A stretch of 64,000 bases of DNA from Flavobacteriales bacterium (GTDB lineage: Bacteria; Bacteroidota; Bacteroidia; Flavobacteriales_F; PHOS-HE28): the NCBI GenBank assembly GCA_023382455.1, contig JAHDVX010000007.1:62001-126000 (forward strand), given 5' to 3'. Each line of letters begins with the position of its first letter. The first letter of the stretch is position 1. Below the pieces are notes generated by a model. The model was not told the DNA's origin, ran no database searches, and was given only the letters and a program-made list of their open reading frames with translations. This document shows, piece by piece, positions 1-64,000 of the stretch. Position numbers and translations under genes: made by a program.

Positions 1-1
1 C

Positions 2-535
2 GTGCTGATCGACCATTCCAGCGAGGCGTTCCGGGACATCGAGATCGCCTCGGAGCAGACCTTCCTGGAGTTCCACAACGCCATCAAGGAGGCCTTCGGC
101 TTCAAGGGACAGGAAATGGCCTGCTTCTACGTGAGCGATGCCGATTGGAACAAGGGCATCGAGGTTCCCTTGGCGGACATGGGCTTCGCCGAGGAAGGCC
201 AAGTGCCGCTGCTGATGCACGAGGTGGAGGTGGGCGACCATGTGCGCGACCCCGACCAACGCTTCGTCTACGCCTACGATTTCCTGCACATGTGGATGTT
301 CCTGGTGGAACGCATCGGCACCACGGAACCGGAACCGGACGCCACCTACCCCCGCGTGGTGATGGCCATGGGCCATGCGCCGGACGAGCATGCCAAGGAC
401 GACGACCTGGAAGACCCCATGGCCGCCCTGACCGAGGAGGACTTGGATGAGCGTGAAGCAGATCCCTACGACGAGGATGACGATGATGCCTACGGCGGGG
501 AGTTCGGTGAGGGCTACGAGGAGGAATACCGCTGA
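2..535 (+). CDS. pRiA4b ORF-3-like protein (5' end outside window)
   Basis: The frame is open from the first complete codon, so the gene begins before the window; family members usually have about ten more N-terminal residues ahead of the FRDIEI motif near residue 11. The sequence FRDIEI...LHNAI.EAFGF...MACFYVSDADWNKG is the typical start of the plasmid pRiA4b ORF-3 (IS1096 TnpR-like) fold, common in Bacteroidota. The last 45 residues are an extended acidic tail rich in Asp and Glu. Its biochemical role is not established. It lies 18 bp upstream of miaA in the same direction and may be co-transcribed with it. Confidence 0.75.
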   Translation: MLIDHSSEAFRDIEIASEQTFLEFHNAIKEAFGFKGQEMACFYVSDADWNKGIEVPLADMGFAEEGQVPLLMHEVEVGDHVRDPDQRFVYAYDFLHMWMFLVERIGTTEPEPDATYPRVVMAMGHAPDEHAKDDDLEDPMAALTEEDLDEREADPYDEDDDDAYGGEFGEGYEEEYR

Positions 536-553
536 ACCCGCGCCCGGCAACGC

Positions 554-1453
554 ATGACGCCCCATGGGACCCTGGTGGTGATCGGCGGCCCCACGGCCAG
601 CGGCAAGACCGCCATGGCCGCCCAGGTGGCCAAGCATTTCGGCACGGAGGTGATCAGCGGGGATTCGCGCCAGTTCTACCGCGCCATGCGCATCGGCACG
701 GCGCGGCCCACGGATGCGGAGCTGATGGGCGTGCGGCACCACTTCCTCGGCCACCTGGAATTGGAAGAAACCTGGAGCGCCGGTGAATTTGCCCGGCAGG
801 CGGAACCCGTGCTGCAAGAGCTGCTGGCCCGGCATGGCATCGCCGTGCTGGTGGGCGGCAGCGGCCTCTACCTCAATGCCCTCACCCACGGGCTGGACCC
901 CATGCCGCTGGCGGACCACCGCATCCGTGAACGGCTGCAGAAACGCTTCGCCGAGCACGGCCTGCCGGACCTGATCGCCGAGCTGGGACGACTGGACCCC
1001 GCCATGGCCGGGCAGATCGATCGCAACAACCCGCACCGGGTGATCCGAGCGCTCGAGGTATGCATGGCCAGCGGCAGGCCCTATAGCGACCAGCGGCACG
1101 GCCATCGCCAACGGCAGGACCTGCACCTGCTGCGCATCGCCCTGGACCTGCCCCGCGAAGCGCTGTACGCACGCATCGATGCCCGCGTGGACCGCATGAT
1201 CGCCGAGGGCCTGGAGCAGGAGGCCCGCTCCCTCCTGCCCTTCCGTTCCCTCAACGCCCTGCGCACTGTGGGCTACCGCGAATTCTTCGAGCACTTCGAC
1301 GGGAAGATCGATCGCGACGAGGCGATCAACCTGATCAAGCAGCACACGCGCAACTACGCCAAGCGCCAGCTCACCTGGCTGCGGAGGGAGAAGGATTGGA
1401 GGTGGGTCAGGCCCGATCAAGCAGACATCATTACCCACCTCTTGGACGCTTGA
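554..1453 (+). CDS. miaA: tRNA dimethylallyltransferase MiaA
   Basis: Transfers the dimethylallyl group to N6 of adenosine-37 in tRNAs that read codons beginning with U. The P-loop GGPTASGKT lies at residues 11-19. It is followed by the family motifs DSRQFYRAMRIGTARPT, VGGSGLYLNAL and, near residue 160, NPHRVIRALEV. The C-terminal AKRQLTWLRRE also matches MiaA. At 299 aa it is about normal length. The ATG lies 18 bp after the upstream stop. tRNA-Leu(UAA), which reads UUA/UUG, is a predicted substrate and is encoded in this window. Confidence 0.95.
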   Translation: MTPHGTLVVIGGPTASGKTAMAAQVAKHFGTEVISGDSRQFYRAMRIGTARPTDAELMGVRHHFLGHLELEETWSAGEFARQAEPVLQELLARHGIAVLVGGSGLYLNALTHGLDPMPLADHRIRERLQKRFAEHGLPDLIAELGRLDPAMAGQIDRNNPHRVIRALEVCMASGRPYSDQRHGHRQRQDLHLLRIALDLPREALYARIDARVDRMIAEGLEQEARSLLPFRSLNALRTVGYREFFEHFDGKIDRDEAINLIKQHTRNYAKRQLTWLRREKDWRWVRPDQADIITHLLDA

Positions 1454-1497
1454 ACCACGCCGTCAACGCGCCATCGGGAGACCTTACTTTCACGCCC

Positions 1498-1818
1498 ATG
1501 TCCACCGACCGCCTAGCCCAGCTTCGCAATATGCTCGCCGAGGATCCCGGCGACAAGTTCCTGCGCTATGGCATCGCCCTGGAGCTGAAGCGCGCCGGCG
1601 ATATGGAGGCTGCCGCCGCCGACCTGGAGCAGCTGCTGCGCGACGACCCCGCCTACATCCCCTGCTACTATCAACTGGCACTGGTGCTGGCCGACCTGGG
1701 CCGTACGACGGAGGCCATGGAGGCCTGTTCGGCGGGTGCGCTGCAATGCATCGTCACCGGCGATCGCAAGGCCCGCGCGGAATTACTGGCCTTGAAGTCC
1801 GAACTGGAGGATGCGTGA
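1498..1818 (+). CDS. Small tetratricopeptide-repeat protein
   Basis: 106 aa starting MSTDRLAQL. An earlier in-frame ATG would overlap miaA, so the ATG at 1498 is preferred. It has two to three helical TPR-like units, including EDPGDKFLRYGIALELKRAG and DDPAYIPCYYQLALVLADLG. TPR units usually bind protein partners; no enzymatic residues are visible. It follows miaA by 44 bp. A TACTTTCA box lies just upstream of the start and resembles the TAnnTTTG promoter element, so it may have its own promoter. Confidence 0.75.
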   Translation: MSTDRLAQLRNMLAEDPGDKFLRYGIALELKRAGDMEAAAADLEQLLRDDPAYIPCYYQLALVLADLGRTTEAMEACSAGALQCIVTGDRKARAELLALKSELEDA

Positions 1819-1824
1819 GCAGCC

Positions 1825-3435
1825 TCAATTGCTCCAGCTACCCACGTTGGTGTAGCCCCAGTGGTCGGGATCGGCGTGCTCGAAATCCGATTGGTAGCGC
1901 TTCGGGATCTCCTGCAGGAACGATCCCACCTTGTACGAAGGGAAGATCTCCTCGTAGGTGAGCATGGATTGCAGCGAGATGCGGCGGTAGATGTGCTCGC
2001 GCGTGATGTTCTCCTTCTTGTCCAGGCCCGAGGCGCCCAGCAGCTCCACCACGTTCTGCACGGTGCGCTTGTGGAAGTTGGCCACGCGCGTCTTCTTGTC
2101 GTCTACCACCAGGCCCACGGTGAGGCGCGGGTCCTGCGTGGCCACGCCCGTAGGGCAGCGGTTGGTGTTGCACAGCAGCGCCTGGATGCAGCCCACGGCC
2201 ATCATCATGGCGCGGGCGGAATAGCAGGCATCGGCGCCCAGGGCCATGGCCCGCACCACGTGGAAGGCGCTGGTGATCTTGCCCGAGGCGAGGATCTTGA
2301 TGTGCTTGCGGATATCCAGCCCGGTGAGCACATTGTGCACGAAATCGAGGCCGTCCAGCAAGGGTGCGCCCACGTAGTTGCTGAACTCCTGCGGGGCCGC
2401 GCCGGTGCCGCCCTCGCCGCCGTCCACCGTGATGAAATCGGGATAGGTATCCAGCTCGATCATGGCCTTGCAGATGCCGATGAACTCGCTCTTGTGGCCG
2501 ATGCAGAGCTTGAAGCCCACGGGTTTCCCGCCGGAAAGCTCGCGCAGCTGGCGGATGAAGAGCACCAGCCCCCGCGGCGTGTTGAACGCCTTGTGGTAGG
2601 GCGGTGAGGCCACCACCGTGCGGGGCTCGATGTGGCGGATGGCCGCGATCTCCGGCGTGTTCTTCGATGCCGGTAAGATACCGCCGTGGCCCGGCTTGGC
2701 GCCCTGGGACATCTTGATCTCGATCATCTTCACCTGCGGCAACTGCGCCTGCTGCCGGAAGGTTTCCGGGTTGAAGTTGCCGTCCTCGGTGCGGCAGCCG
2801 AAGTAGCCCGTCCCGATCTGCCAGATGATGTCGCCACCGTGCTTCAGGTGGTACGGGCTGATGCCGCCCTCGCCGGTGTTGTGCGCGAAGCCGCCGATCT
2901 TGGCCCCGGCGTTCATGGCCTCCACCGCGTTGGCGCTCAACGCGCCGAAGCTCATGGCGGAGATGTTGTAGATGCTGAGGGAATACGGCTGCGTGCAGTC
3001 CTTGTTCCCCACCAGCACGCGCGGGTTGTGGTCCAGGGTGTTGAAGTCCTTCGGGGCCATGGAGTGGCACATCCACTCATAGCCCTCGGCGTACACGTCC
3101 AGCTGGGTACCGAAAGGCATGGTATCGTTGTCCTGCTTGGCCCGCTGGTAGATGGTGGAGCGGTCGATGCGGTTCACCGGCCGCCCGTCGATGTCGCTCT
3201 CGATGAAGTATTGGTAGATCTTCGGGCGCAGTTCCTCCATCACATAGCGCAAGCGGCCGAAAACCGGGTAGATCCGCATCACTGTGTGCTTGGTCTGCAC
3301 CATGTCATAGTAGCCCAGCGCGGTGAGGCCCACCAGGATGGCGAGGACCACGTACCAGTTCTCATTGAGGTAACGCGCCAACAGGAAGGTGATGACCAAC
3401 AACAAGGTGGAACCGATGACAAATGGCTTTCGCAT
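1825..3435 (-). CDS. FMN-binding glutamate-synthase family protein
   Basis: 536 aa. Two hydrophobic segments (about residues 5-20 and 27-45) suggest an N-terminal membrane anchor. The body is the glutamate synthase central/FMN TIM barrel, with SMSFGALSANAVEAMNAGA, GEGGISPYHL, SQGAKPGHGG, TVDGGEGGTGAAP and a cysteine cluster C-x6-C-x5-C (CIQALLCNTNRCP) that in this family holds a [3Fe-4S] cluster. The glutaminase domain of full GltB is absent, so it resembles the stand-alone archaeal-type or membrane-anchored GltB-like oxidoreductases, whose real substrate is often unknown. It converges on the TPR gene with a 6 bp gap. Confidence 0.9.
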   Translation of the reverse strand: MRKPFVIGSTLLLVITFLLARYLNENWYVVLAILVGLTALGYYDMVQTKHTVMRIYPVFGRLRYVMEELRPKIYQYFIESDIDGRPVNRIDRSTIYQRAKQDNDTMPFGTQLDVYAEGYEWMCHSMAPKDFNTLDHNPRVLVGNKDCTQPYSLSIYNISAMSFGALSANAVEAMNAGAKIGGFAHNTGEGGISPYHLKHGGDIIWQIGTGYFGCRTEDGNFNPETFRQQAQLPQVKMIEIKMSQGAKPGHGGILPASKNTPEIAAIRHIEPRTVVASPPYHKAFNTPRGLVLFIRQLRELSGGKPVGFKLCIGHKSEFIGICKAMIELDTYPDFITVDGGEGGTGAAPQEFSNYVGAPLLDGLDFVHNVLTGLDIRKHIKILASGKITSAFHVVRAMALGADACYSARAMMMAVGCIQALLCNTNRCPTGVATQDPRLTVGLVVDDKKTRVANFHKRTVQNVVELLGASGLDKKENITREHIYRRISLQSMLTYEEIFPSYKVGSFLQEIPKRYQSDFEHADPDHWGYTNVGSWSN

Positions 3436-3709
3436 GCTCGCGATGGTTGGATGCTGGGAAAATGGACAAGGCCTGGTACATACCCTACCGGTCCCGCTCA
3501 GCGGGGCACCAGTACGGGAGGGGCTGTGGACGTGTGCACGATACAGGCTTCAATAAGCACCCGTTGCAAGGGTGGCGCACGGCAAAATAAAGCATTCCCC
3601 AATGATCTGGGATTGCACTTCCCCATCCCCTCTCCGGTGCCGCTCCCCCTTCAGTCCTTTACCTTGCGCGTCATGGCCCGGCCGGTGCCGCACCTGAACG
3701 ACCTTGGCG

Positions 3710-4663
3710 ATGCACAGTAAGAGGAAGGCCCGCCGGAACGTGTACCGCTGGGTGGCTGCCGGTCCGTTGCTGGCGTTGCTCGCCGTACTCCTGTGGGCCT
3801 GGCCCTACATGGCCATCACAGAGCCCAGTGGCGCCAAGGTGCTGGTGGTGGAAGGCTGGATGGACCCGCCCGCCCTGGAGGAAGCCGCGCGGCTGGCGCT
3901 GGACAGCGGCTATAGCAAGGTGTACACCACCGGCACCGTGCGCCCCTTCGCCCATTACCTGGGACCCGGCGAGGCGGTGGTCACCCGCATGGCCATGCCC
4001 GCCAAGGGGAATTTGGCGGTGGATGTGAGCGGGATCGACGGCGCGGGTTTCCTGCTGATCGCCGACAACGATACCGTCCTGGACCAGGCCGTCACCGCCG
4101 AACCCACCCTCTACCACGCCGTTGCTCCGCATCCCGTGGACTCGCTGCGCATACAGGCCTGGCCCATGCACAGCCGGGTGACCGGGCCGGAGATCTTCGT
4201 CAGGATCCTGGAAGTGGGCGGATGGAACGTGAACGTGCTGCAGCGCGACAGCCGCTACATCCACGCCGACGGCAAGGCGGAACCAGCCCCCTCCACCTTC
4301 GCGCATTCAGCCATGGACGCCTTGGTGCGGATGGGCGTGCCGGCCGACCGGATCACGGCCGTACCCGCCTACGGCGATCCCCGCAGCCGTAGCTGGGGCA
4401 ACGCACACGCCTTCGGCATCCAGGCCGCCAAGGATGGCATCACTGCCTTCGATGTGGCCACCACCGGCGTGCATGCCCGCCGCAGCCGCAACCTGTTCCG
4501 GCTGGCCTGCGGCGAGCAAACCAACGTGGGTGTCATCGCCTTGACCGATCCCTATTGCACGCGCTCCAACTGGTGGAAAAGCCGCCGTGGATGGGGTACC
4601 CTGCTCAAGGAGGTGTTCGGCGCCGGCGAGGCCCAGGCCGTGGAGGTGAAGAAGTGGAGGTAA
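3710..4663 (+). CDS. ElyC/SanA/YdcF-like (DUF218-like) envelope protein
   Basis: The ATG at 3710 (MHSKRKARRN) is preferred over a TTG six bases earlier. A basic N-terminus is followed by one membrane segment (about residues 14-33). KVLVVEGWMDPPALEEAARL and the following KVYTTGT resemble the opening of the YdcF/SanA fold, which acts in envelope carbohydrate or lipid-carrier metabolism. VATTGVHARRSRNLFRLACG near residue 250 fits the family's later conserved block. The middle (about residues 80-170) looks like an inserted beta-rich domain of unknown role. A TACCTTGC box at 3660-3667 may be its promoter. Function is inferred only from fold resemblance. Confidence 0.55.
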   Translation: MHSKRKARRNVYRWVAAGPLLALLAVLLWAWPYMAITEPSGAKVLVVEGWMDPPALEEAARLALDSGYSKVYTTGTVRPFAHYLGPGEAVVTRMAMPAKGNLAVDVSGIDGAGFLLIADNDTVLDQAVTAEPTLYHAVAPHPVDSLRIQAWPMHSRVTGPEIFVRILEVGGWNVNVLQRDSRYIHADGKAEPAPSTFAHSAMDALVRMGVPADRITAVPAYGDPRSRSWGNAHAFGIQAAKDGITAFDVATTGVHARRSRNLFRLACGEQTNVGVIALTDPYCTRSNWWKSRRGWGTLLKEVFGAGEAQAVEVKKWR

Positions 4664-4691
4664 GCGTTCAACGCCTCCTTACCTTGGGGGC

Positions 4692-5213
4692 ATGATCACC
4701 ATTGAACGGCCGAAGTCCGGTGACTTCCCACCCTACTTCGGCGCCTATGTCCACGCGGCACGAGGCGAACAACTGGATGATGCCCTCGACATGGCCGCTC
4801 ACGAGGAAGCACGGGTATTCGCGCTGGTGCCCCCCAACAAATGGGAACACCGGTACGCACCGGATAAGTGGAGCATCAAGGAGGTGTTCCAGCACATCAT
4901 CGACACGGAGCGCGTATTCACCTACCGCGCCTTGTGCATCGCCCGGAACGAGCAGGCCAACCTGCCGGGCATGGACGAGAACGCCTACCAGGCCGAGGCC
5001 CGCACGGCCCTCCGGCAACCCGCGGACATCCTGCGCGAATTGAAGGCGGTGCGTCAAGCCACCATCGAGCTCTTCAAGGGCCTGGACGCCGACGCCGTCG
5101 CCCGGGGCGGCACCGCCAACGGCAAACACATCACCGTGCGGGCCCTCGGCTGGGTGATCGCCGGGCACAGCGAGCACCATTTGCGGATCATCCGCGAACG
5201 TTATCTTGCCTGA
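4692..5213 (+). CDS. DinB-family metal-binding four-helix protein
   Basis: 173 aa. Matches DinB/YfiT-like proteins: a helical fold with three metal-binding histidines. KWSIKEVFQHIIDTERVFTYR gives the first His and VIAGHSEHHLRIIRERY the C-terminal pair. Relatives include thiol S-transferases that use small thiols such as bacillithiol; the substrate here cannot be read. A TACCTTGG box ends only six bases before the ATG, so the leader would be very short. DUF962 follows 11 bp later, probably in one transcript. Confidence 0.85.
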   Translation: MITIERPKSGDFPPYFGAYVHAARGEQLDDALDMAAHEEARVFALVPPNKWEHRYAPDKWSIKEVFQHIIDTERVFTYRALCIARNEQANLPGMDENAYQAEARTALRQPADILRELKAVRQATIELFKGLDADAVARGGTANGKHITVRALGWVIAGHSEHHLRIIRERYLA

Positions 5214-5224
5214 AATAGCCCCAC

Positions 5225-5698
5225 ATGCCAGCACGCCCCATCCAGCAGTGGTTTGATGAATATGCCGAGAGCCACCGCAACCCCGTGAATGTCGCCGTCC
5301 ATTGGATCGCCGTCCCTGTGATCTTCTTCACCATTGTGGGCTTGCTGTACAGCATTCCACCCATCTCCTTGGGCGAGCGGCTCGGGGGGATCTCCCCGGC
5401 GAACATCGCCGTGGCCGCCGTGGTCGTGTACTACCTGATGCGCTCCCTCAGCCTGGCCGTGGGCATGGCCCTGTTCTGCATCGCCTGCCTGTTCACGGCG
5501 AGGAGCTTGGCCCTGCATGCGGCCTGGCCACTGTGGGCCATCTGTGCGGGCCTGTTCGTGCTGGCCTGGATCGCCCAGTTCTGGGGCCACGGTGTGGAAG
5601 GCAAAAAACCCAGCTTCCTCAAGGATATCCAATTCCTGTTGATCGGGCCGGCCTGGCTGCTCTCGAAGATCTACCGCCGGCTGGGCATCCCCTACTGA
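5225..5698 (+). CDS. DUF962 / Mpo1-like membrane protein
   Basis: 157 aa with about four hydrophobic segments. The start, QQWFDEYAESHRNPVNVAVHW, is the hallmark of the DUF962 family (yeast Mpo1/YGL010w). Mpo1 is an iron-dependent dioxygenase acting on 2-hydroxy fatty acids; the conserved H-x3-N and H-W residues and GHGVEGKKPS are present. The bacterial substrate is unknown. It converges on the next gene with a 7 bp overlap of coding ends, leaving no room for a separate terminator. Confidence 0.85.
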   Translation: MPARPIQQWFDEYAESHRNPVNVAVHWIAVPVIFFTIVGLLYSIPPISLGERLGGISPANIAVAAVVVYYLMRSLSLAVGMALFCIACLFTARSLALHAAWPLWAICAGLFVLAWIAQFWGHGVEGKKPSFLKDIQFLLIGPAWLLSKIYRRLGIPY

Positions 5699-6819
5699 AC
5701 GGGCTTGAAATACACCGGCTGGCGGCCGCCGCGCAGCCCGGGGTGGAATAGGCCGATGAGGTCCAGCAGGATCACGTCCGGCTCCAAGCTGGCCTGGCCG
5801 AAGAGGTCGCTTTCCGTGCTGTTCGCATAGAAGCATCCATGCCCGGTGAAGGCGGGCAGGGCCAGGATGCGGGGATCATCACCGGCCACGTCCGCCGCCG
5901 TCACCGGCCGGTCCAGTTCCAGGATGCGCCCCCAGCACTCGGCCCGGGCACCTTCCGCCACCACCGTTTCCAGGGTGAGCTCCTGGTTGCCTCCGGCATC
6001 GCCTTCACCAAAGAGGTAGCTGCCGCCTGCATCGCCGATCAGCTTGGCCATGTAGCTCTTCCCGGACGGTACGGACCACGAGCCCCGCCAGGAGCTGCCG
6101 AAAAAGACCACCGGCCGATGCCCGGCCTCAGGCACCGAGGCCAAGGCCTTGCCATAGCGCGCGGCGATGCCCTCCACCATCGCCTCGGCCTCCGCGGACC
6201 GACCCAACAGCAGGCCGAAGGCGCGCAGCCATTCGGCACGCCCCAGCGGATCGCGCTCCAGGTATTCCGCCACCGGAATGGAAGGAACGGCGACCTGGGC
6301 AATGGAGGCCGCTTCCGTTCCATAGGGATAAACGATCACGGCATCGGGTGCCAGGCTGGCCACCTTTTCCCGGTCGAGGCCCTCGGCCGTGCCTATCTCC
6401 GCGATCCGGCCTTTGGCGGCCCGGGCCGCCACCACCGGGGCGCGCAGCCGTGCCGTGTGGGGACAGCCCCCCACGGCATCGGCCAAGCCCAAGGCCGAGA
6501 TGAAGGAGGCGTGCGTGGTGCTCAGCAGCGCGACCCGCCCCAAGGGACGGCCGAAGCGCACGGCTCCCGGCGGGAGGGCTCCCTTCCCCGTGTCCGCCTG
6601 CAGGACGAAAATGCCCGTGGTGTCCTTTGTGCCACCCGGACCGAAGGTGAGGAGCAAGTGGTCGCCGCCCCGGTGCCATAGCTGGAAGAATTCAGCCCAT
6701 TGCAACGGTTCCTGCCGCCAGCCCGCCCAGCCGCCCTGTGGCGCCGGAGCAGTGCAGCCCCAGCCGAACAGCACGGAAGCCAAAAGCCATGCGAGCGCGG
6801 CACCGGCAGGCCGGTTCAT
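5692..6819 (-). CDS. BtuF/FepB-like ABC-transporter substrate-binding lipoprotein
   Basis: 375 aa. Signal peptide with lipobox LFGWGC near residue 22. The body is a class III periplasmic binding protein (iron-siderophore or cobalamin type), with RVALLSTTHASFISALG, the segment LAPDAVIVYP and LTLETVVAEGA. No permease or ATPase gene is nearby, so it may serve a transporter encoded elsewhere. Its start overlaps the stop of the upstream S41-like gene as ATGA, indicating translational coupling. A cobalamin link would fit the B12-dependent icmF in this window but is not shown by the sequence. Confidence 0.75.
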   Translation of the reverse strand: MNRPAGAALAWLLASVLFGWGCTAPAPQGGWAGWRQEPLQWAEFFQLWHRGGDHLLLTFGPGGTKDTTGIFVLQADTGKGALPPGAVRFGRPLGRVALLSTTHASFISALGLADAVGGCPHTARLRAPVVAARAAKGRIAEIGTAEGLDREKVASLAPDAVIVYPYGTEAASIAQVAVPSIPVAEYLERDPLGRAEWLRAFGLLLGRSAEAEAMVEGIAARYGKALASVPEAGHRPVVFFGSSWRGSWSVPSGKSYMAKLIGDAGGSYLFGEGDAGGNQELTLETVVAEGARAECWGRILELDRPVTAADVAGDDPRILALPAFTGHGCFYANSTESDLFGQASLEPDVILLDLIGLFHPGLRGGRQPVYFKPVQ

Positions 6820-8273
6820 TGCAGCTCGGCGATCAGGTTCAGCAGGGCCTCGCGCACGGTATCACGGCCCAGTGCCAGGTCGGCGGCTTGCCGTGGCACC
6901 CGGTACACCGGCAGTTCGCCACGTTCCACCGGTCCTGCGGGTATCCCTTCCGGCACGTAGCAGGTCAACGGCACCTGCAAAACACAGCCCGTGCCGGGCA
7001 AGGTGACCGCCAGGCCGTTTCCACCGCAATAGCCGGCAGCGTTCGACCCGGTCTCCTCGCCCACCGTGCGTGCCCTGCCCGTCCGGTTGGCCAACATCAC
7101 CAGCAGGGCCGCCGCATCGCGCGTACCTCCGTCGCACACCACGTATACCTTGCCTTGGAAGGCCTTTTCCCGGGGCGGCTCCAGGCGCAGGCGCGGATCG
7201 GTGGCCTGCAACACCCGGCGCCCGTTGAGCGCAGGCATGTACATGCCGTTCACCGAGGCGAAGAACTCCGGCGCCGGTGTGGCGTAGCGGTAGGAATCGG
7301 GCACTTCACCGCTGCGGATGTACATCGAACTGACCGAACGGAAGGGCTTTTGCGCGATGAGCGCGAACACTTGGTTGGCCTGGGCGGGATCACCTCCATG
7401 GCTTCCGCGCAGGTCGATCACCAATGTGCGTACCTCGCCCCGCTCCAGCGCCTCCTGCACCTGGCCCAGGAAGCGCTCGGGCACGATGCGGCTCCGACCC
7501 AGCTCCTGGCGGTCCATCGTGGAGAGGGTGAGCCATGCCGCGCCCAGGTCGCGCAGGTCCTCCATCCGCCAAGGCTGCAGGTCGATCCCCGGACGCCTGA
7601 GCGAACTGCGCATCTCATCCTTCGTCAACCCGATCACCTGTTGCTCGCGCACAGTGCCGTCGCCCGCGCGGTATTCCACCTTGAACCGCTCAGCGGACTC
7701 CACGAAACGCCGGTACATCACCGGAAAATCCTGCTCAATGGTGCGGTCCAGCAAGGTGGTGTCCTCTCCTTCCGGCACCACGCCGCTGCGCAGCAGGGCC
7801 AGGATCTCCGCGGATCCACGCCCGTTGATCCGCAGCAGTTCGCACCCGGTGGGCAGGCTGCGGAACCCCTTGAGTTCCTGGTCCAGATAGAGCCGCCCTT
7901 CGATCACCGCCACGGTGAAGGGGATCAACGGCTCGCTGTGCTCATACGCCCGTTCCACCTCCGCGGGCGGCGTCAGCCGGGTGGCGGCATCGCCCACGGC
8001 CCGGAACACCGGCATGGCCGCACGGATGAACTCCTCCGATGTCAACGGCGTGGACAACGAGGCGTGGATGGTGGCGAAAAGTGTGTCCAGGCCGGCTTTC
8101 CCCGGGTAGCGGTACGGGTCGGGGTGTGCCTGCTCCAAGGTGCTTCTTATGATGCCCAGGTCCATGCGCAGATCTTCCGGGGCCACGCTGCGTCCCGTGG
8201 GGTCTGGTTGGGCCACGGCCGCGCTCCAGGCCAAGCCTGCGGCAACAGCGGTGAACAGGGTCTTGGTGATCAT
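6816..8273 (-). CDS. S41 peptidase-like exported protein, catalytic Ser apparently replaced
   Basis: 485 aa; the ATG at 8273 gives a signal peptide ending AAAVAQ-PDP. The C-terminal half has the S41 (tail-specific/CtpA-like) pattern: LVIDLRGSHGGDPAQ, VYVVCDGGTRDAAALL and VGEETGSNAAGYCGG. In active family members the third motif is usually GG-x-FSA with the nucleophile Ser; here Asp386 sits at that position (GTRDAAA). It may therefore be inactive, or use a different residue. It is translationally coupled to the downstream binding lipoprotein (ATGA overlap), so the two probably act together in the envelope. Confidence 0.7.
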   Translation of the reverse strand: MITKTLFTAVAAGLAWSAAVAQPDPTGRSVAPEDLRMDLGIIRSTLEQAHPDPYRYPGKAGLDTLFATIHASLSTPLTSEEFIRAAMPVFRAVGDAATRLTPPAEVERAYEHSEPLIPFTVAVIEGRLYLDQELKGFRSLPTGCELLRINGRGSAEILALLRSGVVPEGEDTTLLDRTIEQDFPVMYRRFVESAERFKVEYRAGDGTVREQQVIGLTKDEMRSSLRRPGIDLQPWRMEDLRDLGAAWLTLSTMDRQELGRSRIVPERFLGQVQEALERGEVRTLVIDLRGSHGGDPAQANQVFALIAQKPFRSVSSMYIRSGEVPDSYRYATPAPEFFASVNGMYMPALNGRRVLQATDPRLRLEPPREKAFQGKVYVVCDGGTRDAAALLVMLANRTGRARTVGEETGSNAAGYCGGNGLAVTLPGTGCVLQVPLTCYVPEGIPAGPVERGELPVYRVPRQAADLALGRDTVREALLNLIAELQ

Positions 8274-8302
8274 TTGTCCGAGGGCCGGTGCTCCTAAATT
8301 AA

Positions 8303-8333
8303 GGATGCCTGCACCGGGCTGGTGCAGGCATCC
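8303..8333 (-). terminator. Rho-independent terminator of pckA
   Basis: A perfect 13-bp stem (GGATGCCTGCACC and its complement) with a 5-nt loop. On the minus strand it is followed by TTAATTTAG. It lies 20 bp after the pckA stop and 29 bp before the next minus-strand gene, so it separates the two transcripts. Confidence 0.85.
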
Positions 8334-8353
8334 AAGATCCGGGCCGTGCGGTT

Positions 8354-9970
8354 TCAGGCCTTGACGCGTGCTGCCGGTTCCGCCTTCACGATCTCCTCGC
8401 TGGCGTTGTCGCGGTACTTGTTGAAATTGGTCTGGAAGGCCGTCGCCAGCTTGTCCGCCTGGGCATCGTAGGCCGCCTTGTCCTTCCACGTGTTGCGCGG
8501 GTCGAGGATCTCGGCGGGCACCTCGGGGCAGTTGGTGGGCATGCTCACGCCGAACACGGGGTGCTTCACGTAGTCCACGTTGTCCAGTTGGCCTTGCAGC
8601 GCGGCACTCACCATGGCGCGGGTCAGGCGCAGTTTCATGCGCTCGCCGGTTCCGTAGGCCCCGCCGCTCCAACCGGTGTTCACCAGCCACACGTGCACGC
8701 CGTGCTCCTTCATCAACTTGCCCAGCATGTCGGCGTATTTGGTGGGGTGCAGCGGCAGGAAGGGTGCGCCGAAGCATGCGCTGAACACGGTCTTCGGCTC
8801 GGTGATGCCCGCCTCGGTGCCCGCCACCTTCGCCGTGTAGCCGCTCAGGAACCAGTACATGGCCTGGCCCGCATCCAGCCGACTGATGGGCGGCAACACG
8901 CCGTAGGCGTCGCAGGTGAGGAAGAAGATGTTCTTCGGGTGCCCTCCGCGGCTGGGCTCCGCGTGGCCCTTGATGTGCTCAATGGGGTAGCTCACGCGCG
9001 TGTTCTCCGTCTTGCTCTTGTCGCTGAAGTCCACCTTGGTGGAGGTGCCCTCCATGAAGTTGATGTTCTCCAGCAGCGCCCCGAAGCGGATGGCATCCCA
9101 GATCTCGGGCTCCTTCTCCTTGGTCAGGTCGATGGCCTTGGCATAGCAGCCACCCTCGAAGTTGAACACCCCCTTGGCGCTCCATCCGTGTTCGTCATCG
9201 CCGATCAGGTGACGCTGCGGGTCGGCGCTCAAGGTGGTCTTGCCCGTGCCGCTGAGGCCGAAGAACACCGCGGTGTCACCGTCCTTGCCGATGTTGGCCG
9301 AGCAGTGCATGCTCAGCACGCCGCGATCCTGCGGCAGGATGTAGTTCAGCACGCTGAAGATGCCCTTCTTGATCTCGCCGGTGTAGGCCGTGCCGCCGAT
9401 CAGGATCATCTTCCGGGTGAAGTCCATGGCGGCGAAGTTGTGCTGGCGCGTGCCGTCGATGGCGGGGTCTGCATGGAAGCCGGGGGCACAGATGATGTGC
9501 CACTCCGGCTCGAAGCCCTCGATCTCGTCCTTGGCCAGGCGCAGGAACATGTTGTTGCCGAAGAGGGCGCTCCAGGGGTACTCGGCCACCAGGCGCAGGT
9601 TCAGCCGGAACTCGGGATCCGCGCAGGCATAGGCATCGTGCACGTACAAGTCGCGGCCCATCAGGTAGGCCGCCATGCGCTGGCGCAGGCGCTCAAAGGT
9701 GTCCGGTGCCATGGGGATGTTGATGTCGCCCCACCAGACGGTGTTCTCGGTCTTTGCGTCCTTCACGCAGAACTTGTCCTTCGGGCTGCGGCCGGTGAAT
9801 TCGCCGGTATCCACGGCCAGCGCCCCGCTGTCGGCCAATACACCTTGGCCGTTCACCAGGGTGTGTTCCACCAGCTCGGCAGGTTCCAGGTTCCAGTACA
9901 CATCACCCGTATTGGCCAGGCCGATCTTAGCCAGGTCAGCTTGCGTCGGTTTCAGTCCGAGATCGTTCAT
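8354..9970 (-). CDS. pckA: Phosphoenolpyruvate carboxykinase (ATP)
   Basis: 538 aa, full family length. Converts oxaloacetate and ATP to PEP, CO2 and ADP (gluconeogenesis). The P-loop GLSGTGKTTLS and the kinase-2 block LIGDDEHGWS are clear, as are the oxaloacetate-binding GRSPKDKF near residue 60 and YTAKVAGTE. A TACATTTG box 27 bp upstream is a good match to the Bacteroidota -7 element, and a strong hairpin ends the gene, so it is transcribed alone. Succinyl-CoA made by mutase reactions would enter the TCA cycle and could leave through this enzyme. Confidence 0.97.
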   Translation of the reverse strand: MNDLGLKPTQADLAKIGLANTGDVYWNLEPAELVEHTLVNGQGVLADSGALAVDTGEFTGRSPKDKFCVKDAKTENTVWWGDINIPMAPDTFERLRQRMAAYLMGRDLYVHDAYACADPEFRLNLRLVAEYPWSALFGNNMFLRLAKDEIEGFEPEWHIICAPGFHADPAIDGTRQHNFAAMDFTRKMILIGGTAYTGEIKKGIFSVLNYILPQDRGVLSMHCSANIGKDGDTAVFFGLSGTGKTTLSADPQRHLIGDDEHGWSAKGVFNFEGGCYAKAIDLTKEKEPEIWDAIRFGALLENINFMEGTSTKVDFSDKSKTENTRVSYPIEHIKGHAEPSRGGHPKNIFFLTCDAYGVLPPISRLDAGQAMYWFLSGYTAKVAGTEAGITEPKTVFSACFGAPFLPLHPTKYADMLGKLMKEHGVHVWLVNTGWSGGAYGTGERMKLRLTRAMVSAALQGQLDNVDYVKHPVFGVSMPTNCPEVPAEILDPRNTWKDKAAYDAQADKLATAFQTNFNKYRDNASEEIVKAEPAARVKA

Positions 9971-9997
9971 GATCGAATAGGTTCACGTTTGGGGGTG

Positions 9998-10005
9998 CAA
10001 ATGTA
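9998..10005 (-). promoter_or_regulatory. pckA promoter -7 box
   Basis: TACATTTG on the minus strand fits TAnnTTTG exactly. A TTG lies 15 nt further upstream, somewhat closer than the usual 17-23 nt. Confidence 0.6.
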
Positions 10006-10043
10006 GGGATCGACCCCGGGCAAGGAAATGCCTATGGACAGGC

Positions 10044-10448
10044 TCAATTCCGGCGTAAGGCACCGGCCAGCACCGCCCCCCAGCCCGCGATGAACATCAG
10101 GCCGCCCAGCGGGGTGATGGGGCCCAACACCCGGGCCATGCCGTGCAGGCCGAGCAGATCGCGGGTGGCCAGGAGGTAAAGCGACCCGCAGAAGCACAGG
10201 ATGCCCAGCAAGAACAGGATGCGCACGAAGCTGACCACCCGCGACCCCAGTTTGCCCTCCAGCGCCGCGAGGCCCAGCAACGCCAGGCCGTGGTAGAACT
10301 GGTATTGCACCGCCGTGCCCCAGTTATGGAAGGACTGCGCGTCCACCAGCCCCCGGATGCCGTGCGCCCCGAAGGCGCCCAAGGCCACTGCCAGCATCAA
10401 TATGGCCGCGGCCCAGGCCAGCGTGCGTTGGTTCGTGCGTGCTTCCAT
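10044..10448 (-). CDS. DUF423 membrane protein
   Basis: 134 aa, starting MEARTNQRTLAWAAA. Four hydrophobic segments, with the DUF423 signatures ALGAFGAHG, FYHGLALLGLAAL and a C-terminal ITPLGGLMFIAGW. Family function is unknown (YgdD/YwdK-like inner-membrane proteins). CACCTTTG, close to the TAnnTTTG box, lies about six bases upstream of the ATG. The upstream barrel protein gene ends 32 bp away on the same strand. Confidence 0.85.
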   Translation of the reverse strand: MEARTNQRTLAWAAAILMLAVALGAFGAHGIRGLVDAQSFHNWGTAVQYQFYHGLALLGLAALEGKLGSRVVSFVRILFLLGILCFCGSLYLLATRDLLGLHGMARVLGPITPLGGLMFIAGWGAVLAGALRRN

Positions 10449-10480
10449 CGGCGCAAAGGTGGTGATCGTTCCCCGACCGG

Positions 10481-11212
10481 TCAGCGGCCACGGGCCTTGC
10501 GCAGCCGGGCCTTGTCCGGGTTCTCGTGGAAAAAGTACCGGAAGTCCACCGTGAGGTAGGCCCCGCTGAGGTCCGTGGTGAGCTTGTACGGCCGGTAGCC
10601 GGCATAGCGGTCCAGCCAGGTCACATCGGCCTGGGCCATCGCACCGAACGGCCGGTGGAACGTGGCACCGAGGTAGAAGTACCCCGAGTTGTCCGTGCGG
10701 TATTCCACGCCGATGTTGCCCACCACCCCCGCCTGCGCCCAGTTGCGTCGGAAGAGGTAGGCCTGTGCCAAGGGCAGCTCCTTCTTGGCATCGCCCGGAT
10801 ACATGTCCACGCTGAAACCCAGCGCATTGTTCATCCAGGAACGCTCCCCCAGCCGGATGTACACCAAGCACGTCACCGGCAATTCATAACCCACGAACCG
10901 CACGCTGCCCTGGTCGGCATAGCCATTGGTATCATTGGTCATCCCGAAATCGTAGCGCCGGGTGATCTGGCTCAAGCCCACTTCCAAGGAAATGGACTTG
11001 CTCAACCCGGTGCGCACCACCATGCCGTAGGCCAACCCGCCTCTAAGCTCCAAGGTGGCCGCCAGGGGCGACCGATCGATCGTGGTTTCCCGCTCGAAAA
11101 CCCCGAAGGGGATCACCGGCTTCACCTGCAGGCCGAAGGTGGTGACCCCCTGCTGCGCCCAGGCCGGGCCGAACCCCAAGGCCAGGAGGATCATCAACAG
11201 GGGCAGGCGCAT
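10481..11212 (-). CDS. Outer-membrane beta-barrel protein
   Basis: 243 aa from the ATG at 11212 (MRLPLLMIL), giving a signal peptide ending PAWA-QQ. The mature part alternates aromatic and polar residues in beta strands such as LRGGLAYGMVVRTGL and SGAYLTVDFRYFFHEN, typical of small Bacteroidota outer-membrane barrels (porin-like or OmpA-like beta-barrel families). No substrate can be inferred. Confidence 0.65.
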   Translation of the reverse strand: MRLPLLMILLALGFGPAWAQQGVTTFGLQVKPVIPFGVFERETTIDRSPLAATLELRGGLAYGMVVRTGLSKSISLEVGLSQITRRYDFGMTNDTNGYADQGSVRFVGYELPVTCLVYIRLGERSWMNNALGFSVDMYPGDAKKELPLAQAYLFRRNWAQAGVVGNIGVEYRTDNSGYFYLGATFHRPFGAMAQADVTWLDRYAGYRPYKLTTDLSGAYLTVDFRYFFHENPDKARLRKARGR

Positions 11213-11366
11213 GGGGCCAAAGTTCGCCCTTGGCCGCCTTTCGTCGCGCACCGGTGCTCAATCGCTTGCCCATACCGGTGCAACCACGGTACCGCACGGC
11301 CGGAGATGGAATGGCCAAGGAGGGATCACCAGATATTCCATGATCCGCCGTTGATGACCATCGCAA

Positions 11367-11403
11367 TTGTTGATAACTCGAACTGGTATCAGGAGTAGCT
11401 TTC
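11367..11403 (+). promoter_or_regulatory. Probable promoter of the DUF4190-like lipoprotein
   Basis: TTG at 11367-11369 and 11370-11372, with TAGCTTTC at 11396-11403 (one mismatch to TAnnTTTG), spacing 23 nt from the second TTG. The box ends three bases before the ATG. Confidence 0.4.
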
Positions 11404-11406
11404 GCC

Positions 11407-12027
11407 ATGCAACCGCTTGGCCGCTATGCCCTTCCGCTCGTTGCCGCCATGGCGGTGGGCTGCGGTACCACCAAACCTTGGGCCGGCCATCCATCCGGGG
11501 CCCGCTACGGTTGGTTGCGCAAGCAAGGAACCGTGGAGCGGCACGAAAAGGCCCCGGCCCGTGCCCAAACCGGAGGAGCTACGGAAGAAGCAATCCGCCA
11601 CCTACCACTCCCCTTGGCCGTTCACCTTCCCGAACCGGCCGACGCTTCCATCACCGCCTCAGCCGACATCCCGGGCGATCCGTCTACCCGTCCGATGATC
11701 GCACCGCAGCAGCCGGACCACACACTGCGGCGCATGGCCCCGACCAGCCAGGACACCACGGACTATTTCGAGGAGGAACCCCGGACGTGGAACGCCAAGG
11801 CCATCGCTGCGGCCCCTGTTGCGGCTGCCACGTTGGCACTGGGATTCGGGCTCCAAAGCGTGATCATCCTCCTCGTTGGCGGAGCCATCGCCTTCACCTT
11901 AGGCTTGATCGGGAGCCGTCAATGCCGCGACCGGGGGAATCGCGGAAAAGGCTTCGCGCTCGCCGGGATGATCATCGGCGGAGCCGCACTTTTCCTCAGC
12001 CTGGTGGTGTTCATCGTGGCCGCTTGA
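11407..12027 (+). CDS. Lipoprotein with C-terminal DUF4190-like membrane domain
   Basis: 206 aa. The N-terminus PLVAAMAVGC is a plausible lipobox (Cys19). The middle is a Pro/Ala-rich low-complexity linker with two Asp/Glu clusters. The C-terminus has two hydrophobic helices with ALGFGLQSVIILLVGG and RGKGFALAGMIIGGA, matching the DUF4190/DUF4870-type pattern. Similar Bacteroidota proteins have no assigned function. Confidence 0.55.
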   Translation: MQPLGRYALPLVAAMAVGCGTTKPWAGHPSGARYGWLRKQGTVERHEKAPARAQTGGATEEAIRHLPLPLAVHLPEPADASITASADIPGDPSTRPMIAPQQPDHTLRRMAPTSQDTTDYFEEEPRTWNAKAIAAAPVAAATLALGFGLQSVIILLVGGAIAFTLGLIGSRQCRDRGNRGKGFALAGMIIGGAALFLSLVVFIVAA

Positions 12028-12153
12028 GCCACTGATTCAACGACTAAATTCGATTCAGACATCGTTGGTCGCGTCTTTCTGGACATGTATTTCGACATTT
12101 GATTGTTCAATACGCATCATAGTGTTTGATTACAAGCTCGTTATGGTGTCGCA

Positions 12154-12161
12154 TAACTTTG
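12154..12161 (+). promoter_or_regulatory. -7 box upstream of the Fic-like gene
   Basis: TAACTTTG matches TAnnTTTG exactly and ends seven bases before the ATG. A TTTG lies 25 nt further upstream (12125-12128), slightly beyond the usual spacing. The leader would be very short. Confidence 0.5.
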
Positions 12162-12168
12162 GACATCC

Positions 12169-13308
12169 ATGGCGACAAGCAAAAAGACGATCCGGCCGTT
12201 CCAGGTCCATTTTTCCCCGCAAGAACTCCCCCCATCCACGTGGGCCCGGCTGGGCGAGGTGGCCATGGCCGTAGAGCAGCTTCGCACGGCCGTTCTCCCG
12301 GTGCAGGAAGGGAGGCTGATGAACTACATCGCCCTGCTCCAAGGGGTGGTGGCCAACGCCTCGTTGGACGGCAATACGCTCACCGCCGACCAAGTGGACC
12401 GCTTGCTGGAAGGAAGTCTCCAACTGCCACATTCGCAGGTTTTCCAGGAACGCGAAGTGCGCAACCTGCTGGCCGCCGTGACCTGGTTGGAGACCCGCCT
12501 GAAGACCGCCGGAACCGACGCCGGATCCTGGACCTTGCAGATGCTCCATGCCCAGGTGATGCAGGGCCTGCCCTCCCCTTCCGGACAGGCACCGGGCACC
12601 TTCCGCCTTGGCCCGCCCGAGCTTCCCGTTCCCGCAGACCAATTGGGACCGGCCATCGACCACCTGGTCATTTGGGCCCAAGACGGGGTCTTCCATGGCT
12701 CCGACCCGGAGGAGCGTTTGGCCTTCGGCATCCTGGGGGCCTTGGTCGCCCATCTGCACCTGGCCTGGCTTTGCCCATTCCCCGATGGATCAGGACGCAC
12801 CGTCCGGCTGCTGGAACTCAGCCTATTGCTGCAAGCCGGCCTCCCACCGGTGGCCGCCCACCGCATGGTGGCCCAGGCCGCGGACGCCCCGGACGAATAT
12901 GCCCGCCTGACCCGGTGGACCGGTCGGTCCGAGGATGGGGTTCCGGCTTTTATCAACTTTATGGTCAGGGGCTTTGCTGAACGGTTGAAAGCCCTCGCGA
13001 TCGAGGTGGCCAAGGCCCAGGAGGAGCAGTTGGTACCGGAGATCCTGCAAGGCCTCGTCGGCCCGCAGGGCACCACCGGAGGGGAACGCCTCAACCTGTT
13101 GATGCGCGAGCTGCACAGCCATCGGGACGAAGTGGCCACCGCCGAACTGCCCCTGCTTTCGCCCGAGCTCGCCCGGCGGTACGCCCGCCTCCATGCCAAG
13201 ACGCTGCAGCGCGACCTTTCCCAGTTGGAGAAGCTCGGCCTGGTGGAACGCAGCCGCGGGGCCGTACGGGCCAAGCCCTTGGTGCTCCGCCCGTTCGCAG
13301 CCGGGTAG
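12169..13308 (+). CDS. Fic-family protein with degenerate catalytic motif and C-terminal winged helix
   Basis: 379 aa. Layout fits the Fic/DOC family: an N-terminal helical part with a degenerate inhibitory motif (NASLDGNTLT, normally S-x-x-x-E-G-N), the Fic core, and a C-terminal helix-turn-helix (KTLQRDLSQLEKLGLVERS). Active Fic enzymes carry HPF-x-D/E-GNGR; here the sequence is CPFPDGSGRTVR, with Cys202 in place of the catalytic His and Ser in place of Asn. AMPylation activity is therefore doubtful, unless Cys acts in a different chemistry. It may instead act as a DNA-binding regulator. It stands alone and converges on gluQ with a 1-bp gap. Confidence 0.75.
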   Translation: MATSKKTIRPFQVHFSPQELPPSTWARLGEVAMAVEQLRTAVLPVQEGRLMNYIALLQGVVANASLDGNTLTADQVDRLLEGSLQLPHSQVFQEREVRNLLAAVTWLETRLKTAGTDAGSWTLQMLHAQVMQGLPSPSGQAPGTFRLGPPELPVPADQLGPAIDHLVIWAQDGVFHGSDPEERLAFGILGALVAHLHLAWLCPFPDGSGRTVRLLELSLLLQAGLPPVAAHRMVAQAADAPDEYARLTRWTGRSEDGVPAFINFMVRGFAERLKALAIEVAKAQEEQLVPEILQGLVGPQGTTGGERLNLLMRELHSHRDEVATAELPLLSPELARRYARLHAKTLQRDLSQLEKLGLVERSRGAVRAKPLVLRPFAAG

Positions 13309-13309
13309 T

Positions 13310-14143
13310 TCAGCACCCGTCCACCGCCTGGCGCAACCATTCCTCCGCCAAGCGGAGAACCGGGCCGGGGCCTTCCCCGACCTGGCGCAAGGTGATCAAA
13401 GCCTCCGCGCCGAGCGACTTGGACAGTTTCGCCCCGGTAGCACCCAGCAACAGCGGATGGTGCAGGAAGCGGACTTCCTTGAACGCCCGCTTCCCCAGCA
13501 ATTCCGCCAGGTACAGCTGGATCGCCGTGGAAGGCAACAGGTCGGTGCCGCGCACCACCAGGTCCACGCCGAAGCGGACATCATCCGCCAGCGAGGCCAC
13601 CTGGTAGGACGGCCTGCCGTTCTGCTGGCGGATCACCGGGTCGGACATGTCCAAGGGCAGTTCCCGCACGCGCCCGGCAGGCCATGTGCGCATGGCCATG
13701 GTAGCCCCCGCAGGCAGGCGCAACCGCCAGCGGCAACCGGGCAGGTCCAGGGGCCGATTGCGGTCGCGGCAATGGCCGTCGTATTCCGTGCCACCGGTGC
13801 GTTCGGCGACATCCTTGCGTGAACAAGTGCAGGCATATAAATGGCCTCCGGCGCGCAGCTGGTGCACCAGCTCCAGGTAGCTGCCCATGCGCAGGTGCTG
13901 TGACCACTGGCTGGCCAGCTCACCGGCATTCCCAGGGCCCTCATCCCAATCCACGCCCAGCCAGTGCAAGGTGTCGAAGATGTCCTGCACGTACTCGGGC
14001 CGCGCCCGCTCCGCGTCCAGGTCGTCGATGCGCAGCAGCACCCGGCCGCCCGCCTCGCGGGCCAGTTTCCAGGCCAGCACGAACGAGGCCCCGTTGCCCG
14101 CATGTAGGAAGCCGCTGGGCGTGGGGGCAAGGCGGGTCTTCAT
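13310..14143 (-). CDS. gluQ: Glutamyl-Q tRNA(Asp) synthetase
   Basis: 277 aa. Attaches glutamate to the queuosine of tRNA-Asp. It is a truncated GluRS catalytic core without an anticodon-binding domain. The HIGH-like motif is PTPSGFLHAGN (residues 6-16) and the KMSKS-like motif is AKLSKS. A zinc-site cluster is visible: YACTCSRKD and, about twenty residues later, GHCRDRN. The ATG at 14143 was chosen because MKTRLAPTPSG is the usual family start and the longer frame would run into the tRNA-Leu gene. It ends 1 bp from the Fic gene. Confidence 0.9.
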   Translation of the reverse strand: MKTRLAPTPSGFLHAGNGASFVLAWKLAREAGGRVLLRIDDLDAERARPEYVQDIFDTLHWLGVDWDEGPGNAGELASQWSQHLRMGSYLELVHQLRAGGHLYACTCSRKDVAERTGGTEYDGHCRDRNRPLDLPGCRWRLRLPAGATMAMRTWPAGRVRELPLDMSDPVIRQQNGRPSYQVASLADDVRFGVDLVVRGTDLLPSTAIQLYLAELLGKRAFKEVRFLHHPLLLGATGAKLSKSLGAEALITLRQVGEGPGPVLRLAEEWLRQAVDGC

Positions 14144-14151
14144 GCGGCGGA

Positions 14152-14239
14152 TGGTGCCCGGGGCGGGACTTGAACCCGCACGGCCCTTGCGGACCAAGGG
14201 ATTTTAAGTCCCTCGTGTCTACCATTCCACCACCCGGGC
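14152..14239 (-). tRNA. tRNA-Leu (UAA)
   Basis: Class II tRNA. Acceptor stem GCCCGGG/CCCGGGC, anticodon stem AGGGA/TCCCT with loop CTTAAAA (anticodon TAA), a long variable arm, T-arm GCGGGTTCAAGTCCCGC, and an encoded CCA end at 14152-14154. It lies 8 bp upstream of gluQ on the same strand. Confidence 0.97.
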
Positions 14240-14287
14240 GGGCGGCAGGCAAAGGAAAGGCAGGATGGGGAAGTATCCTTCAGGCGG

Positions 14288-14385
14288 GGTGAACCCGCTG
14301 ACAGGATGTACAGGACAAGGCTTGGCCGGTCACCGAACCGAAAGACGAATCCTTTGACAGGATGAACGGGATGGACAGGATGAAG
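14288..14385. repeat. Degenerate 9-bp RACRGGATG repeats
   Basis: GACAGGATG-AACGGGATG-GACAGGATG in tandem at 14356-14382, with further degenerate copies (ACAGGATG, TACAGGAC) at about 14300-14316. No gene is present. It lies between the two tRNA genes. Similar ACAGGAT-type repeats are known from memory in many bacterial intergenic regions; their function is unknown. Confidence 0.55.
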
Positions 14386-14477
14386 CAGAGCAAGGGGGAT
14401 CCACGGCGTGAATCGGACAAGGCGCACCGGAACAGGTGGACCGGCCCACAATGCACGGCCAACGGCGGGCCGGATAC

Positions 14478-14504
14478 AAAAATGCCTCCCGCAGGGGAGG
14501 CATT
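14478..14504 (-). terminator. Rho-independent terminator of tRNA-Gly
   Basis: A perfect 10-bp stem (AATGCCTCCC and its complement at 14495-14504) with a 4-nt loop, followed on the minus strand by TTTGTATCC. It begins immediately after the CCA end of tRNA-Gly. Confidence 0.85.
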
Positions 14505-14580
<76 letters not shown>

Positions 14581-14590
14581 TTGGGGGGTG

Positions 14591-14620
14591 CAAATATAGC
14601 TGGCGAAATGATCGGTGCAA
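14591..14620 (-). promoter_or_regulatory. tRNA-Gly promoter, full Bacteroidota consensus
   Basis: On the minus strand: TTG (14618-14620), 19 nt spacer, TATATTTG (14591-14598). This is exactly the TTG-N19-TAnnTTTG form used by the Bacteroidota primary sigma factor. The tRNA starts 10 nt downstream. Confidence 0.85.
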
Positions 14621-14637
14621 CGAACCTCGGTCGTTCC

Positions 14638-17622
14638 TCATTTTTCATTCTCCTCCCCGGCCAGCAATACCACCTTGAACCGGTGGACCAGTACGCTATC
14701 AGGCCCGTTGTTCCACACGTAGACCCCCAGCTCCGTGCCCGCTTGGCGCGGAATAGGAAGCGGCCGGGCCACGATACCTTCAACCCTGCCTTGCCGGTGC
14801 CGGCCAGCGATCAGCGGGATGCTCTCGTAATCCACCACCTCCCCGTTCAGCCTTTGTTCCAGCGCCACTTGGGGCCGTGCACCACCCGTAGGCGATACCT
14901 CCGCATAGACCACCAAGGTACCGGATGCGTTACGGGCCAAACTGTCCGCAGGAGCGCGGTAGGCACTGGTCCAGGGCGTGGTTGGTTCCAGCCATTGCCC
15001 GCCCTGCCGCGAACCATCGAAAAGCACGGTGCCCGCTTCCTCCCCATCGGCCAAGGGCCGGAGCAAGGTGGCCGAGCTGCGACCCGCCCACAGCACCGTG
15101 TCCATGCGGTAGCGCAACTGCAGTCCCGCGTTCACCGCCGGGGCGATGGGCAATCCCGCGTTCATCCACCAGATGGGGCCGGTCCCCGTTTTCCGCAAGG
15201 TTTCCGCCACGTCGCCCCAGCACGCCGCTTCACCGGCCCGCACGCCTATCGCGCGCTGCTTGCCGAATGCCTTGGCCAGCGCGGGGAAGCGACCGGTGTT
15301 CAACACCACGGGCCGATCCCCCGCACCGGTGGCATCCATGCGCCGTACCAGTTCTTGCACTTCCTGCGGCAGGCGCTCCGCTTTGGGCCGGTGCGTCCCT
15401 AACGACCAGCACACCGCCGCTGCGAGCACCAGCGCTCCCGCCTGCAGCGGCAAGGCGCCCACGGATGCCGGACGCACAAAGGCCCGCAACAAGGCACCAC
15501 CGAGGAACGTGATCAGCGACACGGCCAGGAGCCATGGCGCCACCGGCTTGCGGAAGCGGAACGACAGCTCGTGCCTTCCGGCGGGCAGCACCACGCCGAA
15601 GCAAGCGATATTGGCGCGCACCAGCTCCACGGGCCTGCCGTCCACCTGCGCGGTCCATCCGGGGTACCAGCTTTGTTGCAGCAGGGCGAAGGTGGGCCGG
15701 GCGGTGGAGGTGCCCAGCGAGATTCCGTCGTGATCGAAGCGTGTGACCCACAGGCTGTCGCCCGGATAGTGATGCAGGGGACCGGGGATCGGCTGCGCCA
15801 CCACCACCAACGCGCTATCACGCGCCGGGTCCACGGCGGAAGGCACGTAGGCTGCTTCAGGCACAACGCTATCGGTGAGATAGACCAGCGGCTGCCGCTT
15901 CATGGCGGTCAGCAGCGCCGGATGCTCATCCGCCAAGCGGTCGCGGTCCTTCAGCCGGAAGGAATTGAACCCGTCGAGCGAGGGCTTTCCGGTGAAATTG
16001 CCCATGTTGCGCCAGATGTCGCGCAGCAAGGCCGAACCATCGGCATGCTCGCCGATGGGCACCAGCTCCGGCCAAACGGGGCCGTGGGGCTGCTCCGACA
16101 AGCGGGCCTGCAAGCGGGCCGGGGAGTAATCGCCCAGTGCGGTGTTCCATTGCGCCAGCATGGTGGCCCAGCCCATTTCCACCAGCACCAGGAGCGCCAA
16201 CAGCCCCCAGCGCGGCCGTTCGATCCGGGCCCACCACAGGAAGGCGGCCAACGCCGCCAGCGTAGCGGGTGCGGCAACCAGCACGCGGTGCCATCGCCAT
16301 GGCCCGGTGATGCGTTCATACAGGGTGCCTTCCGCACGGAACGGCGGCTCACTGAAATGCATCAGCCAGGCCCACGCCAACACGGCGACGACCAGGGCCA
16401 GCGTAGCGCCGATGGCCGTCCTCTCCCACGCGCGGCGTTCGGGCATCATGGACGACCACCTGGCCAAGGTGCCCGATGCCAGCACCAGTACGGCCAAAGC
16501 GGCGAACCACTGGTAGTAGCTGGGGAAGCGGAACAAGTCCAGCCCGGGAACCGCGGCCCACAACAGCCGATGCACGGGCAGTGCGGCACCGAAGGAGGCC
16601 AGCGCGCACACCATGCCGAACACGCCGATGATGTTCTCCACGCGGCTGCGTTCCCGCACCAGCGCGAAGGCTGCAAGCAGGACCATGATCACACCGGTGA
16701 AGCCATTGGCCATGGTGGGATCGGTGCCCAGCCATGCGGCATCGGTTCCCACGGCGTAAGGAAACAGCATGGACCAAAGTGCATGTCCGGTGAACGGGTT
16801 CATGGCCGCATCGGCATAGGCCATTCCCTCGGTGCGGGCCAGGTAGGGCGACACCTCCCACCAGGCGTAGAACGTACCGCAGGCCATCAGCGCCGAAAGG
16901 CCGGCAAACAAGGCTTCCATGCCCACCAACCGGTACACGAATGGACGATCGCCGCACCGCCACGCTTGCCAAGCGGCCCCGACGATGAGGGCCAGCAGCA
17001 GCCACGTGCCGATGAGGGTGAAGGTGTGGTTGCCTCCGGTGAGCAGCAAGGCTTGGAACAACGCCGCTTCAAGCGCCGACCTCCAAGTGGGCCGGTCCAT
17101 CAACTTCAGCTGGGCGGCAAGGAGCCACGGCAGCCAGGCCGCGCTGATCACGGCGTAGAAATGCATCTGGTGCGCGGTGAAGAAGCCGCTGAGGGCATAG
17201 GCCAATCCGATGACCAGGCCGATGCGGGCATCGCGCTGCAGGAGGCGCACCAGGCGCATCATGCCGATGCCGCCCACGATCACGTAGCCGAGGAAGAGCG
17301 CCTGCAGGGTGTACAACGTGTGCCCGATGGTGCCTCCCAAGGCGATGGACGGCGGGTACCACGCCGGCCCTTGCAGGTCGGCGTAGATGGGGTAGCCGCC
17401 CTGCGCGTAAGGGTTCCACAGCGGGAAATGGCCATCCTGCAACGCCTGTGCGATGAACCAGCGCCACGGCACCCAACAATCCAGCGTATCGCCGTGCACG
17501 AGACCGTATGCGAAGGTGGACAACGGCCAGTACACCAGCAGCACCGCCAGCGTGATCAATGCCCAGCCCCAGCGCCGGGCCCATCGGTCCGCCACCGGCC
17601 CATTCGCCAGCCGGCTGCTCAT
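14638..17622 (-). CDS. YfhO-like polytopic membrane protein
   Basis: 994 aa with about a dozen hydrophobic segments. The first extracytoplasmic loop has LVHGDTLDCWVPWRWFIAQA and WNPYAQGGYP, matching the YfhO family (GT-C-fold membrane proteins that in Gram-positives help glycosylate teichoic acids). A large soluble segment (about residues 500-700) contains SWYPGWTAQVDGRPV, the conserved YfhO C-terminal block. The substrate in Bacteroidota is unknown. The start overlaps the mutS stop as ATGA, so it is translationally coupled to mutS; a functional link is not obvious. Confidence 0.8.
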   Translation of the reverse strand: MSSRLANGPVADRWARRWGWALITLAVLLVYWPLSTFAYGLVHGDTLDCWVPWRWFIAQALQDGHFPLWNPYAQGGYPIYADLQGPAWYPPSIALGGTIGHTLYTLQALFLGYVIVGGIGMMRLVRLLQRDARIGLVIGLAYALSGFFTAHQMHFYAVISAAWLPWLLAAQLKLMDRPTWRSALEAALFQALLLTGGNHTFTLIGTWLLLALIVGAAWQAWRCGDRPFVYRLVGMEALFAGLSALMACGTFYAWWEVSPYLARTEGMAYADAAMNPFTGHALWSMLFPYAVGTDAAWLGTDPTMANGFTGVIMVLLAAFALVRERSRVENIIGVFGMVCALASFGAALPVHRLLWAAVPGLDLFRFPSYYQWFAALAVLVLASGTLARWSSMMPERRAWERTAIGATLALVVAVLAWAWLMHFSEPPFRAEGTLYERITGPWRWHRVLVAAPATLAALAAFLWWARIERPRWGLLALLVLVEMGWATMLAQWNTALGDYSPARLQARLSEQPHGPVWPELVPIGEHADGSALLRDIWRNMGNFTGKPSLDGFNSFRLKDRDRLADEHPALLTAMKRQPLVYLTDSVVPEAAYVPSAVDPARDSALVVVAQPIPGPLHHYPGDSLWVTRFDHDGISLGTSTARPTFALLQQSWYPGWTAQVDGRPVELVRANIACFGVVLPAGRHELSFRFRKPVAPWLLAVSLITFLGGALLRAFVRPASVGALPLQAGALVLAAAVCWSLGTHRPKAERLPQEVQELVRRMDATGAGDRPVVLNTGRFPALAKAFGKQRAIGVRAGEAACWGDVAETLRKTGTGPIWWMNAGLPIAPAVNAGLQLRYRMDTVLWAGRSSATLLRPLADGEEAGTVLFDGSRQGGQWLEPTTPWTSAYRAPADSLARNASGTLVVYAEVSPTGGARPQVALEQRLNGEVVDYESIPLIAGRHRQGRVEGIVARPLPIPRQAGTELGVYVWNNGPDSVLVHRFKVVLLAGEENEK

Positions 17623-20279
17623 ACCTTCTTCAGCCTGGCCTTGCCGCCGCCGGCCATGCGCTTGATCTCGTTGAGCTTCATCAGTGCCTCCACGGGGGTG
17701 AGGTTGTTGATGTCCACCGATTCCAGTTCCTCGCGGATGCCTTCGAGCGCGGGATCATCGAGCTGGAAGAAGCTGAGCTGGGGCTCGCGGCCCAACGCGG
17801 CCAGGTCGGCCTGGGCCTTGCGGGCCGGGCCCTTCGCGGCTTCGGCACCATCCTCCTCGAGGGCACCGGCGTGGGTGCGCTCCAGGTGGTGCAGCACCTT
17901 CCCGGCGCGCTCCACCACGGCCTTGGGCATGCCGGCCATGCGGGCCACATGGATGCCGAAGCTGCGGTCGCTGCCGCCGGGCACCAGCTTGCGCAGGAAG
18001 AGCACCTTGCCATCGGCCTCGCGCACGGCCACGTTGGCGTTGCGGATGCGCGGGAAGGACTCCGCCATGTCGTTCAGCTCGTGGTAGTGCGTGGCGAAGA
18101 GCGTCTTGGGCCGCAGCGGATGCTCGTGCAGGTATTCGGCGATGCTCCAGGCGATGGAGATGCCGTCGTAGGTGCTGGTGCCGCGTCCGATCTCATCCAT
18201 CAGCAGCAGGCTGCGCGCGCTGAGGTTGTTGAGGATGCTGGCGGTCTCGTTCATCTCCACCATGAAGGTGCTCTCACCGGTGGCCAGGTTGTCGCTGGCG
18301 CCTACGCGGGTGAAGATGCGGTCCACGATGCCGATCTCCGCCTCACGGGCGGGGACGAAACTGCCGGCCTGGGCCATCAGCACGATCAGGGCGGTCTGGC
18401 GCAGCAGCGCGCTCTTGCCGCTCATGTTGGGCCCAGTGATCACCAGCAACTGCGCCTGTTCCGGGTCCAGCGTCAGGTCGTTGGGCACGTAGGCCTCGCC
18501 GGGCGGCAGCTGCTGCTCGATCACCGGGTGGCGCCCGTCGCGGATGCGCAGCATGGCCCCGGCATTGATGGAGGGCCGCGCGTAGTTCCACGCGGCGGCG
18601 TTCACCGCGAAGCCGCGCAGCACATCGAGGCGGGCGATGGCCGCCGAGAGCTGCTGCAAGGCGGCGATGTGCGCGCACACGCGCTCCACCACCTGGCCGA
18701 AGAGCTGCGACTCCAGCACCAGGATGCGCTCCTCGGCGCTGAGGATCTTCTCCTCCAGCGCCTTCAGTTCATCGGTGATGTAGCGCTCGGCGCCGGTGAG
18801 CGTCTGCTTGCGCACCCATTCGGCGGGCACCTTGTCGCGGTGGGTGTGGCGCACCTCCAGGTAGTAGCCGAAGACGTTGTTGTAGCCCACCTTCAATGAG
18901 GTGATGCCGGTGCGTTCCGCCTCGCGGCGCTGCACGTCCATGAGCAGCTCCTTGGCGTGGCCCGTGATGTGGCGTAACTCATCGAGGTCGGCATCGGCGC
19001 CGGCGCGGATCACGCCGCCCTTCTGCACGTTCACGGGCGTTTCCGGCTCGATGGACGCCTCGAGGTGCGCCGCCAGTTCCCCGGGCACCTGCCATTCCGC
19101 GGCGGTATCGGCCCAGATGCCCGGCTGGCCGCACAGGGCTTCGCGCAGATGGGCGGCGGCGCGCAGGGCGCGGGCCAATTGCAGCAGCTCGCGCGGGTTG
19201 ATGCGCCCCACGGCGGCCTTGGCGGAAAGGCGCTCCAGGTCGCCCACGGCGGAGAGGTCCGCCTCCAGCGCCTCGCGCAGGGCGGTATTGGCCACCAGGG
19301 CCTGCACACGGTCCAGCCGCGCCTCGATGGCGGCCTGCTCCACCAGCGGCGCCAGCAGCCAGCGGCGCAGCAGGCGCGCGCCCATGGCCGTGGTGCAGCG
19401 GTCCATGGCACCCAGCAGCGTGCGGCCGCCTTCGTTCACCGGGGCCACCAGCTCCAGGTTGCGCACGGTGAAGCGGTCCAGCCACACCTGCCCCTCATCG
19501 GCCAGCTTGGCGATGCGGTTCACATGGCCCAGCCGGTCGTGGCGCGTTTCGCCGAGGTAGTGCAGCACCGCGCCGGCCGCGCGCTGCGCCAGGGAAAGGC
19601 CCTCGATGCCGAAGCCCTTGAGGCCGGTGGTGCCGAAGTGGTTCAGCAGGCGTTCCCGCGCGAAATCATCGGTGAAGGCCCAGGGCTCCATGGCGAAGCC
19701 GCGCCAGCGCGCCGCGCTTTCCGCGATCAGCTCCTGCTTGGCACCGCGCGGGTACAGCAGCTCGCCGGGGTCGTGGCCCTCCAGCGCCTTGGCCATGGCG
19801 GTGCGGTCGCCCTCGCCGGCCAGGAATTCGCCCGTGGTGATGTCCAGGAAGGCGGTGCCGAAGCGCTCGCCCTCGCCACAGACGGCGGCCAGCCAGTTGT
19901 TGCGGCGGCCGTCCACCACGCCCTCGGAGAAGGAGACGCCCGGCGTGGCCACCTCGGTGACGCCGCGCTTGACGATGGTCTTGGCCAGCTTGGGGTCCTC
20001 CAGCTGGTCGCAGATGGCCACGCGGTGACCGGCGCGCACCAGCTTGGGCAGGTAGTTGTCCAGCGCGTGGAAGGGGAATCCGGCGAGCTCGATATCGCTG
20101 GTGCCGTTGTTGCGCTTGGTGAGGGTGATGCCCAGCACGGCGGCGGTGGTGACGGCATCCTGCAGGAAGGTCTCGTAGAAATCGCCCACACGGAACAGCA
20201 GGAGCGCATCGGGGTATTGGCCCTTGATGCGCATGTACTGCTTCATCAGGGGCGTTTCGGCGGGGCTGGCCTTGGTCAT
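17619..20279 (-). CDS. mutS: DNA mismatch repair protein MutS
   Basis: 886 aa from the ATG at 20279 (MTKASPAETPLMKQY). The N-terminal mismatch-binding domain has FRVGDFYETF, the conserved F-x-E contact. The ABC-type ATPase has Walker A GPNMSGKSALLRQ near residue 615, Walker B LLMDEIGRGTSTYDG and ATHYHEL. Length and domain order are normal. It is divergent from the TrmH-like gene with a 98-bp gap and is followed directly by the YfhO gene. Confidence 0.97.
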   Translation of the reverse strand: MTKASPAETPLMKQYMRIKGQYPDALLLFRVGDFYETFLQDAVTTAAVLGITLTKRNNGTSDIELAGFPFHALDNYLPKLVRAGHRVAICDQLEDPKLAKTIVKRGVTEVATPGVSFSEGVVDGRRNNWLAAVCGEGERFGTAFLDITTGEFLAGEGDRTAMAKALEGHDPGELLYPRGAKQELIAESAARWRGFAMEPWAFTDDFARERLLNHFGTTGLKGFGIEGLSLAQRAAGAVLHYLGETRHDRLGHVNRIAKLADEGQVWLDRFTVRNLELVAPVNEGGRTLLGAMDRCTTAMGARLLRRWLLAPLVEQAAIEARLDRVQALVANTALREALEADLSAVGDLERLSAKAAVGRINPRELLQLARALRAAAHLREALCGQPGIWADTAAEWQVPGELAAHLEASIEPETPVNVQKGGVIRAGADADLDELRHITGHAKELLMDVQRREAERTGITSLKVGYNNVFGYYLEVRHTHRDKVPAEWVRKQTLTGAERYITDELKALEEKILSAEERILVLESQLFGQVVERVCAHIAALQQLSAAIARLDVLRGFAVNAAAWNYARPSINAGAMLRIRDGRHPVIEQQLPPGEAYVPNDLTLDPEQAQLLVITGPNMSGKSALLRQTALIVLMAQAGSFVPAREAEIGIVDRIFTRVGASDNLATGESTFMVEMNETASILNNLSARSLLLMDEIGRGTSTYDGISIAWSIAEYLHEHPLRPKTLFATHYHELNDMAESFPRIRNANVAVREADGKVLFLRKLVPGGSDRSFGIHVARMAGMPKAVVERAGKVLHHLERTHAGALEEDGAEAAKGPARKAQADLAALGREPQLSFFQLDDPALEGIREELESVDINNLTPVEALMKLNEIKRMAGGGKARLKKV

Positions 20280-20377
20280 CGCGGCGAAGATGGCCCCAAA
20301 GGTCGGGGCAGCCCGAAAGGTACCGTTCCTTTCCCGTCCTTTGCGGCCCGCGCACCGCTTCCTTTTCAACAACGCCG

Positions 20378-20917
20378 ATGCCTGCCGACGACCGCAAACT
20401 GACCATGGAGGAACTGGGCCGCGTGGACGCCGCCACGTACAAGGCCATGGCCCGGCACAAGCTGCGCTTCGTGCTGGACGATGTGCGCAGCCGCCACAAC
20501 GTGGGCTCCATCTTCCGCACGGCGGACGCCTTCGCCCTGGACGGCATCGACCTGTGCGGCTTCACGCCGCTGCCGCCGCACCGCGAGATCGAGAAGACGG
20601 CGCTGGGCGCCACGTTCTCGGTGCCCTGGCGGCACCATGCCACGGCCGTGGAGGCTGTTGAAAAGTTGAAGGCCGAAGGCTGGGCGGTGTGGGCCGTGGA
20701 ACAGACCGTTCAGGCCGTGCCGATCACCGAATGGCGACCTTCACTGTCCACGGGCGTGGCCTTGGTGATGGGCAATGAGCTGCACGGCGTGGGCGATGCC
20801 GTGGTGGCCTTGTGCGACGGGGCACTGGTGGTGCCGCAGGGCGGTACCAAGCACAGCCTGAACGTGTCGGTGTGCGCGGGCATCGTGGCGGCGTGGGCCG
20901 TGCTGGGGCCGGAATGA
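20378..20917 (+). CDS. TrmH/SpoU-family RNA 2'-O-methyltransferase
   Basis: 179 aa. A SPOUT-fold SAM-dependent methyltransferase: motif 1 DVRSRHNVGSIFRTADAF, motif 2 ALVMGNELHGV and motif 3 PQGGTKHSLNVSVCAGI, the trefoil-knot SAM site. It lacks the N-terminal RNA-binding extension of RlmB. The target RNA (tRNA or rRNA ribose) cannot be told from sequence. Confidence 0.9.
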   Translation: MPADDRKLTMEELGRVDAATYKAMARHKLRFVLDDVRSRHNVGSIFRTADAFALDGIDLCGFTPLPPHREIEKTALGATFSVPWRHHATAVEAVEKLKAEGWAVWAVEQTVQAVPITEWRPSLSTGVALVMGNELHGVGDAVVALCDGALVVPQGGTKHSLNVSVCAGIVAAWAVLGPE

Positions 20918-20998
20918 CCCACGGAGCAGGCAACCGTGGCGTCCATTGATCGTTAATGGGGAAAGCTTCACACGCCCTCCGTGGTAAGCTCCTTCGTT

Positions 20999-21006
20999 TA
21001 TATTTG
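20999..21006 (+). promoter_or_regulatory. -7 box of the DUF6089-like gene
   Basis: TATATTTG, an exact TAnnTTTG match, 18 nt before the GTG at 21025. No clear -33 TTG at ideal spacing. Confidence 0.55.
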
Positions 21007-21024
21007 GCACAGATCTTCACGCCC

Positions 21025-21981
21025 GTGCGCTCCCCCAAGCCCCTCCCCCTTTTGGCGTTCCTGGCAGTAGTCGGGCTTTCCAATTCATTGAACGCCCAGT
21101 ACTTCAGGGATTCCAATTATTGGAAAACCCATCGCCGGCAGATCTCCCTGGGCATTGGTATCAGCAATTTCCTGGGCGAGTTGGGCGGACGGGACCAGAT
21201 CGGGTCGCCGTTCATCTGGGACCTGGAGATGAGCCAGACCAAGCCGGCGATCAGCGTCACCTACCGGTACTTCCTGGCGAAGCGCCTGGTCCTTCGCGGA
21301 GGTGGCGCCTACGGCGTGCTGGCGGGCAACGACAACCTGACGAAGGAGGTTTTCCGGAACAACCGGAACCTGAACTTCAAGAGCAACATTTTTGAAGGGC
21401 AGTTGGGCCTGGAGTTCCAGGTCACGGAGGAACTGCCGGGCCATATCTATGACCTTCGCGGGGTGAAGGGCATGACCCCGAGCCGTTTGGGCACGTACGT
21501 ATTCGCGGGTATCAGCGTGTTCCACTTCAAGCCCCAAGCCCAGTTCAACGGCGGTTGGGTGGACCTGCAGCCGCTGCATACCGAAGGGCAAGGCCTGCCC
21601 AACGGGCCGGAGAATTACAAATTGACCCAGATCGGCATCCCCATGGGCGTGGGCATCCGCAAGGGATTGAGCAAGCGTACCTCGGTGGGCCTGGAGCTCC
21701 AATACACCAAGACCTTCACCGATTACATCGACGATGTGAGCGGCGAATACTACGACCCCGTGTTGCTGGAGGAAGCCTATGGACCTGTGTCAGCCTATTT
21801 GTCCGACCCCAGCCTGGGTGCGGTACCGGGCCAGACCGATGTCGGTGCCCAGCGTGGCTATTCAGACCACAACGACGGCTATCTCTTCCTGAAAGCCCAG
21901 GTGCATTACAAGTTGTTCAAGTACCGCTCATCGAACAAGAAGCACCGGGCACGGATCCACCGGCAGAAGATCGTGTTCTGA
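21025..21981 (+). CDS. DUF6089-like outer-membrane beta-barrel protein
   Basis: About 318 aa from the GTG at 21025, which gives a basic start and a signal peptide ending NSLNA-QYF; an ATG at 20956 would put the promoter box inside the gene. The mature part has ISLGIGISNFLGELGG near its start, a pattern I associate with the DUF6089 barrel family of Bacteroidota, then repeated beta-strand motifs (YVFAGISVFHF, YLFLKAQVHYKLF). The C-terminus is very basic (RSSNKKHRARIHRQK). A strong terminator follows, so it is transcribed alone. Role unknown. Confidence 0.7.
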   Translation: MRSPKPLPLLAFLAVVGLSNSLNAQYFRDSNYWKTHRRQISLGIGISNFLGELGGRDQIGSPFIWDLEMSQTKPAISVTYRYFLAKRLVLRGGGAYGVLAGNDNLTKEVFRNNRNLNFKSNIFEGQLGLEFQVTEELPGHIYDLRGVKGMTPSRLGTYVFAGISVFHFKPQAQFNGGWVDLQPLHTEGQGLPNGPENYKLTQIGIPMGVGIRKGLSKRTSVGLELQYTKTFTDYIDDVSGEYYDPVLLEEAYGPVSAYLSDPSLGAVPGQTDVGAQRGYSDHNDGYLFLKAQVHYKLFKYRSSNKKHRARIHRQKIVF

Positions 21982-22000
21982 CCATCCATCAGTATTGTAG

Positions 22001-22034
22001 AAGCCGCCTCGGTATTGCCCGGGGCGGCTTTTTT
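22001..22034 (+). terminator. Rho-independent terminator of the DUF6089-like gene
   Basis: A 12-bp stem (AAGCCGCCTCGG with CCGGGGCGGCTT, one G-U pair) and a 6-nt loop, followed by six T residues. It starts 20 bp after the stop codon. Confidence 0.92.
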
Positions 22035-22307
22035 CATGTGCTACGAGGACGGGGTGGCCAAGCTGCGTGTGGTGGTTGAGTTGGGTGGGCAGGAAGGTCA
22101 CGTAGGCGATAGTGGTGAGGGAAGCGAGGCCGGGAGGTGAGGTTGGAAAGGTTGGTGAGGCGGATAAGTCGGGCACGATGAAAAGGCGGCATTCCAGACC
22201 GCTGGCCAATGGGCCGATCGGAAACGGCCTTATGCATCCGTCCTGCAACGCAGCTCCTTTCGGGGTGGAGCTCTGACCGGTGGTTGTATGCCACCGCGCA
22301 CGGTCCG
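22035..22307. other. Intergenic region without a recognisable gene
   Basis: Between the terminator at 22001-22034 and the stop of the glycosidase-like gene. 22062-22175 is purine-rich on the plus strand, with loose GGTTGG/GGTGAG repeats. A small hairpin (AGCTCC...GGAGCT) lies at about 22251-22273. No coding signal or tRNA seen. Confidence 0.5.
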
Positions 22308-25277
22308 CTAGGGGAAGAGCTTCATGCCCTCGATGGTCATCAGGGCCGTCTTGTTGCCGATGTTGGGCCTTCCGATCAGCGACTCCACGGGCACTGGCCC
22401 TCCGAAATCGAGCGCCAGTTGCTCATACCGGACACCGGCCGATACCGTGGCCATCACTTGGCCCGTGACCACATCGCAGATCCTGCCAGGCTGCCCTTGG
22501 AAGCGCAAGCGGCTGTTGATCCAACGACCTACGCCCACATTGGAGAAAGTGACGCCCAAGAGCAACACCTTGGAAGTGGTGACCTGCATGGGGAAGGAAG
22601 TCTTTGCGTGGGTGACCACTTGTCCACCGCTGATGTTGGCACAGCGCTGGGTAATGGGCTGGCTCACACTGCTCCCGGTCATGGCCGTCAACGTACATCC
22701 CTGCGTACCGCTGAACGTGGTGCTCCACAAGGGTCCATTGGTCACGGGGATCCATTTGAGATGGGCAATGGCATAGGCCGGCAGCTGAACCGAAGCGATG
22801 GAGGCGGCCACACCACTTACCGCAGTAACATTGCCTTGTGCCATGGCGGCATTCGGTCCGGTGCCCTCGACGATGCTGCTGCTGCCGATCACCGTCCAGG
22901 AAACATTGGATGCCGAACCCGCGAACGATGACAGGTCCATCGGCGAGCCCGAACGGTTGACCAGGTAGAGATGCTGCATGCCATCCGCGGCGAGGAAAGC
23001 ATAGCCCCGCAGGCCATTGATGCCCGTCATGGTCACCGACTGGGGTTGGTTGCCGGGCACATAGAGGTCCGCGAACAGTTCACTGGTCCAGTAATTCACC
23101 TGCGGGATGATCATGGACCACGTCTTCTTCACCAGGTTGTATCCATCCCCGTACGCGAGCAGTTCATGGTAGGCGCTCATGGACACTTTGGGCGCTTGGG
23201 CCATGGTAATGGCCATGTCGCCATAGAACAGCGCCTGGGCCATGGAGTTGCCGTAGTGGTTGTACCTGCCGTCGATGTTCCACTCCGTGATCCAGATCTT
23301 CTTGCTCCCCAAGGAGGACAGCTCGGCCAAGGCCACCGGAAGCTTCTCGTTGGCGTAGACCTGGCTGAAGTCGGCACCACACAGGAAGTTGGCATGGACA
23401 TCAGACTGGTTGCAATTTCCCGGCCGGCTGTAGCAGTGGATGATCAGGGCATCGCCGAAGGCCGCTTCCGAGCAGGCCGTGTTCCAATCCAGTGCCCGCT
23501 GCGTACCGGCCGGCCCCATGTCCTTGAGGATCCCGGGCGGGTAGCCGTTCAGGCCGATCTTTAATCCCGGGAAATTGTTCTGGATGGCCGTGGCGTAGGG
23601 CTGCGCTACGGCGAGGTAGTTGGCCACACTGCCGAAACGGAAATCATAGGCGCTGAGATGGGCCTCGTTGCCCAGTTCTACCCCCACCACTTCGACCCCG
23701 GCGTTGGCAAAGGCATTCAGCACGGCCACCGTCTCGCCCACGGTGCCGGTCAAGAGATTGGCCACATAGAGGACCTTACTACCCGTGGCCTGGGCCAAGG
23801 CGATCATCTCATGGATGTAGTTCCGGGTCACCTCACCAGCGGCGATAAGGGCCTGCTCGTTCTGGAAATTCCCGTTGATGTTGTTGTGCACGGTAAAGCC
23901 CGCCACCAGGTTCACGTCCTGCTGGCGAATGCCGTAGCCCAAGCCACCTGGATGGTAGAAGTTGGCCAGCGTGCCGCCCGGGAAGCGCAGGATGTGTGGC
24001 TGCAGCTCGTTGAGGCGGTTCTGCAAACTGGTGTCCGAAGCTGCGCAGCTGTAGAACAGGCCGCTGGAATTGTAGCCCCACTCCAGGTCGGTGAGCACCG
24101 GGCCGTTCACGGCACCGATGCTGATGGAGCCTCCACCCGCCTTGTACACGGCGCCATCCGGTCCGTTGCCGCAGGTTTCCGGCAAGCGGCCTTCCGGGCT
24201 GCCCGGCACCCAACAGAAGGAGAACCCGCCCTCATCACCGGATGACGCCCCATACAGCATCCCCCGGTCCAGATCGGACAGCCAAGGCCTTCCTTCGCCA
24301 CGCACACGCATGCCGGTGCCGCTTACCCGGGAACCCTCCCGTGCCGCGGACACCTCGATCCATGCGGCGCTACCGGCGGCGGCGAAAGTCACTTGGTTGA
24401 GATCCACCCGCGCCAACCCTTCCAGTTGCAGCAACCGGCCGCTTTCCGCCCGTCCGTTCGCGTCCGGACCAACAGCGGCGATGTGCCAATCAAACTCCTC
24501 CAGCCCACCAGCCCTTGCACCGAACCAAGTGGCGTTGGATGAACCGTTGACACGCTCCACCGTATGGTCCCCGCCTACGGCCAGGTCCAGCCGGACGGCC
24601 GTACCGTTGTCCCGAAAGACCAGATCGCGCAGCCCGGTCGCAGAAGCCCCGATGATGTTGATGGCCGTGCCGCCAAAGCCCTCGGCCGTGATGCGCTCCA
24701 TGGTGCATGATGCGCCCGGCCAGTCGATCCACACCCCGCAGGCCTCCGGCAGCGTTTGCTTACCCGGCCCTACCAGCACCAGGTCGGAGATCTCCATGCG
24801 ACCGGACCGCATCGGCAAGGCCAATACTTGCATCAGCGTAGGTCGGCCTTGCCAGACCTCGGTATCCATCACCAGGCGCGTGGCACCACCGGGCGCACCG
24901 CGGAACACACCGTCCAGGACATACAGGGTTTGGTCCACCCGGAACTCCCCCGCCGGCAATTGGATCACGGTGGAACCACCCGGGGATTCCGCTCCCGCCA
25001 AAACAGCATCATTCCACGCACAACTGAAATAGGACATGTCCATCATGTCCGCCATGGCATGGCCCATGCCGGCCCAATGGGCGGACCATGCCGGAAACCT
25101 GGCGGCCATGGCCGCCTCACTGCCGCATACCTCACCCACCGTGTGCATGCCCAGATCCCCCACCGGGCCGTAAGCGTATTGAAGATCCACCACCCGGGTA
25201 GCAGGACCTGATGCTTTGGCCGGGTTCAGACCGGTCAACATGAAAATAGCCAGGAATAGGAATTGGACGACACGCAT
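22308..25277 (-). CDS. Large secreted protein: beta-helix module plus clan GH-A-like glycosidase module
   Basis: 989 aa from the ATG at 25277 (MRVVQFLFL), with a signal peptide ending PAKA-SG. Residues of about 90-340 look like a right-handed parallel beta-helix (pectin-lyase fold), with QLPAGEFRVDQTLYVLDGVF and successive short repeats around VRLDLAVGGD. Residues of about 370-800 look like a clan GH-A barrel: HILRFPGGTLANFYHPGG, the acid/base motif VELGNEAH (Glu538) and a candidate nucleophile WITEWNIDG (Glu665), reminiscent of arabinofuranosidase or glucuronidase-type families. The last ~150 residues are beta-rich. No clear T9SS domain is visible. The substrate is not predicted. Confidence 0.65.
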   Translation of the reverse strand: MRVVQFLFLAIFMLTGLNPAKASGPATRVVDLQYAYGPVGDLGMHTVGEVCGSEAAMAARFPAWSAHWAGMGHAMADMMDMSYFSCAWNDAVLAGAESPGGSTVIQLPAGEFRVDQTLYVLDGVFRGAPGGATRLVMDTEVWQGRPTLMQVLALPMRSGRMEISDLVLVGPGKQTLPEACGVWIDWPGASCTMERITAEGFGGTAINIIGASATGLRDLVFRDNGTAVRLDLAVGGDHTVERVNGSSNATWFGARAGGLEEFDWHIAAVGPDANGRAESGRLLQLEGLARVDLNQVTFAAAGSAAWIEVSAAREGSRVSGTGMRVRGEGRPWLSDLDRGMLYGASSGDEGGFSFCWVPGSPEGRLPETCGNGPDGAVYKAGGGSISIGAVNGPVLTDLEWGYNSSGLFYSCAASDTSLQNRLNELQPHILRFPGGTLANFYHPGGLGYGIRQQDVNLVAGFTVHNNINGNFQNEQALIAAGEVTRNYIHEMIALAQATGSKVLYVANLLTGTVGETVAVLNAFANAGVEVVGVELGNEAHLSAYDFRFGSVANYLAVAQPYATAIQNNFPGLKIGLNGYPPGILKDMGPAGTQRALDWNTACSEAAFGDALIIHCYSRPGNCNQSDVHANFLCGADFSQVYANEKLPVALAELSSLGSKKIWITEWNIDGRYNHYGNSMAQALFYGDMAITMAQAPKVSMSAYHELLAYGDGYNLVKKTWSMIIPQVNYWTSELFADLYVPGNQPQSVTMTGINGLRGYAFLAADGMQHLYLVNRSGSPMDLSSFAGSASNVSWTVIGSSSIVEGTGPNAAMAQGNVTAVSGVAASIASVQLPAYAIAHLKWIPVTNGPLWSTTFSGTQGCTLTAMTGSSVSQPITQRCANISGGQVVTHAKTSFPMQVTTSKVLLLGVTFSNVGVGRWINSRLRFQGQPGRICDVVTGQVMATVSAGVRYEQLALDFGGPVPVESLIGRPNIGNKTALMTIEGMKLFP

Positions 25278-25523
25278 AGGAGCTGTGGAACTGGGAGCGC
25301 TTGGGTTTGGGGACCGCGAAACTAGACGGAGCGGAAGCAGGCCGCTGGATTTTCGACCGAACCCGCCATCAGTTCGACCAGCTTCGCCCACGCTCGCCGG
25401 ATGGCTACTCCGCACACCGTGCATGGAGCTTGGGTATGCAAGTATCACCCTTGGCAGACCACGCGATCAACGCATACAGTGTAATCTTGGGCGGATGATG
25501 CCTTGTACCGCAGCGCCACACTC

Positions 25524-26450
25524 ATGTACCGAGCCTTGAGGGCCTGCATTCACTTGGCCTTGCGCCTGTATTGCGGGCGCATCACCGTGGAGCTGCAACC
25601 CCACAGCCCGCCCGCCGGGCCGGTGCTGCTGGCCAGCAACCACCCGAACTCCTTTCTGGACGCCTTGATCATCGCCACGCACCTGCCGTGGCGCCTGTGC
25701 TTCATGGCCCGTGGCGATGCTTTCCGGAAGCCGTGGGCCGCGCGGCTGCTGGGCGCGCTGTACATGATACCGGTGTACCGCATGAGCGAGGGGCGCGCGG
25801 AGTTGCGGCGTACGGAGCGCAGCCTGGCCACCGCCTTCCACCTGCTGGAAGGCGGCCGTTCGGTGCTGATGTTCCCGGAAGGGATCTCGCGGACCACCAT
25901 GGAGCTGCAACCCTTGGGCAAGGGTGCGGCCCGGATCGCGCTGCGGGCCTGGCGCGTCGGGCTGCATGTGCCGGTACTGCCCGTGCGGCTGCACTATTCC
26001 TCCTTCCATCGGCCCTTCCCCAAGGTGCACGTGCGCATGGGCACGGCCATCCTTCCGGCGGATGTGCCCATCACCGATGATGCCGCCTTCCTGAACAACT
26101 TCAATGCACTTTTGAAGGAACGGCTGATGGATGCCGATGCGACACCCGTGGAACGCCAGGACAGGCAAGGGCTGGTCCGGACGGTGCTCGCGGCCCCGTC
26201 GCTGGGCGCGCTGGTGCTGCATGCTCCATGGTATTACGGCATCCGCGCCCTGGCCGCACGCTGGCCGAAGGACCCGCTGTTCTTCGACAGCGTGCTCTTC
26301 GCCTGGCTGCTCCTTACCTATCCGCTGTGGCTATTGGTGCTAACCGGCATGGGGCTCTTGCTCGGCCTGGGTGCATGGTCCGCCTTGGTGTGGTTGTTGG
26401 CGCCGCTGTGCGTGCTCGCCTTGAAGGCGGCACATGCAACGAGATGGTGA
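25524..26450 (+). CDS. PlsC-type lysophospholipid acyltransferase
   Basis: 308 aa from the ATG at 25524; a TTG at 25503 is an alternative start and fits a TAATCTTG box at 25482-25489. Acyltransferase motif I N-H-P-N-S-F-L-D (His40 and Asp45), motif II around FMARGDAFRKP and motif III FPEGISR are present. Two C-terminal membrane segments follow (about residues 240-300). Likely acylates a glycerol-phosphate or related lipid at the inner membrane; it is longer than housekeeping PlsC, so the acceptor may differ. Confidence 0.85.
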   Translation: MYRALRACIHLALRLYCGRITVELQPHSPPAGPVLLASNHPNSFLDALIIATHLPWRLCFMARGDAFRKPWAARLLGALYMIPVYRMSEGRAELRRTERSLATAFHLLEGGRSVLMFPEGISRTTMELQPLGKGAARIALRAWRVGLHVPVLPVRLHYSSFHRPFPKVHVRMGTAILPADVPITDDAAFLNNFNALLKERLMDADATPVERQDRQGLVRTVLAAPSLGALVLHAPWYYGIRALAARWPKDPLFFDSVLFAWLLLTYPLWLLVLTGMGLLLGLGAWSALVWLLAPLCVLALKAAHATRW

Positions 26451-26559
26451 TGCCTACATGCCCGTGACGTACCGGCCTCGGCCAGGGCTTCCGAATGGAT
26501 CACCGCCATCACGCTCATGCCGGTGGCATGGTGCGCCCTGCCGCTTGCCCAAGAGCGCC

Positions 26560-27786
26560 CTATGTGGCGGTGCCCGCACTTTGGCCCAGCCTGCCCGCCA
26601 GCCAGCCCGTGCTCCACGCCGCCTGGAAGTTGAAGCCGCCGGTGATGCCGTCGATGTCGAGCACCTCACCGGCGAAATAGAGGCCGGGCACCGTACGGCA
26701 CTGCATCGTGTGCGGGTCCACTTCCTCCAAGGCCACGCCACCGGCGGTGACGAACTCCTCCTTGAAGGTGGTCTTGCCTGAAACGGCATAGCGATCATTG
26801 GTGAGCAGATCCACCAGGCGGTTGCGGTCCTTCTTGGCCACTTCGCCCCAGGTTCTTTCCACCGGAATGTCCGCTTTGGCCAACAGGAATTCCCAAAGCC
26901 GGTGCGGAAGGCCGAATGGGTTGGCGTTGCGCGCCTGCTTGCGTGTGATCGCCGGGTCGGCCAGCGCCGTGCGCACGGCCTCCTCGCCCGCTTCACCCAG
27001 CCAGTTGAGCTGCAAGGTGAAGCAGTAGCCCATGTCACGCACCGTGCGGGCGCCCCACGCGCTGAGCCGCAGGATCGCCGGACCGCTCATGCCCCAGTGG
27101 GTGATCAGCAGCGGGCCTCGGCTCTCCAGTCCGGTGCCCGCAATGCGGGCCCGCACATCCGCCGCCACCAAGCCCATCAGCGCACGGACCGGTTCGCCGG
27201 GCATGTTGAAGGTGAAGAGCGAGGGCACCGGCGCCACAAGGCCGATACCCAGCACCTTCAGCCAAGCATAGCCCTCGGCCTTCGGATGCCCCCCAGTGGT
27301 GATGATCACGCGGTCCGCCTCGAGCATGTCTCCGCCATCCAGCCGCAGCATGAAACGGCCGGAACCATCCACGGACAGCCCCGACACACCGGAGCGGCAA
27401 AGGACCCGCACGCCGACCTTCCCGGCCTCCTCCATCAGGCAGCGGATGATCGTGGCGGAGTCGTCGGATACCGGGAACATGCGTCCATCCGCCTCCACCT
27501 TCAGCGCCACGCCGCGCCGTGCATACCACGCGATGGTGTCCGGCACACCGAACCGGGTGAAGACTTTCCGCAGGAACTGCCCGCCCCGCGGATAGTGGGC
27601 AGCCAGCTTGCGGATGTTGGGCTCGTGATGCGTGACGTTGCAGCGGCCACCGCCGCTGATGCGCACCTTGGCCAACAGCTTGTCCGTTTTCTCCAGCAGC
27701 AGCACCTCCGTTTCCGGGTGGTGCTCCCGGACACTGATCGCCGCAAAGAAGCCAGCTGCACCGCCGCCCACCACGATCACCCGCAT
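26560..27786 (-). CDS. HI0933/YhiN-family FAD-dependent oxidoreductase
   Basis: 408 aa starting MRVIVVGGGAAGFFAA, the Rossmann FAD site. RISGGGRCNVTH and the C-terminal LYFAGEVLDIDGITGGFNFQ are the signatures of the HI0933/BaiN/YhiN flavoprotein family. Related BaiN proteins reduce bile-acid intermediates, but most members have no known substrate. CATCTTTG, near the -7 consensus, lies three bases upstream of the ATG. It is divergent from the following T9SS gene. Confidence 0.9.
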   Translation of the reverse strand: MRVIVVGGGAAGFFAAISVREHHPETEVLLLEKTDKLLAKVRISGGGRCNVTHHEPNIRKLAAHYPRGGQFLRKVFTRFGVPDTIAWYARRGVALKVEADGRMFPVSDDSATIIRCLMEEAGKVGVRVLCRSGVSGLSVDGSGRFMLRLDGGDMLEADRVIITTGGHPKAEGYAWLKVLGIGLVAPVPSLFTFNMPGEPVRALMGLVAADVRARIAGTGLESRGPLLITHWGMSGPAILRLSAWGARTVRDMGYCFTLQLNWLGEAGEEAVRTALADPAITRKQARNANPFGLPHRLWEFLLAKADIPVERTWGEVAKKDRNRLVDLLTNDRYAVSGKTTFKEEFVTAGGVALEEVDPHTMQCRTVPGLYFAGEVLDIDGITGGFNFQAAWSTGWLAGRLGQSAGTAT

Positions 27787-27895
27787 GCGGCAAAGATGCG
27801 CGACGCGGTACCATCCAATGCGCCCAAACCAAAGTTCCGATGGGGCAGGCAGCGTATTCCGCGTGCCGCGCGTCATGATGCAAACCACCACGCCC

Positions 27896-28672
27896 ATGCG
27901 CATACTTCTCTTCTGTGCCCTGTTCACCCCAACGATCCTGCACGCCCAAGTGACCGCCGGCGAAGCGCCTCCCGGAGGTACGATCCTGGACTTCGGGATC
28001 GAGCTGCAGTTGAACCTGCCCAACACCGTGGATTCCGCGGACATCGAGATCGATTGCGATGACTTTGCCGACCTGCGGGCCGTGCTGGTACGGAACGACC
28101 CCACGGTGGACGGCCCCAACTTCGCCCTGCTGCGCCTGGTGGATGACGACCTGGAGTTCTGCATGGACCCCGACCGGCCGCGCTACTACACCGCCAGCGA
28201 GCCGGTGGAATGCACCGGGGAAAACACCTGGATGACCGGCGATGAACTGGTGTTGGGCGACTTCGGCGGCTTCTTCATGATCGGCCCCACTACCGTGGAC
28301 AGCCTGTACGTGGGCTACCGCCGTGGGAGCAACACCGGGTGGATCCAGCTTTCCTTCGACCTGTCCATGGAGACCGGCTGCCGACTACAGGTGCACCGTG
28401 CGCTTTCAAACTGCCTTACCACGGGCATCCAAGAACCGGACGGCCGTTTGGCGCCGACCCTAAGCCCCAACCCGACCCATGGACAGGATGTGCAGGTGCT
28501 CGCCCCCGCGGGTTGGCTGCACATGGAGCTGACCGATGTGACCGGCCGGGTACTCGGGCGGTACGGCGCCGGCACCCGCAGCATCACCGCACCGGCCAGC
28601 CCCGGCGTCCACCTGGTGCGGTTGCTTTACGCTGACGGCTCCTATAGCTGCAGCCGACTGGTACGTCTGTAG
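27896..28672 (+). CDS. Secreted protein with T9SS C-terminal sorting domain
   Basis: 258 aa from the ATG at 27896, with a signal peptide (MRILLFCALF...LHA-QV). The central part is beta-rich and acidic (DSADIEIDCDDFADL, GDELVLGDFGGFF), without a known catalytic pattern. The C-terminal ~75 residues are a type A T9SS sorting domain: PTLSPNPTHGQDVQV, MELTDVTGRVLGRY and PGVHLVRLLYADGS. Expected to be exported and attached to, or released from, the cell surface. Function unknown. Confidence 0.75.
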   Translation: MRILLFCALFTPTILHAQVTAGEAPPGGTILDFGIELQLNLPNTVDSADIEIDCDDFADLRAVLVRNDPTVDGPNFALLRLVDDDLEFCMDPDRPRYYTASEPVECTGENTWMTGDELVLGDFGGFFMIGPTTVDSLYVGYRRGSNTGWIQLSFDLSMETGCRLQVHRALSNCLTTGIQEPDGRLAPTLSPNPTHGQDVQVLAPAGWLHMELTDVTGRVLGRYGAGTRSITAPASPGVHLVRLLYADGSYSCSRLVRL

Positions 28673-28678
28673 GCGGCT

Positions 28679-29455
28679 TCACGCCAACGGCCCGCCCAGC
28701 AGCAGCTCCGGCCATTCGAAGGGCTCGCTGGCGCCCGGCTGGTTGCCCATGCCCTCCTTGCCCAGCAAGGGCCGCACGGACCAGGCCTGCATGGCGTCCT
28801 CCGGGAAGGGCTTGATCAACGCCTTCAGCGCGGCCTCCTCATTGGTGGAATGCAGCGGCGCCAGCCAGTGCTCCTCCTCCCCGTCCGCGAGGATCAGCGG
28901 CATGCGCGGGCCTTCGGAACCGGGCTTGTTGTGGATGCGCCGCATCAGTTCATTGGCCTCGGTGGTGACGATGCTGAAGGTGCGCAACAGGCCGCCTTCG
29001 GGGCCCCTCCATTCTTCCCACAGCGCGGCCAGCACAAAATGCGGCCGCTCCTTCGGGGCGATGAAGAACGGATAGGCCTTCTTGCCGAAATGGAAGTGCT
29101 CGTAAAAGCCTTCCACATGCACGATGGCCCGCCGCTGCCGGGCCGCCGCGCGGAAAGCGGGCTTGTCGAAGATGGTCTCGCCCCGCGCGTTGAGCGTGCG
29201 GTTCCAGAGCTCCACGCGCTGCGCATCCCCTTTCACCCAACCGGGCACCAGGCCCCAGGTGAAGAGCTGCGGCTCCCGCGGGGCATCACCGGTGTAGAGC
29301 ACCAGTCGCGGATGGTCGAAGGCGTTGGCGAAGTGCAGGTCCAGCTCCGGAAAGGGGCTCAGCAGCTGGGCCAAGCGCTCCGCCGCGGCGGCATTGCCCC
29401 GGCTCTTCGCGATGCGCAGGGACATCTCCGTCCGGGCCTTCACGCCGTAGCACAT
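28679..29455 (-). CDS. SRAP (YedK/HMCES-type) abasic-site protein
   Basis: 258 aa. Members form a protein-DNA crosslink at abasic sites in single-stranded DNA through Cys2; here the protein begins MCYGVKA, so Cys2 is present. The other active-site block is AIVHVEGFYEH (conserved Glu), and MRRIHNKPGSEGPRMPLIL supplies the conserved His. Length is normal. CACCTTTG lies five bases upstream of the ATG. It converges with the T9SS gene, 6 bp apart. Confidence 0.92.
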   Translation of the reverse strand: MCYGVKARTEMSLRIAKSRGNAAAAERLAQLLSPFPELDLHFANAFDHPRLVLYTGDAPREPQLFTWGLVPGWVKGDAQRVELWNRTLNARGETIFDKPAFRAAARQRRAIVHVEGFYEHFHFGKKAYPFFIAPKERPHFVLAALWEEWRGPEGGLLRTFSIVTTEANELMRRIHNKPGSEGPRMPLILADGEEEHWLAPLHSTNEEAALKALIKPFPEDAMQAWSVRPLLGKEGMGNQPGASEPFEWPELLLGGPLA

Positions 29456-29564
29456 GGTGCAAAGGTGGGGAGGCGAATTGTGACCGGTGAAGGGTGAATG
29501 GGATCCGCGCCAGTGGAACCCGGAAGGTTGATCGCGAGTGACGGACCGTTAATGACCGGGGGAA

Positions 29565-30356
29565 CTACCGGCTATAGAGCGTGGTGCGATGCCACTCCAG
29601 GTATTCGGCCTTGGGGCCCGCTGCCTCAGCGGGAATGGCCAGTGGCTTGCCTTCGAAGGCCTTGAAGCTCTGGCTCACGGTCGCCTCGGCGAAATGGTCG
29701 CGGAGCGCAGGGGCGCAGACAAGGCGTAGCTCGGTATCGAAGGTGATCAGGCCGCGATCGAAGGCGCGGTCGTGCAGGGCGTTGAGGGCAATGCCGTTCC
29801 GCGGGTCGAGGCGGTGGGCTTCGACGGCGTTCCACGGAATGATGTGCGAGGCGATCAAGAGCTCGCGGATGGAAAGTCCGGTGACGGCGCAGCGGCCACC
29901 GTATGCGTTCAGCACCGCTTGACGGAAGAAGCGTTGACCGCGACGCACCTTCACCGAAGCCATGTTCTCCGTTGGCCCTTCCGGCGGTTGCATCAGCGTG
30001 ATAAATTCCGGCTGCACCTCGATCGGGCTATCGGCATCGCCGGTGAGCAGTTCCGAGAGCAACGCTTCGCTTTCCGGCACCAAAGCTTCATGCTGTTCGT
30101 GGAACTCGGCCCACACCGTTCGGTCCAGCGCACTGGCACCGGACAAGCCCCTGATCCCGCGTGCCGCCAAGCGCGCATCCAAGGAAGCCAAGTTGCTCAA
30201 CTTCATGGCCACGCTTCCGGGCGTGCGGCCCATGCGCTCCGCGATCTGGATCAACACCGGATTGCCCTGATCGAACTTACCGAAAGGGATCTTCTCGTAG
30301 AGGTTGAGGAGGATGAGAAGTTCCTCGCGGGTCCATGCTTTGCGGGTGGTGGCCAT
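29565..30356 (-). CDS. HNH endonuclease
   Basis: 263 aa from the ATG at 30356 (MATTRKAWTREELL). The N-terminal ~110 residues contain a helix-turn-helix-like block (ERMGRTPGSVAMKLSNLASL) that may bind DNA. The C-terminal nuclease has GGRCAVTGL, ASHIIPW and NGIALNALHDRAFDRGLI, the HNH (beta-beta-alpha metal) fold. Such two-part proteins occur as restriction or defence nucleases; no methyltransferase is nearby. It is divergent from two small overlapping ORFs. Confidence 0.85.
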   Translation of the reverse strand: MATTRKAWTREELLILLNLYEKIPFGKFDQGNPVLIQIAERMGRTPGSVAMKLSNLASLDARLAARGIRGLSGASALDRTVWAEFHEQHEALVPESEALLSELLTGDADSPIEVQPEFITLMQPPEGPTENMASVKVRRGQRFFRQAVLNAYGGRCAVTGLSIRELLIASHIIPWNAVEAHRLDPRNGIALNALHDRAFDRGLITFDTELRLVCAPALRDHFAEATVSQSFKAFEGKPLAIPAEAAGPKAEYLEWHRTTLYSR

Positions 30357-30412
30357 AGTGTGAAATTGAAATGCGCCTGGCTTTTCCGCCACAATATCGC
30401 TAACCTGGCCGA

Positions 30413-30661
30413 ATGCCGATCGACAAGGAATACATCATCCGCCTCAACGGCTTCGAGCTCGGCCAGCTGCTGGACGGGCTGGAAGTGCGCGCCCGTGCTT
30501 GGCGCGATACCGCCATCTATCTCGAAACCGGTGAAGCCTCCAGCCCGGACTTTGTTGCCGAGGCATGCAACGATGACACCGAGGCCCGGAAGTTGGCCGA
30601 ACACTATGAACGGATCATTGCATTGGTGTTGGAACAGCAGACTCAACAGGACCAGCCATGA
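30413..30661 (+). CDS. Small protein of unknown function
   Basis: 82 aa, acidic and helical (RLNGFELGQLLDGLEVRARAW, EARKLAEHYERIIALVLEQQ). No family recognised. Its stop overlaps the next ORF's ATG (ATGA), so the two are translationally coupled. TAACCTGG, a weak -7-like box, ends five bases before the ATG. It is divergent from the HNH endonuclease with 56 bp between starts, so the pair could be functionally linked to it. Confidence 0.6.
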   Translation: MPIDKEYIIRLNGFELGQLLDGLEVRARAWRDTAIYLETGEASSPDFVAEACNDDTEARKLAEHYERIIALVLEQQTQQDQP

Positions 30662-31020
30662 GAGAATACGTGCGCGCTGCTTATTTGCAATACGGCTTTC
30701 CGATCCCGGAGGAGCATCACTTTACCATCCTTTGCCGGTGGAGACCACCAAAGGAATTATGGCCAACACTTGGAAGGCGCTGGCGCGACATCGCAGTAGA
30801 GGTGCTCGGCGCGAACAAACCGGACATTCTCGCCGATGAGACCTGCCTTTTCCTGATCGCTACGTATTGCGGCACCGCCTTGGCGCACCATGTGATCGGA
30901 CCCGACAAGGAACTGATCCCTGTGCGCTTTCCCACTGAATACGACCGGACGTGGTTTCGCGATGTGGTGACATACGGGGTGGATGTTGTCCATTGCCCGG
31001 ACCTTTGGGCGGTCAGATAG
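30658..31020 (+). CDS. Protein of unknown function, coupled to the preceding ORF
   Basis: 120 aa, rich in aromatic and basic residues. Starts MREYVRAAYLQYGFPIPEEHH; contains CRWRPPKELWPTLGRRWRDIA and ends VVHCPDLWAVR. No known domain recognised. A single His/Cys-rich stretch (CLFLIATYCGTALAHH) is visible but not diagnostic. It is translationally coupled to the 82-aa ORF. Confidence 0.55.
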   Translation: MREYVRAAYLQYGFPIPEEHHFTILCRWRPPKELWPTLGRRWRDIAVEVLGANKPDILADETCLFLIATYCGTALAHHVIGPDKELIPVRFPTEYDRTWFRDVVTYGVDVVHCPDLWAVR

Positions 31021-31235
31021 AATTCCACCGGTTCATTTGCGGTCCCTGATCTATATGCTCAGTCTGAAGCCTCCCCACGCTCCCGCAAGTGTTCCAGCCC
31101 CCGCAAGATCTCCGACCCATACCGGCTGGGTCACTTGTGGGTACTCCAACTGATCTCTTTCGAATTGGGTGCTTTGCCCGCCCCCCAAGCATCGCCACGC
31201 CCTAAACCAACGTCATCCCTTCCAACCACCCTTCC

Positions 31236-32432
31236 ATGAAACCTCTCCTCACTCTGCTGCTCCTAAGTGCAACCTTCGGAACGCAGGCCCAATGCACGCA
31301 ACGCGCCAGCGGCACCACGGAGGCCTTGTGGACCGTGCAATTCCCGGAAACCAACACCGGTTTTGCTGTGGGGGACTTCGGCACGGTGATCCGCTCGGAA
31401 GATGCGGGACTTTCGTGGGCGGATCTGAATTTCCCGAACCCCGGTGACCTGCGCAGCGTGTATTTTCACGATGCGCTGCACGGCTTCGTGGCCGGCGACA
31501 GTGGCCTGTACCGCACCGCGGATGGCGGGGATAGCTGGAGCACCGTGGCCACCCCGGTTTCCGGGCCGTGGCGCTGCGTCACCTTCACTACGCCGTTGAC
31601 GGGCTTCTGCGCCGGGGGCGATTTCGCCGCGGGGAGCTTGCTGCGCACCGATGACGGCGGTACCACATGGGCCGCTGTGGACCTCGGCCAAGTGAACCCG
31701 CTGAGCAAGGTGTTCTTCCCGACGGCGGAGGTGGGCTACGCGCTTTTCCACGGCTACGAATGGTCCGTGCTGAAGACCACGGACGGCGGGCTGAACTGGA
31801 GCACGCTGCCCATCCAGCCGCTGAGCGGCCTCACCAACATGGAGGGCGTGTGCTTCCAGGATGCGGACACGGGCTATGCCGGCGGCTGGTACCTGCCCAC
31901 CTTCATCCGCACCACGGACGGCGGCGCTACGTGGAGCGAGGTGGACCCGCAATTCAACGTGAACAGCATTGCGCTGCGCTCCCCTGCGCAGGGCATCGCC
32001 GTGGGTTGGCATGGCTCCATCCGCCACCTGACGAACGGCACGGACTGGGCCGATGAGACCTGGGGCGACGGCACGGCGCTGCTCTACGGCGTCACCTACG
32101 CCAGCGATGGCGTGGCGGTGGCGGTGGGCGAGAACGGCATAGTGCTGCGCTGGGCGTCCGAAGGCACGGGCATCCGTACCGTGGGGGATGATGCGCCTTC
32201 CATCACGCTGTGGCCGAACCCGGCCACGGACTTCATCGAACTGCACAGCACCGCGCCGTTGCCACAGGTCGCCACATGGGAACTGCTTGACGCGCTGGGC
32301 CGGGTGGTGCAACGGTCGGCCGTGCTGGCGCAGGCGCCGATCGATGTCTCGGGGTTGCAGGCGGGGCATTACAGCTGGCGCTGCCTCTCTGCGGAAGGCC
32401 CGGTGGCACAGGGCGCGCTGGTGATCGAGTGA
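31236..32432 (+). CDS. Secreted YCF48/BNR-like beta-propeller protein with T9SS domain
   Basis: 398 aa with a signal peptide ending TQA-QC. Six or so repeated units carry the Asp-box-like pattern T-x-D-G-G-x-x-W (RTADGGDSWS, RTDDGGTTWA, KTTDGGLNWS, RTTDGGATWS), alternating with TGFAVGD-type strands, as in YCF48/photosystem-assembly-like or sialidase-like propellers. The C-terminus is a T9SS type A sorting domain (ITLWPNPATDFIEL, ELLDALGRVVQR, GLQAGHYSWR). Probably a surface-exposed propeller; the ligand is unknown. Confidence 0.85.
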   Translation: MKPLLTLLLLSATFGTQAQCTQRASGTTEALWTVQFPETNTGFAVGDFGTVIRSEDAGLSWADLNFPNPGDLRSVYFHDALHGFVAGDSGLYRTADGGDSWSTVATPVSGPWRCVTFTTPLTGFCAGGDFAAGSLLRTDDGGTTWAAVDLGQVNPLSKVFFPTAEVGYALFHGYEWSVLKTTDGGLNWSTLPIQPLSGLTNMEGVCFQDADTGYAGGWYLPTFIRTTDGGATWSEVDPQFNVNSIALRSPAQGIAVGWHGSIRHLTNGTDWADETWGDGTALLYGVTYASDGVAVAVGENGIVLRWASEGTGIRTVGDDAPSITLWPNPATDFIELHSTAPLPQVATWELLDALGRVVQRSAVLAQAPIDVSGLQAGHYSWRCLSAEGPVAQGALVIE

Positions 32433-32436
32433 TACC

Positions 32437-32473
32437 CACGGAACCCGCCTGCACCTTGCGGACGGGTTCCGTG
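32437..32473. terminator. Possible bidirectional terminator hairpin
   Basis: A perfect 11-bp inverted repeat (CACGGAACCCG and complement) with a 15-nt loop, five bases after the T9SS propeller stop and 30 bp before the stop of the convergent DsbA-like gene. No T-run follows on either strand, so termination is inferred from position only. Confidence 0.45.
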
Positions 32474-32502
32474 TGCAGTGGTCGTAAGCATTCGGCCACG
32501 GC

Positions 32503-33501
32503 TTAGTCGCGGGCCTTGCGCCAGATGGAGCCGTTGCGCGTATCGAGGCGCTCCAGCTTGCCTTCCTTCACTTGGCCGTTGAGCTGGGCCGTTACCGCTT
32601 CCGGCGTGGTGGCCAACATCAGGGCCGCCTCCTGCGCGCACCAGCTGGGGTGCAGGGCGAAGAGCGCATCCACCGTGGTGGGCCGCGCGGCAGCGGAGAC
32701 GCCCGGTGCGAGCTGCTTCAGGGCCTGCTCCATCTGCTCGTAGGAGCGGGCACCGTAAACCACCTGCCGCTGGCCTTCCGCGTTGCTGAAGAGCATGGTC
32801 GGGAAGCCGCGCACGCCGGAGGCCCGTGCCAAGGCGAGGTCGGCCTTGAAGAGGGCATCGCCCGCGCCCTTCATGTCGCTTTCCAGGCGCACGGGGTCCA
32901 GCCCCACTTGGGCCGCTGCCTCATTGATCACCTCCTGCCGCGCGATGTTGCGCTTCTCCATGAAGACCATCTCGCGCATGCGGCGCATGAAGGCATGGGC
33001 CAGGTCCTTGTCCTGCAGTTCCGCGGCCTTGAAGGCGATGCTGGGCGGGTAGCTGCTGGACAGGGGATCCTCCAGCCACACATCGCCGATGATGGGCATC
33101 TTGTAGTGCTGGCTCATTTCATCCCAATGGGTGGCCACGTCGCCGGGCTTGCTGATGCCGCCGCCGTTGAAGCCATCCCAGCCGGGCAGCAGGCCGCCCA
33201 TGTGGTATTGCATATCCACGGCCGCACCGTACTCCACCGCCAGGCGGCGCAGTTGCGGCTCGATGCCCCAGCAGCTGGAGCAGATGGGATCGGTGAAGTA
33301 TTGGATGGTGACGGTGCTGCCGGCGGTGGGCTGCACGGGGGCCTCGTTCACCGCCTCTTGCGTGGCGGCACCGGCGACATCACAGGTTCCGGTCTCGATA
33401 TCACAGATCAGGGGATTCTCGCTTTTCATGGTCTTATCGGGTGTTTGGGCGCATGCGCCGAACGTGGTGAGCAGAAGAAGAAAGGGGATATGGCGTGCCA
33501 T
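32503..33501 (-). CDS. DsbA-family thioredoxin-fold lipoprotein
   Basis: 332 aa from the ATG at 33501 (MARHIPFLLL). Signal peptide with lipobox TFGAC (about residue 16). The thioredoxin fold carries C-S-S-C in YFTDPICSSCWGIEP and the cis-Pro loop GVRGFPTMLF. The spacing and W after the motif resemble the FrnE/SpxH-type branch of DsbA proteins. The C-terminal ~90 residues form an extra helical domain. It is divergent from an HxlR regulator (31 bp between starts), whose conserved N-terminal Cys is typical of thiol sensors, so redox-controlled expression is likely. Confidence 0.8.
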   Translation of the reverse strand: MARHIPFLLLLTTFGACAQTPDKTMKSENPLICDIETGTCDVAGAATQEAVNEAPVQPTAGSTVTIQYFTDPICSSCWGIEPQLRRLAVEYGAAVDMQYHMGGLLPGWDGFNGGGISKPGDVATHWDEMSQHYKMPIIGDVWLEDPLSSSYPPSIAFKAAELQDKDLAHAFMRRMREMVFMEKRNIARQEVINEAAAQVGLDPVRLESDMKGAGDALFKADLALARASGVRGFPTMLFSNAEGQRQVVYGARSYEQMEQALKQLAPGVSAAARPTTVDALFALHPSWCAQEAALMLATTPEAVTAQLNGQVKEGKLERLDTRNGSIWRKARD

Positions 33502-33532
33502 TTCGTTAACTTGCCCACAAAGGTCGCCCTCC

Positions 33533-33865
33533 ATGTCCGGCATATCAATAAGTCAGAAAAAGCTGACCACTCCCCTACGCACCGCGGACTGCCCGGCGGA
33601 AGCCCTGCTGCAAAGCGTTTCGGGAAAGTGGAAACCGGGCATCATCCTGCTCGCCTCGCAGGGACCCGTGCGCTTCAGCCAGCTGCTGCGCAAGCTGGAA
33701 GGCAGCAACAAACAGTCCATCACCACGGCCCTGCGCGAGCTGGAGGAAGATGGCCTGCTGGATCGCGTGGTGATCCGCCTGAAGCCGTTGCATGTGGAGT
33801 ACACGCTCACACCCCTTGCGCTGCAGCTGGTGCCTTTGCTGAAGGGGATGGAAGGGCTGGGGTGA
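33533..33865 (+). CDS. HxlR-family winged-helix regulator
   Basis: 110 aa from the ATG at 33533. HxlR signatures: N-terminal Cys in TADCPAEALLQ, SGKWKPGIILL, RFSQLLRKLEGSNKQSITTAL and EEDGLLDRVV. Family members such as HypR sense oxidants or aldehydes through that Cys. A TAACTTGC box lies at 33507-33514. It shares the 31-bp intergenic region with the DsbA-like gene and probably controls it and itself. Confidence 0.88.
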   Translation: MSGISISQKKLTTPLRTADCPAEALLQSVSGKWKPGIILLASQGPVRFSQLLRKLEGSNKQSITTALRELEEDGLLDRVVIRLKPLHVEYTLTPLALQLVPLLKGMEGLG

Positions 33866-34043
33866 GGGCATACGTGCAGCCGTCCTTGCCATGGTCGATC
33901 AACACTTCAACTTTGCTCCTGCTCCCCGCGACCGACGCACTTTTCGTCAACCACGTTCGGAAAAGATAGTGGCGGGGTGGTGTGTGATGGAGGCCTGTTG
34001 AGCTCGGATCACACTTTCAACTTGATGGCGAAGTTGGACGGGT

Positions 34044-34098
34044 GTTGCTCACTCAAGTTTACTCCGTCGCCTCCATCAGCACCGCGCACCTGTTCATT
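34044..34098 (-). pseudogene. icmF 3'-end fragment 1 (shortest, most degenerate)
   Basis: About 55 bp match the intact icmF coding end; the core CGTCGCCTCCATCAGCACCG is identical to the corresponding part of the 36-kb copy. It touches the stop codon of the DUF2442 gene (34094-34096). The flank toward 33.9 kb shows no further similarity, so the true icmF stop region has been lost here. Confidence 0.65.
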
Positions 34099-34438
34099 TC
34101 CGAGCTCCCGGTTTCGCATGGGCGACCACGCGGGTTGCCGATCCTTTCGCTCGTATCCGCAATGGCTTGGGCATCTTCGGGAGCTTTCCGGAGTACAGCG
34201 TTTCAAACCGGAAGCACATCTCCCAGTCGTCCCAATAGATATCCACGTTCCGATGGAGTTTGAACTCGCGGAAGCGGATGACATCGAGGTACTGACTGTT
34301 CATCGGGTTCTGGCCTGCCGCGCTGAGGAATGGATAGAAGTCGATCTCCGAAACATGTCCGTCAGTAAACGCGAATCGGATAAGATAGTCACCCATGTAG
34401 GTGGCCTTTTTGATGCGGACGTCGTTGGGGATGTTCAT
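34094..34438 (-). CDS. DUF2442-family protein
   Basis: 114 aa. IPNDVRIKKATYMGDYLIRFAFTDG and the D-F-YPFL block are typical of DUF2442, a small family often found beside DUF4160, as here. The pair overlaps by ATGA and is compatible with a toxin-antitoxin-like or phage-derived module, though its role is not established. The last ~25 residues are basic (KPLRIRAKGSATRVVAHAK). The stop codon lies inside the similarity to icmF fragment 1. Confidence 0.75.
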   Translation of the reverse strand: MNIPNDVRIKKATYMGDYLIRFAFTDGHVSEIDFYPFLSAAGQNPMNSQYLDVIRFREFKLHRNVDIYWDDWEMCFRFETLYSGKLPKMPKPLRIRAKGSATRVVAHAKPGARK

Positions 34439-34740
34439 TTTACTCGGCGTGTGATGCGCTCGGGTTTGATGCGCTTGTGTTCAACATAAAATGCGGTCCA
34501 CTTCTCCACGATATCGCTCTTCATTGCGCGCACGAACGCTTCGGCCTCACGTTGTTCCTTTTCATTCAGCATGGCAGCACCGCGTTTGGCCCGCCAGCGC
34601 AGTTCCTCCAACTGTCCTTCCACCATGATGAGCATGATAATACCCTCGCGGCTGCCGGCCTGCACATGCAAATGCATGGGGTCATGATCATCGCTGTAGA
34701 ACAGGAAGACTAGGCCGAAGTATTCGTACAGCTTGGGCAT
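34435..34740 (-). CDS. DUF4160-family protein
   Basis: 101 aa. Starts MPKLYEYFGLVFLFYSDDH followed by PMHLHV, the DUF4160 signature. Paired with DUF2442 (ATGA overlap). TACCTTTG on the minus strand at 34746-34753 fits the -7 consensus and ends five bases before the ATG, so the pair carries its own promoter although it starts 31 bp from the end of an icmF fragment. Confidence 0.78.
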   Translation of the reverse strand: MPKLYEYFGLVFLFYSDDHDPMHLHVQAGSREGIIMLIMVEGQLEELRWRAKRGAAMLNEKEQREAEAFVRAMKSDIVEKWTAFYVEHKRIKPERITRRVK

Positions 34741-34745
34741 TGTTC

Positions 34746-34753
34746 CAAAGGTA
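34746..34753 (-). promoter_or_regulatory. -7 box of the DUF4160-DUF2442 pair
   Basis: TACCTTTG, an exact TAnnTTTG match, five bases before the start codon and inside the 30-bp gap to icmF fragment 2. Confidence 0.55.
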
Positions 34754-34770
34754 GCACCAAGTCCAAAGGG

Positions 34771-34862
34771 TCACATATTCCTCCGATACTGCCCCCCAAC
34801 CTCAAACATCGCTTCCGTCAACTGCCCCATCGAACAATACTTCGTCGCTCCATCAGCACAGT
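34771..34862 (-). pseudogene. icmF 3'-end fragment 2
   Basis: About 92 bp match the last codons of icmF, including the TGA stop, and can encode the family end ...GGxYRRNM with changes. One base is missing relative to the other copies near 34848, which breaks the frame. The 5'-truncated end lies directly against the stop codon (34864) of the lipoprotein gene, and the stop end lies 30 bp before DUF4160. Confidence 0.85.
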
Positions 34863-34863
34863 T

Positions 34864-35613
34864 TCAGAATGCGATGGGCAATTCAAGGTTCAACTCCATT
34901 ACACCTTGCTTCATCTCTCTGGCGGTAACCTTCAGATAGCTCTTTTGCGTCCGCTCGATCCTCCCAACGGTGACAGCATACTCGGTGATGGTCATAGTGG
35001 ACAGGCTATCCAAGCTCAATTGGCCTTTGTCGAGCGAGCTGCCGCTCTTCCAAGAGAATCCCTTCCATGAACTCCTGAAAGAGTTCATGGGATCGGTCAC
35101 AACTACCGTATCCGCGAATGGCAGCGGGACGTTGCTGATATAGGCCGCATTCTCCTTCAGGTCGAGCTTGACCATATCCAAGATCTCCAAGCGACCGGTA
35201 CCCTGAAACCCAAGGATGCCATCATCCATGGTGATCATGATCTGCTCTTGACCACTTGAATAGGAGACCACGCTATCCTTAAGAGATTGAAAATCGGCAT
35301 ACTCCTCTGGCGTCAGGCCCATATTCGGATGATAGGCCATGGGCTCGCCATCCTGAAGCTCAGCAAGCGCCTGCATGAACCAATCCCGATGGACAGCTAT
35401 TGATTTCTGGAAGCGTTTGCCCAATTCGACCATGCGCTCGGGATATACCACACTATCCATGATATCAGCAGTGTGGCGCCCAACAGGAAACCAACCGGAA
35501 ATTGTAGCGGCCATGCTAATAGGAGCGTCACTCTCGACAACACGTCCTGCATCACCGCATCCGCTGACCGATGCAAAGACAACGACCCACAAAGACGCTG
35601 TCCTCCATTTCAT
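34864..35613 (-). CDS. Lipoprotein of unknown function
   Basis: 249 aa. Lipobox SVSGC at residue 19. No domain recognised. The middle has a Tyr/Ser-rich stretch (YADFQSLKDSVVSYSSGQE) and the C-terminus is beta-rich. Base composition is visibly lower in GC than its neighbours, suggesting a foreign origin. It starts 10 bp after the stop of the 35.6-36.9 kb icmF copy and ends 1 bp before icmF fragment 2, so it occupies exactly the space between two icmF ends. It has no obvious promoter and may be read through from icmF. Confidence 0.65.
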   Translation of the reverse strand: MKWRTASLWVVVFASVSGCGDAGRVVESDAPISMAATISGWFPVGRHTADIMDSVVYPERMVELGKRFQKSIAVHRDWFMQALAELQDGEPMAYHPNMGLTPEEYADFQSLKDSVVSYSSGQEQIMITMDDGILGFQGTGRLEILDMVKLDLKENAAYISNVPLPFADTVVVTDPMNSFRSSWKGFSWKSGSSLDKGQLSLDSLSTMTITEYAVTVGRIERTQKSYLKVTAREMKQGVMELNLELPIAF

Positions 35614-35623
35614 TCTCGCGCCA

Positions 35624-36885
35624 TCACATATTCCGCCTATACTGCCCCCCCACCTCGAACATCGCCTCCGTCAGCTGTCCAAGCGAGCAATACTTCGTCG
35701 CCTCCATCAGCACCGCGAACATGTTCTCATTCTTGATCGCTGCCTGTTGCAGATCGTGGATCGCTTTTTTGCTTTCCTCGGCATAGGCCGTTCTCAAATT
35801 CTCCACGGTGTGGATCTGCGCCTCCTTCTCCTCCTCAGTGGCGCGGATCACTTCCTTCGGCAGGATCGTGGGTGAGCCCTTCGAGCTGAGGAAGGTGTTC
35901 ACGCCGATGACGGGATAGTCCCCGTTGTGTTTCAGCGTTTCGTAGTAGAGGCTTTCCTCTTGGATCTTGCCGCGCTGGTACATGGTCTCCATGGCGCCGA
36001 GCACGCCGCCGCGTTCGGTGATGCGGTCGAACTCCTTCAGCACGGCTTCTTCCACCAGGTCGGTGAGCTCTTCGATGATGAAGGAGCCTTGCAGCGGGTT
36101 CTCGTTCTTGGCCAGGCCGAGCTCCTTGTTGATGATGAGCTCTCGGGTACCACACCGCACCCCGTTCCGGCGCCATGGCGGCACAGCCGCCACCCTTCGG
36201 GCGGGCGCGCTCGTCCGCCCATGCTGCGTTGCTCGGCGGTCGGCTACCTCGTGGTAGCCTCCCTTCCTCGCGCCTTGCCTGGCCGAACGATCATCGCCCG
36301 TGGCATCCGTTCGAGGCACGGCGTGGTACCCTGAGGCCATGGCGCGGCGCACGCTTTCCTCGGTGGGCGTGGTGATGGCCTCGTCGTAGGCGTTGGTGTG
36401 CAGGCTGTTGCAGTTGTCGTAGATGGCGTAGAGCGCTTGCAGCGTGGTGCGGATGTCGTTGAAGTCGATCTCCTGCGCGTGGAGGCTGCGGCCGCTGGTC
36501 TGGATGTGGTACTTGAGCATCTGGCTGCGCTCGTCGGCGCCGTAGCGATGCTTCATCGCCTTGGCCCAGAGGCGGCGTGCCACACGGCCCATCACGGCGT
36601 ACTCGGGGTCCATGCCGTTGCTGAAGAAGAAGCTGAGGTTGGGCGCGAAGGCGTTGATGTCCATGCCCCGGCTGAGGTAGTACTCCACGTAGGTGAAGCC
36701 GTTGGCCAGGGTGAAGGCGAGCTGGCTGATGGGGTTGGCGCCGGCCTCAGCGATGTGGTAGCCGCTGATGCTGACGCTGTAGAAGTTGCGCACCTTCTTG
36801 TCGATGAAGTACTGCTGCACGTCGCCCATCAAGCGCAGCGCGAACTCGGTGCTGAAGATCGTTGTTCTGCGCCTGGTGGTTCTTT
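35624..36885 (-). pseudogene. 5'-truncated icmF copy A (mutase C-terminus) with in-frame insertion
   Basis: The frame encodes about the last 340 residues of the IcmF mutase domain with an intact end, but lacks the B12-binding, GTPase and most of the barrel, so it cannot be a working mutase. From about 36360 to 36858 it appears identical to 49292-49790 of the intact gene; from 35624 to about 36130 it is clearly diverged, mostly at synonymous positions, giving a sharp step. A 193-bp palindromic insertion (36142-36334) keeps the frame open. Similarity to icmF stops at about 36885, where the metal-resistance block begins. Confidence 0.9.
36142..36334. mobile_element. MITE-like palindromic element inserted in icmF copy A
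   Basis: 193 bp absent from the intact gene and from copy B, where the sequence runs straight through. The ends are inverted repeats of about 20 bp built on GGGTACCACRCCG, with a central hairpin (GGCTACC-TCGT-GGTAGCC at 36242-36259). It replaces four bases, a net gain of 189 bp or 63 codons without stop, so the host frame stays open. No transposase is encoded; mobility would need one in trans. Confidence 0.7.
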
Positions 36886-37080
36886 GGGCGTGCCCCGGCT
36901 CAAATGCAGCCGGGTCGCGTGCTGCGCTTTAGCCGGTCTTGTCAGGGCCAGCGGCTGCGGCACTGCGGGGTCACGCCTGCGTCGTGCCGCCTCGTTGCTC
37001 GCATCCGCAATGCCCTTCCTGCGCCGGGCTGCCGCTTCGCCCGCTCACGCGGAGAACACGCTTGCGATCTCAACCGTTGA
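36886..37080. repeat. GC-rich structured repeat at the edge of the metal-resistance block
   Basis: Begins GGGCGTGCCCCGGCT with internal short inverted repeats (CCGGCT...AGCCGG) and ends near GCTCACGCGG. The layout resembles the common Bacteroidota intergenic repeat beginning GGGCGTGCCC, recalled from memory. It separates icmF copy A from the His-rich protein. No coding evidence. Confidence 0.45.
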
Positions 37081-37101
37081 AGCCTACATTCGTCCCGGAA
37101 A

Positions 37102-37467
37102 ATGCGTCGCCTCCTTTTCCTGCTCACCCTTACGGTCTATGGCTTCAGTGCCCTGGAACTGCACGAGTGGCTGCATGTGCCGCAAGTGGTGATGCACTTT
37201 CTGGAGCAGCATACCAGTGAGGACTTCCACGACCTCTTCCACAACGAGCACACCGACGATCAGCAACACGATGAGCACGACCACGATCCGTTCAGCGAGG
37301 ATTGCCACGGCGAGTTCTGCGCGTGCAGTGGCCTGGTCGCGCTTTCACCGGTGAACAGGTCTCTCCTGATCTCCCTACAGCCGCTCACCACCAAGGTGGG
37401 TGCGCAATTCCTCAACGTTGCGCCCAGTGGTTTCACGGGCAACGTGTGGATCCCTCCCAAGGCTTGA
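37102..37467 (+). CDS. His-rich exported protein of the metal-efflux island
   Basis: 121 aa with an N-terminal signal or anchor (MRRLLFLLTLTVYGFSA). The middle is very rich in His, Asp and Glu (HNEHTDDQQHDEHDHD) and is followed by EDCHGEFCACSG, a plausible metal-binding site. It starts a same-strand block of efflux genes, suggesting a periplasmic metal sequestration or delivery role. No named family recognised. Confidence 0.65.
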   Translation: MRRLLFLLTLTVYGFSALELHEWLHVPQVVMHFLEQHTSEDFHDLFHNEHTDDQQHDEHDHDPFSEDCHGEFCACSGLVALSPVNRSLLISLQPLTTKVGAQFLNVAPSGFTGNVWIPPKA

Positions 37468-37472
37468 GTTGA

Positions 37473-37516
37473 TCCGCCCTTCGGCGGAACGGGAACGCAC
37501 CGTGCTTCGGCACGGT
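37473..37516 (+). promoter_or_regulatory. Two adjacent hairpins in the leader of the RND gene
   Basis: TCCGCC-CTTC-GGCGGA (37473-37488) and ACCGTGC-TTCG-GCACGGT (37499-37516), the second with a stable UUCG-type tetraloop. They lie between the His-rich protein stop and the RND start and could attenuate or stabilise the transcript. No T-run follows. Confidence 0.4.
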
Positions 37517-37580
37517 CCGGGGCCATTGTGTACCCGCGTTCCGCATTCGTCCTTCCTTCCATTCCCAAGTTTTTCCATCC

Positions 37581-40500
37581 ATGATCGACAGGATCATCCG
37601 GTTCTCCATACACAACAAGGCCATCATCGGGCTCTTCACGCTCGTGCTGGTGCTTTACGGGGCGTACTCGCTCACGCAATTGCCGATCGATGCGGTACCC
37701 GACATCACCAACAACCAGGTGCAGGTGATCACCACCACGCCTACGCTGGCCGCGCAGGAGGTGGAACAGTTCGTTACCGCGCCCATCGAGCGGGCCATGG
37801 CCAGCCTGCCCGATCTGGTGGAGATCCGCTCCATCAGCCGCTTCGGGCTAAGTCTTGTGACCATCGTATTCGATGAGGACGTGGACGTGTACTTCGCCCG
37901 CACCTTGGTGGACCAGCGCCTGGGCGAGGCCGCCGCACTGATACCGCCCGGGGTGGGCACACCGACCATGGCCCCGGTAAGCACCGGGTTGGGCGAGGTG
38001 TACCAATACGTGCTGCACCCCAAGGAAGGGTACGAGGGCACCTTCAGCCCCAGCGAGCTGCGCACCATCCAGGAATGGATCGTAGTGCGGCAGCTGTTGG
38101 GCACACCCGGTGTGGCCGAGGTGAACAGCTACGGCGGCGAGGTGAAGCAGTACGAGGTGAGCGTGGACCCCAAGCGCTTGCAAAGCATGGGCGTCACCAT
38201 CGGTGAGCTACTGCTCGCGTTGGAGAGCAACAACGAGAACACCGGCGGCGCCTACATCGAGAAACGGCCCAACAGCTACAGCATCCGGGGCGAAGGACTG
38301 CTGCGCACGCTGGACGACATCCGCAAGGTGGTGGTGAAGATCCCGCCCGGCGGTGTGCCGCTCCTGGTGGGCGATGTGGCCGAGGTGGGCTTCGGTGCGG
38401 CCCCGCGCTACGGTGCGCTCACCCGCAATGGCGAAGGCGAAGCGGTGGGCGGCACGGTGATGATGCTGAAGGGTGGCAACAGCGCCGAAGTGGTGAAGGC
38501 TATTGAAGCGCGCATACCGAACGTGCAGAAGGCCCTGCCGGAAGGGCTGATGATCGAACCCTATCTGGTGCGCAGCGAACTGGTGGGGCGGGCCATCGGC
38601 ACGGTGAAGACGAACCTGATCGAGGGCGCGTTGATCGTGATCTTCGTGCTGGTGCTCTTTCTAGGAAATTGGCGCGCGGGCCTCATCGTGGCCTCGGTGA
38701 TCCCACTGTGCATGCTCTTCGCCATCATCCTCATGAACGCCTTCGGCGTCAGCGGCAATTTGATGTCGCTTGGTGCCATCGATTTCGGATTGATCGTGGA
38801 CGGCGCCGTGATCATCGTGGAGGCCACCCTGCACCACCTGCATGCGCGCTTCAAGGGAAGGATCCTTACCCGCGAGGAGATGGACCGCGAGGTTTTCGTG
38901 AGCGCCAGCAAGATCCGGACGAGCGCGGCCTTCGGCGAGATCATCATCCTGATCGTGTACATCCCCATCCTCACACTGGTGGGCATCGAGGGCAAGATGT
39001 TCCGCCCCATGGCCATCACCGTCAGCTTCGCCATCCTGGGTGCCCTGTTGCTCTCGCTCACCTATGTGCCCATGATGAGCGCGCTGGTGCTGCCGCGCAA
39101 CACGGCGCACAAACCCAACTTCAGCGACCGCATGATGGACCGTTTCCAGAAGTGGTACGATCCCATCATCGGCTTCGCCTTGCGCAACCGGATCAAGACC
39201 GTGGGTGTGGCCGTGGCGCTCTTCATCAGCTCGGTCTTCCTGTTCGCACGCATGGGCGGCGAGTTCATTCCCACCTTGGAAGAGGGCGACTTCGCCTTCC
39301 ACAGCATCCTGCCGCAGGGCGCATCGCTCAGCCAGAGCATCGCCAACAACGCCAAGGTGGAGAAGATCCTGCTGCAATTCCCGGAGGTGAAGCAGGTGGT
39401 GGGACGCACCGGCAGCGCCGAGATCCCCACGGACCCCATGCCCCCCGAAGCCACGGACCTCATGATCATCTTGAAGGACAAGGACGAATGGACCACCGCG
39501 CACGACCGCGAGGCTTTGCAGGACACCATGCTGCAAGCCTTGAGGCAGGTACCCGGCGTGTTCTACGAAGCCACCCAACCCATCCAGATGCGCTTCAACG
39601 AATTGATGACCGGCATACGGCAGGACGTGGCCGTGAAGATCTACGGTGAGAACATGGACACCCTCGCGGTGATCGCGAACAAGGTGGCGGCGATCATCGG
39701 CGAAGTGCAAGGTGCGGGTGAACCGCAGGTGGAAAAGGTGGTGGGCCTGCCACAGATCACCATCACCTATGATCGTGCACGGGTAGCGCAGTACGGCCTC
39801 AACATCCGCGAACTGAACCGCACCGTGCGCACGGCCTTCGCGGGCGAGGCCACCGGCGTCATCTACGAGAACGAGCGCCGCTTCGATCTGGTGGTGCGCC
39901 TCGGTGACCAACAGCGGCAGAGCATCGACGATGTGCGCACCCTCTTCGTGGCGCTGCCCGGTGGCGGACAGATCCAGTTGCAGCAGGTGGCCGATGTGTC
40001 CTTGACACCCGGCCCGGCCCAGATCAGCCGGGAGGATGCCAAGCGCCGCATCGCCGTGGGCGTGAACATCCGTGGCCGTGACGTGGAAAGCTTCGTGGAA
40101 GAGCTCCAAGGCCGCATCGATGCCGAAGTGCCAATGCCCGCGGCCTACTACTACACCTTCGGCGGCACCTTCGAGAACCTGCAGGCAGCTAGCAAACGCC
40201 TGATGCTGGCGGTGCCCATCGCGCTGGCCCTCATCTTCCTGCTGCTCTTCTTCACCTTCAACAGCGTGAAGCGCGCCCTGCTGATCTACACCGCCATCCC
40301 CATGAGCGCCATCGGCGGTGTGCTTGCGCTCATGGCGCGCGGCATGCCCTTCAGCATCAGCGCGGGCGTGGGCTTCATCGCGCTCTTCGGCGTGGCGGTG
40401 CTCAACGGCATCGTCCTCATCGCCACCTTCGACCAACTGGAAAAGGAAGGCATCAGCGACCTGAAGGAGCGCGTGTTGAAAGGTACCCGCACACGGCTGC

Positions 40501-41903
40501 GTCCCGTGCTGATGACGGCGGCGGTGGCCTCGCTCGGTTTCCTGCCCATGGCCTTGAGCGGCAACGCGGGCGCGGAAGTGCAACGCCCCCTGGCCACGGT
40601 GGTGATCGGTGGCCTCATCACCGCCACGGCCCTCACCCTCATGGTGCTGCCGGTGCTCTATCTGCTCTTCATGGGCGGAGGCAGGAGGCGCAACGATGCC
40701 AATGGCGGCAAGGCGAACGCACCGCTGATCGTCGCGACCGTGCTGTTGATCATGATCGGCGGCACCAGCAGCGCACAGGAACCGATGCCGATGGACACGG
40801 CGATCGCACGCGCCTTGCGCACCCATCCGAGCATGACCGCTGCGGAACTGCGTGTGCAGGAACAGGATGCCCTGCGTGGCACAGCCTTCGGGCTGCAGCC
40901 GCTCAACGCGCAATTCTCCCATGGCCAGACCCAGGGGCCGTATCCCAAGGACATTATCCTGGAAGCCAATACCGGGTTCGCATTTCCCACCACCATTGCC
41001 CGACGCGCGGCCTACCTGAAGGAAAGCCTGCACCTTGCGGAGAACGAAAAGCTGAACACGGCGGCCTACGTGAAGGAGAGCGCGGGAGGGGCCTACCTGC
41101 AATGGGCCATGGGCCTTGAACAGGTGCGTATCCTGCAACAGCTGGACAGCGCGTACGCATCCATGGCGGCCTTCGCGCTGCAGCGCTTCGAGCTCGGTGA
41201 GACCGGCCGCTTGGAAAGCACCAGTGCGCAAAGCCGCGCCGAGCAGGTGAAGGTGCGCTTGCGCCAGGCACAGGCTGATCTGGTGGCCTACCAGGTGGAA
41301 GTAGAACGCTGGACGGGCCCGCTCAGTGGTGCCGTGCCGGTGCCCGAGGAATTGCTCAACACCGCACGAGCGCCGGATCCCGGCGGCGGCAACGACCCGC
41401 TCCTGCTCTCCTTGCAGCAGCGCACGCAGGTGGCCGAGGCCGAATGGAAACTGCAACGCAGCCAATGGGCACCCAGCCTGCAGGGCGGCGGCTTCTACCA
41501 GACCTTCGATGGCACGTCGCCCTTTTCGGGCTTCCTCATCGGTGCTTCGATCCCCCTGCCCGGCAGCGGCCAGGGCGGTCGCACCTCGGCGGCACGTTTG
41601 CGCAGCGAGATCGCCGCGCAGGAACTGGAAGCCGCACGCCGACAGCGCAGCAGCGAGCGCGCCACCACGCAGGCGCAGCTCACTCAATTGCGCGAGAGCC
41701 TCGCCTTCTATGAAAGCACCGGTGCCGCGCTGGGTGCTACCCTGCGCGACGATGCCCTGCGTGCCTATCGCGCGGGCGAAGCCGACTACTTCCAATTCAC
41801 TCAAGGCATCGAGCAGGCCTTTCAACTCAACGCCGAGCACTTGCGCGTGCGTTACGAGCTCGCACTTACCGTCCTCCACCTCCGTGCCCTCAATGGGCTC
41901 TAA
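37581..41903 (+). CDS. czcA: CusA/CzcA-type heavy-metal RND pump fused to a TolC-like domain
   Basis: 1440 aa. Residues 1 to about 1040 form the HME-RND proton antiporter: start IIRFSIHNKAIIGLF, the metal/proton relay GAIDFGLIVDGAVI in the fourth membrane helix and a late FIALFGVAVLNGIVLI. After a hydrophobic segment with a signal-like SSAQEP junction (about residue 1060), the last ~380 residues form coiled-coil hairpins of outer-membrane-factor type (YLKESLHLAENEKLNTAAYV, GRLESTSAQSRAEQVKVRL). This fused form is known in Bacteroidota. It pairs with the adaptor starting 12 bp downstream. Likely substrates are Co/Zn/Cd or Cu. Confidence 0.9.
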   Translation: MIDRIIRFSIHNKAIIGLFTLVLVLYGAYSLTQLPIDAVPDITNNQVQVITTTPTLAAQEVEQFVTAPIERAMASLPDLVEIRSISRFGLSLVTIVFDEDVDVYFARTLVDQRLGEAAALIPPGVGTPTMAPVSTGLGEVYQYVLHPKEGYEGTFSPSELRTIQEWIVVRQLLGTPGVAEVNSYGGEVKQYEVSVDPKRLQSMGVTIGELLLALESNNENTGGAYIEKRPNSYSIRGEGLLRTLDDIRKVVVKIPPGGVPLLVGDVAEVGFGAAPRYGALTRNGEGEAVGGTVMMLKGGNSAEVVKAIEARIPNVQKALPEGLMIEPYLVRSELVGRAIGTVKTNLIEGALIVIFVLVLFLGNWRAGLIVASVIPLCMLFAIILMNAFGVSGNLMSLGAIDFGLIVDGAVIIVEATLHHLHARFKGRILTREEMDREVFVSASKIRTSAAFGEIIILIVYIPILTLVGIEGKMFRPMAITVSFAILGALLLSLTYVPMMSALVLPRNTAHKPNFSDRMMDRFQKWYDPIIGFALRNRIKTVGVAVALFISSVFLFARMGGEFIPTLEEGDFAFHSILPQGASLSQSIANNAKVEKILLQFPEVKQVVGRTGSAEIPTDPMPPEATDLMIILKDKDEWTTAHDREALQDTMLQALRQVPGVFYEATQPIQMRFNELMTGIRQDVAVKIYGENMDTLAVIANKVAAIIGEVQGAGEPQVEKVVGLPQITITYDRARVAQYGLNIRELNRTVRTAFAGEATGVIYENERRFDLVVRLGDQQRQSIDDVRTLFVALPGGGQIQLQQVADVSLTPGPAQISREDAKRRIAVGVNIRGRDVESFVEELQGRIDAEVPMPAAYYYTFGGTFENLQAASKRLMLAVPIALALIFLLLFFTFNSVKRALLIYTAIPMSAIGGVLALMARGMPFSISAGVGFIALFGVAVLNGIVLIATFDQLEKEGISDLKERVLKGTRTRLRPVLMTAAVASLGFLPMALSGNAGAEVQRPLATVVIGGLITATALTLMVLPVLYLLFMGGGRRRNDANGGKANAPLIVATVLLIMIGGTSSAQEPMPMDTAIARALRTHPSMTAAELRVQEQDALRGTAFGLQPLNAQFSHGQTQGPYPKDIILEANTGFAFPTTIARRAAYLKESLHLAENEKLNTAAYVKESAGGAYLQWAMGLEQVRILQQLDSAYASMAAFALQRFELGETGRLESTSAQSRAEQVKVRLRQAQADLVAYQVEVERWTGPLSGAVPVPEELLNTARAPDPGGGNDPLLLSLQQRTQVAEAEWKLQRSQWAPSLQGGGFYQTFDGTSPFSGFLIGASIPLPGSGQGGRTSAARLRSEIAAQELEAARRQRSSERATTQAQLTQLRESLAFYESTGAALGATLRDDALRAYRAGEADYFQFTQGIEQAFQLNAEHLRVRYELALTVLHLRALNGL

Positions 41904-41915
41904 GACCGCATAGAC

Positions 41916-43295
41916 ATGAAAACGCAACCGATCAACAGCGCTCTTCAGCGCATGCCGAATACGCTCTTTCTGCTCCTGCTCACCATCGCACTGGCCGCCT
42001 GTGGCGGTGGCGCGGCCTCCGGCGAAGAAGAAGGCCATGGCCACGGCGAAGAGGAGGGCCACGGCGGTGGGAGCACCGTCACCGTTTCGCCGCAACAATT
42101 CGCCGCCATCGAGGGCAAGCTTGGCAAGGTGGAGATGAAGGACCTCACCACCGCCCTCAAGGCCGTCGGCTTTTTGAAAGTGCCGCCGCAGAACGTCGCC
42201 GACATCACCGTGGCCATGGGAGGCACCGTGCGCGAAGTGCTGGTGCAGGAAGGCGACCATGTGAACAAGGGGCAGGTGCTCGCTACGGTCACCGACCCTT
42301 CGATCATCCAACTGCAACGCGACTACCTCGATGCGAAAGCACGACTGGTGTACGCCGAAACGGAATTGGAACGCCAGACCGAACTGGCCCGCGCCAACGT
42401 GAGCGCGCAGAAGACCCTGCAACAGGTCACGGCGGAACACGCCTCCTTGCGGGCCAGCGTGAACGCCCATGCCGAGCAGTTGCGCCTGATCAACATCGAC
42501 CCCGAGAAGCTCACTGCCAATGCACTGCGCTCAGCCGCGGGCATCGTAAGCCCCATCGATGGCACCGTGGCGCACATCGCGGTGAACGTGGGAAGCAAGG
42601 TGAGCAACGATGCCACAATGTTCCGCGTGGTGAACAACAGCAAGCTCCACGTGGACCTCTTCCTCTACGAACAGGACATCGCCTCCGTGAAGGTGGGCCA
42701 GACCATCGACCTCAGCCTCACCAACCTGCCGGGCAAGAACTACACGGCCGTGGTCTTCGCCATCGGCAGTGCCTTCGAACGCGAGACGAAGACGATCCCG
42801 GTGCACGCGGAGATCACCGGCGACAAAGTGGGCCTGATCGACGGCATGGGCGTTACCGGGCGCATCAGCGTAGGCAACGCCACCACCACCGCCGTGCTCA
42901 CCGAGGCCATCGTGAACATGGAAGGCAAGGACTACGTGTTCATCAGGACCGAAGGTGAAGAGGAGCATGGGCACGGGCATGATGAAGAGCCCGCGCACAA
43001 GGAGGAACCGGCGCACAAACACACCGAAGGGGAAGCACACGATCACGCGAAGGAGAACAAGGCAACCCATGCACAAGGTGAGGTGCACGAACATGACCAT
43101 AGCGATGAACATGCGCACGAGGCCGCAACCGGCAGCATGAGCTTCCAACGCATCGAAGTGAAGCGTGGAACGACCGATGGCGCGTACACAGCAGTAACCT
43201 TCCTGCAACCGGTGGACCCGGACGCCGAAGTGGTGACCGGTGGCGCCTACTACCTGATCGCGATGATGAACACGAGTGAAGGACACGAGCATTAA
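41916..43295 (+). CDS. czcB: CzcB/CusB-type periplasmic adaptor with His-rich ends
   Basis: 459 aa. Lipobox ALAAC near residue 29, followed by a His/Glu/Gly-rich stretch (EEGHGHGEEEGHGG). The membrane-fusion core has the lipoyl-like block VREVLVQEGDHVNKGQVLA, a helical hairpin, and VSPIDGTVAHIAVNVG. The C-terminus (about residues 345-410) is a second His/Glu/Asp-rich region (HGHDEEPAHKEEPAHKH) before the final barrel strand. The His clusters probably bind metal and pass it to the RND pump. It overlaps nothing; the P-type ATPase follows after 4 bp. Confidence 0.92.
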   Translation: MKTQPINSALQRMPNTLFLLLLTIALAACGGGAASGEEEGHGHGEEEGHGGGSTVTVSPQQFAAIEGKLGKVEMKDLTTALKAVGFLKVPPQNVADITVAMGGTVREVLVQEGDHVNKGQVLATVTDPSIIQLQRDYLDAKARLVYAETELERQTELARANVSAQKTLQQVTAEHASLRASVNAHAEQLRLINIDPEKLTANALRSAAGIVSPIDGTVAHIAVNVGSKVSNDATMFRVVNNSKLHVDLFLYEQDIASVKVGQTIDLSLTNLPGKNYTAVVFAIGSAFERETKTIPVHAEITGDKVGLIDGMGVTGRISVGNATTTAVLTEAIVNMEGKDYVFIRTEGEEEHGHGHDEEPAHKEEPAHKHTEGEAHDHAKENKATHAQGEVHEHDHSDEHAHEAATGSMSFQRIEVKRGTTDGAYTAVTFLQPVDPDAEVVTGGAYYLIAMMNTSEGHEH

Positions 43296-43299
43296 GATC

Positions 43300-45180
43300 A
43301 TGAGCACCCATCATTCCCTCGCTGCTCGTTCCACCTGGCGGACCTACCTGCCTGCTATTGTTTCGTTCATCCTGCTCCTCAGCGGCATCGCCATCGACCA
43401 GCTGGCACCGCAGCTCTGGCAACAGGCATGGTGGCGTTTCGCCTGGTACTTGGCCGCGTACCTGCCGGTAGGCTGGCCGGTGCTGGTGAATGCGGTACGT
43501 ACCATCGCGAAGGGCGCGGTCTTCAGCGAGTTCTTCCTGATGAGTTTGGCCACCATCGGCGCGTTCTACATCGGCGAGTACCCCGAGGGCGTGGCGGTGA
43601 TGCTGTTCTATGCCGTGGGTGAACTGTTCCAGAACGCCGCCGTTGATCGGGCCAAGCGCAATATCCAGGCCTTGCTGGATGTACGTCCGGATACCGCGAA
43701 CGTGCTGCGCGACGGCATCCCGGTGGAAACGCCCGCTGCTGAGGTGAAGGTCGGTGACATCCTCCGCATCCGCGTGGGCGATCGCGTGCCGTTGGACGGA
43801 AAACTCCTGAGTGAAAAAGCGTCGTTCGATACCGCCGCGCTCACCGGTGAGAGCGTGCCGCGCACCATCGTGAACGATGCGCCGGTGCTTGCTGGCATGA
43901 TCGCTGCGGACAAGGTGGTGGACATGGAAGTGACCAAACCCTTTGGCGAGAGCAGCCTCGCACGCATACTGGATCTGGTGCAGAACGCCGCCAAGAGCAA
44001 GGCACCAACGGAGCTCTTCATCCGCCGCTTCGCCCGCATCTACACACCCATCGTGGTGGCGCTCGCCGTGGGCATCGTGCTGGTGCCCATGTTGGTTGTG
44101 GAGTCCTACGACTTCAACAGTTGGCTATACCGTGCCCTCATCTTCCTAGTGATCTCCTGCCCATGCGCACTGGTCATCAGCATTCCGCTGGGCTACTTCG
44201 GTGGCATCGGCGCAGCCAGCCGCAAGGGCATCCTGCTGAAGGGTGGCAACTACCTCGATGTGCTCACCAAGGTGAACACCGTGGTGATGGACAAGACCGG
44301 TACGCTCACCGAGGGCGTGTTCGCTGTTCAGGAGGTGAAGCCTGCGGAAAGTGCAAGCGCGGAACAACTGCTCGGCGTGGTGAAGGCCATGGAAGCGCAC
44401 AGCACGCACCCCATCGCAAAGGCCGTGTTGGAACATCCGCAAGGCGATGCCGTGGGCGAGGCCACGAACGTGGAGGAGATCAGCGGCCACGGTATGCGCG
44501 GTACGGTGCAGGGCAAGGAGGTGCTGGTGGGCAATGCGCGCCTCTTGAAGAAGTTCAACGTGTCCTATCCTGCGGACGTGGATACCGTCGAGGATACCAT
44601 CGTGGTGTGTGCGATCGGCGGCAGCTACGCGGGCTACATCACCGTTGCCGATAAGGTGAAAGCGGACGCACAGCAGGCGGTGAACGAACTGCGTGCATCG
44701 GGCGTGCGCGAGATCGTGATGCTCAGCGGCGACAAGACGGCCATCACGCAGCGCGTCGCGGCCAAGCTGGGTATCCACAAGGCCTTCGGCGATCTGCTGC
44801 CGGAAGATAAAGTATCGAAGATGCAGCAGGTGAAGAAGGACCCTACCGCCGTGGTGGCCTTCGTGGGCGACGGCATCAATGATGCGCCGGTGCTCGCGCT
44901 CAGCGATGTGGGTATCGCCATGGGCGGCCTGGGCAGCGATGCGGCCATCGAGACCGCTGATGTGGTGATCCAGAACGACCAGCCCTCGCGGATCGCCGAA
45001 GCCATCCGCATCGGCCGGGCCACCAAGCGGGTGGTCACGCAGAACATCGTACTCGCTTTCGGCGTGAAGGCGATCGTCCTGATCCTCGGCGCGGGAGGAT
45101 TGGCCACCCTATGGGAAGCGGTGTTCGCCGATGTGGGTGTGGCGCTGTTGGCGATACTTAACGCGAGCAGGATGCGGTGA
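43300..45180 (+). CDS. Heavy-metal P1B-type ATPase (ZntA/CadA-like)
   Basis: 626 aa from the ATG at 43300. Membrane metal site SCPCALVIS (CPC), phosphorylation site MDKTGTLTEG, TGES loop (ALTGESVPR), HP motif (STHPIAKAVL) and hinge GDGINDAPVLA are all present. The usual N-terminal HMA metal-binding domain is missing; a separate secreted HMA protein follows immediately and may replace it. CPC plus ETADVVI suggests Zn/Cd/Pb transport from the cytoplasm. It is the fourth gene of the island. Confidence 0.92.
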   Translation: MSTHHSLAARSTWRTYLPAIVSFILLLSGIAIDQLAPQLWQQAWWRFAWYLAAYLPVGWPVLVNAVRTIAKGAVFSEFFLMSLATIGAFYIGEYPEGVAVMLFYAVGELFQNAAVDRAKRNIQALLDVRPDTANVLRDGIPVETPAAEVKVGDILRIRVGDRVPLDGKLLSEKASFDTAALTGESVPRTIVNDAPVLAGMIAADKVVDMEVTKPFGESSLARILDLVQNAAKSKAPTELFIRRFARIYTPIVVALAVGIVLVPMLVVESYDFNSWLYRALIFLVISCPCALVISIPLGYFGGIGAASRKGILLKGGNYLDVLTKVNTVVMDKTGTLTEGVFAVQEVKPAESASAEQLLGVVKAMEAHSTHPIAKAVLEHPQGDAVGEATNVEEISGHGMRGTVQGKEVLVGNARLLKKFNVSYPADVDTVEDTIVVCAIGGSYAGYITVADKVKADAQQAVNELRASGVREIVMLSGDKTAITQRVAAKLGIHKAFGDLLPEDKVSKMQQVKKDPTAVVAFVGDGINDAPVLALSDVGIAMGGLGSDAAIETADVVIQNDQPSRIAEAIRIGRATKRVVTQNIVLAFGVKAIVLILGAGGLATLWEAVFADVGVALLAILNASRMR

Positions 45181-45213
45181 GGGTTCTGGAACATAACTTG
45201 CGTGGCTACGAAC

Positions 45214-45639
45214 ATGAAACAGCTGACCACCCTGCTCTTTGCCTTTTGCACACTAGGCCTATCTGCACAAACCGGTGCAGTTTCCCCGCCCGCCAAAGGC
45301 AAGAAGACCGCCACCATCGCCATCCAGAGCACTGGCATCTGCGATATGTGCGAGAAGACCATCGAGACCGAACTCGTCTATACCAAGGGCGTGAAGAAGG
45401 TGGATGTGGACCTCAGCACCGCTGCCGTGAGCGTGACCTACGATCCGCGCAAGACCGACGCGGACAAATTGCGTGCAGCGCTCACCAAGCTGGGGTACTC
45501 CGCCGATGGCACACCCGGTGATGCAGCCGCCTTTGCCAAATTGCCCCAGTGCTGCCAGAATGAAGGCTGCGGCAAGTTGCCGGTGAAGCAATCAAGCTTC
45601 ATTGGGCCATGCCGACGCAGGTGCGGCCATACTACGTAG
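45214..45639 (+). CDS. Exported HMA-domain metal-binding protein
   Basis: 141 aa from the ATG at 45214 (MKQLTTLLFAF), with a signal peptide ending GLSA-QT. The HMA fold carries CDMC (in STGICDMCEK) instead of the more common C-x-x-C with Gly, plus VDLSTAAVSVTYDP and KLGYSADG. The C-terminus has further Cys residues (LPQCCQNEGCG). The last 31 bp overlap the DUF3703 gene in another frame. It starts 33 bp after the P-type ATPase. Confidence 0.85.
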   Translation: MKQLTTLLFAFCTLGLSAQTGAVSPPAKGKKTATIAIQSTGICDMCEKTIETELVYTKGVKKVDVDLSTAAVSVTYDPRKTDADKLRAALTKLGYSADGTPGDAAAFAKLPQCCQNEGCGKLPVKQSSFIGPCRRRCGHTT

Positions 45640-45962
45640 CAGAGTTGCGCAAGAGCGAAGAGGCTCGCACGCTCGGCGATCTGCAACTCGAATGGCACCA
45701 TCTCGAGCGGGCCCATATTCTCGGCCAGCGTTGGCCCTTGGAGCACAACGCGGTGCATTGGCGCATGCTGAAGTTCGGGTTCCGTACCAAGAACATGCGC
45801 GAGATCATCGGACAGTTGCCGCGTCTGGTCTTCGGTGGGGTGAAGAGCTTCGTGGGCACGGTGCCGATCGGGAATACGGGCGGAGCGAATGTGCCGGCGC
45901 TGAAGCCGCTGGCGTTACCAGACGACCTAGCAGCGATACTCAATGACACCTTTGCCGTGTGA
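45609..45962 (+). CDS. DUF3703-family protein
   Basis: 117 aa. The block LGDLQLEWHHLERAHILGQ with HNAVHWRMLKFG matches DUF3703, a small family commonly found in metal-resistance clusters, with conserved His residues that could bind metal. It overlaps the HMA gene by 31 bp. It converges on icmF copy B, whose stop codon lies 56 bp beyond. Confidence 0.8.
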   Translation: MPTQVRPYYVAELRKSEEARTLGDLQLEWHHLERAHILGQRWPLEHNAVHWRMLKFGFRTKNMREIIGQLPRLVFGGVKSFVGTVPIGNTGGANVPALKPLALPDDLAAILNDTFAV

Positions 45963-46017
45963 TCGATAGTGCGATCACCGTGTCCGAGAGTGAATGGAGT
46001 ATCGGGCCCTTCGCGGG

Positions 46018-46718
46018 TCACATATTCCGCCGATACTGCCCCCCCACCTCGAACATCGCCGCAGTCAACTGCCCGAGCGAGCAATACTTCGTCGCCTCCA
46101 TCAGCACGGCGAACATGTTCTCGTTCCGGATGGCCGCTTGCTGCAGGTCCTTGATCGCCTTCGCCGCTTCCGCGCTGTAGGCCGCGCGTAGGTTCTCCAC
46201 CGTCGCGATCTGCGCTTCCTTCTCCTCCGCGGTGGCGCGGATCACTTCCTTGGGCAGCACGGTGGGTGAGCCCTTGTCGCCTATGCGCCATAGCCGCTTC
46301 GGCGACGGCGCGCTGCTGAGGAAGGTGTTCACGCCGATGATCGGGTATTCACCGGTGTGCTTCAGCGTCTCGTAGTAGAGGCTCTCCTCCTGGATGCGGC
46401 TGCGCTGGTACATGGTCTCCATGGCGCCCAGTACGCCGCCGCGCTCGGTGATGCGGTCGAACTCGCTGAGCACGGCCTCTTCCACCAGGTCGGTGAGCTC
46501 CTCGATGATGAAGCTGCCCTGCAGCGGGTTCTCGTTCTTGGCGAGGCCGAGCTCGCGGTTGATGATGAGCTGGATGGCCATGGCGCGGCGCACGCTCTCC
46601 TCGGTGGGCGTGGTGATGGCCTCGTCGTAGGCGTTGGTGTGCAGGCTGTTGCAGTTGTCGTAGATGGCGTACAGCGCCTGCAACGTGGTGCGGATGTCGT
46701 TGAAGTCGATCTCCTGCG
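46018..46718 (-). pseudogene. 5'-truncated icmF copy B (mutase C-terminus) with 36-bp in-frame insertion
   Basis: Encodes about the last 220 residues of IcmF with the intact end; the open frame continues about 58 bp into unrelated sequence. Similarity to the intact gene stops at about 46718 (after GATCTCCTGCG). By eye it is roughly 90-95% identical to the intact gene throughout, without the sharp step seen in copy A. A 36-bp palindromic insertion (46277-46312) adds 12 residues. Too short to be a functional mutase. Confidence 0.9.
46277..46312. repeat. 36-bp palindromic in-frame insertion in icmF copy B
   Basis: Absent from the intact gene and copy A. Contains CTATG-CGC-CATAG and outer arms TCGCC...GGCGA, so it can fold on itself. 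It adds [12 protein letters not shown] to the reading frame. It is different in sequence from the 193-bp element in copy A. Confidence 0.6.
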
Positions 46719-46809
46719 GGATACCGCACATGAACACAGAAACTGTGCGCAGTACTGTTCGCTTCGGAGTGCCCAACCTTCCGCCGATATCGAGGAAGAC
46801 GTAGCCCGA

Positions 46810-47400
46810 TCACAAGGTCATTCTGGCCTCGTGCTCTGCACAGTCCGTCCGGAGTTCTGCCAGCGCCAGTTCCTTGCCGAGTAGTTCACAGTGGTGCTTG
46901 CCATGTCGATCACCTTGATAATGCGCACAGGTCCAGCACATGCGCTGCACCTGCACATCGCCATTGGCCAATAAAGTCTCCAACAGCCTCATGAGCGCCA
47001 GAAGCAAGGTTTCGCGCTCGCTCAGCGGAAGCTCGGCTATCGCTGCCGCAAATGGCTCCGTAGCCGGCAGTTGCTTGCGGCCCGCGACCGTGAGGCGCAG
47101 GGCATGGCTGCGTCCATCGTGCGGATCGGACTTGCGGGCCAGCAGACCACGGTCCACCAGCAGCTTCACACTGTCGCTCACCGTGGGGGGTGTCACCTGC
47201 AGTTCTTCGGCGAGGCGGGCCACCCCCACGGACTGCCCGGCATGATCCGCCACGAATCCCAGAATGCGCAGCTGCAGTGGACTGAGGCCCGAGCCGGTGG
47301 CCTCCTCCCAACGCATGGCGCGCGACACCTCACCGATGCGCTCCAACAGGCGCGCCAGATGGGCGTTCAGGGGATCTTCGCTGTGCGGCTTGCGGGACAT
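46810..47400 (-). CDS. MarR-family regulator with Cys-rich C-terminus
   Basis: 196 aa from the ATG at 47400. Winged helix: LSPLQLRILGFVADHAG, VGVARLAEELQVTPPTVSDSV and the wing LLARKSDPHDGRSHALRLT. The C-terminal ~40 residues hold CWTCAHYQGDRHGKHHC and TDCAEH, a likely metal- or redox-sensing site. TACCTTTC ends four bases before the ATG. The protoglobin gene lies upstream on the same strand, and the palindrome at 48213-48227 in the divergent protoglobin/DUF2024 promoter is a candidate operator. Confidence 0.88.
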   Translation of the reverse strand: MSRKPHSEDPLNAHLARLLERIGEVSRAMRWEEATGSGLSPLQLRILGFVADHAGQSVGVARLAEELQVTPPTVSDSVKLLVDRGLLARKSDPHDGRSHALRLTVAGRKQLPATEPFAAAIAELPLSERETLLLALMRLLETLLANGDVQVQRMCWTCAHYQGDRHGKHHCELLGKELALAELRTDCAEHEARMTL

Positions 47401-47422
47401 GGCGGAAAGGTATTGCACGCAG

Positions 47423-47451
47423 AGGGACCCGGCACTTGTCGCCGGGTCCCT
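47423..47451. repeat. 11-bp inverted repeat between the protoglobin and marR genes
   Basis: AGGGACCCGGC and its exact complement, 7-nt loop, in the 70-bp gap. Likely an RNA hairpin ending or attenuating the protoglobin transcript. On the minus strand no T-run follows, so strong intrinsic termination is uncertain. Confidence 0.5.
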
Positions 47452-47470
47452 TTGTATCATTCCTACGCGG

Positions 47471-48151
47471 TCAGAACTCGCCTTCGTTCACATAGGGTTG
47501 GCACCATAGCGTGGCGGTCATGGTCACGGCTTTGAACCAGGCGGCGTGCATCTTTTCCACATCCTCCGCGCTGTGTCCCTTCTTTGCCAGAAAATCCTTC
47601 ATCGTGGCTGTGATGGGGAAAATGAAGCCCACCAGATAGCGCATGTGGATGATGGGTTCGGCTTGTACGCCATCCGTAGCGTTCTTCTTGGTGCTGTGAT
47701 GGCGCAACGCGATCTCGTACTGGTAGTTCAGCCAGTCCTGGTCATAGGGTCGGTTGCAGATGTCCATGATCCACTGACCAAAGCGGGCGCGAACGGCGGT
47801 CAGGTATTCCATGTCCGGCTGCCCCTTATGCGAGAAGTAATGCACCAGATGCGGGTGGCTGCCCACGTAGCCGTACCACAGATCGAGCACGGCATCGGTC
47901 TGGTCCTTCAGCACTTCGCCTGCCATGCGCAGGTACCTCTCGTCCTCAGGCCCGAAGAGCACTGTGGCCTTCAATGCGTCCAGGTCCTTCATGGTGAACG
48001 GCGATGCGCCCACCTTTCCATATGTGTATCCTTTGGGTGTTTCCATGGTTGTTGAGGGTTTGGTCTGTTCCGGGGAAGTGGTCTTGTTTCGCTGGGCGAG
48101 CACGGGGAGCGTGGTCAGTCCCATGGTGATGATGATGGCTGTTCTTCTCAT
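47471..48151 (-). CDS. Protoglobin-family haem protein with signal peptide
   Basis: 226 aa. N-terminus MRRTAIIITMGLTTLPVLA-QR is a likely signal peptide, so the protein would be periplasmic. The body matches the protoglobin/globin-sensor fold: DERYLRMAGEVLKDQTDAVLD, WYGYVGSHPHLVHYF, and the proximal-His helix YQYEIALRHH. No signalling domain is fused, so it resembles stand-alone protoglobins that bind O2, NO or CO. Expression is probably controlled by the adjacent MarR protein. Confidence 0.82.
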   Translation of the reverse strand: MRRTAIIITMGLTTLPVLAQRNKTTSPEQTKPSTTMETPKGYTYGKVGASPFTMKDLDALKATVLFGPEDERYLRMAGEVLKDQTDAVLDLWYGYVGSHPHLVHYFSHKGQPDMEYLTAVRARFGQWIMDICNRPYDQDWLNYQYEIALRHHSTKKNATDGVQAEPIIHMRYLVGFIFPITATMKDFLAKKGHSAEDVEKMHAAWFKAVTMTATLWCQPYVNEGEF

Positions 48152-48204
48152 CTGGGTAGAGTGTTTGGGAGTTTCGGGCAGAAGGGATCGCGATCCTTCG
48201 GTGG

Positions 48205-48232
48205 CAAATATAGTTAGGATACCTTACATTTG
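48205..48232. promoter_or_regulatory. Divergent promoters with palindromic operator candidate
   Basis: Minus strand: TATATTTG (48205-48212) toward the protoglobin gene. Plus strand: TACATTTG (48225-48232) toward the DUF2024 gene. Both fit TAnnTTTG exactly. Between and overlapping them is GTTAGGATACCTTAC (48213-48227), an imperfect palindrome with arms GT-AGG/CCT-AC. A protein bound there would block both promoters. AAAGGTATTGCAC near the marR start resembles one arm. Confidence 0.65.
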
Positions 48233-48255
48233 TTCCGACCGATCGAATTCCTGCC

Positions 48256-48612
48256 ATGAAACCCCTTCTTACCCTCCTACCAGCCCTCCTGATCGGGATG
48301 GCCGTACAAGCCCAACAACGCATGAACATGAACGAACAGACGAAATCGGCCGAAGTAGCCGTATGGGACACGTACGTTACACGCAAAGACGGCCGGGTGA
48401 TGCACTTCGACATCATCGCACCGAGCAGCCAGCGCGACTCCGCCGTGATCCACGCCTACGGGAAAGCCTACCTGGAGCGCAAAGGCGAAGGTGGGCAGCC
48501 GCTCACCTCTAAAGAGTGCCGCTTCTGCCATGTGCGCACACTACAACCCAAATGGGAAGCCGATATCCACCGCCAAGGCTTCTTCATCCTGGAGCTGGAG
48601 AACTGCGAGTGA
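48256..48612 (+). CDS. DUF2024-family protein with signal peptide
   Basis: 118 aa. Signal peptide MKPLLTLLPALLIGMAVQA-QQ. The core VAVWDTYVTRKDGRVMHFDII is the DUF2024 signature, and CRFCHVRTLQP gives a C-x-x-C that might bind metal or haem. Most relatives are recalled as cytoplasmic, so the signal peptide is notable. It shares its promoter region with the protoglobin gene. It converges on the end of intact icmF, 132 bp away. Confidence 0.8.
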   Translation: MKPLLTLLPALLIGMAVQAQQRMNMNEQTKSAEVAVWDTYVTRKDGRVMHFDIIAPSSQRDSAVIHAYGKAYLERKGEGGQPLTSKECRFCHVRTLQPKWEADIHRQGFFILELENCE

Positions 48613-48744
48613 GGTCTGTGCGGACATGGCCAGGCCACTTTTTGACCGATGGCCAGAAAGGTCCAGTGAAAGTCCTGTGTCACTGGCTGGGATGAAGTCG
48701 TGGCCTATACCAGCTGGGAGATAGTCAGACTGCGAGCATACGCT

Positions 48745-51700
48745 TCACATATTCCTCCGGTACTGCCCCCCCACCTCGAACATCGCAGCAGTAAGTTGCC
48801 CAAGCGAGCAATACTTCGTAGCCTCCATCAGCACCTCGAACATATTCTCGTTCCGGATCGCTGCCTCCTGCAATTTCCGCAGCGCCGCCTTCCCTTCTTC
48901 GGCATAAGCCTGCTGCACGTTCTCCACCGTCGCGATCTGCGCCTCCTTCTCCTCCTCGGTGGCGCGGATCACCTCCTTCGGCAGGATCGTGGGTGAGCCC
49001 TTGCTGCTGAGGAAGGTATTGACGCCGATGATCGGGTATTCGCCGGTGTGCTTCAGCGTCTCATAGTAGAGACTTTCCTCTTGGATGCGGCTGCGCTGGT
49101 ACATGGTCTCCATGGCGCCGAGCACGCCGCCGCGTTCGGTGATGCGGTCGAACTCGCTGAGCACGGCCTCTTCCACTAGGTCGGTAAGCTCTTCGATGAT
49201 GAAGCTGCCTTGAAGTGGGTTCTCGTTCTTCGCCAGGCCGAGCTCGCGGTTGATGATGAGCTGGATGGCCATGGCGCGGCGCACGCTCTCCTCGGTGGGC
49301 GTGGTGATGGCCTCGTCGTAGGCGTTGGTGTGCAGGCTGTTGCAGTTGTCGTAGATGGCGTAGAGCGCTTGCAGCGTGGTGCGGATGTCGTTGAAGTCGA
49401 TCTCCTGCGCGTGGAGGCTGCGGCCGCTGGTCTGGATGTGGTACTTGAGCATCTGGCTGCGCTCGTCGGCGCCGTAGCGATGCTTCATCGCCTTGGCCCA
49501 GAGGCGGCGTGCCACACGGCCCATCACGGCGTACTCGGGGTCCATGCCGTTGCTGAAGAAGAAGCTGAGGTTGGGCGCGAAGGCGTTGATGTCCATGCCC
49601 CGGCTGAGGTAGTACTCCACGTAGGTGAAGCCGTTGGCCAGGGTGAAGGCGAGCTGGCTGATGGGGTTGGCGCCGGCCTCAGCGATGTGGTAGCCGCTGA
49701 TGCTGACGCTGTAGAAGTTGCGCACCTTCTTGTCGATGAAGTACTGCTGCACGTCGCCCATCAAGCGCAGCGCGAACTCGGTGCTGAAGATGCAGGTGTT
49801 CTGCGCCTGGTCTTCCTTCAGGATGTCGGCCTGCACGGTGCCGCGGACCTGTTGGAGGGTGTCGGCTTTGATCTTCTCGTACACGTCCTTCGGCAGGACT
49901 TGGTCGCCGGTGATGCCTAAGAGCATTAGTCCGAGACCGTTGTTTCCCTCCGGGATCTCGCCATGGTACTGGGGCCGCAAGCCGCTAGCTCCAAGCTTCA
50001 AGCTTGAGGCTTGTGGCTTATGGCTTGCTGCTCCCCATCGTGCAGCGATCTTCTTCTCCACCTCGGCCTCGAGCCCGTTGGCGCGGATGTACTTCTCGCA
50101 GTTCTGATCGATCGCCGCGTTCATGAAGAAGCCGAGGAGCATGGGCGCGGGACCGTTGATGGTCATGCTCACGCTGGTCTTCGGGTCGCTGAGGTCGAAG
50201 CCGCTGTAGAGCTTCTTGGCATCGTCCAGGCAGCAGATGCTCACGCCGCTGTTGCCCACCTTGCCGTAGATATCGGGACGGCGGCCGGGATCGTTGCCGT
50301 AGAGCGTTACACTGTCGAAGGCGGTGCTGAGGCGCTTGGCGGGCATGCCCTGGCTCACGTAGTGGAAGCGCTTGTTGGTGCGCTCGGGGCCGCCCTCGCC
50401 GGCGAACATGCGCGCGGGGTCCTCGCCGGTACGCTTGAAGGGATAGATGCCTGCGGTGTACGGGAAGAAGCCGGGCGTGTTCTCCTGCATGGCCCAGCGC
50501 ACCTTATCGCCCCAGCTGCGGAACTTGGGCAGCGCCACCTTGGGGATCTTCAGGTGACTGAGGCTCTCGCTGTGGTTGGGCACCTTGATCTCCTTGCCGC
50601 GTACGGAATACGTGTAGAACTCGCCACTGTAGCGTTCCTCTTCGGCCTTCCAGCCGGTGAGCATAGACCAGAGGTGCGGATCCAGGTCCTTCTTGACTTC
50701 CTCGAATTTTCTCGTCAGAGCCTCAAGCTCCAAGCCATAAGCTGCAAGCTTGCTGCCATCAGACCTTGTGCCTTGAGGCTTGTGGCTTGCGGCTTGCTGC
50801 TTGAGGCTTGCGGCTTCGAGCAGGTCCGGACCACCGAAGGTGAGCACCGCGGAATAGAGCCCATAGAGTTTGTCCGCGATCTCCGCTTGCTTCTTCACCT
50901 TGTCATCATACCTCCGGTTGCTTTCGCTGATCTCGCTGAGGTAGCGGCTCTTGGCGGGCGGGATGATCCACACCTTCTCGCTCATCTCGTCGTGCGCGTG
51001 GAAGGTGCTGTCGAGCTCGATGCCGGTCTTCTCGGCGATCTTCCTCATCAACCTCGCGTACAACGCATTGGTGCCGGGGTCGTTGAACTGGCTGGCGATG
51101 GTGCCCACCACGGGCAGGTCCTCGTCCTTGGCGTCGAAGAGCTTGTGGTTGCGCTTGTACTGCTTCTTCACGTCGCGCAAGGCATCGAGGGCGCCGCGCT
51201 TGTCGAACTTGTTGATGGCCACCACGTCGGCGAAATCCAGCATGTCGATCTTCTCCAGCTGCGTGGCCGCGCCGAACTCGGGCGTCATGATGTAGAGCGA
51301 GACATCGCTGTGGTCCAGGATCTCGGTGTCGCTTTGGCCGATGCCGCTCGTTTCGAGCACGATCAGGTCGAAGCCTGCGGCCTTCAGCACGGCCACCGCC
51401 TCCTTCACGTGCTTGCTGAGCGCGAGGTTGCTCTGGCGCGTGGCAAGGCTGCGCATGTATACCCGCTCGCCACGGATGCTGTTCATGCGGATGCGGTCGC
51501 CCAGCAATGCGCCGCCGGTCTTGCGCTTGCTCGGGTCCACGCTGATCACACCGATGGTCTTGCCGGGCTGGTCGAGGATGAAGCGGCGGATGAGCTCGTC
51601 CACCATGGATGATTTCCCCGCGCCGCCCGTGCCCGTGATGCCCAACACCGGGGCCTTGCTCGCCTCGGCCTTCTTGTGGATCTCGTCCGCGATCTTGGCG

Positions 51701-52245
51701 AACACCTCCGGATGGTTCTCGGCCGTGCTGATCAGCTTGGCAATGGCCGGCCAGCTCTGCGGGGTGAGCTTCTTCGCCTCGCCGTTGAGCTGATCGCTCA
51801 AGTCGAAGTCGGCCTTTTCCAGCATGTCGTTGATCATGCCCTGCAGGCCCATGGCGCGGCCGTCGTCCGGGTGGTAGATGCGCGCGATGCCGTAAGCCTC
51901 CAGCTCCTTGATCTCCGCCGGCAGAATGGTGCCGCCGCCTCCGCCGAAGATCTTGATATGCCCCGCGCCCTTCTCCTTCAGCAGGTCGTACATGTACTTG
52001 AAGTACTCCATGTGCCCGCCCTGGTAGCTGGTCATGGCGATGGCGTGCGCATCCTCTTGGATCGCGGTGTTCACCACGTCCTCCACGCTGCGGTCGTGCC
52101 CCAGGTGGATCACCTCGGCGCCCGTGGCCTGGATGATCCGCCGCATGATGTTGATGGCCGCATCATGGCCGTCGAAGAGCGACGCGGCGGTGACGACGCG
52201 GATCTTGTGCTTGGGGACGTAAGGTTTGGCGACGGGATGTGACAT
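48745..52245 (-). CDS. icmF: Fused isobutyryl-CoA mutase IcmF
   Basis: 1166 aa from the ATG at 52245 ([11 protein letters not shown]). Coenzyme-B12-dependent carbon-skeleton mutase with built-in chaperone. N-terminal B12-binding domain with [13 protein letters not shown]; central MeaB-like G domain with Walker [26 protein letters not shown] and [13 protein letters not shown]-terminal mutase barrel with [27 protein letters not shown] and [11 protein letters not shown] at the end. It interconverts isobutyryl- and butyryl-CoA or related acyl-CoAs. Two Ala/Ser/Lys/Gln-rich segments (about residues 475-510 and 738-756) come from inserted 7-bp repeat arrays. Four 5'-truncated copies of its 3' end lie downstream. 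Confidence 0.95.
49978..50032. repeat. Inverted heptamer repeats inside icmF (array 1)
   Basis: The left half is built on CAAGCNN units (CAAGCTT CAAGCTT), the right half on their reverse complement (GAGGCTT GTGGCTT ATGGCTT GCTGCTC), so the array can form a hairpin. It encodes [12 protein letters not shown] in the mutase domain, a stretch not expected in the family. Confidence 0.75.
50718..50820. repeat. Inverted heptamer repeats inside icmF (array 2)
   Basis: Left: CCTCAAG CTCCAAG CCATAAG CTGCAAG; right: CCTTGAG GCTTGTG GCTTGCG GCTTGCT GCTTGAG GCTTGCG. It is in frame and encodes an Ala/Gln/Lys-rich linker ([13 protein letters not shown]) between the G domain and the mutase domain. Confidence 0.78.
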
Positions 52246-52565
52246 GGCGCGAAAATACCGCCGTGCGCGGCAATGCAAGGCGGGGCAGGTGATGGTGGAT
52301 TGGTGACTGGCTCCCACAGCGATCTCGCGCAGCGGATCTTGCGGCTGAAGAATCCTGATCAGGCCGAAGGGCTGTATCCGTCTTGTTTCACCCGCCATTG
52401 CATCGGGCTGCGGGGGCTTCCTACGCCTGTCTCCTCGCCAGGTGCACTGCTCGGGTTCGCCTATACCAGGCTGCCGCTGCCACCCTGGGCGGAGATCACG
52501 TTCCAACTACCACGCAACCGATCATTCAAGAACCGGATCTCCGGTACTTTCACGACCTTTCCGCC
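52246..52565. other. Divergent intergenic region between icmF and the WYL regulator
   Basis: Holds the icmF promoter at its left edge (TATTTTCG at 52250-52257 with TTG 18 nt upstream, minus strand). TACTTTCA and CCTTTCC precede the WYL start. The middle (about 52300-52520) shows no supported gene; short open frames there have no recognisable product. Confidence 0.5.
52250..52278 (-). promoter_or_regulatory. Probable icmF promoter
   Basis: Minus strand: TTG (52276-52278), 18 nt, TATTTTCG (52250-52257; one mismatch to TAnnTTTG), ending four bases before the ATG. Confidence 0.5.
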
Positions 52566-53462
52566 ATGTCCCATCGCGGCAAGCTTAAACGTTATTTGCT
52601 CCTCCTCGAACGGCTGCAACACGCCCCAAGCCTCAATGACCTGCTGGACCACATGCAGGAACACGGCTTCCGGTTAAGCAGCCGCACCCTGCAGCGCGAC
52701 CTGAACGACCTGCGCGACGAGTTTGGCGCGCAGGTGATCTACGACAGGACCACAAACACGTATGCCGTTGCAGAAGATCTGGTCGCCGACATGCCCGGCC
52801 TCCTGCAATTGCTGGAACGCGGCCAACTCCTGGATCTGGTCCACTCCGGGAACAAAGGGATGGCCGAACTGCACCGCCATGTGCATTTCGAAGGCCTTGG
52901 GCAGCTTCGTGGCATCCAGCACCTGCCACCGCTTTTGCGCGCCATTCGTGAACGGCGTGCCGTGGAGGTCACCTACCGGAAATTCCATGCGGACAAGGCG
53001 AAAACTTACCGGCTTCACCCGCATCTGCTGAAGGAGTCCCAAGGGCGTTGGCATGTACTGGGCCCCACCACGCAGCACGGCCACCCCATTGCACTGGGCC
53101 TGGACCGTATCGAAGGGCTCCAGGTGCTCCCAACCCGTTTCACCCGGAAGGAAATTGAATTGGCCACGCTGTATGACCATACCATTGGCGTGGACACCAG
53201 TCCAGGCCGGCCGGAACGGATCGTTCTGCTCTTCAATGCCACCCAGGCACAATACATCGAGGCATTGCCCCTGCATCCTTCCCAGCAAGTGGAACAGAAG
53301 GACAAGAATGGCACTGTCATCTCCTTGTTCGTCATGCCCAATTTTGAGCTGAGGCAGATCATCCTGTCCATGGGGGCTTCCGTGCGTGTACTGGAACCCA
53401 TGCATCTTGCCAAGGCCATCCGCCAAGCCCACAGGGACGCCGCCGCGCTGTACGGAAAATAA
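52566..53462 (+). CDS. WYL-domain transcriptional regulator
   Basis: 298 aa from the ATG at 52566 (MSHRGKLKRYLLLLE). N-terminal helix-turn-helix with RLSSRTLQRDLNDLRDEFG; then the WYL domain, with EVTYRKFHADKAKTYRLHPHLLKESQGRWHVL broken across its conserved block; then the C-terminal WCX part (RIVLLFNATQAQYI). WYL proteins bind nucleic-acid-type or nucleotide ligands and often repress phage-defence operons (BrxR/CapW type). It lies 53 bp upstream of the AAA-M41 gene on the same strand. Confidence 0.88.
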   Translation: MSHRGKLKRYLLLLERLQHAPSLNDLLDHMQEHGFRLSSRTLQRDLNDLRDEFGAQVIYDRTTNTYAVAEDLVADMPGLLQLLERGQLLDLVHSGNKGMAELHRHVHFEGLGQLRGIQHLPPLLRAIRERRAVEVTYRKFHADKAKTYRLHPHLLKESQGRWHVLGPTTQHGHPIALGLDRIEGLQVLPTRFTRKEIELATLYDHTIGVDTSPGRPERIVLLFNATQAQYIEALPLHPSQQVEQKDKNGTVISLFVMPNFELRQIILSMGASVRVLEPMHLAKAIRQAHRDAAALYGK

Positions 53463-53515
53463 CCGCTCCGGATACTGCGACATGTTTTGTCATTGTGTTG
53501 GCGGATCCTTGCGGC

Positions 53516-55423
53516 ATGAAAGCACCATCCCTCCCCCCGACCATCGACGAAAGGAGCGCCCGCCTGCACGGGTTGAATGAGCGCCTCCGCGAAAGGCACT
53601 TCGGCATAGACGCCGAGATCCAGCGGCTGCTGGATGCCTTCGCCCCGTGGTACCGGTTCGCCGAATCGCAAATGCGCCCGCGCACCATCGGCCTCTGGGG
53701 CATGACCGGCACCGGCAAGAGCAGCCTGGTGCGCTCCTTGGTGAAAGCGGTCGGACTGGAAGATCGCACGTTCTGGCTTGATGCCTCGGAACTGAACAAT
53801 CGATATGGTGGCCTGTCCAAAGTGACGGACCGCATTGAGGAACACTTGGACGGCGCTCCCTTCATCATTGTGGTGGACGAATTCCAACATGCCCGGACTA
53901 CACATTTGGGAGTGCCCCTTGCAGAATCCAATGAGATCAGGCACTTCTGGGAGTTGTTGGACTCCGGGCGGATCCTCGCTTGGCCAAGTCGCGGGTGGCA
54001 ACGGCACCTATATGAACTCCGCAGGGATTTCAAGCAATGCGTGAACATGGGAGTCCGCGTCCATCAAGGAAAAGTGACCGAGCACTACGACCTGTTCCAT
54101 GCCTATGTAATGAAGGATCGGCACCATGACGACGAACACTGGGCCATTCCAGCCAGGATCTGGGATGACATCCGAGACATGCACCAGCCTCCAATGCCCA
54201 CTATTCATGACATCGGGCAAAAACTGGCCACGTTGAATGAATGGGAGATCCTCGACTGGCTGGAGGAACTGGAGACCAACACGCGGCACCCCCGGTTTGT
54301 CAATGCCAGCAAGGCGCTCATAATCCTGCTTGGCAATCTCGACGAACTCTACGTGGGCGGCAAGGAACCCATGGCCGAACTGGACCCGGAGGTGTTGGCT
54401 CATCGCCATCAAGACCTGGGCAGGGCAGGCGTGCAGCACGCGCTGCTGAGGTTGTTCCGCATCGAGCAAGTGGGGCGGATCGGCGGATCGCACGTGGTCT
54501 TCCCCCCGGTGGGCCAAGCCACGATCGATGCCATCGTGCAGGAGGAAGTCGGCGGGCTGGCCGCCCGGCTCTCCGCGCACACGGGTCGCCGCATTGAGGT
54601 GGATGCCGCGCTGGTGGACCACCTGCGGGCCACGTCCTCCATTGCCGTATTGGGCGCGCGGCCCGTTGTGCAGGCCGTCCAAAACACCGTTCCGATGCTG
54701 CTTTCGCAAGCCTTGGAGAACCCGCAGGCGGTTGGTGCCGAAGCATTCCGGCTCGGCCTGTGCGAGGGTGTACCCGTGGCGGACCTGCATTTCAGCGACG
54801 GGCATGACCAGCGCGTGGAACTGGCTTGGGCGGCCCAGCCCGAAAAGGCCACGACCGCCGGGACGGCCAAAATGGGGCACATTGCCGTCCATGAGGCAGG
54901 TCATCTGCTGTGCGGCGTGCTGCTGCGCGGCAGGAAGCCGTTGCAGGTATGCGTGCGCACCCGTGACCCGCGCGTCGGCGGCTTCGTGGTGTGGGACGTG
55001 CGGCCCGGCCAGGTCCTCCTTCGGGCGGACATCATCCCGGAACTGGCGGTGATGCTCGCCGGGCGTGCCGCGGAAGAACTCCACTTCGGAGCCGGCAAGG
55101 TGAGCGCGGGGAACGAGGACGATATCCGGAAGGCCACGGCCTTTGCCTTGGACATGGCCAGGAACGAGGGCATGGGCGCGAAGCGGCTGCACTATGCGCC
55201 TCACGCCGCAGCGAACGACAGCGGTTTCCACACCGTGTTCGCCGACGCCGAAATACAGGCCCAGCAATGGGTGGAAGCAGCCGAGGCCTTGGCCATGGAC
55301 ACGCTGCGGGCGAACAGGGACCTTTTCCTACTGTGCTTGGCCGCCCTGAAGAAGAAGGGTTCCCTCGGCATCCAGGAACTGGAGGAGCTGTTCCGTAACA
55401 TTGTTCCTACTGGCAATTACTAA
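53516..55423 (+). CDS. AAA ATPase fused to an FtsH-like M41 metallopeptidase (soluble)
   Basis: 635 aa from the ATG at 53516. N-terminal AAA-type NTPase: Walker A GMTGTGKSS (residues 62-70) and Walker B FIIVVDEFQHA (residues 116-126). C-terminal M41-like peptidase: zinc motif HEAGH (459-463) and the third-ligand helix NEDDIRKATAFALDMARNEG, as in FtsH. Unlike FtsH there are no membrane segments, and the AAA part is closer to ClpB/RuvB-like domains. A self-contained ATP-dependent protease is predicted. Its place between a WYL regulator and a possible DNA-glycosylase-fold protein suggests a stress or defence role (inference). Confidence 0.82.
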   Translation: MKAPSLPPTIDERSARLHGLNERLRERHFGIDAEIQRLLDAFAPWYRFAESQMRPRTIGLWGMTGTGKSSLVRSLVKAVGLEDRTFWLDASELNNRYGGLSKVTDRIEEHLDGAPFIIVVDEFQHARTTHLGVPLAESNEIRHFWELLDSGRILAWPSRGWQRHLYELRRDFKQCVNMGVRVHQGKVTEHYDLFHAYVMKDRHHDDEHWAIPARIWDDIRDMHQPPMPTIHDIGQKLATLNEWEILDWLEELETNTRHPRFVNASKALIILLGNLDELYVGGKEPMAELDPEVLAHRHQDLGRAGVQHALLRLFRIEQVGRIGGSHVVFPPVGQATIDAIVQEEVGGLAARLSAHTGRRIEVDAALVDHLRATSSIAVLGARPVVQAVQNTVPMLLSQALENPQAVGAEAFRLGLCEGVPVADLHFSDGHDQRVELAWAAQPEKATTAGTAKMGHIAVHEAGHLLCGVLLRGRKPLQVCVRTRDPRVGGFVVWDVRPGQVLLRADIIPELAVMLAGRAAEELHFGAGKVSAGNEDDIRKATAFALDMARNEGMGAKRLHYAPHAAANDSGFHTVFADAEIQAQQWVEAAEALAMDTLRANRDLFLLCLAALKKKGSLGIQELEELFRNIVPTGNY

Positions 55424-55434
55424 ACGCAACAAGC

Positions 55435-56115
55435 ATGAGAACGAACGAACTGGATAAGCATTTCAATAAGTGGATGAAAGAGGCTATGATCAGTCCCGAA
55501 TTTTTCCACAAGGACGGCATCATCGACGAGCCTTTATGGAACAAAGCCAAGCCACGGATATGCTTCCTGATGAAGGAACCCAACAACCCTGAGGGTAAAG
55601 CATTCGACTTTCGCGAGTGGTGGCGTGATGAACCGATCAAGGGGGGCTTCTCTGCTCGCGTAGCTGAATGGTCGCGAGGAATGATCGAGGATTTCCCTCC
55701 GTATGATGAACTCTGGAGAACGAATGATGAGCGGGACATAAGAGAGATCAGGAAGTCGATTGCCTTGGTGAACGTGAAGAAAACGGGGGGAGAAGGGCTC
55801 TCCGAATACAAGCCCTTCATGCTGGAAGCCTTCGGTGCGAATAGTGAAGAACAAGGTACAAGCACTGCCCGCGTTCTCGATCAAATCGATATCATCGATC
55901 CGCAAGTCATCATACTTGGGCTGAGTTGGGAGAGCCTGAGGCAGCTGCTTTTCCCGGACGTGGAATGGAAGCCGACGGGATGCGGTATCGATGTGGGAAC
56001 CTGGAAGCGGAGAAGGCTAATCGATTTCTACCATCCATCTGCAAAGAATGCCCCTCCCGCTTCCTACGCCCTGCTGGAGAAGGTGTGGCGCTCCGATGTG
56101 TTCAAGTCGCTGTAG
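55435..56115 (+). CDS. Unknown protein, possible uracil-DNA-glycosylase fold
   Basis: 226 aa, 11 bp after the AAA-M41 gene. PRICFLMKEPNNPEGKAFDF could be the first UDG-like motif, SIALVNVKKTGG a following strand, IDPQVIILGLSWESLRQLL a late strand-helix, and DFYHPSAKNAPPASYALLE resembles the H-P-S motif of uracil-DNA glycosylases. No catalytic assignment is safe. Codon use is visibly more AT-rich than neighbours. It is probably in one operon with the WYL and AAA-M41 genes. Confidence 0.5.
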   Translation: MRTNELDKHFNKWMKEAMISPEFFHKDGIIDEPLWNKAKPRICFLMKEPNNPEGKAFDFREWWRDEPIKGGFSARVAEWSRGMIEDFPPYDELWRTNDERDIREIRKSIALVNVKKTGGEGLSEYKPFMLEAFGANSEEQGTSTARVLDQIDIIDPQVIILGLSWESLRQLLFPDVEWKPTGCGIDVGTWKRRRLIDFYHPSAKNAPPASYALLEKVWRSDVFKSL

Positions 56116-56404
56116 GATGAACCGCTCCCGATGATAAGGGACTCCTCATCGGCACGTTGATGTCCATCATCCTGCAAAGCGGGCCATCATCCGCAACCAC
56201 TTGTCTCCGCCTAGGGCCCTGGCCGAGTCAAGGTCGTTGTAATTCCCCGCTTGAAGGCGCTGAATGGGCGTGTCCCCTCCTGACGCACAAGGCCGCGCGC
56301 AGCCTGTCCGCCTATCCATCGCGCTGTTCGGGGGCCGGTTGCGCCATCCTCCGGAAGCATCGAAAAACACTCCCCCCCCGCTCAATCTCCGTACCTTGCG
56401 TACC

Positions 56405-56599
56405 ATGAACAAGCTCCCACCCTTCTTCGTGATCGGTTCGGTCGGACTGGTCATTACGGCGCTGCTGCACATCTTCATGGCGCTGGGCCTTGGCCTGAAC
56501 AATGTGCATGGCGGGTTCCTGCCCCTGTACATCCTGTTCATCGCCCTGCTTTCCATCGGTACCGGCAAACTGCAGCTGATACCGGTGAAGAGCAAGTGA
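56405..56599 (+). CDS. Small membrane protein
   Basis: 64 aa with two hydrophobic helices (FFVIGSVGLVITALLHIFMA and FLPLYILFIALLSIGTG). TACCTTGC ends four bases before the ATG. No family recognised. Similar small two-helix proteins are common in Bacteroidota. Confidence 0.6.
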   Translation: MNKLPPFFVIGSVGLVITALLHIFMALGLGLNNVHGGFLPLYILFIALLSIGTGKLQLIPVKSK

Positions 56600-56933
56600 T
56601 CGCGGGCCGTTTGGCCAGGCAGAAAAAGAGGCTGTTCATGGAGCAGCCGTGGGGGCAGGGTGAATGCCGCGTGGATGAGGTGGATCAGGCGATCAGACGA
56701 TCAGAAAATGAGAAGATCGGAAATGTTCTGATCCTTCCCGATTGCCTGATCTTCTGTTCTTCCGGCTCCTTGCGGTGATTGCCCGCCCCACCAATGGATG
56801 GATGCTCAAGCACATACGGAGTTCGCACCGAACACAAGGATCGTTCGCCCGGTAATCCTTCCTGCTCAGGGACAAGTTGCTGCACAGGCAGCGGCCTGCC
56901 CGTTCATCCTGTCTAACCATAAATTCGGTCCGT
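56600..56933. other. Intergenic region with GATCAG repeat structure
   Basis: No supported gene. 56683-56751 holds tandem GATCAGGC/GATCAGAC units and an outer inverted pair (GATCAGGCGATC with GATTGCCTGATC), able to fold into a long imperfect hairpin. The rest shows nothing recognisable. The T9SS gene that follows has only a weak TAAATTCG box. Confidence 0.5.
56683..56751. repeat. GATCAG tandem/inverted repeat
   Basis: Three GATCAG units in 8-bp steps, then complementary segments (ATCGG...CCGAT, GATCAGGC...GCCTGATC). Possible long hairpin. Confidence 0.55.
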
Positions 56934-57791
56934 ATGCGTGCTTCCCTGTTCCTCTTGGTCCTTCTCCCATTGCCGGCGCTTGCCCAAAGCTGGTGCGCAC
57001 CGGGGGCGACATGGACATACGAAGCCGGAATGTTCCTCGCCGGGTTCCATCGGATGAGCTACACGCACGATACGATCATCGGACTGGACACAGCGCAGGT
57101 GATCGACCGGTATTCCGCGATCCAATACCCACTGCCGCCGCCCGACTACGGTTACACCGCCCCTTACATCAGTTATACGCCGGTGGCGGCGGTCACCAGA
57201 ACAGATAGCGCTGTGGTCTACCTATTCTCAGGTACCGACCAGGACACCTTGTACTGGTTTGGGGCAATTCCAGGCGATCATTGGTATCCCGCGTTCGTGA
57301 ACAACAGCACCTGCCAACCGTTGGTCGTGACGGACACGTCCACCACCGTGATCGATGGCATGCCCTTGCGTACCCTCCAAGTATCGGGCTACACGATCAT
57401 GGAACGGATCGGATGCACCTGGGACATGTTCATGTACTGCCCCAATTGGATCATCGATGGACCGATGGGAATGCGTTGCTACCAGGATGCACAGATCAAC
57501 TTCCAACCTGTATCCTACGCTTGTGATCAGCTTGCCGGGATCCCGGACGCGCAACGAACACCATTGATCATCTACCCCAACCCCGGCACCGATCATTTCA
57601 CCTTGGAACTGCCGCCCGGCCCGCACTTCATCACCGTCTTTGATGCCCAAGGCCGAGTGGTGCTTCGACAACAGGGCAATGAAACTCGGCCCGTGATCCA
57701 CGCCGAAGCACTCCCCTCAGGACCGTACCGCACCACCGTGGAGCTTGGGCAGGGCGAAAGGCGGAATGCCGCGTGGGTGAAGATGGAGTGA
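56934..57791 (+). CDS. Secreted protein with T9SS sorting domain
   Basis: 285 aa from the ATG at 56934. Signal peptide MRASLFLLVLLPLPALA-QS. The central region (GATWTYEAGMFLAGF, TIIGLDTAQVID, YWFGAIPGDHWYP) is a beta-rich pattern frequent in uncharacterised Bacteroidota T9SS cargo. The C-terminus is a type A sorting domain: IIYPNPGTDHFTLELPPG, FITVFDAQGRVVLRQQG. A near-identical piece of this domain reappears at about 58495-58666, beyond the PIN/antitoxin pair. Confidence 0.75.
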   Translation: MRASLFLLVLLPLPALAQSWCAPGATWTYEAGMFLAGFHRMSYTHDTIIGLDTAQVIDRYSAIQYPLPPPDYGYTAPYISYTPVAAVTRTDSAVVYLFSGTDQDTLYWFGAIPGDHWYPAFVNNSTCQPLVVTDTSTTVIDGMPLRTLQVSGYTIMERIGCTWDMFMYCPNWIIDGPMGMRCYQDAQINFQPVSYACDQLAGIPDAQRTPLIIYPNPGTDHFTLELPPGPHFITVFDAQGRVVLRQQGNETRPVIHAEALPSGPYRTTVELGQGERRNAAWVKME

Positions 57792-57848
57792 GGATGGACC
57801 GGATGACCAGAAACCGGGCTGACACCTACAGGCGGGGGAAATCCGTTT

Positions 57849-58221
57849 CTACACCTCCATCATCGGCACCCCGTAGGCCGTAAAGGCGCGATCAGCCGAA
57901 AGGATGCACATCCCTTCGCGTTTGGCTTGTGCGAGCAGGATCCGGTCAAAGGGATCACGATGATATGAAGGCAGAATTGCAAGCTCCAGCACATGCTCCT
58001 TGTTCAGGTCCAGTAGTCGAAGGTTCGACCGTTCCATGGCCTTGAACGTTTCCTCCAATCCATCGAGCAGTTCCAATTTTTATGGCGATCTCCCACAGCG
58101 AGATGATGCTGTACCAGCACTCATGCGTTCCGGACTCGATCGTCGTGCGTGTACGATCACTCAGCCTTGCGTCCTGTGCATGGAACCACAGGAGGGCATG
58201 GGTGTCGAACAGCACCTTCAT
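57849..58221 (-). pseudogene. PIN-domain (VapC-like) toxin, frameshifted
   Basis: Two overlapping frames together make one PIN protein. The first encodes MKVLFDTHALLWFHAQD and SIISLWEIAIK; the second continues LELLDGLEETFK, PSYHRDPFDRILLAQA and ILSADRAFTAYG. The join lies in an A5 run (minus strand; 58076-58080), a single-base slip. Conserved acidic residues (Asp6, Glu in LWEI, Asp in DPFDR, Asp in SADRAF) are all present across the two frames. Either a decayed toxin or a sequencing/assembly error in the homopolymer. The ATG overlaps the antitoxin stop (TAATG). Confidence 0.75.
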
Positions 58222-58442
58222 TACATGTAGTCCTTGAAGTCATCGAGCGGTGCATCGAAATCGTCCGCCATGCGCACCCGCCCTTTCAGAAGGCCAGAGA
58301 TCGGCTTCTTCAACTCTGGCTTCTTCCCGGTCGTTCGCTCATGGCCCCGGCGATTCATCAAGGTCTTGATGAACTCCAATACCTGCCTGCGCACGTCCTC
58401 CGGCAAGGAAGAAAGTTGTACGTACTGGTCGTGTGCGCCCAT
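58221..58442 (-). CDS. DUF2281/VapB-like antitoxin
   Basis: 73 aa from the ATG at 58442 (MGAHDQYVQL). The helix LSSLPEDVRRQVLEFIKTLM matches the DUF2281/VapB-like antitoxin pattern. The C-terminus (LLKGRVRMADDFDAPLDDFKDYM) is the usual toxin-binding tail. Its stop overlaps the PIN gene start. Confidence 0.75.
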   Translation of the reverse strand: MGAHDQYVQLSSLPEDVRRQVLEFIKTLMNRRGHERTTGKKPELKKPISGLLKGRVRMADDFDAPLDDFKDYM

Positions 58443-58494
58443 ACCACGAAGATAAGCCAGCATGACGAAGCCGGTCAACGGTCGGGTACGCTTG

Positions 58495-58666
58495 ACCACG
58501 GGCGCGGTGGGTGAAGCAGCAACTCCCATGCTGCCCACTTTTCCCAATCCCGGCACGGACAGCTTCACGCTCACCCTGCCGCCCGGCCCGCACACCATCA
58601 CCGTCTTTGATGCCACCGGCCGTGTGGTGCTTCGACAACAGGGCAATGAAATACGGCCCGATCTTC
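58495..58666 (+). pseudogene. Orphan T9SS sorting-domain fragment
   Basis: Encodes LPTFPNPGTDSFTLTLPPG and TITVFDATGRVVLRQQGNE in frame, closely similar at DNA level to the end of the T9SS gene at 56934-57791. It lacks a signal peptide and mature domain upstream and the last ~30 residues downstream, ending against the stop of the DUF937 gene. A gene remnant, in the same orientation as the intact relative. Confidence 0.75.
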
Positions 58667-59200
58667 TTACGCGGCCTCCCGCTTGCCGTAAAGCACTTGG
58701 ACGACCTCATAAGGCAGCAGGGCCGAAAGCCCCCCGCCAACCTTGGCCAAACGGCTTGCCAATTCCTTCGGCCCGGCCTCGGCCTTGACGTGCGTGGACA
58801 AGGCACGGAGGACCAACGCCGCCGCCATCGTCGCCATCGGGGTGACGTGGCCCGGCTTCAGGCCGGAAAACGCCTCCACCTCCTTGAACAACCTGGCTTC
58901 ATCACCACCGAAAAGCAACCCGGTAAGCTTGCCCGCCGGGGATCCGGCCGCAGCCGGCCCGCCCGCTGCCAGCTGTTGCGCGATCTCGTCCAACGAGCCC
59001 GCTTCCGTCTTCATCAACTCTTGAACAGCGGCCATGGCCTGCTCATCGCCGCTGCGCTCCGCCATGGCGGCAAGCAGCGTCGGCAATAGCACGCTCATCG
59101 CATGGTTCACCTGGGTGTGGCTTTCGGCCAAGCCCACCGCCATAAGCTGTGTGCGGCCTAATGTCCAAAGGTCCTTCGCCGAATCCAATAAATTGCTCAT
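58667..59200 (-). CDS. DUF937-family protein
   Basis: 177 aa from the ATG at 59200 (MSNLLDSAKDLWT). Ala/Leu-rich helical protein; NHAMSVLLPTLLAAMAERSG and a later glycine-rich loop (AAGGPAAAGSPAGKLTGLLFGG) match the DUF937 pattern. The C-terminal half is a second helical domain. Function unknown. It is divergent from the next T9SS gene. Confidence 0.65.
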   Translation of the reverse strand: MSNLLDSAKDLWTLGRTQLMAVGLAESHTQVNHAMSVLLPTLLAAMAERSGDEQAMAAVQELMKTEAGSLDEIAQQLAAGGPAAAGSPAGKLTGLLFGGDEARLFKEVEAFSGLKPGHVTPMATMAAALVLRALSTHVKAEAGPKELASRLAKVGGGLSALLPYEVVQVLYGKREAA

Positions 59201-59306
59201 GTATGGCCGTATTTGGTCGTTGATCCCTGCAAAACTATCCGTGCAGGCGCTCAGCGGCGTCACCGCATCGTCAAGTTGGGCGTGGGCAGGTTGTACCTTC
59301 ACCCGC

Positions 59307-60164
59307 ATGCTACGCGATAAAATACGCTTGCTGCCCGTGGCCTTCCTCGCGACGGCCGTATCTGCCACCGCCCAGATCCCCAACGCTGGTTTTGAGGACT
59401 GGACAGACCAGGACACATACATCGAACCCACGGATTGGCTCACCTACAACGAAGTGCCAACGGTCGGTGGCCCCACGGTGGAACAGGGCATGCCCGGAAA
59501 TCCCGGCAACTACCACGCGGTGATCACCACGCGCCAATCCCCCGGCGGGTTCTCGGCGATCCAGGGCTGGCTCTCCGCCGGAAATCCTACCGGCCATGCC
59601 GGCTTTCCTTTCGCACTGCGTCCAGGCTTCCTGACCGGCCAATGGCAATACGCCATCCAGCCGGGGGATACCGGCCAAGTGATGGTGGCCTTCACCAAGT
59701 GGAACGGCTCGGTAAGCGAGCCGGTGGGCCTCGGGACCTTGGAGGTTACGGGCACCATCAGCGATTGGCAAGCCTTCAATGTCCCCATCAACTGGCTCTC
59801 CGGCGATACTCCGGACACCGCCTACATCCAGATCGTCTCCAGCATCAACTTCGATGCGCCGGTGGTGGGCAGCACGGTCAAGGTGGACTACCTGGCATTC
59901 TCCGGATCGGCGGGAATCGCTGAGCAAGCCATACAGCAGCCTGTGTTCATCATGAATCCATTGGCCAATGGTGTGCTCCAGGTCACCTCTTCCGAGGCCG
60001 GGGAGCTGCATTTCCTGGATGGTGCCGGGCGGCTGCTATCAACCCATTCCATTCAGGGCTTGAACACTACCATCTCCATTCCCACCTTGTCCGAAGGGAT
60101 GGTCCTGTACCGTTTCATCGGCCGCGATGGCCGGGTGACCTCGGGAAAATGGGCGCCGCGCTGA
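59307..60164 (+). CDS. Secreted protein with T9SS sorting domain
   Basis: 285 aa from the ATG at 59307, with a signal peptide ending VSATA-QIP. The start PNAGFEDWTD...PTDWLTYN is typical of Bacteroidota carbohydrate-binding/PCMD-like extracellular proteins. The middle forms a jelly-roll-like beta domain (STVKVDYLAFSGSAG). The C-terminal ~70 residues act as a T9SS sorting domain (FLDGAGRLLSTHSIQG, LSEGMVLYRFIGRDGR). TACCTTCA precedes the start. Confidence 0.7.
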   Translation: MLRDKIRLLPVAFLATAVSATAQIPNAGFEDWTDQDTYIEPTDWLTYNEVPTVGGPTVEQGMPGNPGNYHAVITTRQSPGGFSAIQGWLSAGNPTGHAGFPFALRPGFLTGQWQYAIQPGDTGQVMVAFTKWNGSVSEPVGLGTLEVTGTISDWQAFNVPINWLSGDTPDTAYIQIVSSINFDAPVVGSTVKVDYLAFSGSAGIAEQAIQQPVFIMNPLANGVLQVTSSEAGELHFLDGAGRLLSTHSIQGLNTTISIPTLSEGMVLYRFIGRDGRVTSGKWAPR

Positions 60165-60173
60165 TCCCGCCGG

Positions 60174-60716
60174 TCAACCGGGTTGGCCGAACAGGTCAGG
60201 AGTGGCCTGCACAATATCAGCCCCCTCCAACTGGAGCAATTTCCGCTTCGCGCCCAACCCGCCTGCATAACCCGTGAGGCTGCCGTCGCTGCCGATCACC
60301 CGGTGGCAGGGTACGATGATCGACAGGGCGTTCGCGCCGTTGGCGCTGGCCACGGCCCGCACCGCCGAAGGCTCCCCCACCATGCTCGCCAACTCCGCGT
60401 AGGTGATGGTGGCGCCATAGGGGATTTCCTGCAACGCCTTCCACACCCGTTGCTGGAAGTCCGTGCCCACGAAGCGCAACGGCAAGTCGAAGGTGTGCCG
60501 TTCGCCGGCGAAATAGGCCTCCAGTTGCTTGATCGCCCCGGAGATCACCGGCGCGTCACCTTCTTCAACCTCCGCTTGCAGGCCGCGCCGGATGCGCGCA
60601 TCGATGGTGGTGCGCATGCGGCGGTAGCGCCAGTCGCACAGGCACAGCTTCCCGTTGAAGGCCCCGAGCAGCAGTTCGCCGCAGGGCGTGCGGAATGAGC
60701 GTGTCACAATGGGCAT
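60174..60716 (-). CDS. ogt: Methylated-DNA-protein-cysteine methyltransferase
   Basis: 180 aa from the ATG at 60716. Removes alkyl groups from O6-alkylguanine by transfer to its own Cys. The active site IIVPCHRVIGSDG is intact, with the upstream helix-turn-helix block FQQRVWKALQEIPYG and the following LTGYAGGLGAKRKLL. It converges on the T9SS gene with a 9-bp gap. Confidence 0.95.
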   Translation of the reverse strand: MPIVTRSFRTPCGELLLGAFNGKLCLCDWRYRRMRTTIDARIRRGLQAEVEEGDAPVISGAIKQLEAYFAGERHTFDLPLRFVGTDFQQRVWKALQEIPYGATITYAELASMVGEPSAVRAVASANGANALSIIVPCHRVIGSDGSLTGYAGGLGAKRKLLQLEGADIVQATPDLFGQPG

Positions 60717-60744
60717 GGCCCTCCGCATTGACCGGTATCGTGGT

Positions 60745-61494
60745 TCATGCCCGGCAGGCCAGCATTTCCTTGGCATACTCGTAGCCGATCCGCATGATCT
60801 CGCCGCTGTGGCTGAGGTCGAACATGCCGAAGCGGGAAAGCTCCGGCGGCTCCAAATACCAGCGGCACCCTTGGGCCGAGCGCGCCACCATTTCGCGGAA
60901 GCTGAGGTGGAACACCCTATCGATGGTGCCGCGAACAGATCGGCGACCGGTCCACTGCGGCAAAGGGTTCACGTAGACGGCCACGGTTTCCGCACGGCGG
61001 TCCAGGAAAGGTTCGATGGGCAGGTTGTTGCTCAGGCCGCCGTCCACGTAGGGCGTGCCGTCGATCACCACCGGCGGGAAGATCACCGGCACGGCGCTCG
61101 CCGCCAACAGGGCGGGCACCAGCGGGCCACTGCTGAAGATGCGCTGCCCGCCCTTGGCCAGGTCGGTGGCACTGACGAACATCGGCAACCGGAGCTCTTC
61201 AAAGGTCTTCACCGGGAGGAAGGTCTCCAGGAACTCGCCGATGCGCCGCTGGGAGAGCATTTCGCCGCGCAGCACCCGCCAGCGCGTGAGGTGCAGCCGC
61301 CAATCCTTCAGCACCAGGCGCGCAATGTCCGCCGGGTCCACGCCCGCCGCCACGAAGGCGCCCACCAAGGCCCCGGCGCTGGTGCCGCTGATGGCCGAAG
61401 GGATCATGCCCGCTTCCCGGAAGGCACGGAGCACGCCCACGTGCGCCAGGCCCCGGGCACCACCCCCCGAAAGAACAAACGGCATGCGCTCCAT
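60745..61494 (-). CDS. Patatin-like phospholipase
   Basis: 249 aa from the ATG at 61494 (MERMPFVLSGGGARG); an in-frame ATG 21 bp upstream is less typical. The oxyanion loop SGGGARGLAHVGVL, nucleophile GTSAG and catalytic Asp in YVDGGLSNNLP are intact, so a Ser-Asp dyad lipid acyl hydrolase of the RssA/YlbK type is predicted. It is followed on the same strand by ogt after 28 bp. Confidence 0.93.
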   Translation of the reverse strand: MERMPFVLSGGGARGLAHVGVLRAFREAGMIPSAISGTSAGALVGAFVAAGVDPADIARLVLKDWRLHLTRWRVLRGEMLSQRRIGEFLETFLPVKTFEELRLPMFVSATDLAKGGQRIFSSGPLVPALLAASAVPVIFPPVVIDGTPYVDGGLSNNLPIEPFLDRRAETVAVYVNPLPQWTGRRSVRGTIDRVFHLSFREMVARSAQGCRWYLEPPELSRFGMFDLSHSGEIMRIGYEYAKEMLACRA

Positions 61495-61527
61495 CCCTAC
61501 AAAGATGAAGCGCATTCCCGCACGGCC

Positions 61528-61670
61528 TTACCGCTCCACCGGCTGCCAGTAGAAGCTCTTCACGTACGCCACGGAGCCGCCCGGCCGCATGATGGTGACC
61601 ACGCCCTTGCCCTGGTAGGCATCATCCACTTCCACCGTAACCTGCTGACCGGGCCGGATCGACGGCAAGT
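61528..61670 (-). pseudogene. 5'-truncated 3' end of the GH2 gene
   Basis: 143 bp match the last codons and stop region of the GH2 gene at 62920 (first ~85 bp almost identical, the rest more diverged). It keeps a stop (TAA instead of TGA). Same orientation as the intact gene, from which it is separated by the zeta-toxin pair. Confidence 0.9.
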
Positions 61671-61718
61671 CTTTGCATGGCCCACGGAGCGGGCCTTATG
61701 TGCCACAGGTTCTCTTCG

Positions 61719-62549
61719 TTACTGATCGCCTTTCTCCAGGAATCGGCCTTTGGACCTGGCATAGACCTCGGACAAGGTGGTGCCATCAGCTTGCTTCACA
61801 AACAAATAGGGCATGAACCAGATGGGAAGATGCTCGGCTTGGATGTCCCAAACCACCCCGGTCCCGGTACGCTTCATCTCGCAGAACAACCGTGCGGCAC
61901 CATGCCTGGAGTTGTCCCACAAATATGCGTGGTATGCCAACTCGAGGGCCTCGGCCAGATGTTCCATAGTCCGGTGGTAGCGGCTGATGATCTTGCCCTT
62001 CGGAACGTCATGTCCTCCCTGTTTCACACGGATCTCCTTCACCCGTTGCACATTGATGGCCGGATCTTCGGTGGACACGAAATACAAATACACCTTATAA
62101 CCCAGCTCTCTTGCCCTTCGCATCAGTTCCAGTTTGCCCGGGTGGCTGAATACGGTCTCGAACGAGAACTTGAGCTTGGCCTTAAGCAGTTCATCATAAA
62201 GGAACTGCGCCACCAACTGTGCCACCCGGTCCTTTGGCAGGGAAGCCGAGGCACGCACCGTACCAGGCATCCAGACCATGCCCTTGGCCAATGCAGCCAA
62301 GGCCAGATGGCCGTCCAACAGTCCCGACCGTTCCGCGAACGCCAAGAAGCTCGCGCCGTCGAGATCCAACCCGAATGGGGTAAGGTCATACCCCCGGCCC
62401 AAGGCCTGGGCTATATCGTCCGCATTGATGTAAACTCCAAAATCCACCGGGCGGCCGTTCACCCTGGCTTTTCTTACCTCCTCGATGATCGTGGTCTTTC
62501 CCGACCCATTGGGTCCGGCAAATACGCGCATGCGCAACGATCCCGCCAT
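61719..62549 (-). CDS. Zeta-toxin-like P-loop kinase
   Basis: 276 aa. P-loop FAGPNGSGKTTII (about residues 10-22), NADDIAQ matching the conserved zeta-toxin substrate block, and the later FSFETVFSHPGKLELMRRA and YVYFVSTED-like strand. Zeta toxins phosphorylate UDP-N-acetylglucosamine and block cell-wall synthesis; some relatives act on other small molecules. A 73-aa partner ends 4 bp upstream. The ATG at 62549 is used; an internal ATG at 62531 is possible. Confidence 0.82.
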   Translation of the reverse strand: MAGSLRMRVFAGPNGSGKTTIIEEVRKARVNGRPVDFGVYINADDIAQALGRGYDLTPFGLDLDGASFLAFAERSGLLDGHLALAALAKGMVWMPGTVRASASLPKDRVAQLVAQFLYDELLKAKLKFSFETVFSHPGKLELMRRARELGYKVYLYFVSTEDPAINVQRVKEIRVKQGGHDVPKGKIISRYHRTMEHLAEALELAYHAYLWDNSRHGAARLFCEMKRTGTGVVWDIQAEHLPIWFMPYLFVKQADGTTLSEVYARSKGRFLEKGDQ

Positions 62550-62553
62550 GGAC

Positions 62554-62775
62554 TCAGGCCGCGGGCAACTGGATCCGCTTCACCTTCCTACGCACCTTGC
62601 CGTCCTTATCCACCTTCACCAACCAACCATCTCGTACCACCAGCAATGTATCCACCACTTCAAAAGCCGCTTTGCTGGCCGCTTCGGTAGCCGCAACAGA
62701 TGCTTCTCGCAAGGCCTTGCTCGTCAATGGAGCCTTGGTCATTTTCTTCTTTGAACCGTTATTCCTGATTGGCAT
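62554..62775 (-). CDS. Small basic partner of the zeta-like toxin
   Basis: 73 aa from the ATG at 62775 (MPIRNNGSKKKMTKAP). Helical Ala-rich middle (LREASVAATEAASKAAFEVV) and a basic beta-strand tail (VVRDGWLVKVDKDGKVRRKV). It does not look like classical epsilon, but position and size fit an antitoxin. TACCTTTA lies four bases upstream of the ATG. Confidence 0.65.
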   Translation of the reverse strand: MPIRNNGSKKKMTKAPLTSKALREASVAATEAASKAAFEVVDTLLVVRDGWLVKVDKDGKVRRKVKRIQLPAA

Positions 62776-62779
62776 GAAG

Positions 62780-62787
62780 TAAAGGTA
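62780..62787 (-). promoter_or_regulatory. -7 box of the zeta-toxin pair
   Basis: TACCTTTA on the minus strand, one mismatch to TAnnTTTG, four bases before the start codon. Confidence 0.45.
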
Positions 62788-62919
62788 CGACAGCCGGAGG
62801 GCATTTGCGTCCTTTCCTTTACGGCCGGGCATCACGACGGTCAAAACATGCAGGTGGCCAGGCAGTATGTCCTGCCCAGATCTCACCCATTATGATCCCT
62901 ACCGCTCCCGTGTGCCGGA

Positions 62920-64000
62920 TCACCGCTCCACCGGCTGCCAGTAGAAGCTCTTCACGTACGCCACGGAGCCGCCCGGCCGCATGATGGTGACCACGCCCTT
63001 GCCGTGATACGCATCGTCCACCTCCACCGCTGCCTGCTGACCGGGCCGGATGTCCGGCAGCGGATAGGCGCGTGTGCCTTGCCAGCGGCCGGTGCTGTCG
63101 CTGAGGTAGAGCGTGTAGCTGCGGGCCGTGTATTCCGGCAAGCCGATGTTGCCGATGAGCGTCACCTGGAGCTTACCGGGAGCAGCGCGCCGCAACGCCT
63201 GCACCTCCACCGGTGACGCCAGTTCGCGAAGCACGGCGGCGGAATGTTTTGCATTGCCGTACATATCGTACACGCCGTGTACGCGCCTGCGGAAGCGGCC
63301 GGGCTCCGACGTGCCTGGGTAGTGCGTGCGGTAGTCGGTGAGGTCGAAGTAGATGGCACCTTGGATCCAGGGCTTACTCTCGTACAGCGCCCAGTGGTAC
63401 ACCATGTCACGGATGCGGCGGGCATCGCCGCCGGAGAAGTTCGGCAAGCAGAGGCCGAACTCCGAGATGAAGAAGGGCAACGCCGGATAGCTCGCGTGGA
63501 TGCTGTCCAGGTACGGGCCGATGGCCCCTTGCGGAATGGGCCACCAGGAGCCGCCGTATTCGTTCATCATCAACAGGTCGCCGTCGGCCGCGGCATCCGG
63601 CACGAAGCCCGGCTGCCCCGCGAAGCCTTGGGTGAGCGAGTTGCTCACGTAGCTCACCGGGCGTGTGGGGTCCAGCTCGCGGGCCCTGGCCAGCAGGTCG
63701 GCGATCAGGCCCTTCATGTCGGCATCGCGCGCCCGCAGCTCGTTGCCCACGCCCCAGGCGAAGATGCTCGGATGGTTCCCCAGGTTGTTCACCATGGTCT
63801 CCAACTGGCGCATGGCGATGCGGCGGATCGTGTCGTTGGCCGGTGTTTCCGGCCCCCAGAGCGGCAGTTCCTGCTGCACCAGGATCCCGTTCCGGTCGCA
63901 GAAGTCGTAGAACGTTTCGCCCTGTTGGAAGTGCTGGCGGCTGAACACGCAGTTCACCGCCTTCATCAAGTGGCCCATGGCCCGGATCAGGCTGTCCGGC
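62920..64000 (-). CDS. Glycoside hydrolase family 2-like protein (5' end outside window)
   Basis: The frame is open through the window edge; the last ~360 codons are present. GH2 barrel: FYDFCDRNGILVQQELPLW, acid/base motif FAWGVGNELR and nucleophile motif FFISEFGL. GAIYFDLTDYRTHYPG follows, and the C-terminal ~110 residues form a beta-sandwich. Probably a secreted or periplasmic beta-glycosidase; the specificity (galactose, mannose or glucuronate) cannot be read. A 143-bp copy of its 3' end lies 1.2 kb downstream. Confidence 0.85.
   Translation of the reverse strand, partial: PDSLIRAMGHLMKAVNCVFSRQHFQQGETFYDFCDRNGILVQQELPLWGPETPANDTIRRIAMRQLETMVNNLGNHPSIFAWGVGNELRARDADMKGLIADLLARARELDPTRPVSYVSNSLTQGFAGQPGFVPDAAADGDLLMMNEYGGSWWPIPQGAIGPYLDSIHASYPALPFFISEFGLCLPNFSGGDARRIRDMVYHWALYESKPWIQGAIYFDLTDYRTHYPGTSEPGRFRRRVHGVYDMYGNAKHSAAVLRELASPVEVQALRRAAPGKLQVTLIGNIGLPEYTARSYTLYLSDSTGRWQGTRAYPLPDIRPGQQAAVEVDDAYHGKGVVTIMRPGGSVAYVKSFYWQPVER

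What the first reader, a model, noticed from the sequence alone, without database searches (positions are those of the whole stretch)
52566..56115. WYL regulator + soluble AAA-M41 protease + possible UDG-fold protein
A three-gene same-strand block with gaps of 53 and 11 bp. WYL regulators often control phage-defence operons. The middle protein joins an NTPase to an FtsH-type peptidase without membrane segments, an unusual combination. The third protein is AT-richer than its surroundings and unassigned. Together they could form an uncharacterised conflict or stress system, and they sit beside the icmF accessory array.
Basis: partly seen in the sequence, partly recalled or inferred. Interest (0 to 1): 0.7.

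Follow-up and report, generated by a model that had tools for sequence, protein, structure and literature searches.

The report
WYL-switched soluble Clp–M41 protease module

Summary
The block is real, but it is a two-gene module plus a passenger. The WYL regulator and AAA-M41 gene recur together: 6 of 45 genus genomes carry AAA-M41 and all six have WYL beside it; among 88 non-redundant bacterial loci WYL is adjacent in 33 and within two genes in 44. The third gene never accompanies them elsewhere, and its UDG fold could not be shown. The AAA part is not FtsH-type: profile and fold searches place it with the Clp/HSP100 second AAA+ domain, fused to an intact M41 peptidase, without membrane segment. 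I found no named family for this combination. Homologues without WYL lie on 45 IMG/VR contigs with phage-type neighbours. Between WYL and AAA-M41 lies a palindrome, CGNCA-N5-TGNCG (window 53478-53492). It recurs about 50 bp before AAA-M41 and other island genes, 11-12 bp from the Bacteroidota -7 box TAnnTTTG (35 exact genome sites against 1 for the reversed pattern). It matches the core of the published DriD operator, and DriD is among the best solved-structure matches of the WYL family. Best reading: an ssDNA-responsive WYL activator induces a soluble Clp-M41 protease during DNA damage or phage attack. Ligand, substrates and a defence role are inferred.

The parts
52566..53462 (+). WYL-family transcription regulator (HTH-like N-terminus, WYL, WCX), 298 aa
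   Evidence: PF13280 1.9e-13 and PF25583 1.4e-12; the family profile's best solved-structure matches include 8tp8 (DriD), then PafBC and CapW; 45-64% identical orthologue beside AAA-M41 in five more genomes of the genus
53478..53492 (+). Conserved palindromic element CGACATGTTTTGTCA (CGNCA-N5-TGNCG type; CGAC-N7-GTCG core), candidate WYL activator site
   Evidence: Identical in L026 and L027 although flanks differ, near-identical in L028, related in L030; recurs upstream of AAA-M41 across the phylum; the only such site (<=1 mismatch) in this genome
53504..53511 (+). Degenerate -7-like box GATCCTTG at 11 bp from the element (consensus elsewhere TAnnTTTG)
   Evidence: inference by position, weak match in this high-GC genome
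53516..55423 (+). Soluble AAA+ (Clp/HSP100-D2-like) motor fused to M41 metallopeptidase; GTG 53495 is an alternative start (642 aa from GTG)
   Evidence: PF10431, PF00004 and PF01434 above cut-offs; AlphaFold pLDDT 90, pTM 0.87; residues 16-433 match ClpC Z 23.1, residues 454-642 match AFG3L2 M41 Z 21.3; Walker A K75, D128, sensor N281, R328, R389, HExxH and D543 invariant in 82 members
55435..56115 (+). 226-aa orphan accessory gene, probably a passenger on the same transcript
   Evidence: No family hit; homologues in 6 of 296 sampled phylum genomes including this one, and in G033, none of the others beside AAA-M41; low GC

Best explanation
A DriD-like WYL activator controls a soluble ATP-dependent protease. 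Single-stranded DNA (or a similar nucleic-acid signal) made during DNA damage or phage attack is sensed by the WYL protein, which binds the CGAC-N7-GTCG palindrome at a fixed distance from the -7 box and switches on AAA-M41 and whatever cargo lies downstream. The AAA-M41 protein presumably forms a ring in which the Clp-type motor threads substrates into the zinc peptidase chamber and so removes particular proteins under that stress. Shown: the WYL/AAA-M41 linkage, the domain make-up, intact catalytic residues, and the conserved element with fixed promoter spacing and its tie to WYL loci. Inferred: binding of the element by this WYL protein, activation rather than repression, ssDNA as ligand, hexamer and processive proteolysis, and the phage/DNA-damage context.
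For: Linkage: all six genus genomes with AAA-M41 have WYL beside it, and in five of them it is the only WYL gene found in the genome; 88 loci: adjacent 33, within two genes 44, mostly at position -1; WYL and AAA-M41 divergences correlate, Mantel r 0.54, and 0.60 without the own genus, 0 of 2000 permutations as high. Domains. Element: PWM built from WYL/AAA-M41 gaps, 77 hits in 1.04 Mb of these loci, 3 in 228 kb of control, 0 in 560 kb of viral loci; TAnnTTTG follows at offset 11 in 31 of 100 sites and at 12 in 5, at no other offset from 7 to 15, although the box was not used in selection; composite pattern in 345 genomes: 35 sites in 17 genomes, reversed control 1; 9 of 30 fetched 3-kb loci around such sites hold a WYL gene of this family, three with the site directly before it; element before AAA-M41 in 37 of 44 loci with WYL within two genes, 0 of 8 RtcB-type loci, 2 of 88 shuffled 200-mers. 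DriD: published site ATACGAC(X)7GTCGTAT overlapping -35, activator, ssDNA ligand (PMC12340889); 8tp8 among the best solved-structure matches. PafBC: ssDNA-activated WYL activator (PMC11804915), encoded with the Pup-proteasome gene pafA (PMC5656591). Defence-type neighbours.
Against: No binding, expression or protease data. BrxR- and CapW-type WYL proteins are repressors in defence loci, so activation is not certain. The aromatic-hydrophobic-glycine pore loop of unfoldases is not conserved at the equivalent place, so the motor may not be a classical processive unfoldase. In this high-GC genome the -7 box is degenerate. About a third of the loci show no WYL (some are cut short), and RtcB-type loci lack both WYL and element. 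The neighbourhood also holds housekeeping genes.
Confidence: 0.6

Rival explanations
1. A WYL repressor (BrxR/CapW-like) silences a phage-defence effector: AAA-M41 is a conflict protease released on infection, acting by degrading phage or essential host proteins.
For: WYL repressors in defence islands are established (PMC9122601, PMC9122588); CapW structures are among the solved matches; defence-type neighbours enriched; patchy distribution.
Against: The element lies at a fixed 11-12 bp from the -7 box in front of many different genes, as expected of an activator site; only 6 of 55 WYL genes carry the element (<=1 mismatch) before themselves; DriD-type chains score better than CapW.
Confidence: 0.2
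2. The module is a protein/RNA quality-control factor for ribosome or RNA damage; the WYL switch is one of several ways to control it.
For: RtcB is in the AAA-M41 locus of eight genomes, with RF-1-type PrfH in six and with a KptA/Tpt1 gene downstream in several Bacteroidales; the RtcB association appears on separate branches of the tree. PrfH-RtcB is described as a repair system against ribosome-targeting effectors (PMC6514570).
Against: Most AAA-M41 loci, including the window, have no RNA-repair gene; those with RtcB have neither WYL nor element.
Confidence: 0.15
3. The three genes form a dedicated system with the third protein as effector.
For: 11-bp gap, same strand; in G025 and G023 another gene family occupies the same slot with a 4-bp overlap, so the slot downstream of AAA-M41 may hold variable effectors.
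Against: The third gene is absent from all other AAA-M41 genomes of the genus and its relatives stand elsewhere.
Confidence: 0.05

Closest known systems
FtsH / m-AAA and i-AAA proteases (peptidase family M41)
   Same: M41 domain with HExxH and distal Asp; C-terminal part superposes on AFG3L2 M41 (Z 21.3, 183 residues)
   Different: Motor is Clp/HSP100-D2-like, not FtsH AAA; no transmembrane anchor; far below the FtsH model's cut-off (52.7 against 600 bits); accessory, not universal
ClpB/ClpC second AAA+ domain (HSP100)
   Same: Motor domain: D2-small domain, sensor-2 GxRP motif, best fold matches
   Different: Peptidase fused in cis and of M41 type instead of ClpP; roughly 100-residue insertion between Walker B and sensor 1; pore loop not conserved
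DriD of Caulobacter (ssDNA-activated WYL activator)
   Same: WYL-WCX match; operator core CGAC-N7-GTCG; fixed position in front of the -10/-7 box
   Different: Regulates an AAA-M41 module and island cassettes in Bacteroidota; ligand unknown; sequence similarity remote
PafBC with the Pup-proteasome locus (Actinobacteria)
   Same: WYL regulator encoded with a proteolysis gene; ssDNA-activated DNA-damage response (PMC11804915, PMC5656591)
   Different: Single WYL protein, unrelated protease, different phylum
BrxR / CapW WYL repressors of defence systems
   Same: WYL regulator in defence-type islands
   Different: Those are repressors; here the site spacing suggests activation

Membership tests
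FtsH (TIGR01241) | M41 peptidase with HExxH and third zinc ligand Asp | tested here: met
   H466, E467, H470 and D543 invariant in 82 members; PF01434 over cut-off
FtsH (TIGR01241) | FtsH-type AAA domain and equivalog score | tested here: not met
   52.7 bits against a cut-off of 600, match limited to residues 460-563; AAA part nearest Clp D2
FtsH (TIGR01241) | N-terminal membrane anchor | tested here: not met
   No hydrophobic segment (max KD19 1.25), soluble model
HSP100/Clp AAA+ (D2 type) | Large and D2-small subdomains with Walker A/B, sensors | tested here: met
   PF10431 28 bits over 21.9; invariant K75, D128, N281, R328, R389; ClpC/ClpB Z about 22-23 over ~290 residues
HSP100/Clp AAA+ (D2 type) | Aromatic-hydrophobic-Gly pore loop for threading | tested here: inconclusive
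   Loop shortened; aromatic residue frequent but no conserved motif
DriD-like WYL activators | WYL and WCX domains after an HTH | tested here: met
   PF13280 and PF25583 over cut-offs; HTH read from sequence only; 8tp8 among best PDB matches
DriD-like WYL activators | Operator CGAC-N7-GTCG at fixed distance from the -10 box | tested here: met
   Element and fixed 11-12 bp spacing against the published site; binding itself untested
DriD-like WYL activators | ssDNA binding and transcription activation | not testable with these tools
   needs biochemistry
Known anti-phage systems (PADLOC) | Match of AAA-M41 or third protein to a defence model | tested here: not met
   Only weak ATPase matches to AAA-M41 (best 0.0039), none to the third protein
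Uracil-DNA glycosylase superfamily (third protein) | UDG profile or fold | tested here: inconclusive
   No Pfam hit; model failed at pLDDT 33; hhalign negative, but a Pfam-positive UDG control also failed

The most novel reading that the evidence does not exclude
Bacteroidota carry an ssDNA-activated, DriD-like WYL regulon, defined by CGNCA-N5-TGNCG plus 11-12 bp plus TAnnTTTG, that switches on island cassettes whose commonest member is a previously unnamed soluble Clp-M41 protease; large phages carry the same protease without the switch, suggesting that both sides of a phage-host conflict use it.
Probability: 0.4. Interest if true: 0.85.

Novelty: new variant of a known kind. Interest (0 to 1): 0.72.

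Why it matters
It adds an AAA+ protease architecture (Clp-type motor fused to an FtsH-type peptidase, soluble) spread over Bacteroidota and large phage contigs, and gives a concrete, testable promoter code for WYL regulation in a phylum where WYL-controlled stress and defence programmes appear little studied in the papers found here. It links a DNA-damage type of sensor directly to protein destruction, as PafBC and the Pup-proteasome do in Actinobacteria.

Tried and rejected
Trio as a conserved system: rejected by the survey. FtsH housekeeping gene: rejected (separate FtsH; 6 of 45 genomes). AAA-M41 in plasmid or named-phage collections: only FtsH-like partial M41 matches. UDG fold: AlphaFold from one sequence failed, no viral homologues to deepen the alignment, profile comparison insensitive. 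Palindromes directly upstream of WYL in the genus: none shared. Literature for a WYL/AAA-M41 or Clp-M41 family: no paper found; the RNA-repair review by Burroughs and Aravind 2016 is not held, so a mention there is not excluded. Insertion-site analysis: the region upstream of icmF is variable across the genus, so no clean empty site was defined.

Full report
What is there. The window is G000:C7:62001-126000 of a 3.43-Mb Bacteroidia genome whose order holds a single sampled genus. Three + strand ORFs stand at 52566-53462, 53495/53516-55423 and 55435-56115. The first is a WYL regulator, the second an AAA+ protein with an M41 peptidase, the third has no family.

The pair is a module, the trio is not. 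Full-length AAA-M41 occurs in 6 of 45 genomes of the genus, while FtsH is a separate gene in the own genome. In all six a WYL gene stands beside it, 45-64% identical to the window's in the other five, and in five of the six it is the only WYL gene detected in the genome. The order can vary: in L029 WYL lies after AAA-M41. With profiles of the AAA part, further members appeared in Bacteroidia and beyond (17 of 345 class genomes including five of this genus; 5 of 296 in the phylum sample including the own genome). A scan of the GTDB contigs confirmed 281 matching stretches, of which the best 80 (79 loci) were kept. In 88 non-redundant bacterial loci, WYL lies within the sequence held in 55, within two genes in 44 and adjacent in 33, mostly just upstream. 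The genomes checked hold 1-3 WYL genes, so chance adjacency is negligible. Distances between WYL proteins track distances between AAA-M41 proteins (Mantel r 0.54; 0.60 without the own genus; 0 of 2000 permutations). The third gene, by contrast, is absent from every other AAA-M41 genome of the genus; its relatives in six other genomes (five from the phylum sample plus G033) stand in unrelated places.

The protein. The peptidase half is a canonical M41 domain: HExxH and the distal Asp are invariant in 82 members. The motor half is not FtsH-type. It carries the ClpB D2-small domain. An AlphaFold model from 82 rows (pLDDT 90, pTM 0.87) matches ClpC/ClpB second AAA+ domains over residues 16-433 (Z about 23) and the AFG3L2 M41 domain over 454-642 (Z 21.3). 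Walker A, Walker B, sensor 1, an arginine-finger candidate and sensor 2 are invariant or nearly so. There is no hydrophobic segment. An insertion of about 100 residues lies between Walker B and sensor 1, and the usual aromatic pore loop is not conserved, which leaves the unfolding mechanism open.

Phage relatives. 45 loci from IMG/VR contigs, many 60-480 kb long, encode the same architecture, none with a WYL gene of this family in the stretch held. Their neighbours match PHROGs of phage type: helicases, thymidylate synthase, nicotinamide phosphoribosyltransferase, HNH endonucleases. In the tree most fall together, apart from the bacterial loci. That these contigs are phage rests on IMG/VR and those neighbours.

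A conserved promoter element. The short WYL/AAA-M41 gap contains CGACATGTTTTGTCA (53478-53492). The 15-mer is identical in L026 and L027 although the flanks have diverged, has two differences in L028 and a related form in L030. The same kind of site, CGNCA-N5-TGNCG with an inner TTTG, lies about 50 bp before AAA-M41 in many distant loci. A PWM gave 77 hits in 1.04 Mb of AAA-M41 loci, 3 in 228 kb of control regions from the same genomes and none in 560 kb of viral loci. Of 100 sites selected on the palindrome and TTTG alone, 31 have an exact TAnnTTTG exactly 11 bp downstream and 5 at 12 bp, none at other offsets tested from 7 to 15. TAnnTTTG is, from established knowledge, the -7 box of Bacteroidota promoters. 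The exact composite pattern occurs 35 times in 17 of 345 genomes; the pattern read backwards occurs once. Nine of 30 fetched 3-kb loci around these sites hold a WYL gene of this family, and three sites stand directly before such a gene, even where no AAA-M41 was seen. Upstream of AAA-M41 the element is found in 37 of 44 loci with WYL within two genes and in 0 of 8 RtcB-type loci. In the own genome the site at 53478 is the only one with at most one mismatch. The element also precedes other island genes, among them DUF2779, PDDEXK_4 and DnaB_C-like genes.

Mechanism. DriD of Caulobacter is an ssDNA-binding WYL activator with the published site ATACGAC(X)7GTCGTAT, placed at a constant distance from the -10 and overlapping -35 (PMC12340889). 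CGACA-N5-TGTCG is the same core, CGAC-N7-GTCG. Among solved structures the family profile's best group includes 8tp8 (DriD; E 1.8e-5), ahead of PafBC and CapW. PafBC, also ssDNA-activated (PMC11804915), is encoded with pafA of the Pup-proteasome (PMC5656591). I therefore infer an ssDNA- or nucleic-acid-responsive activator that induces the protease. Neighbourhoods are richer in defence-type genes than control regions (54 against 3 PADLOC models; redundant models inflate the first number), and DUF2779 is the commonest neighbour. Defence as such is not shown.

A second context. In Dysgonomonas, Tannerella and relatives AAA-M41 stands with RtcB, usually with RF-1-type PrfH and often with KptA/Tpt1, and lacks WYL and element; L061 shows an RtcB-PrfH link on another branch. 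PrfH-RtcB is described as a response to ribosome damage in conflicts (PMC6514570). The protease may thus serve more than one damage response.

Limits. Gene calls are longest-ORF heuristics; loci were chosen by similarity to the query and many are cut short; the tree is a quick one; the UDG question is open; nothing here measures binding, expression or proteolysis.

Noticed in passing
L101, L112, L122, L129, L132, L093, L061 (AAA-M41 loci): RtcB with RF-1-type PrfH stands before AAA-M41, with KptA/Tpt1 after it in several Bacteroidales; an RNA-repair operon that seems to have recruited the same protease, on more than one branch of the tree.
   Followed up: partly
L069 6071-7178 and L070 6031-7138 (G033): The third-gene homologue lies on a 1108-bp stretch present twice, 100% identical and in opposite orientation, in one replicon: a single-gene element that appears to move or duplicate.
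   Followed up: partly
L269-L288 (G064, G328): Two related genomes carry 8-9 exact composite WYL-type promoter sites each, one set in front of an M15/VanY-type peptidase gene and some in front of WYL genes; possibly a larger WYL regulon without detected AAA-M41.
   Followed up: partly
window 36335-36871 and 46018-46776: Partial copies of the icmF-like gene (about 93-98% identical in protein to parts of the full copy or its relative) elsewhere in the window.
   Followed up: no
window 48745-52506: The icmF-like protein contains in-frame low-complexity peptides such as AASHKPQ...SSLKL at two places, which look like inserted repeat sequences.
   Followed up: no
L058 7520-8047: A PF03167 (UDG superfamily) gene lies between WYL and AAA-M41 in one distant locus; not detectably related to the window's third protein.
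   Followed up: partly
L026 7585-8244, L027 7800-8525: A family of 219-241 aa without Pfam match overlaps the end of AAA-M41 by 4 bp in two relatives: another occupant of the downstream slot.
   Followed up: no
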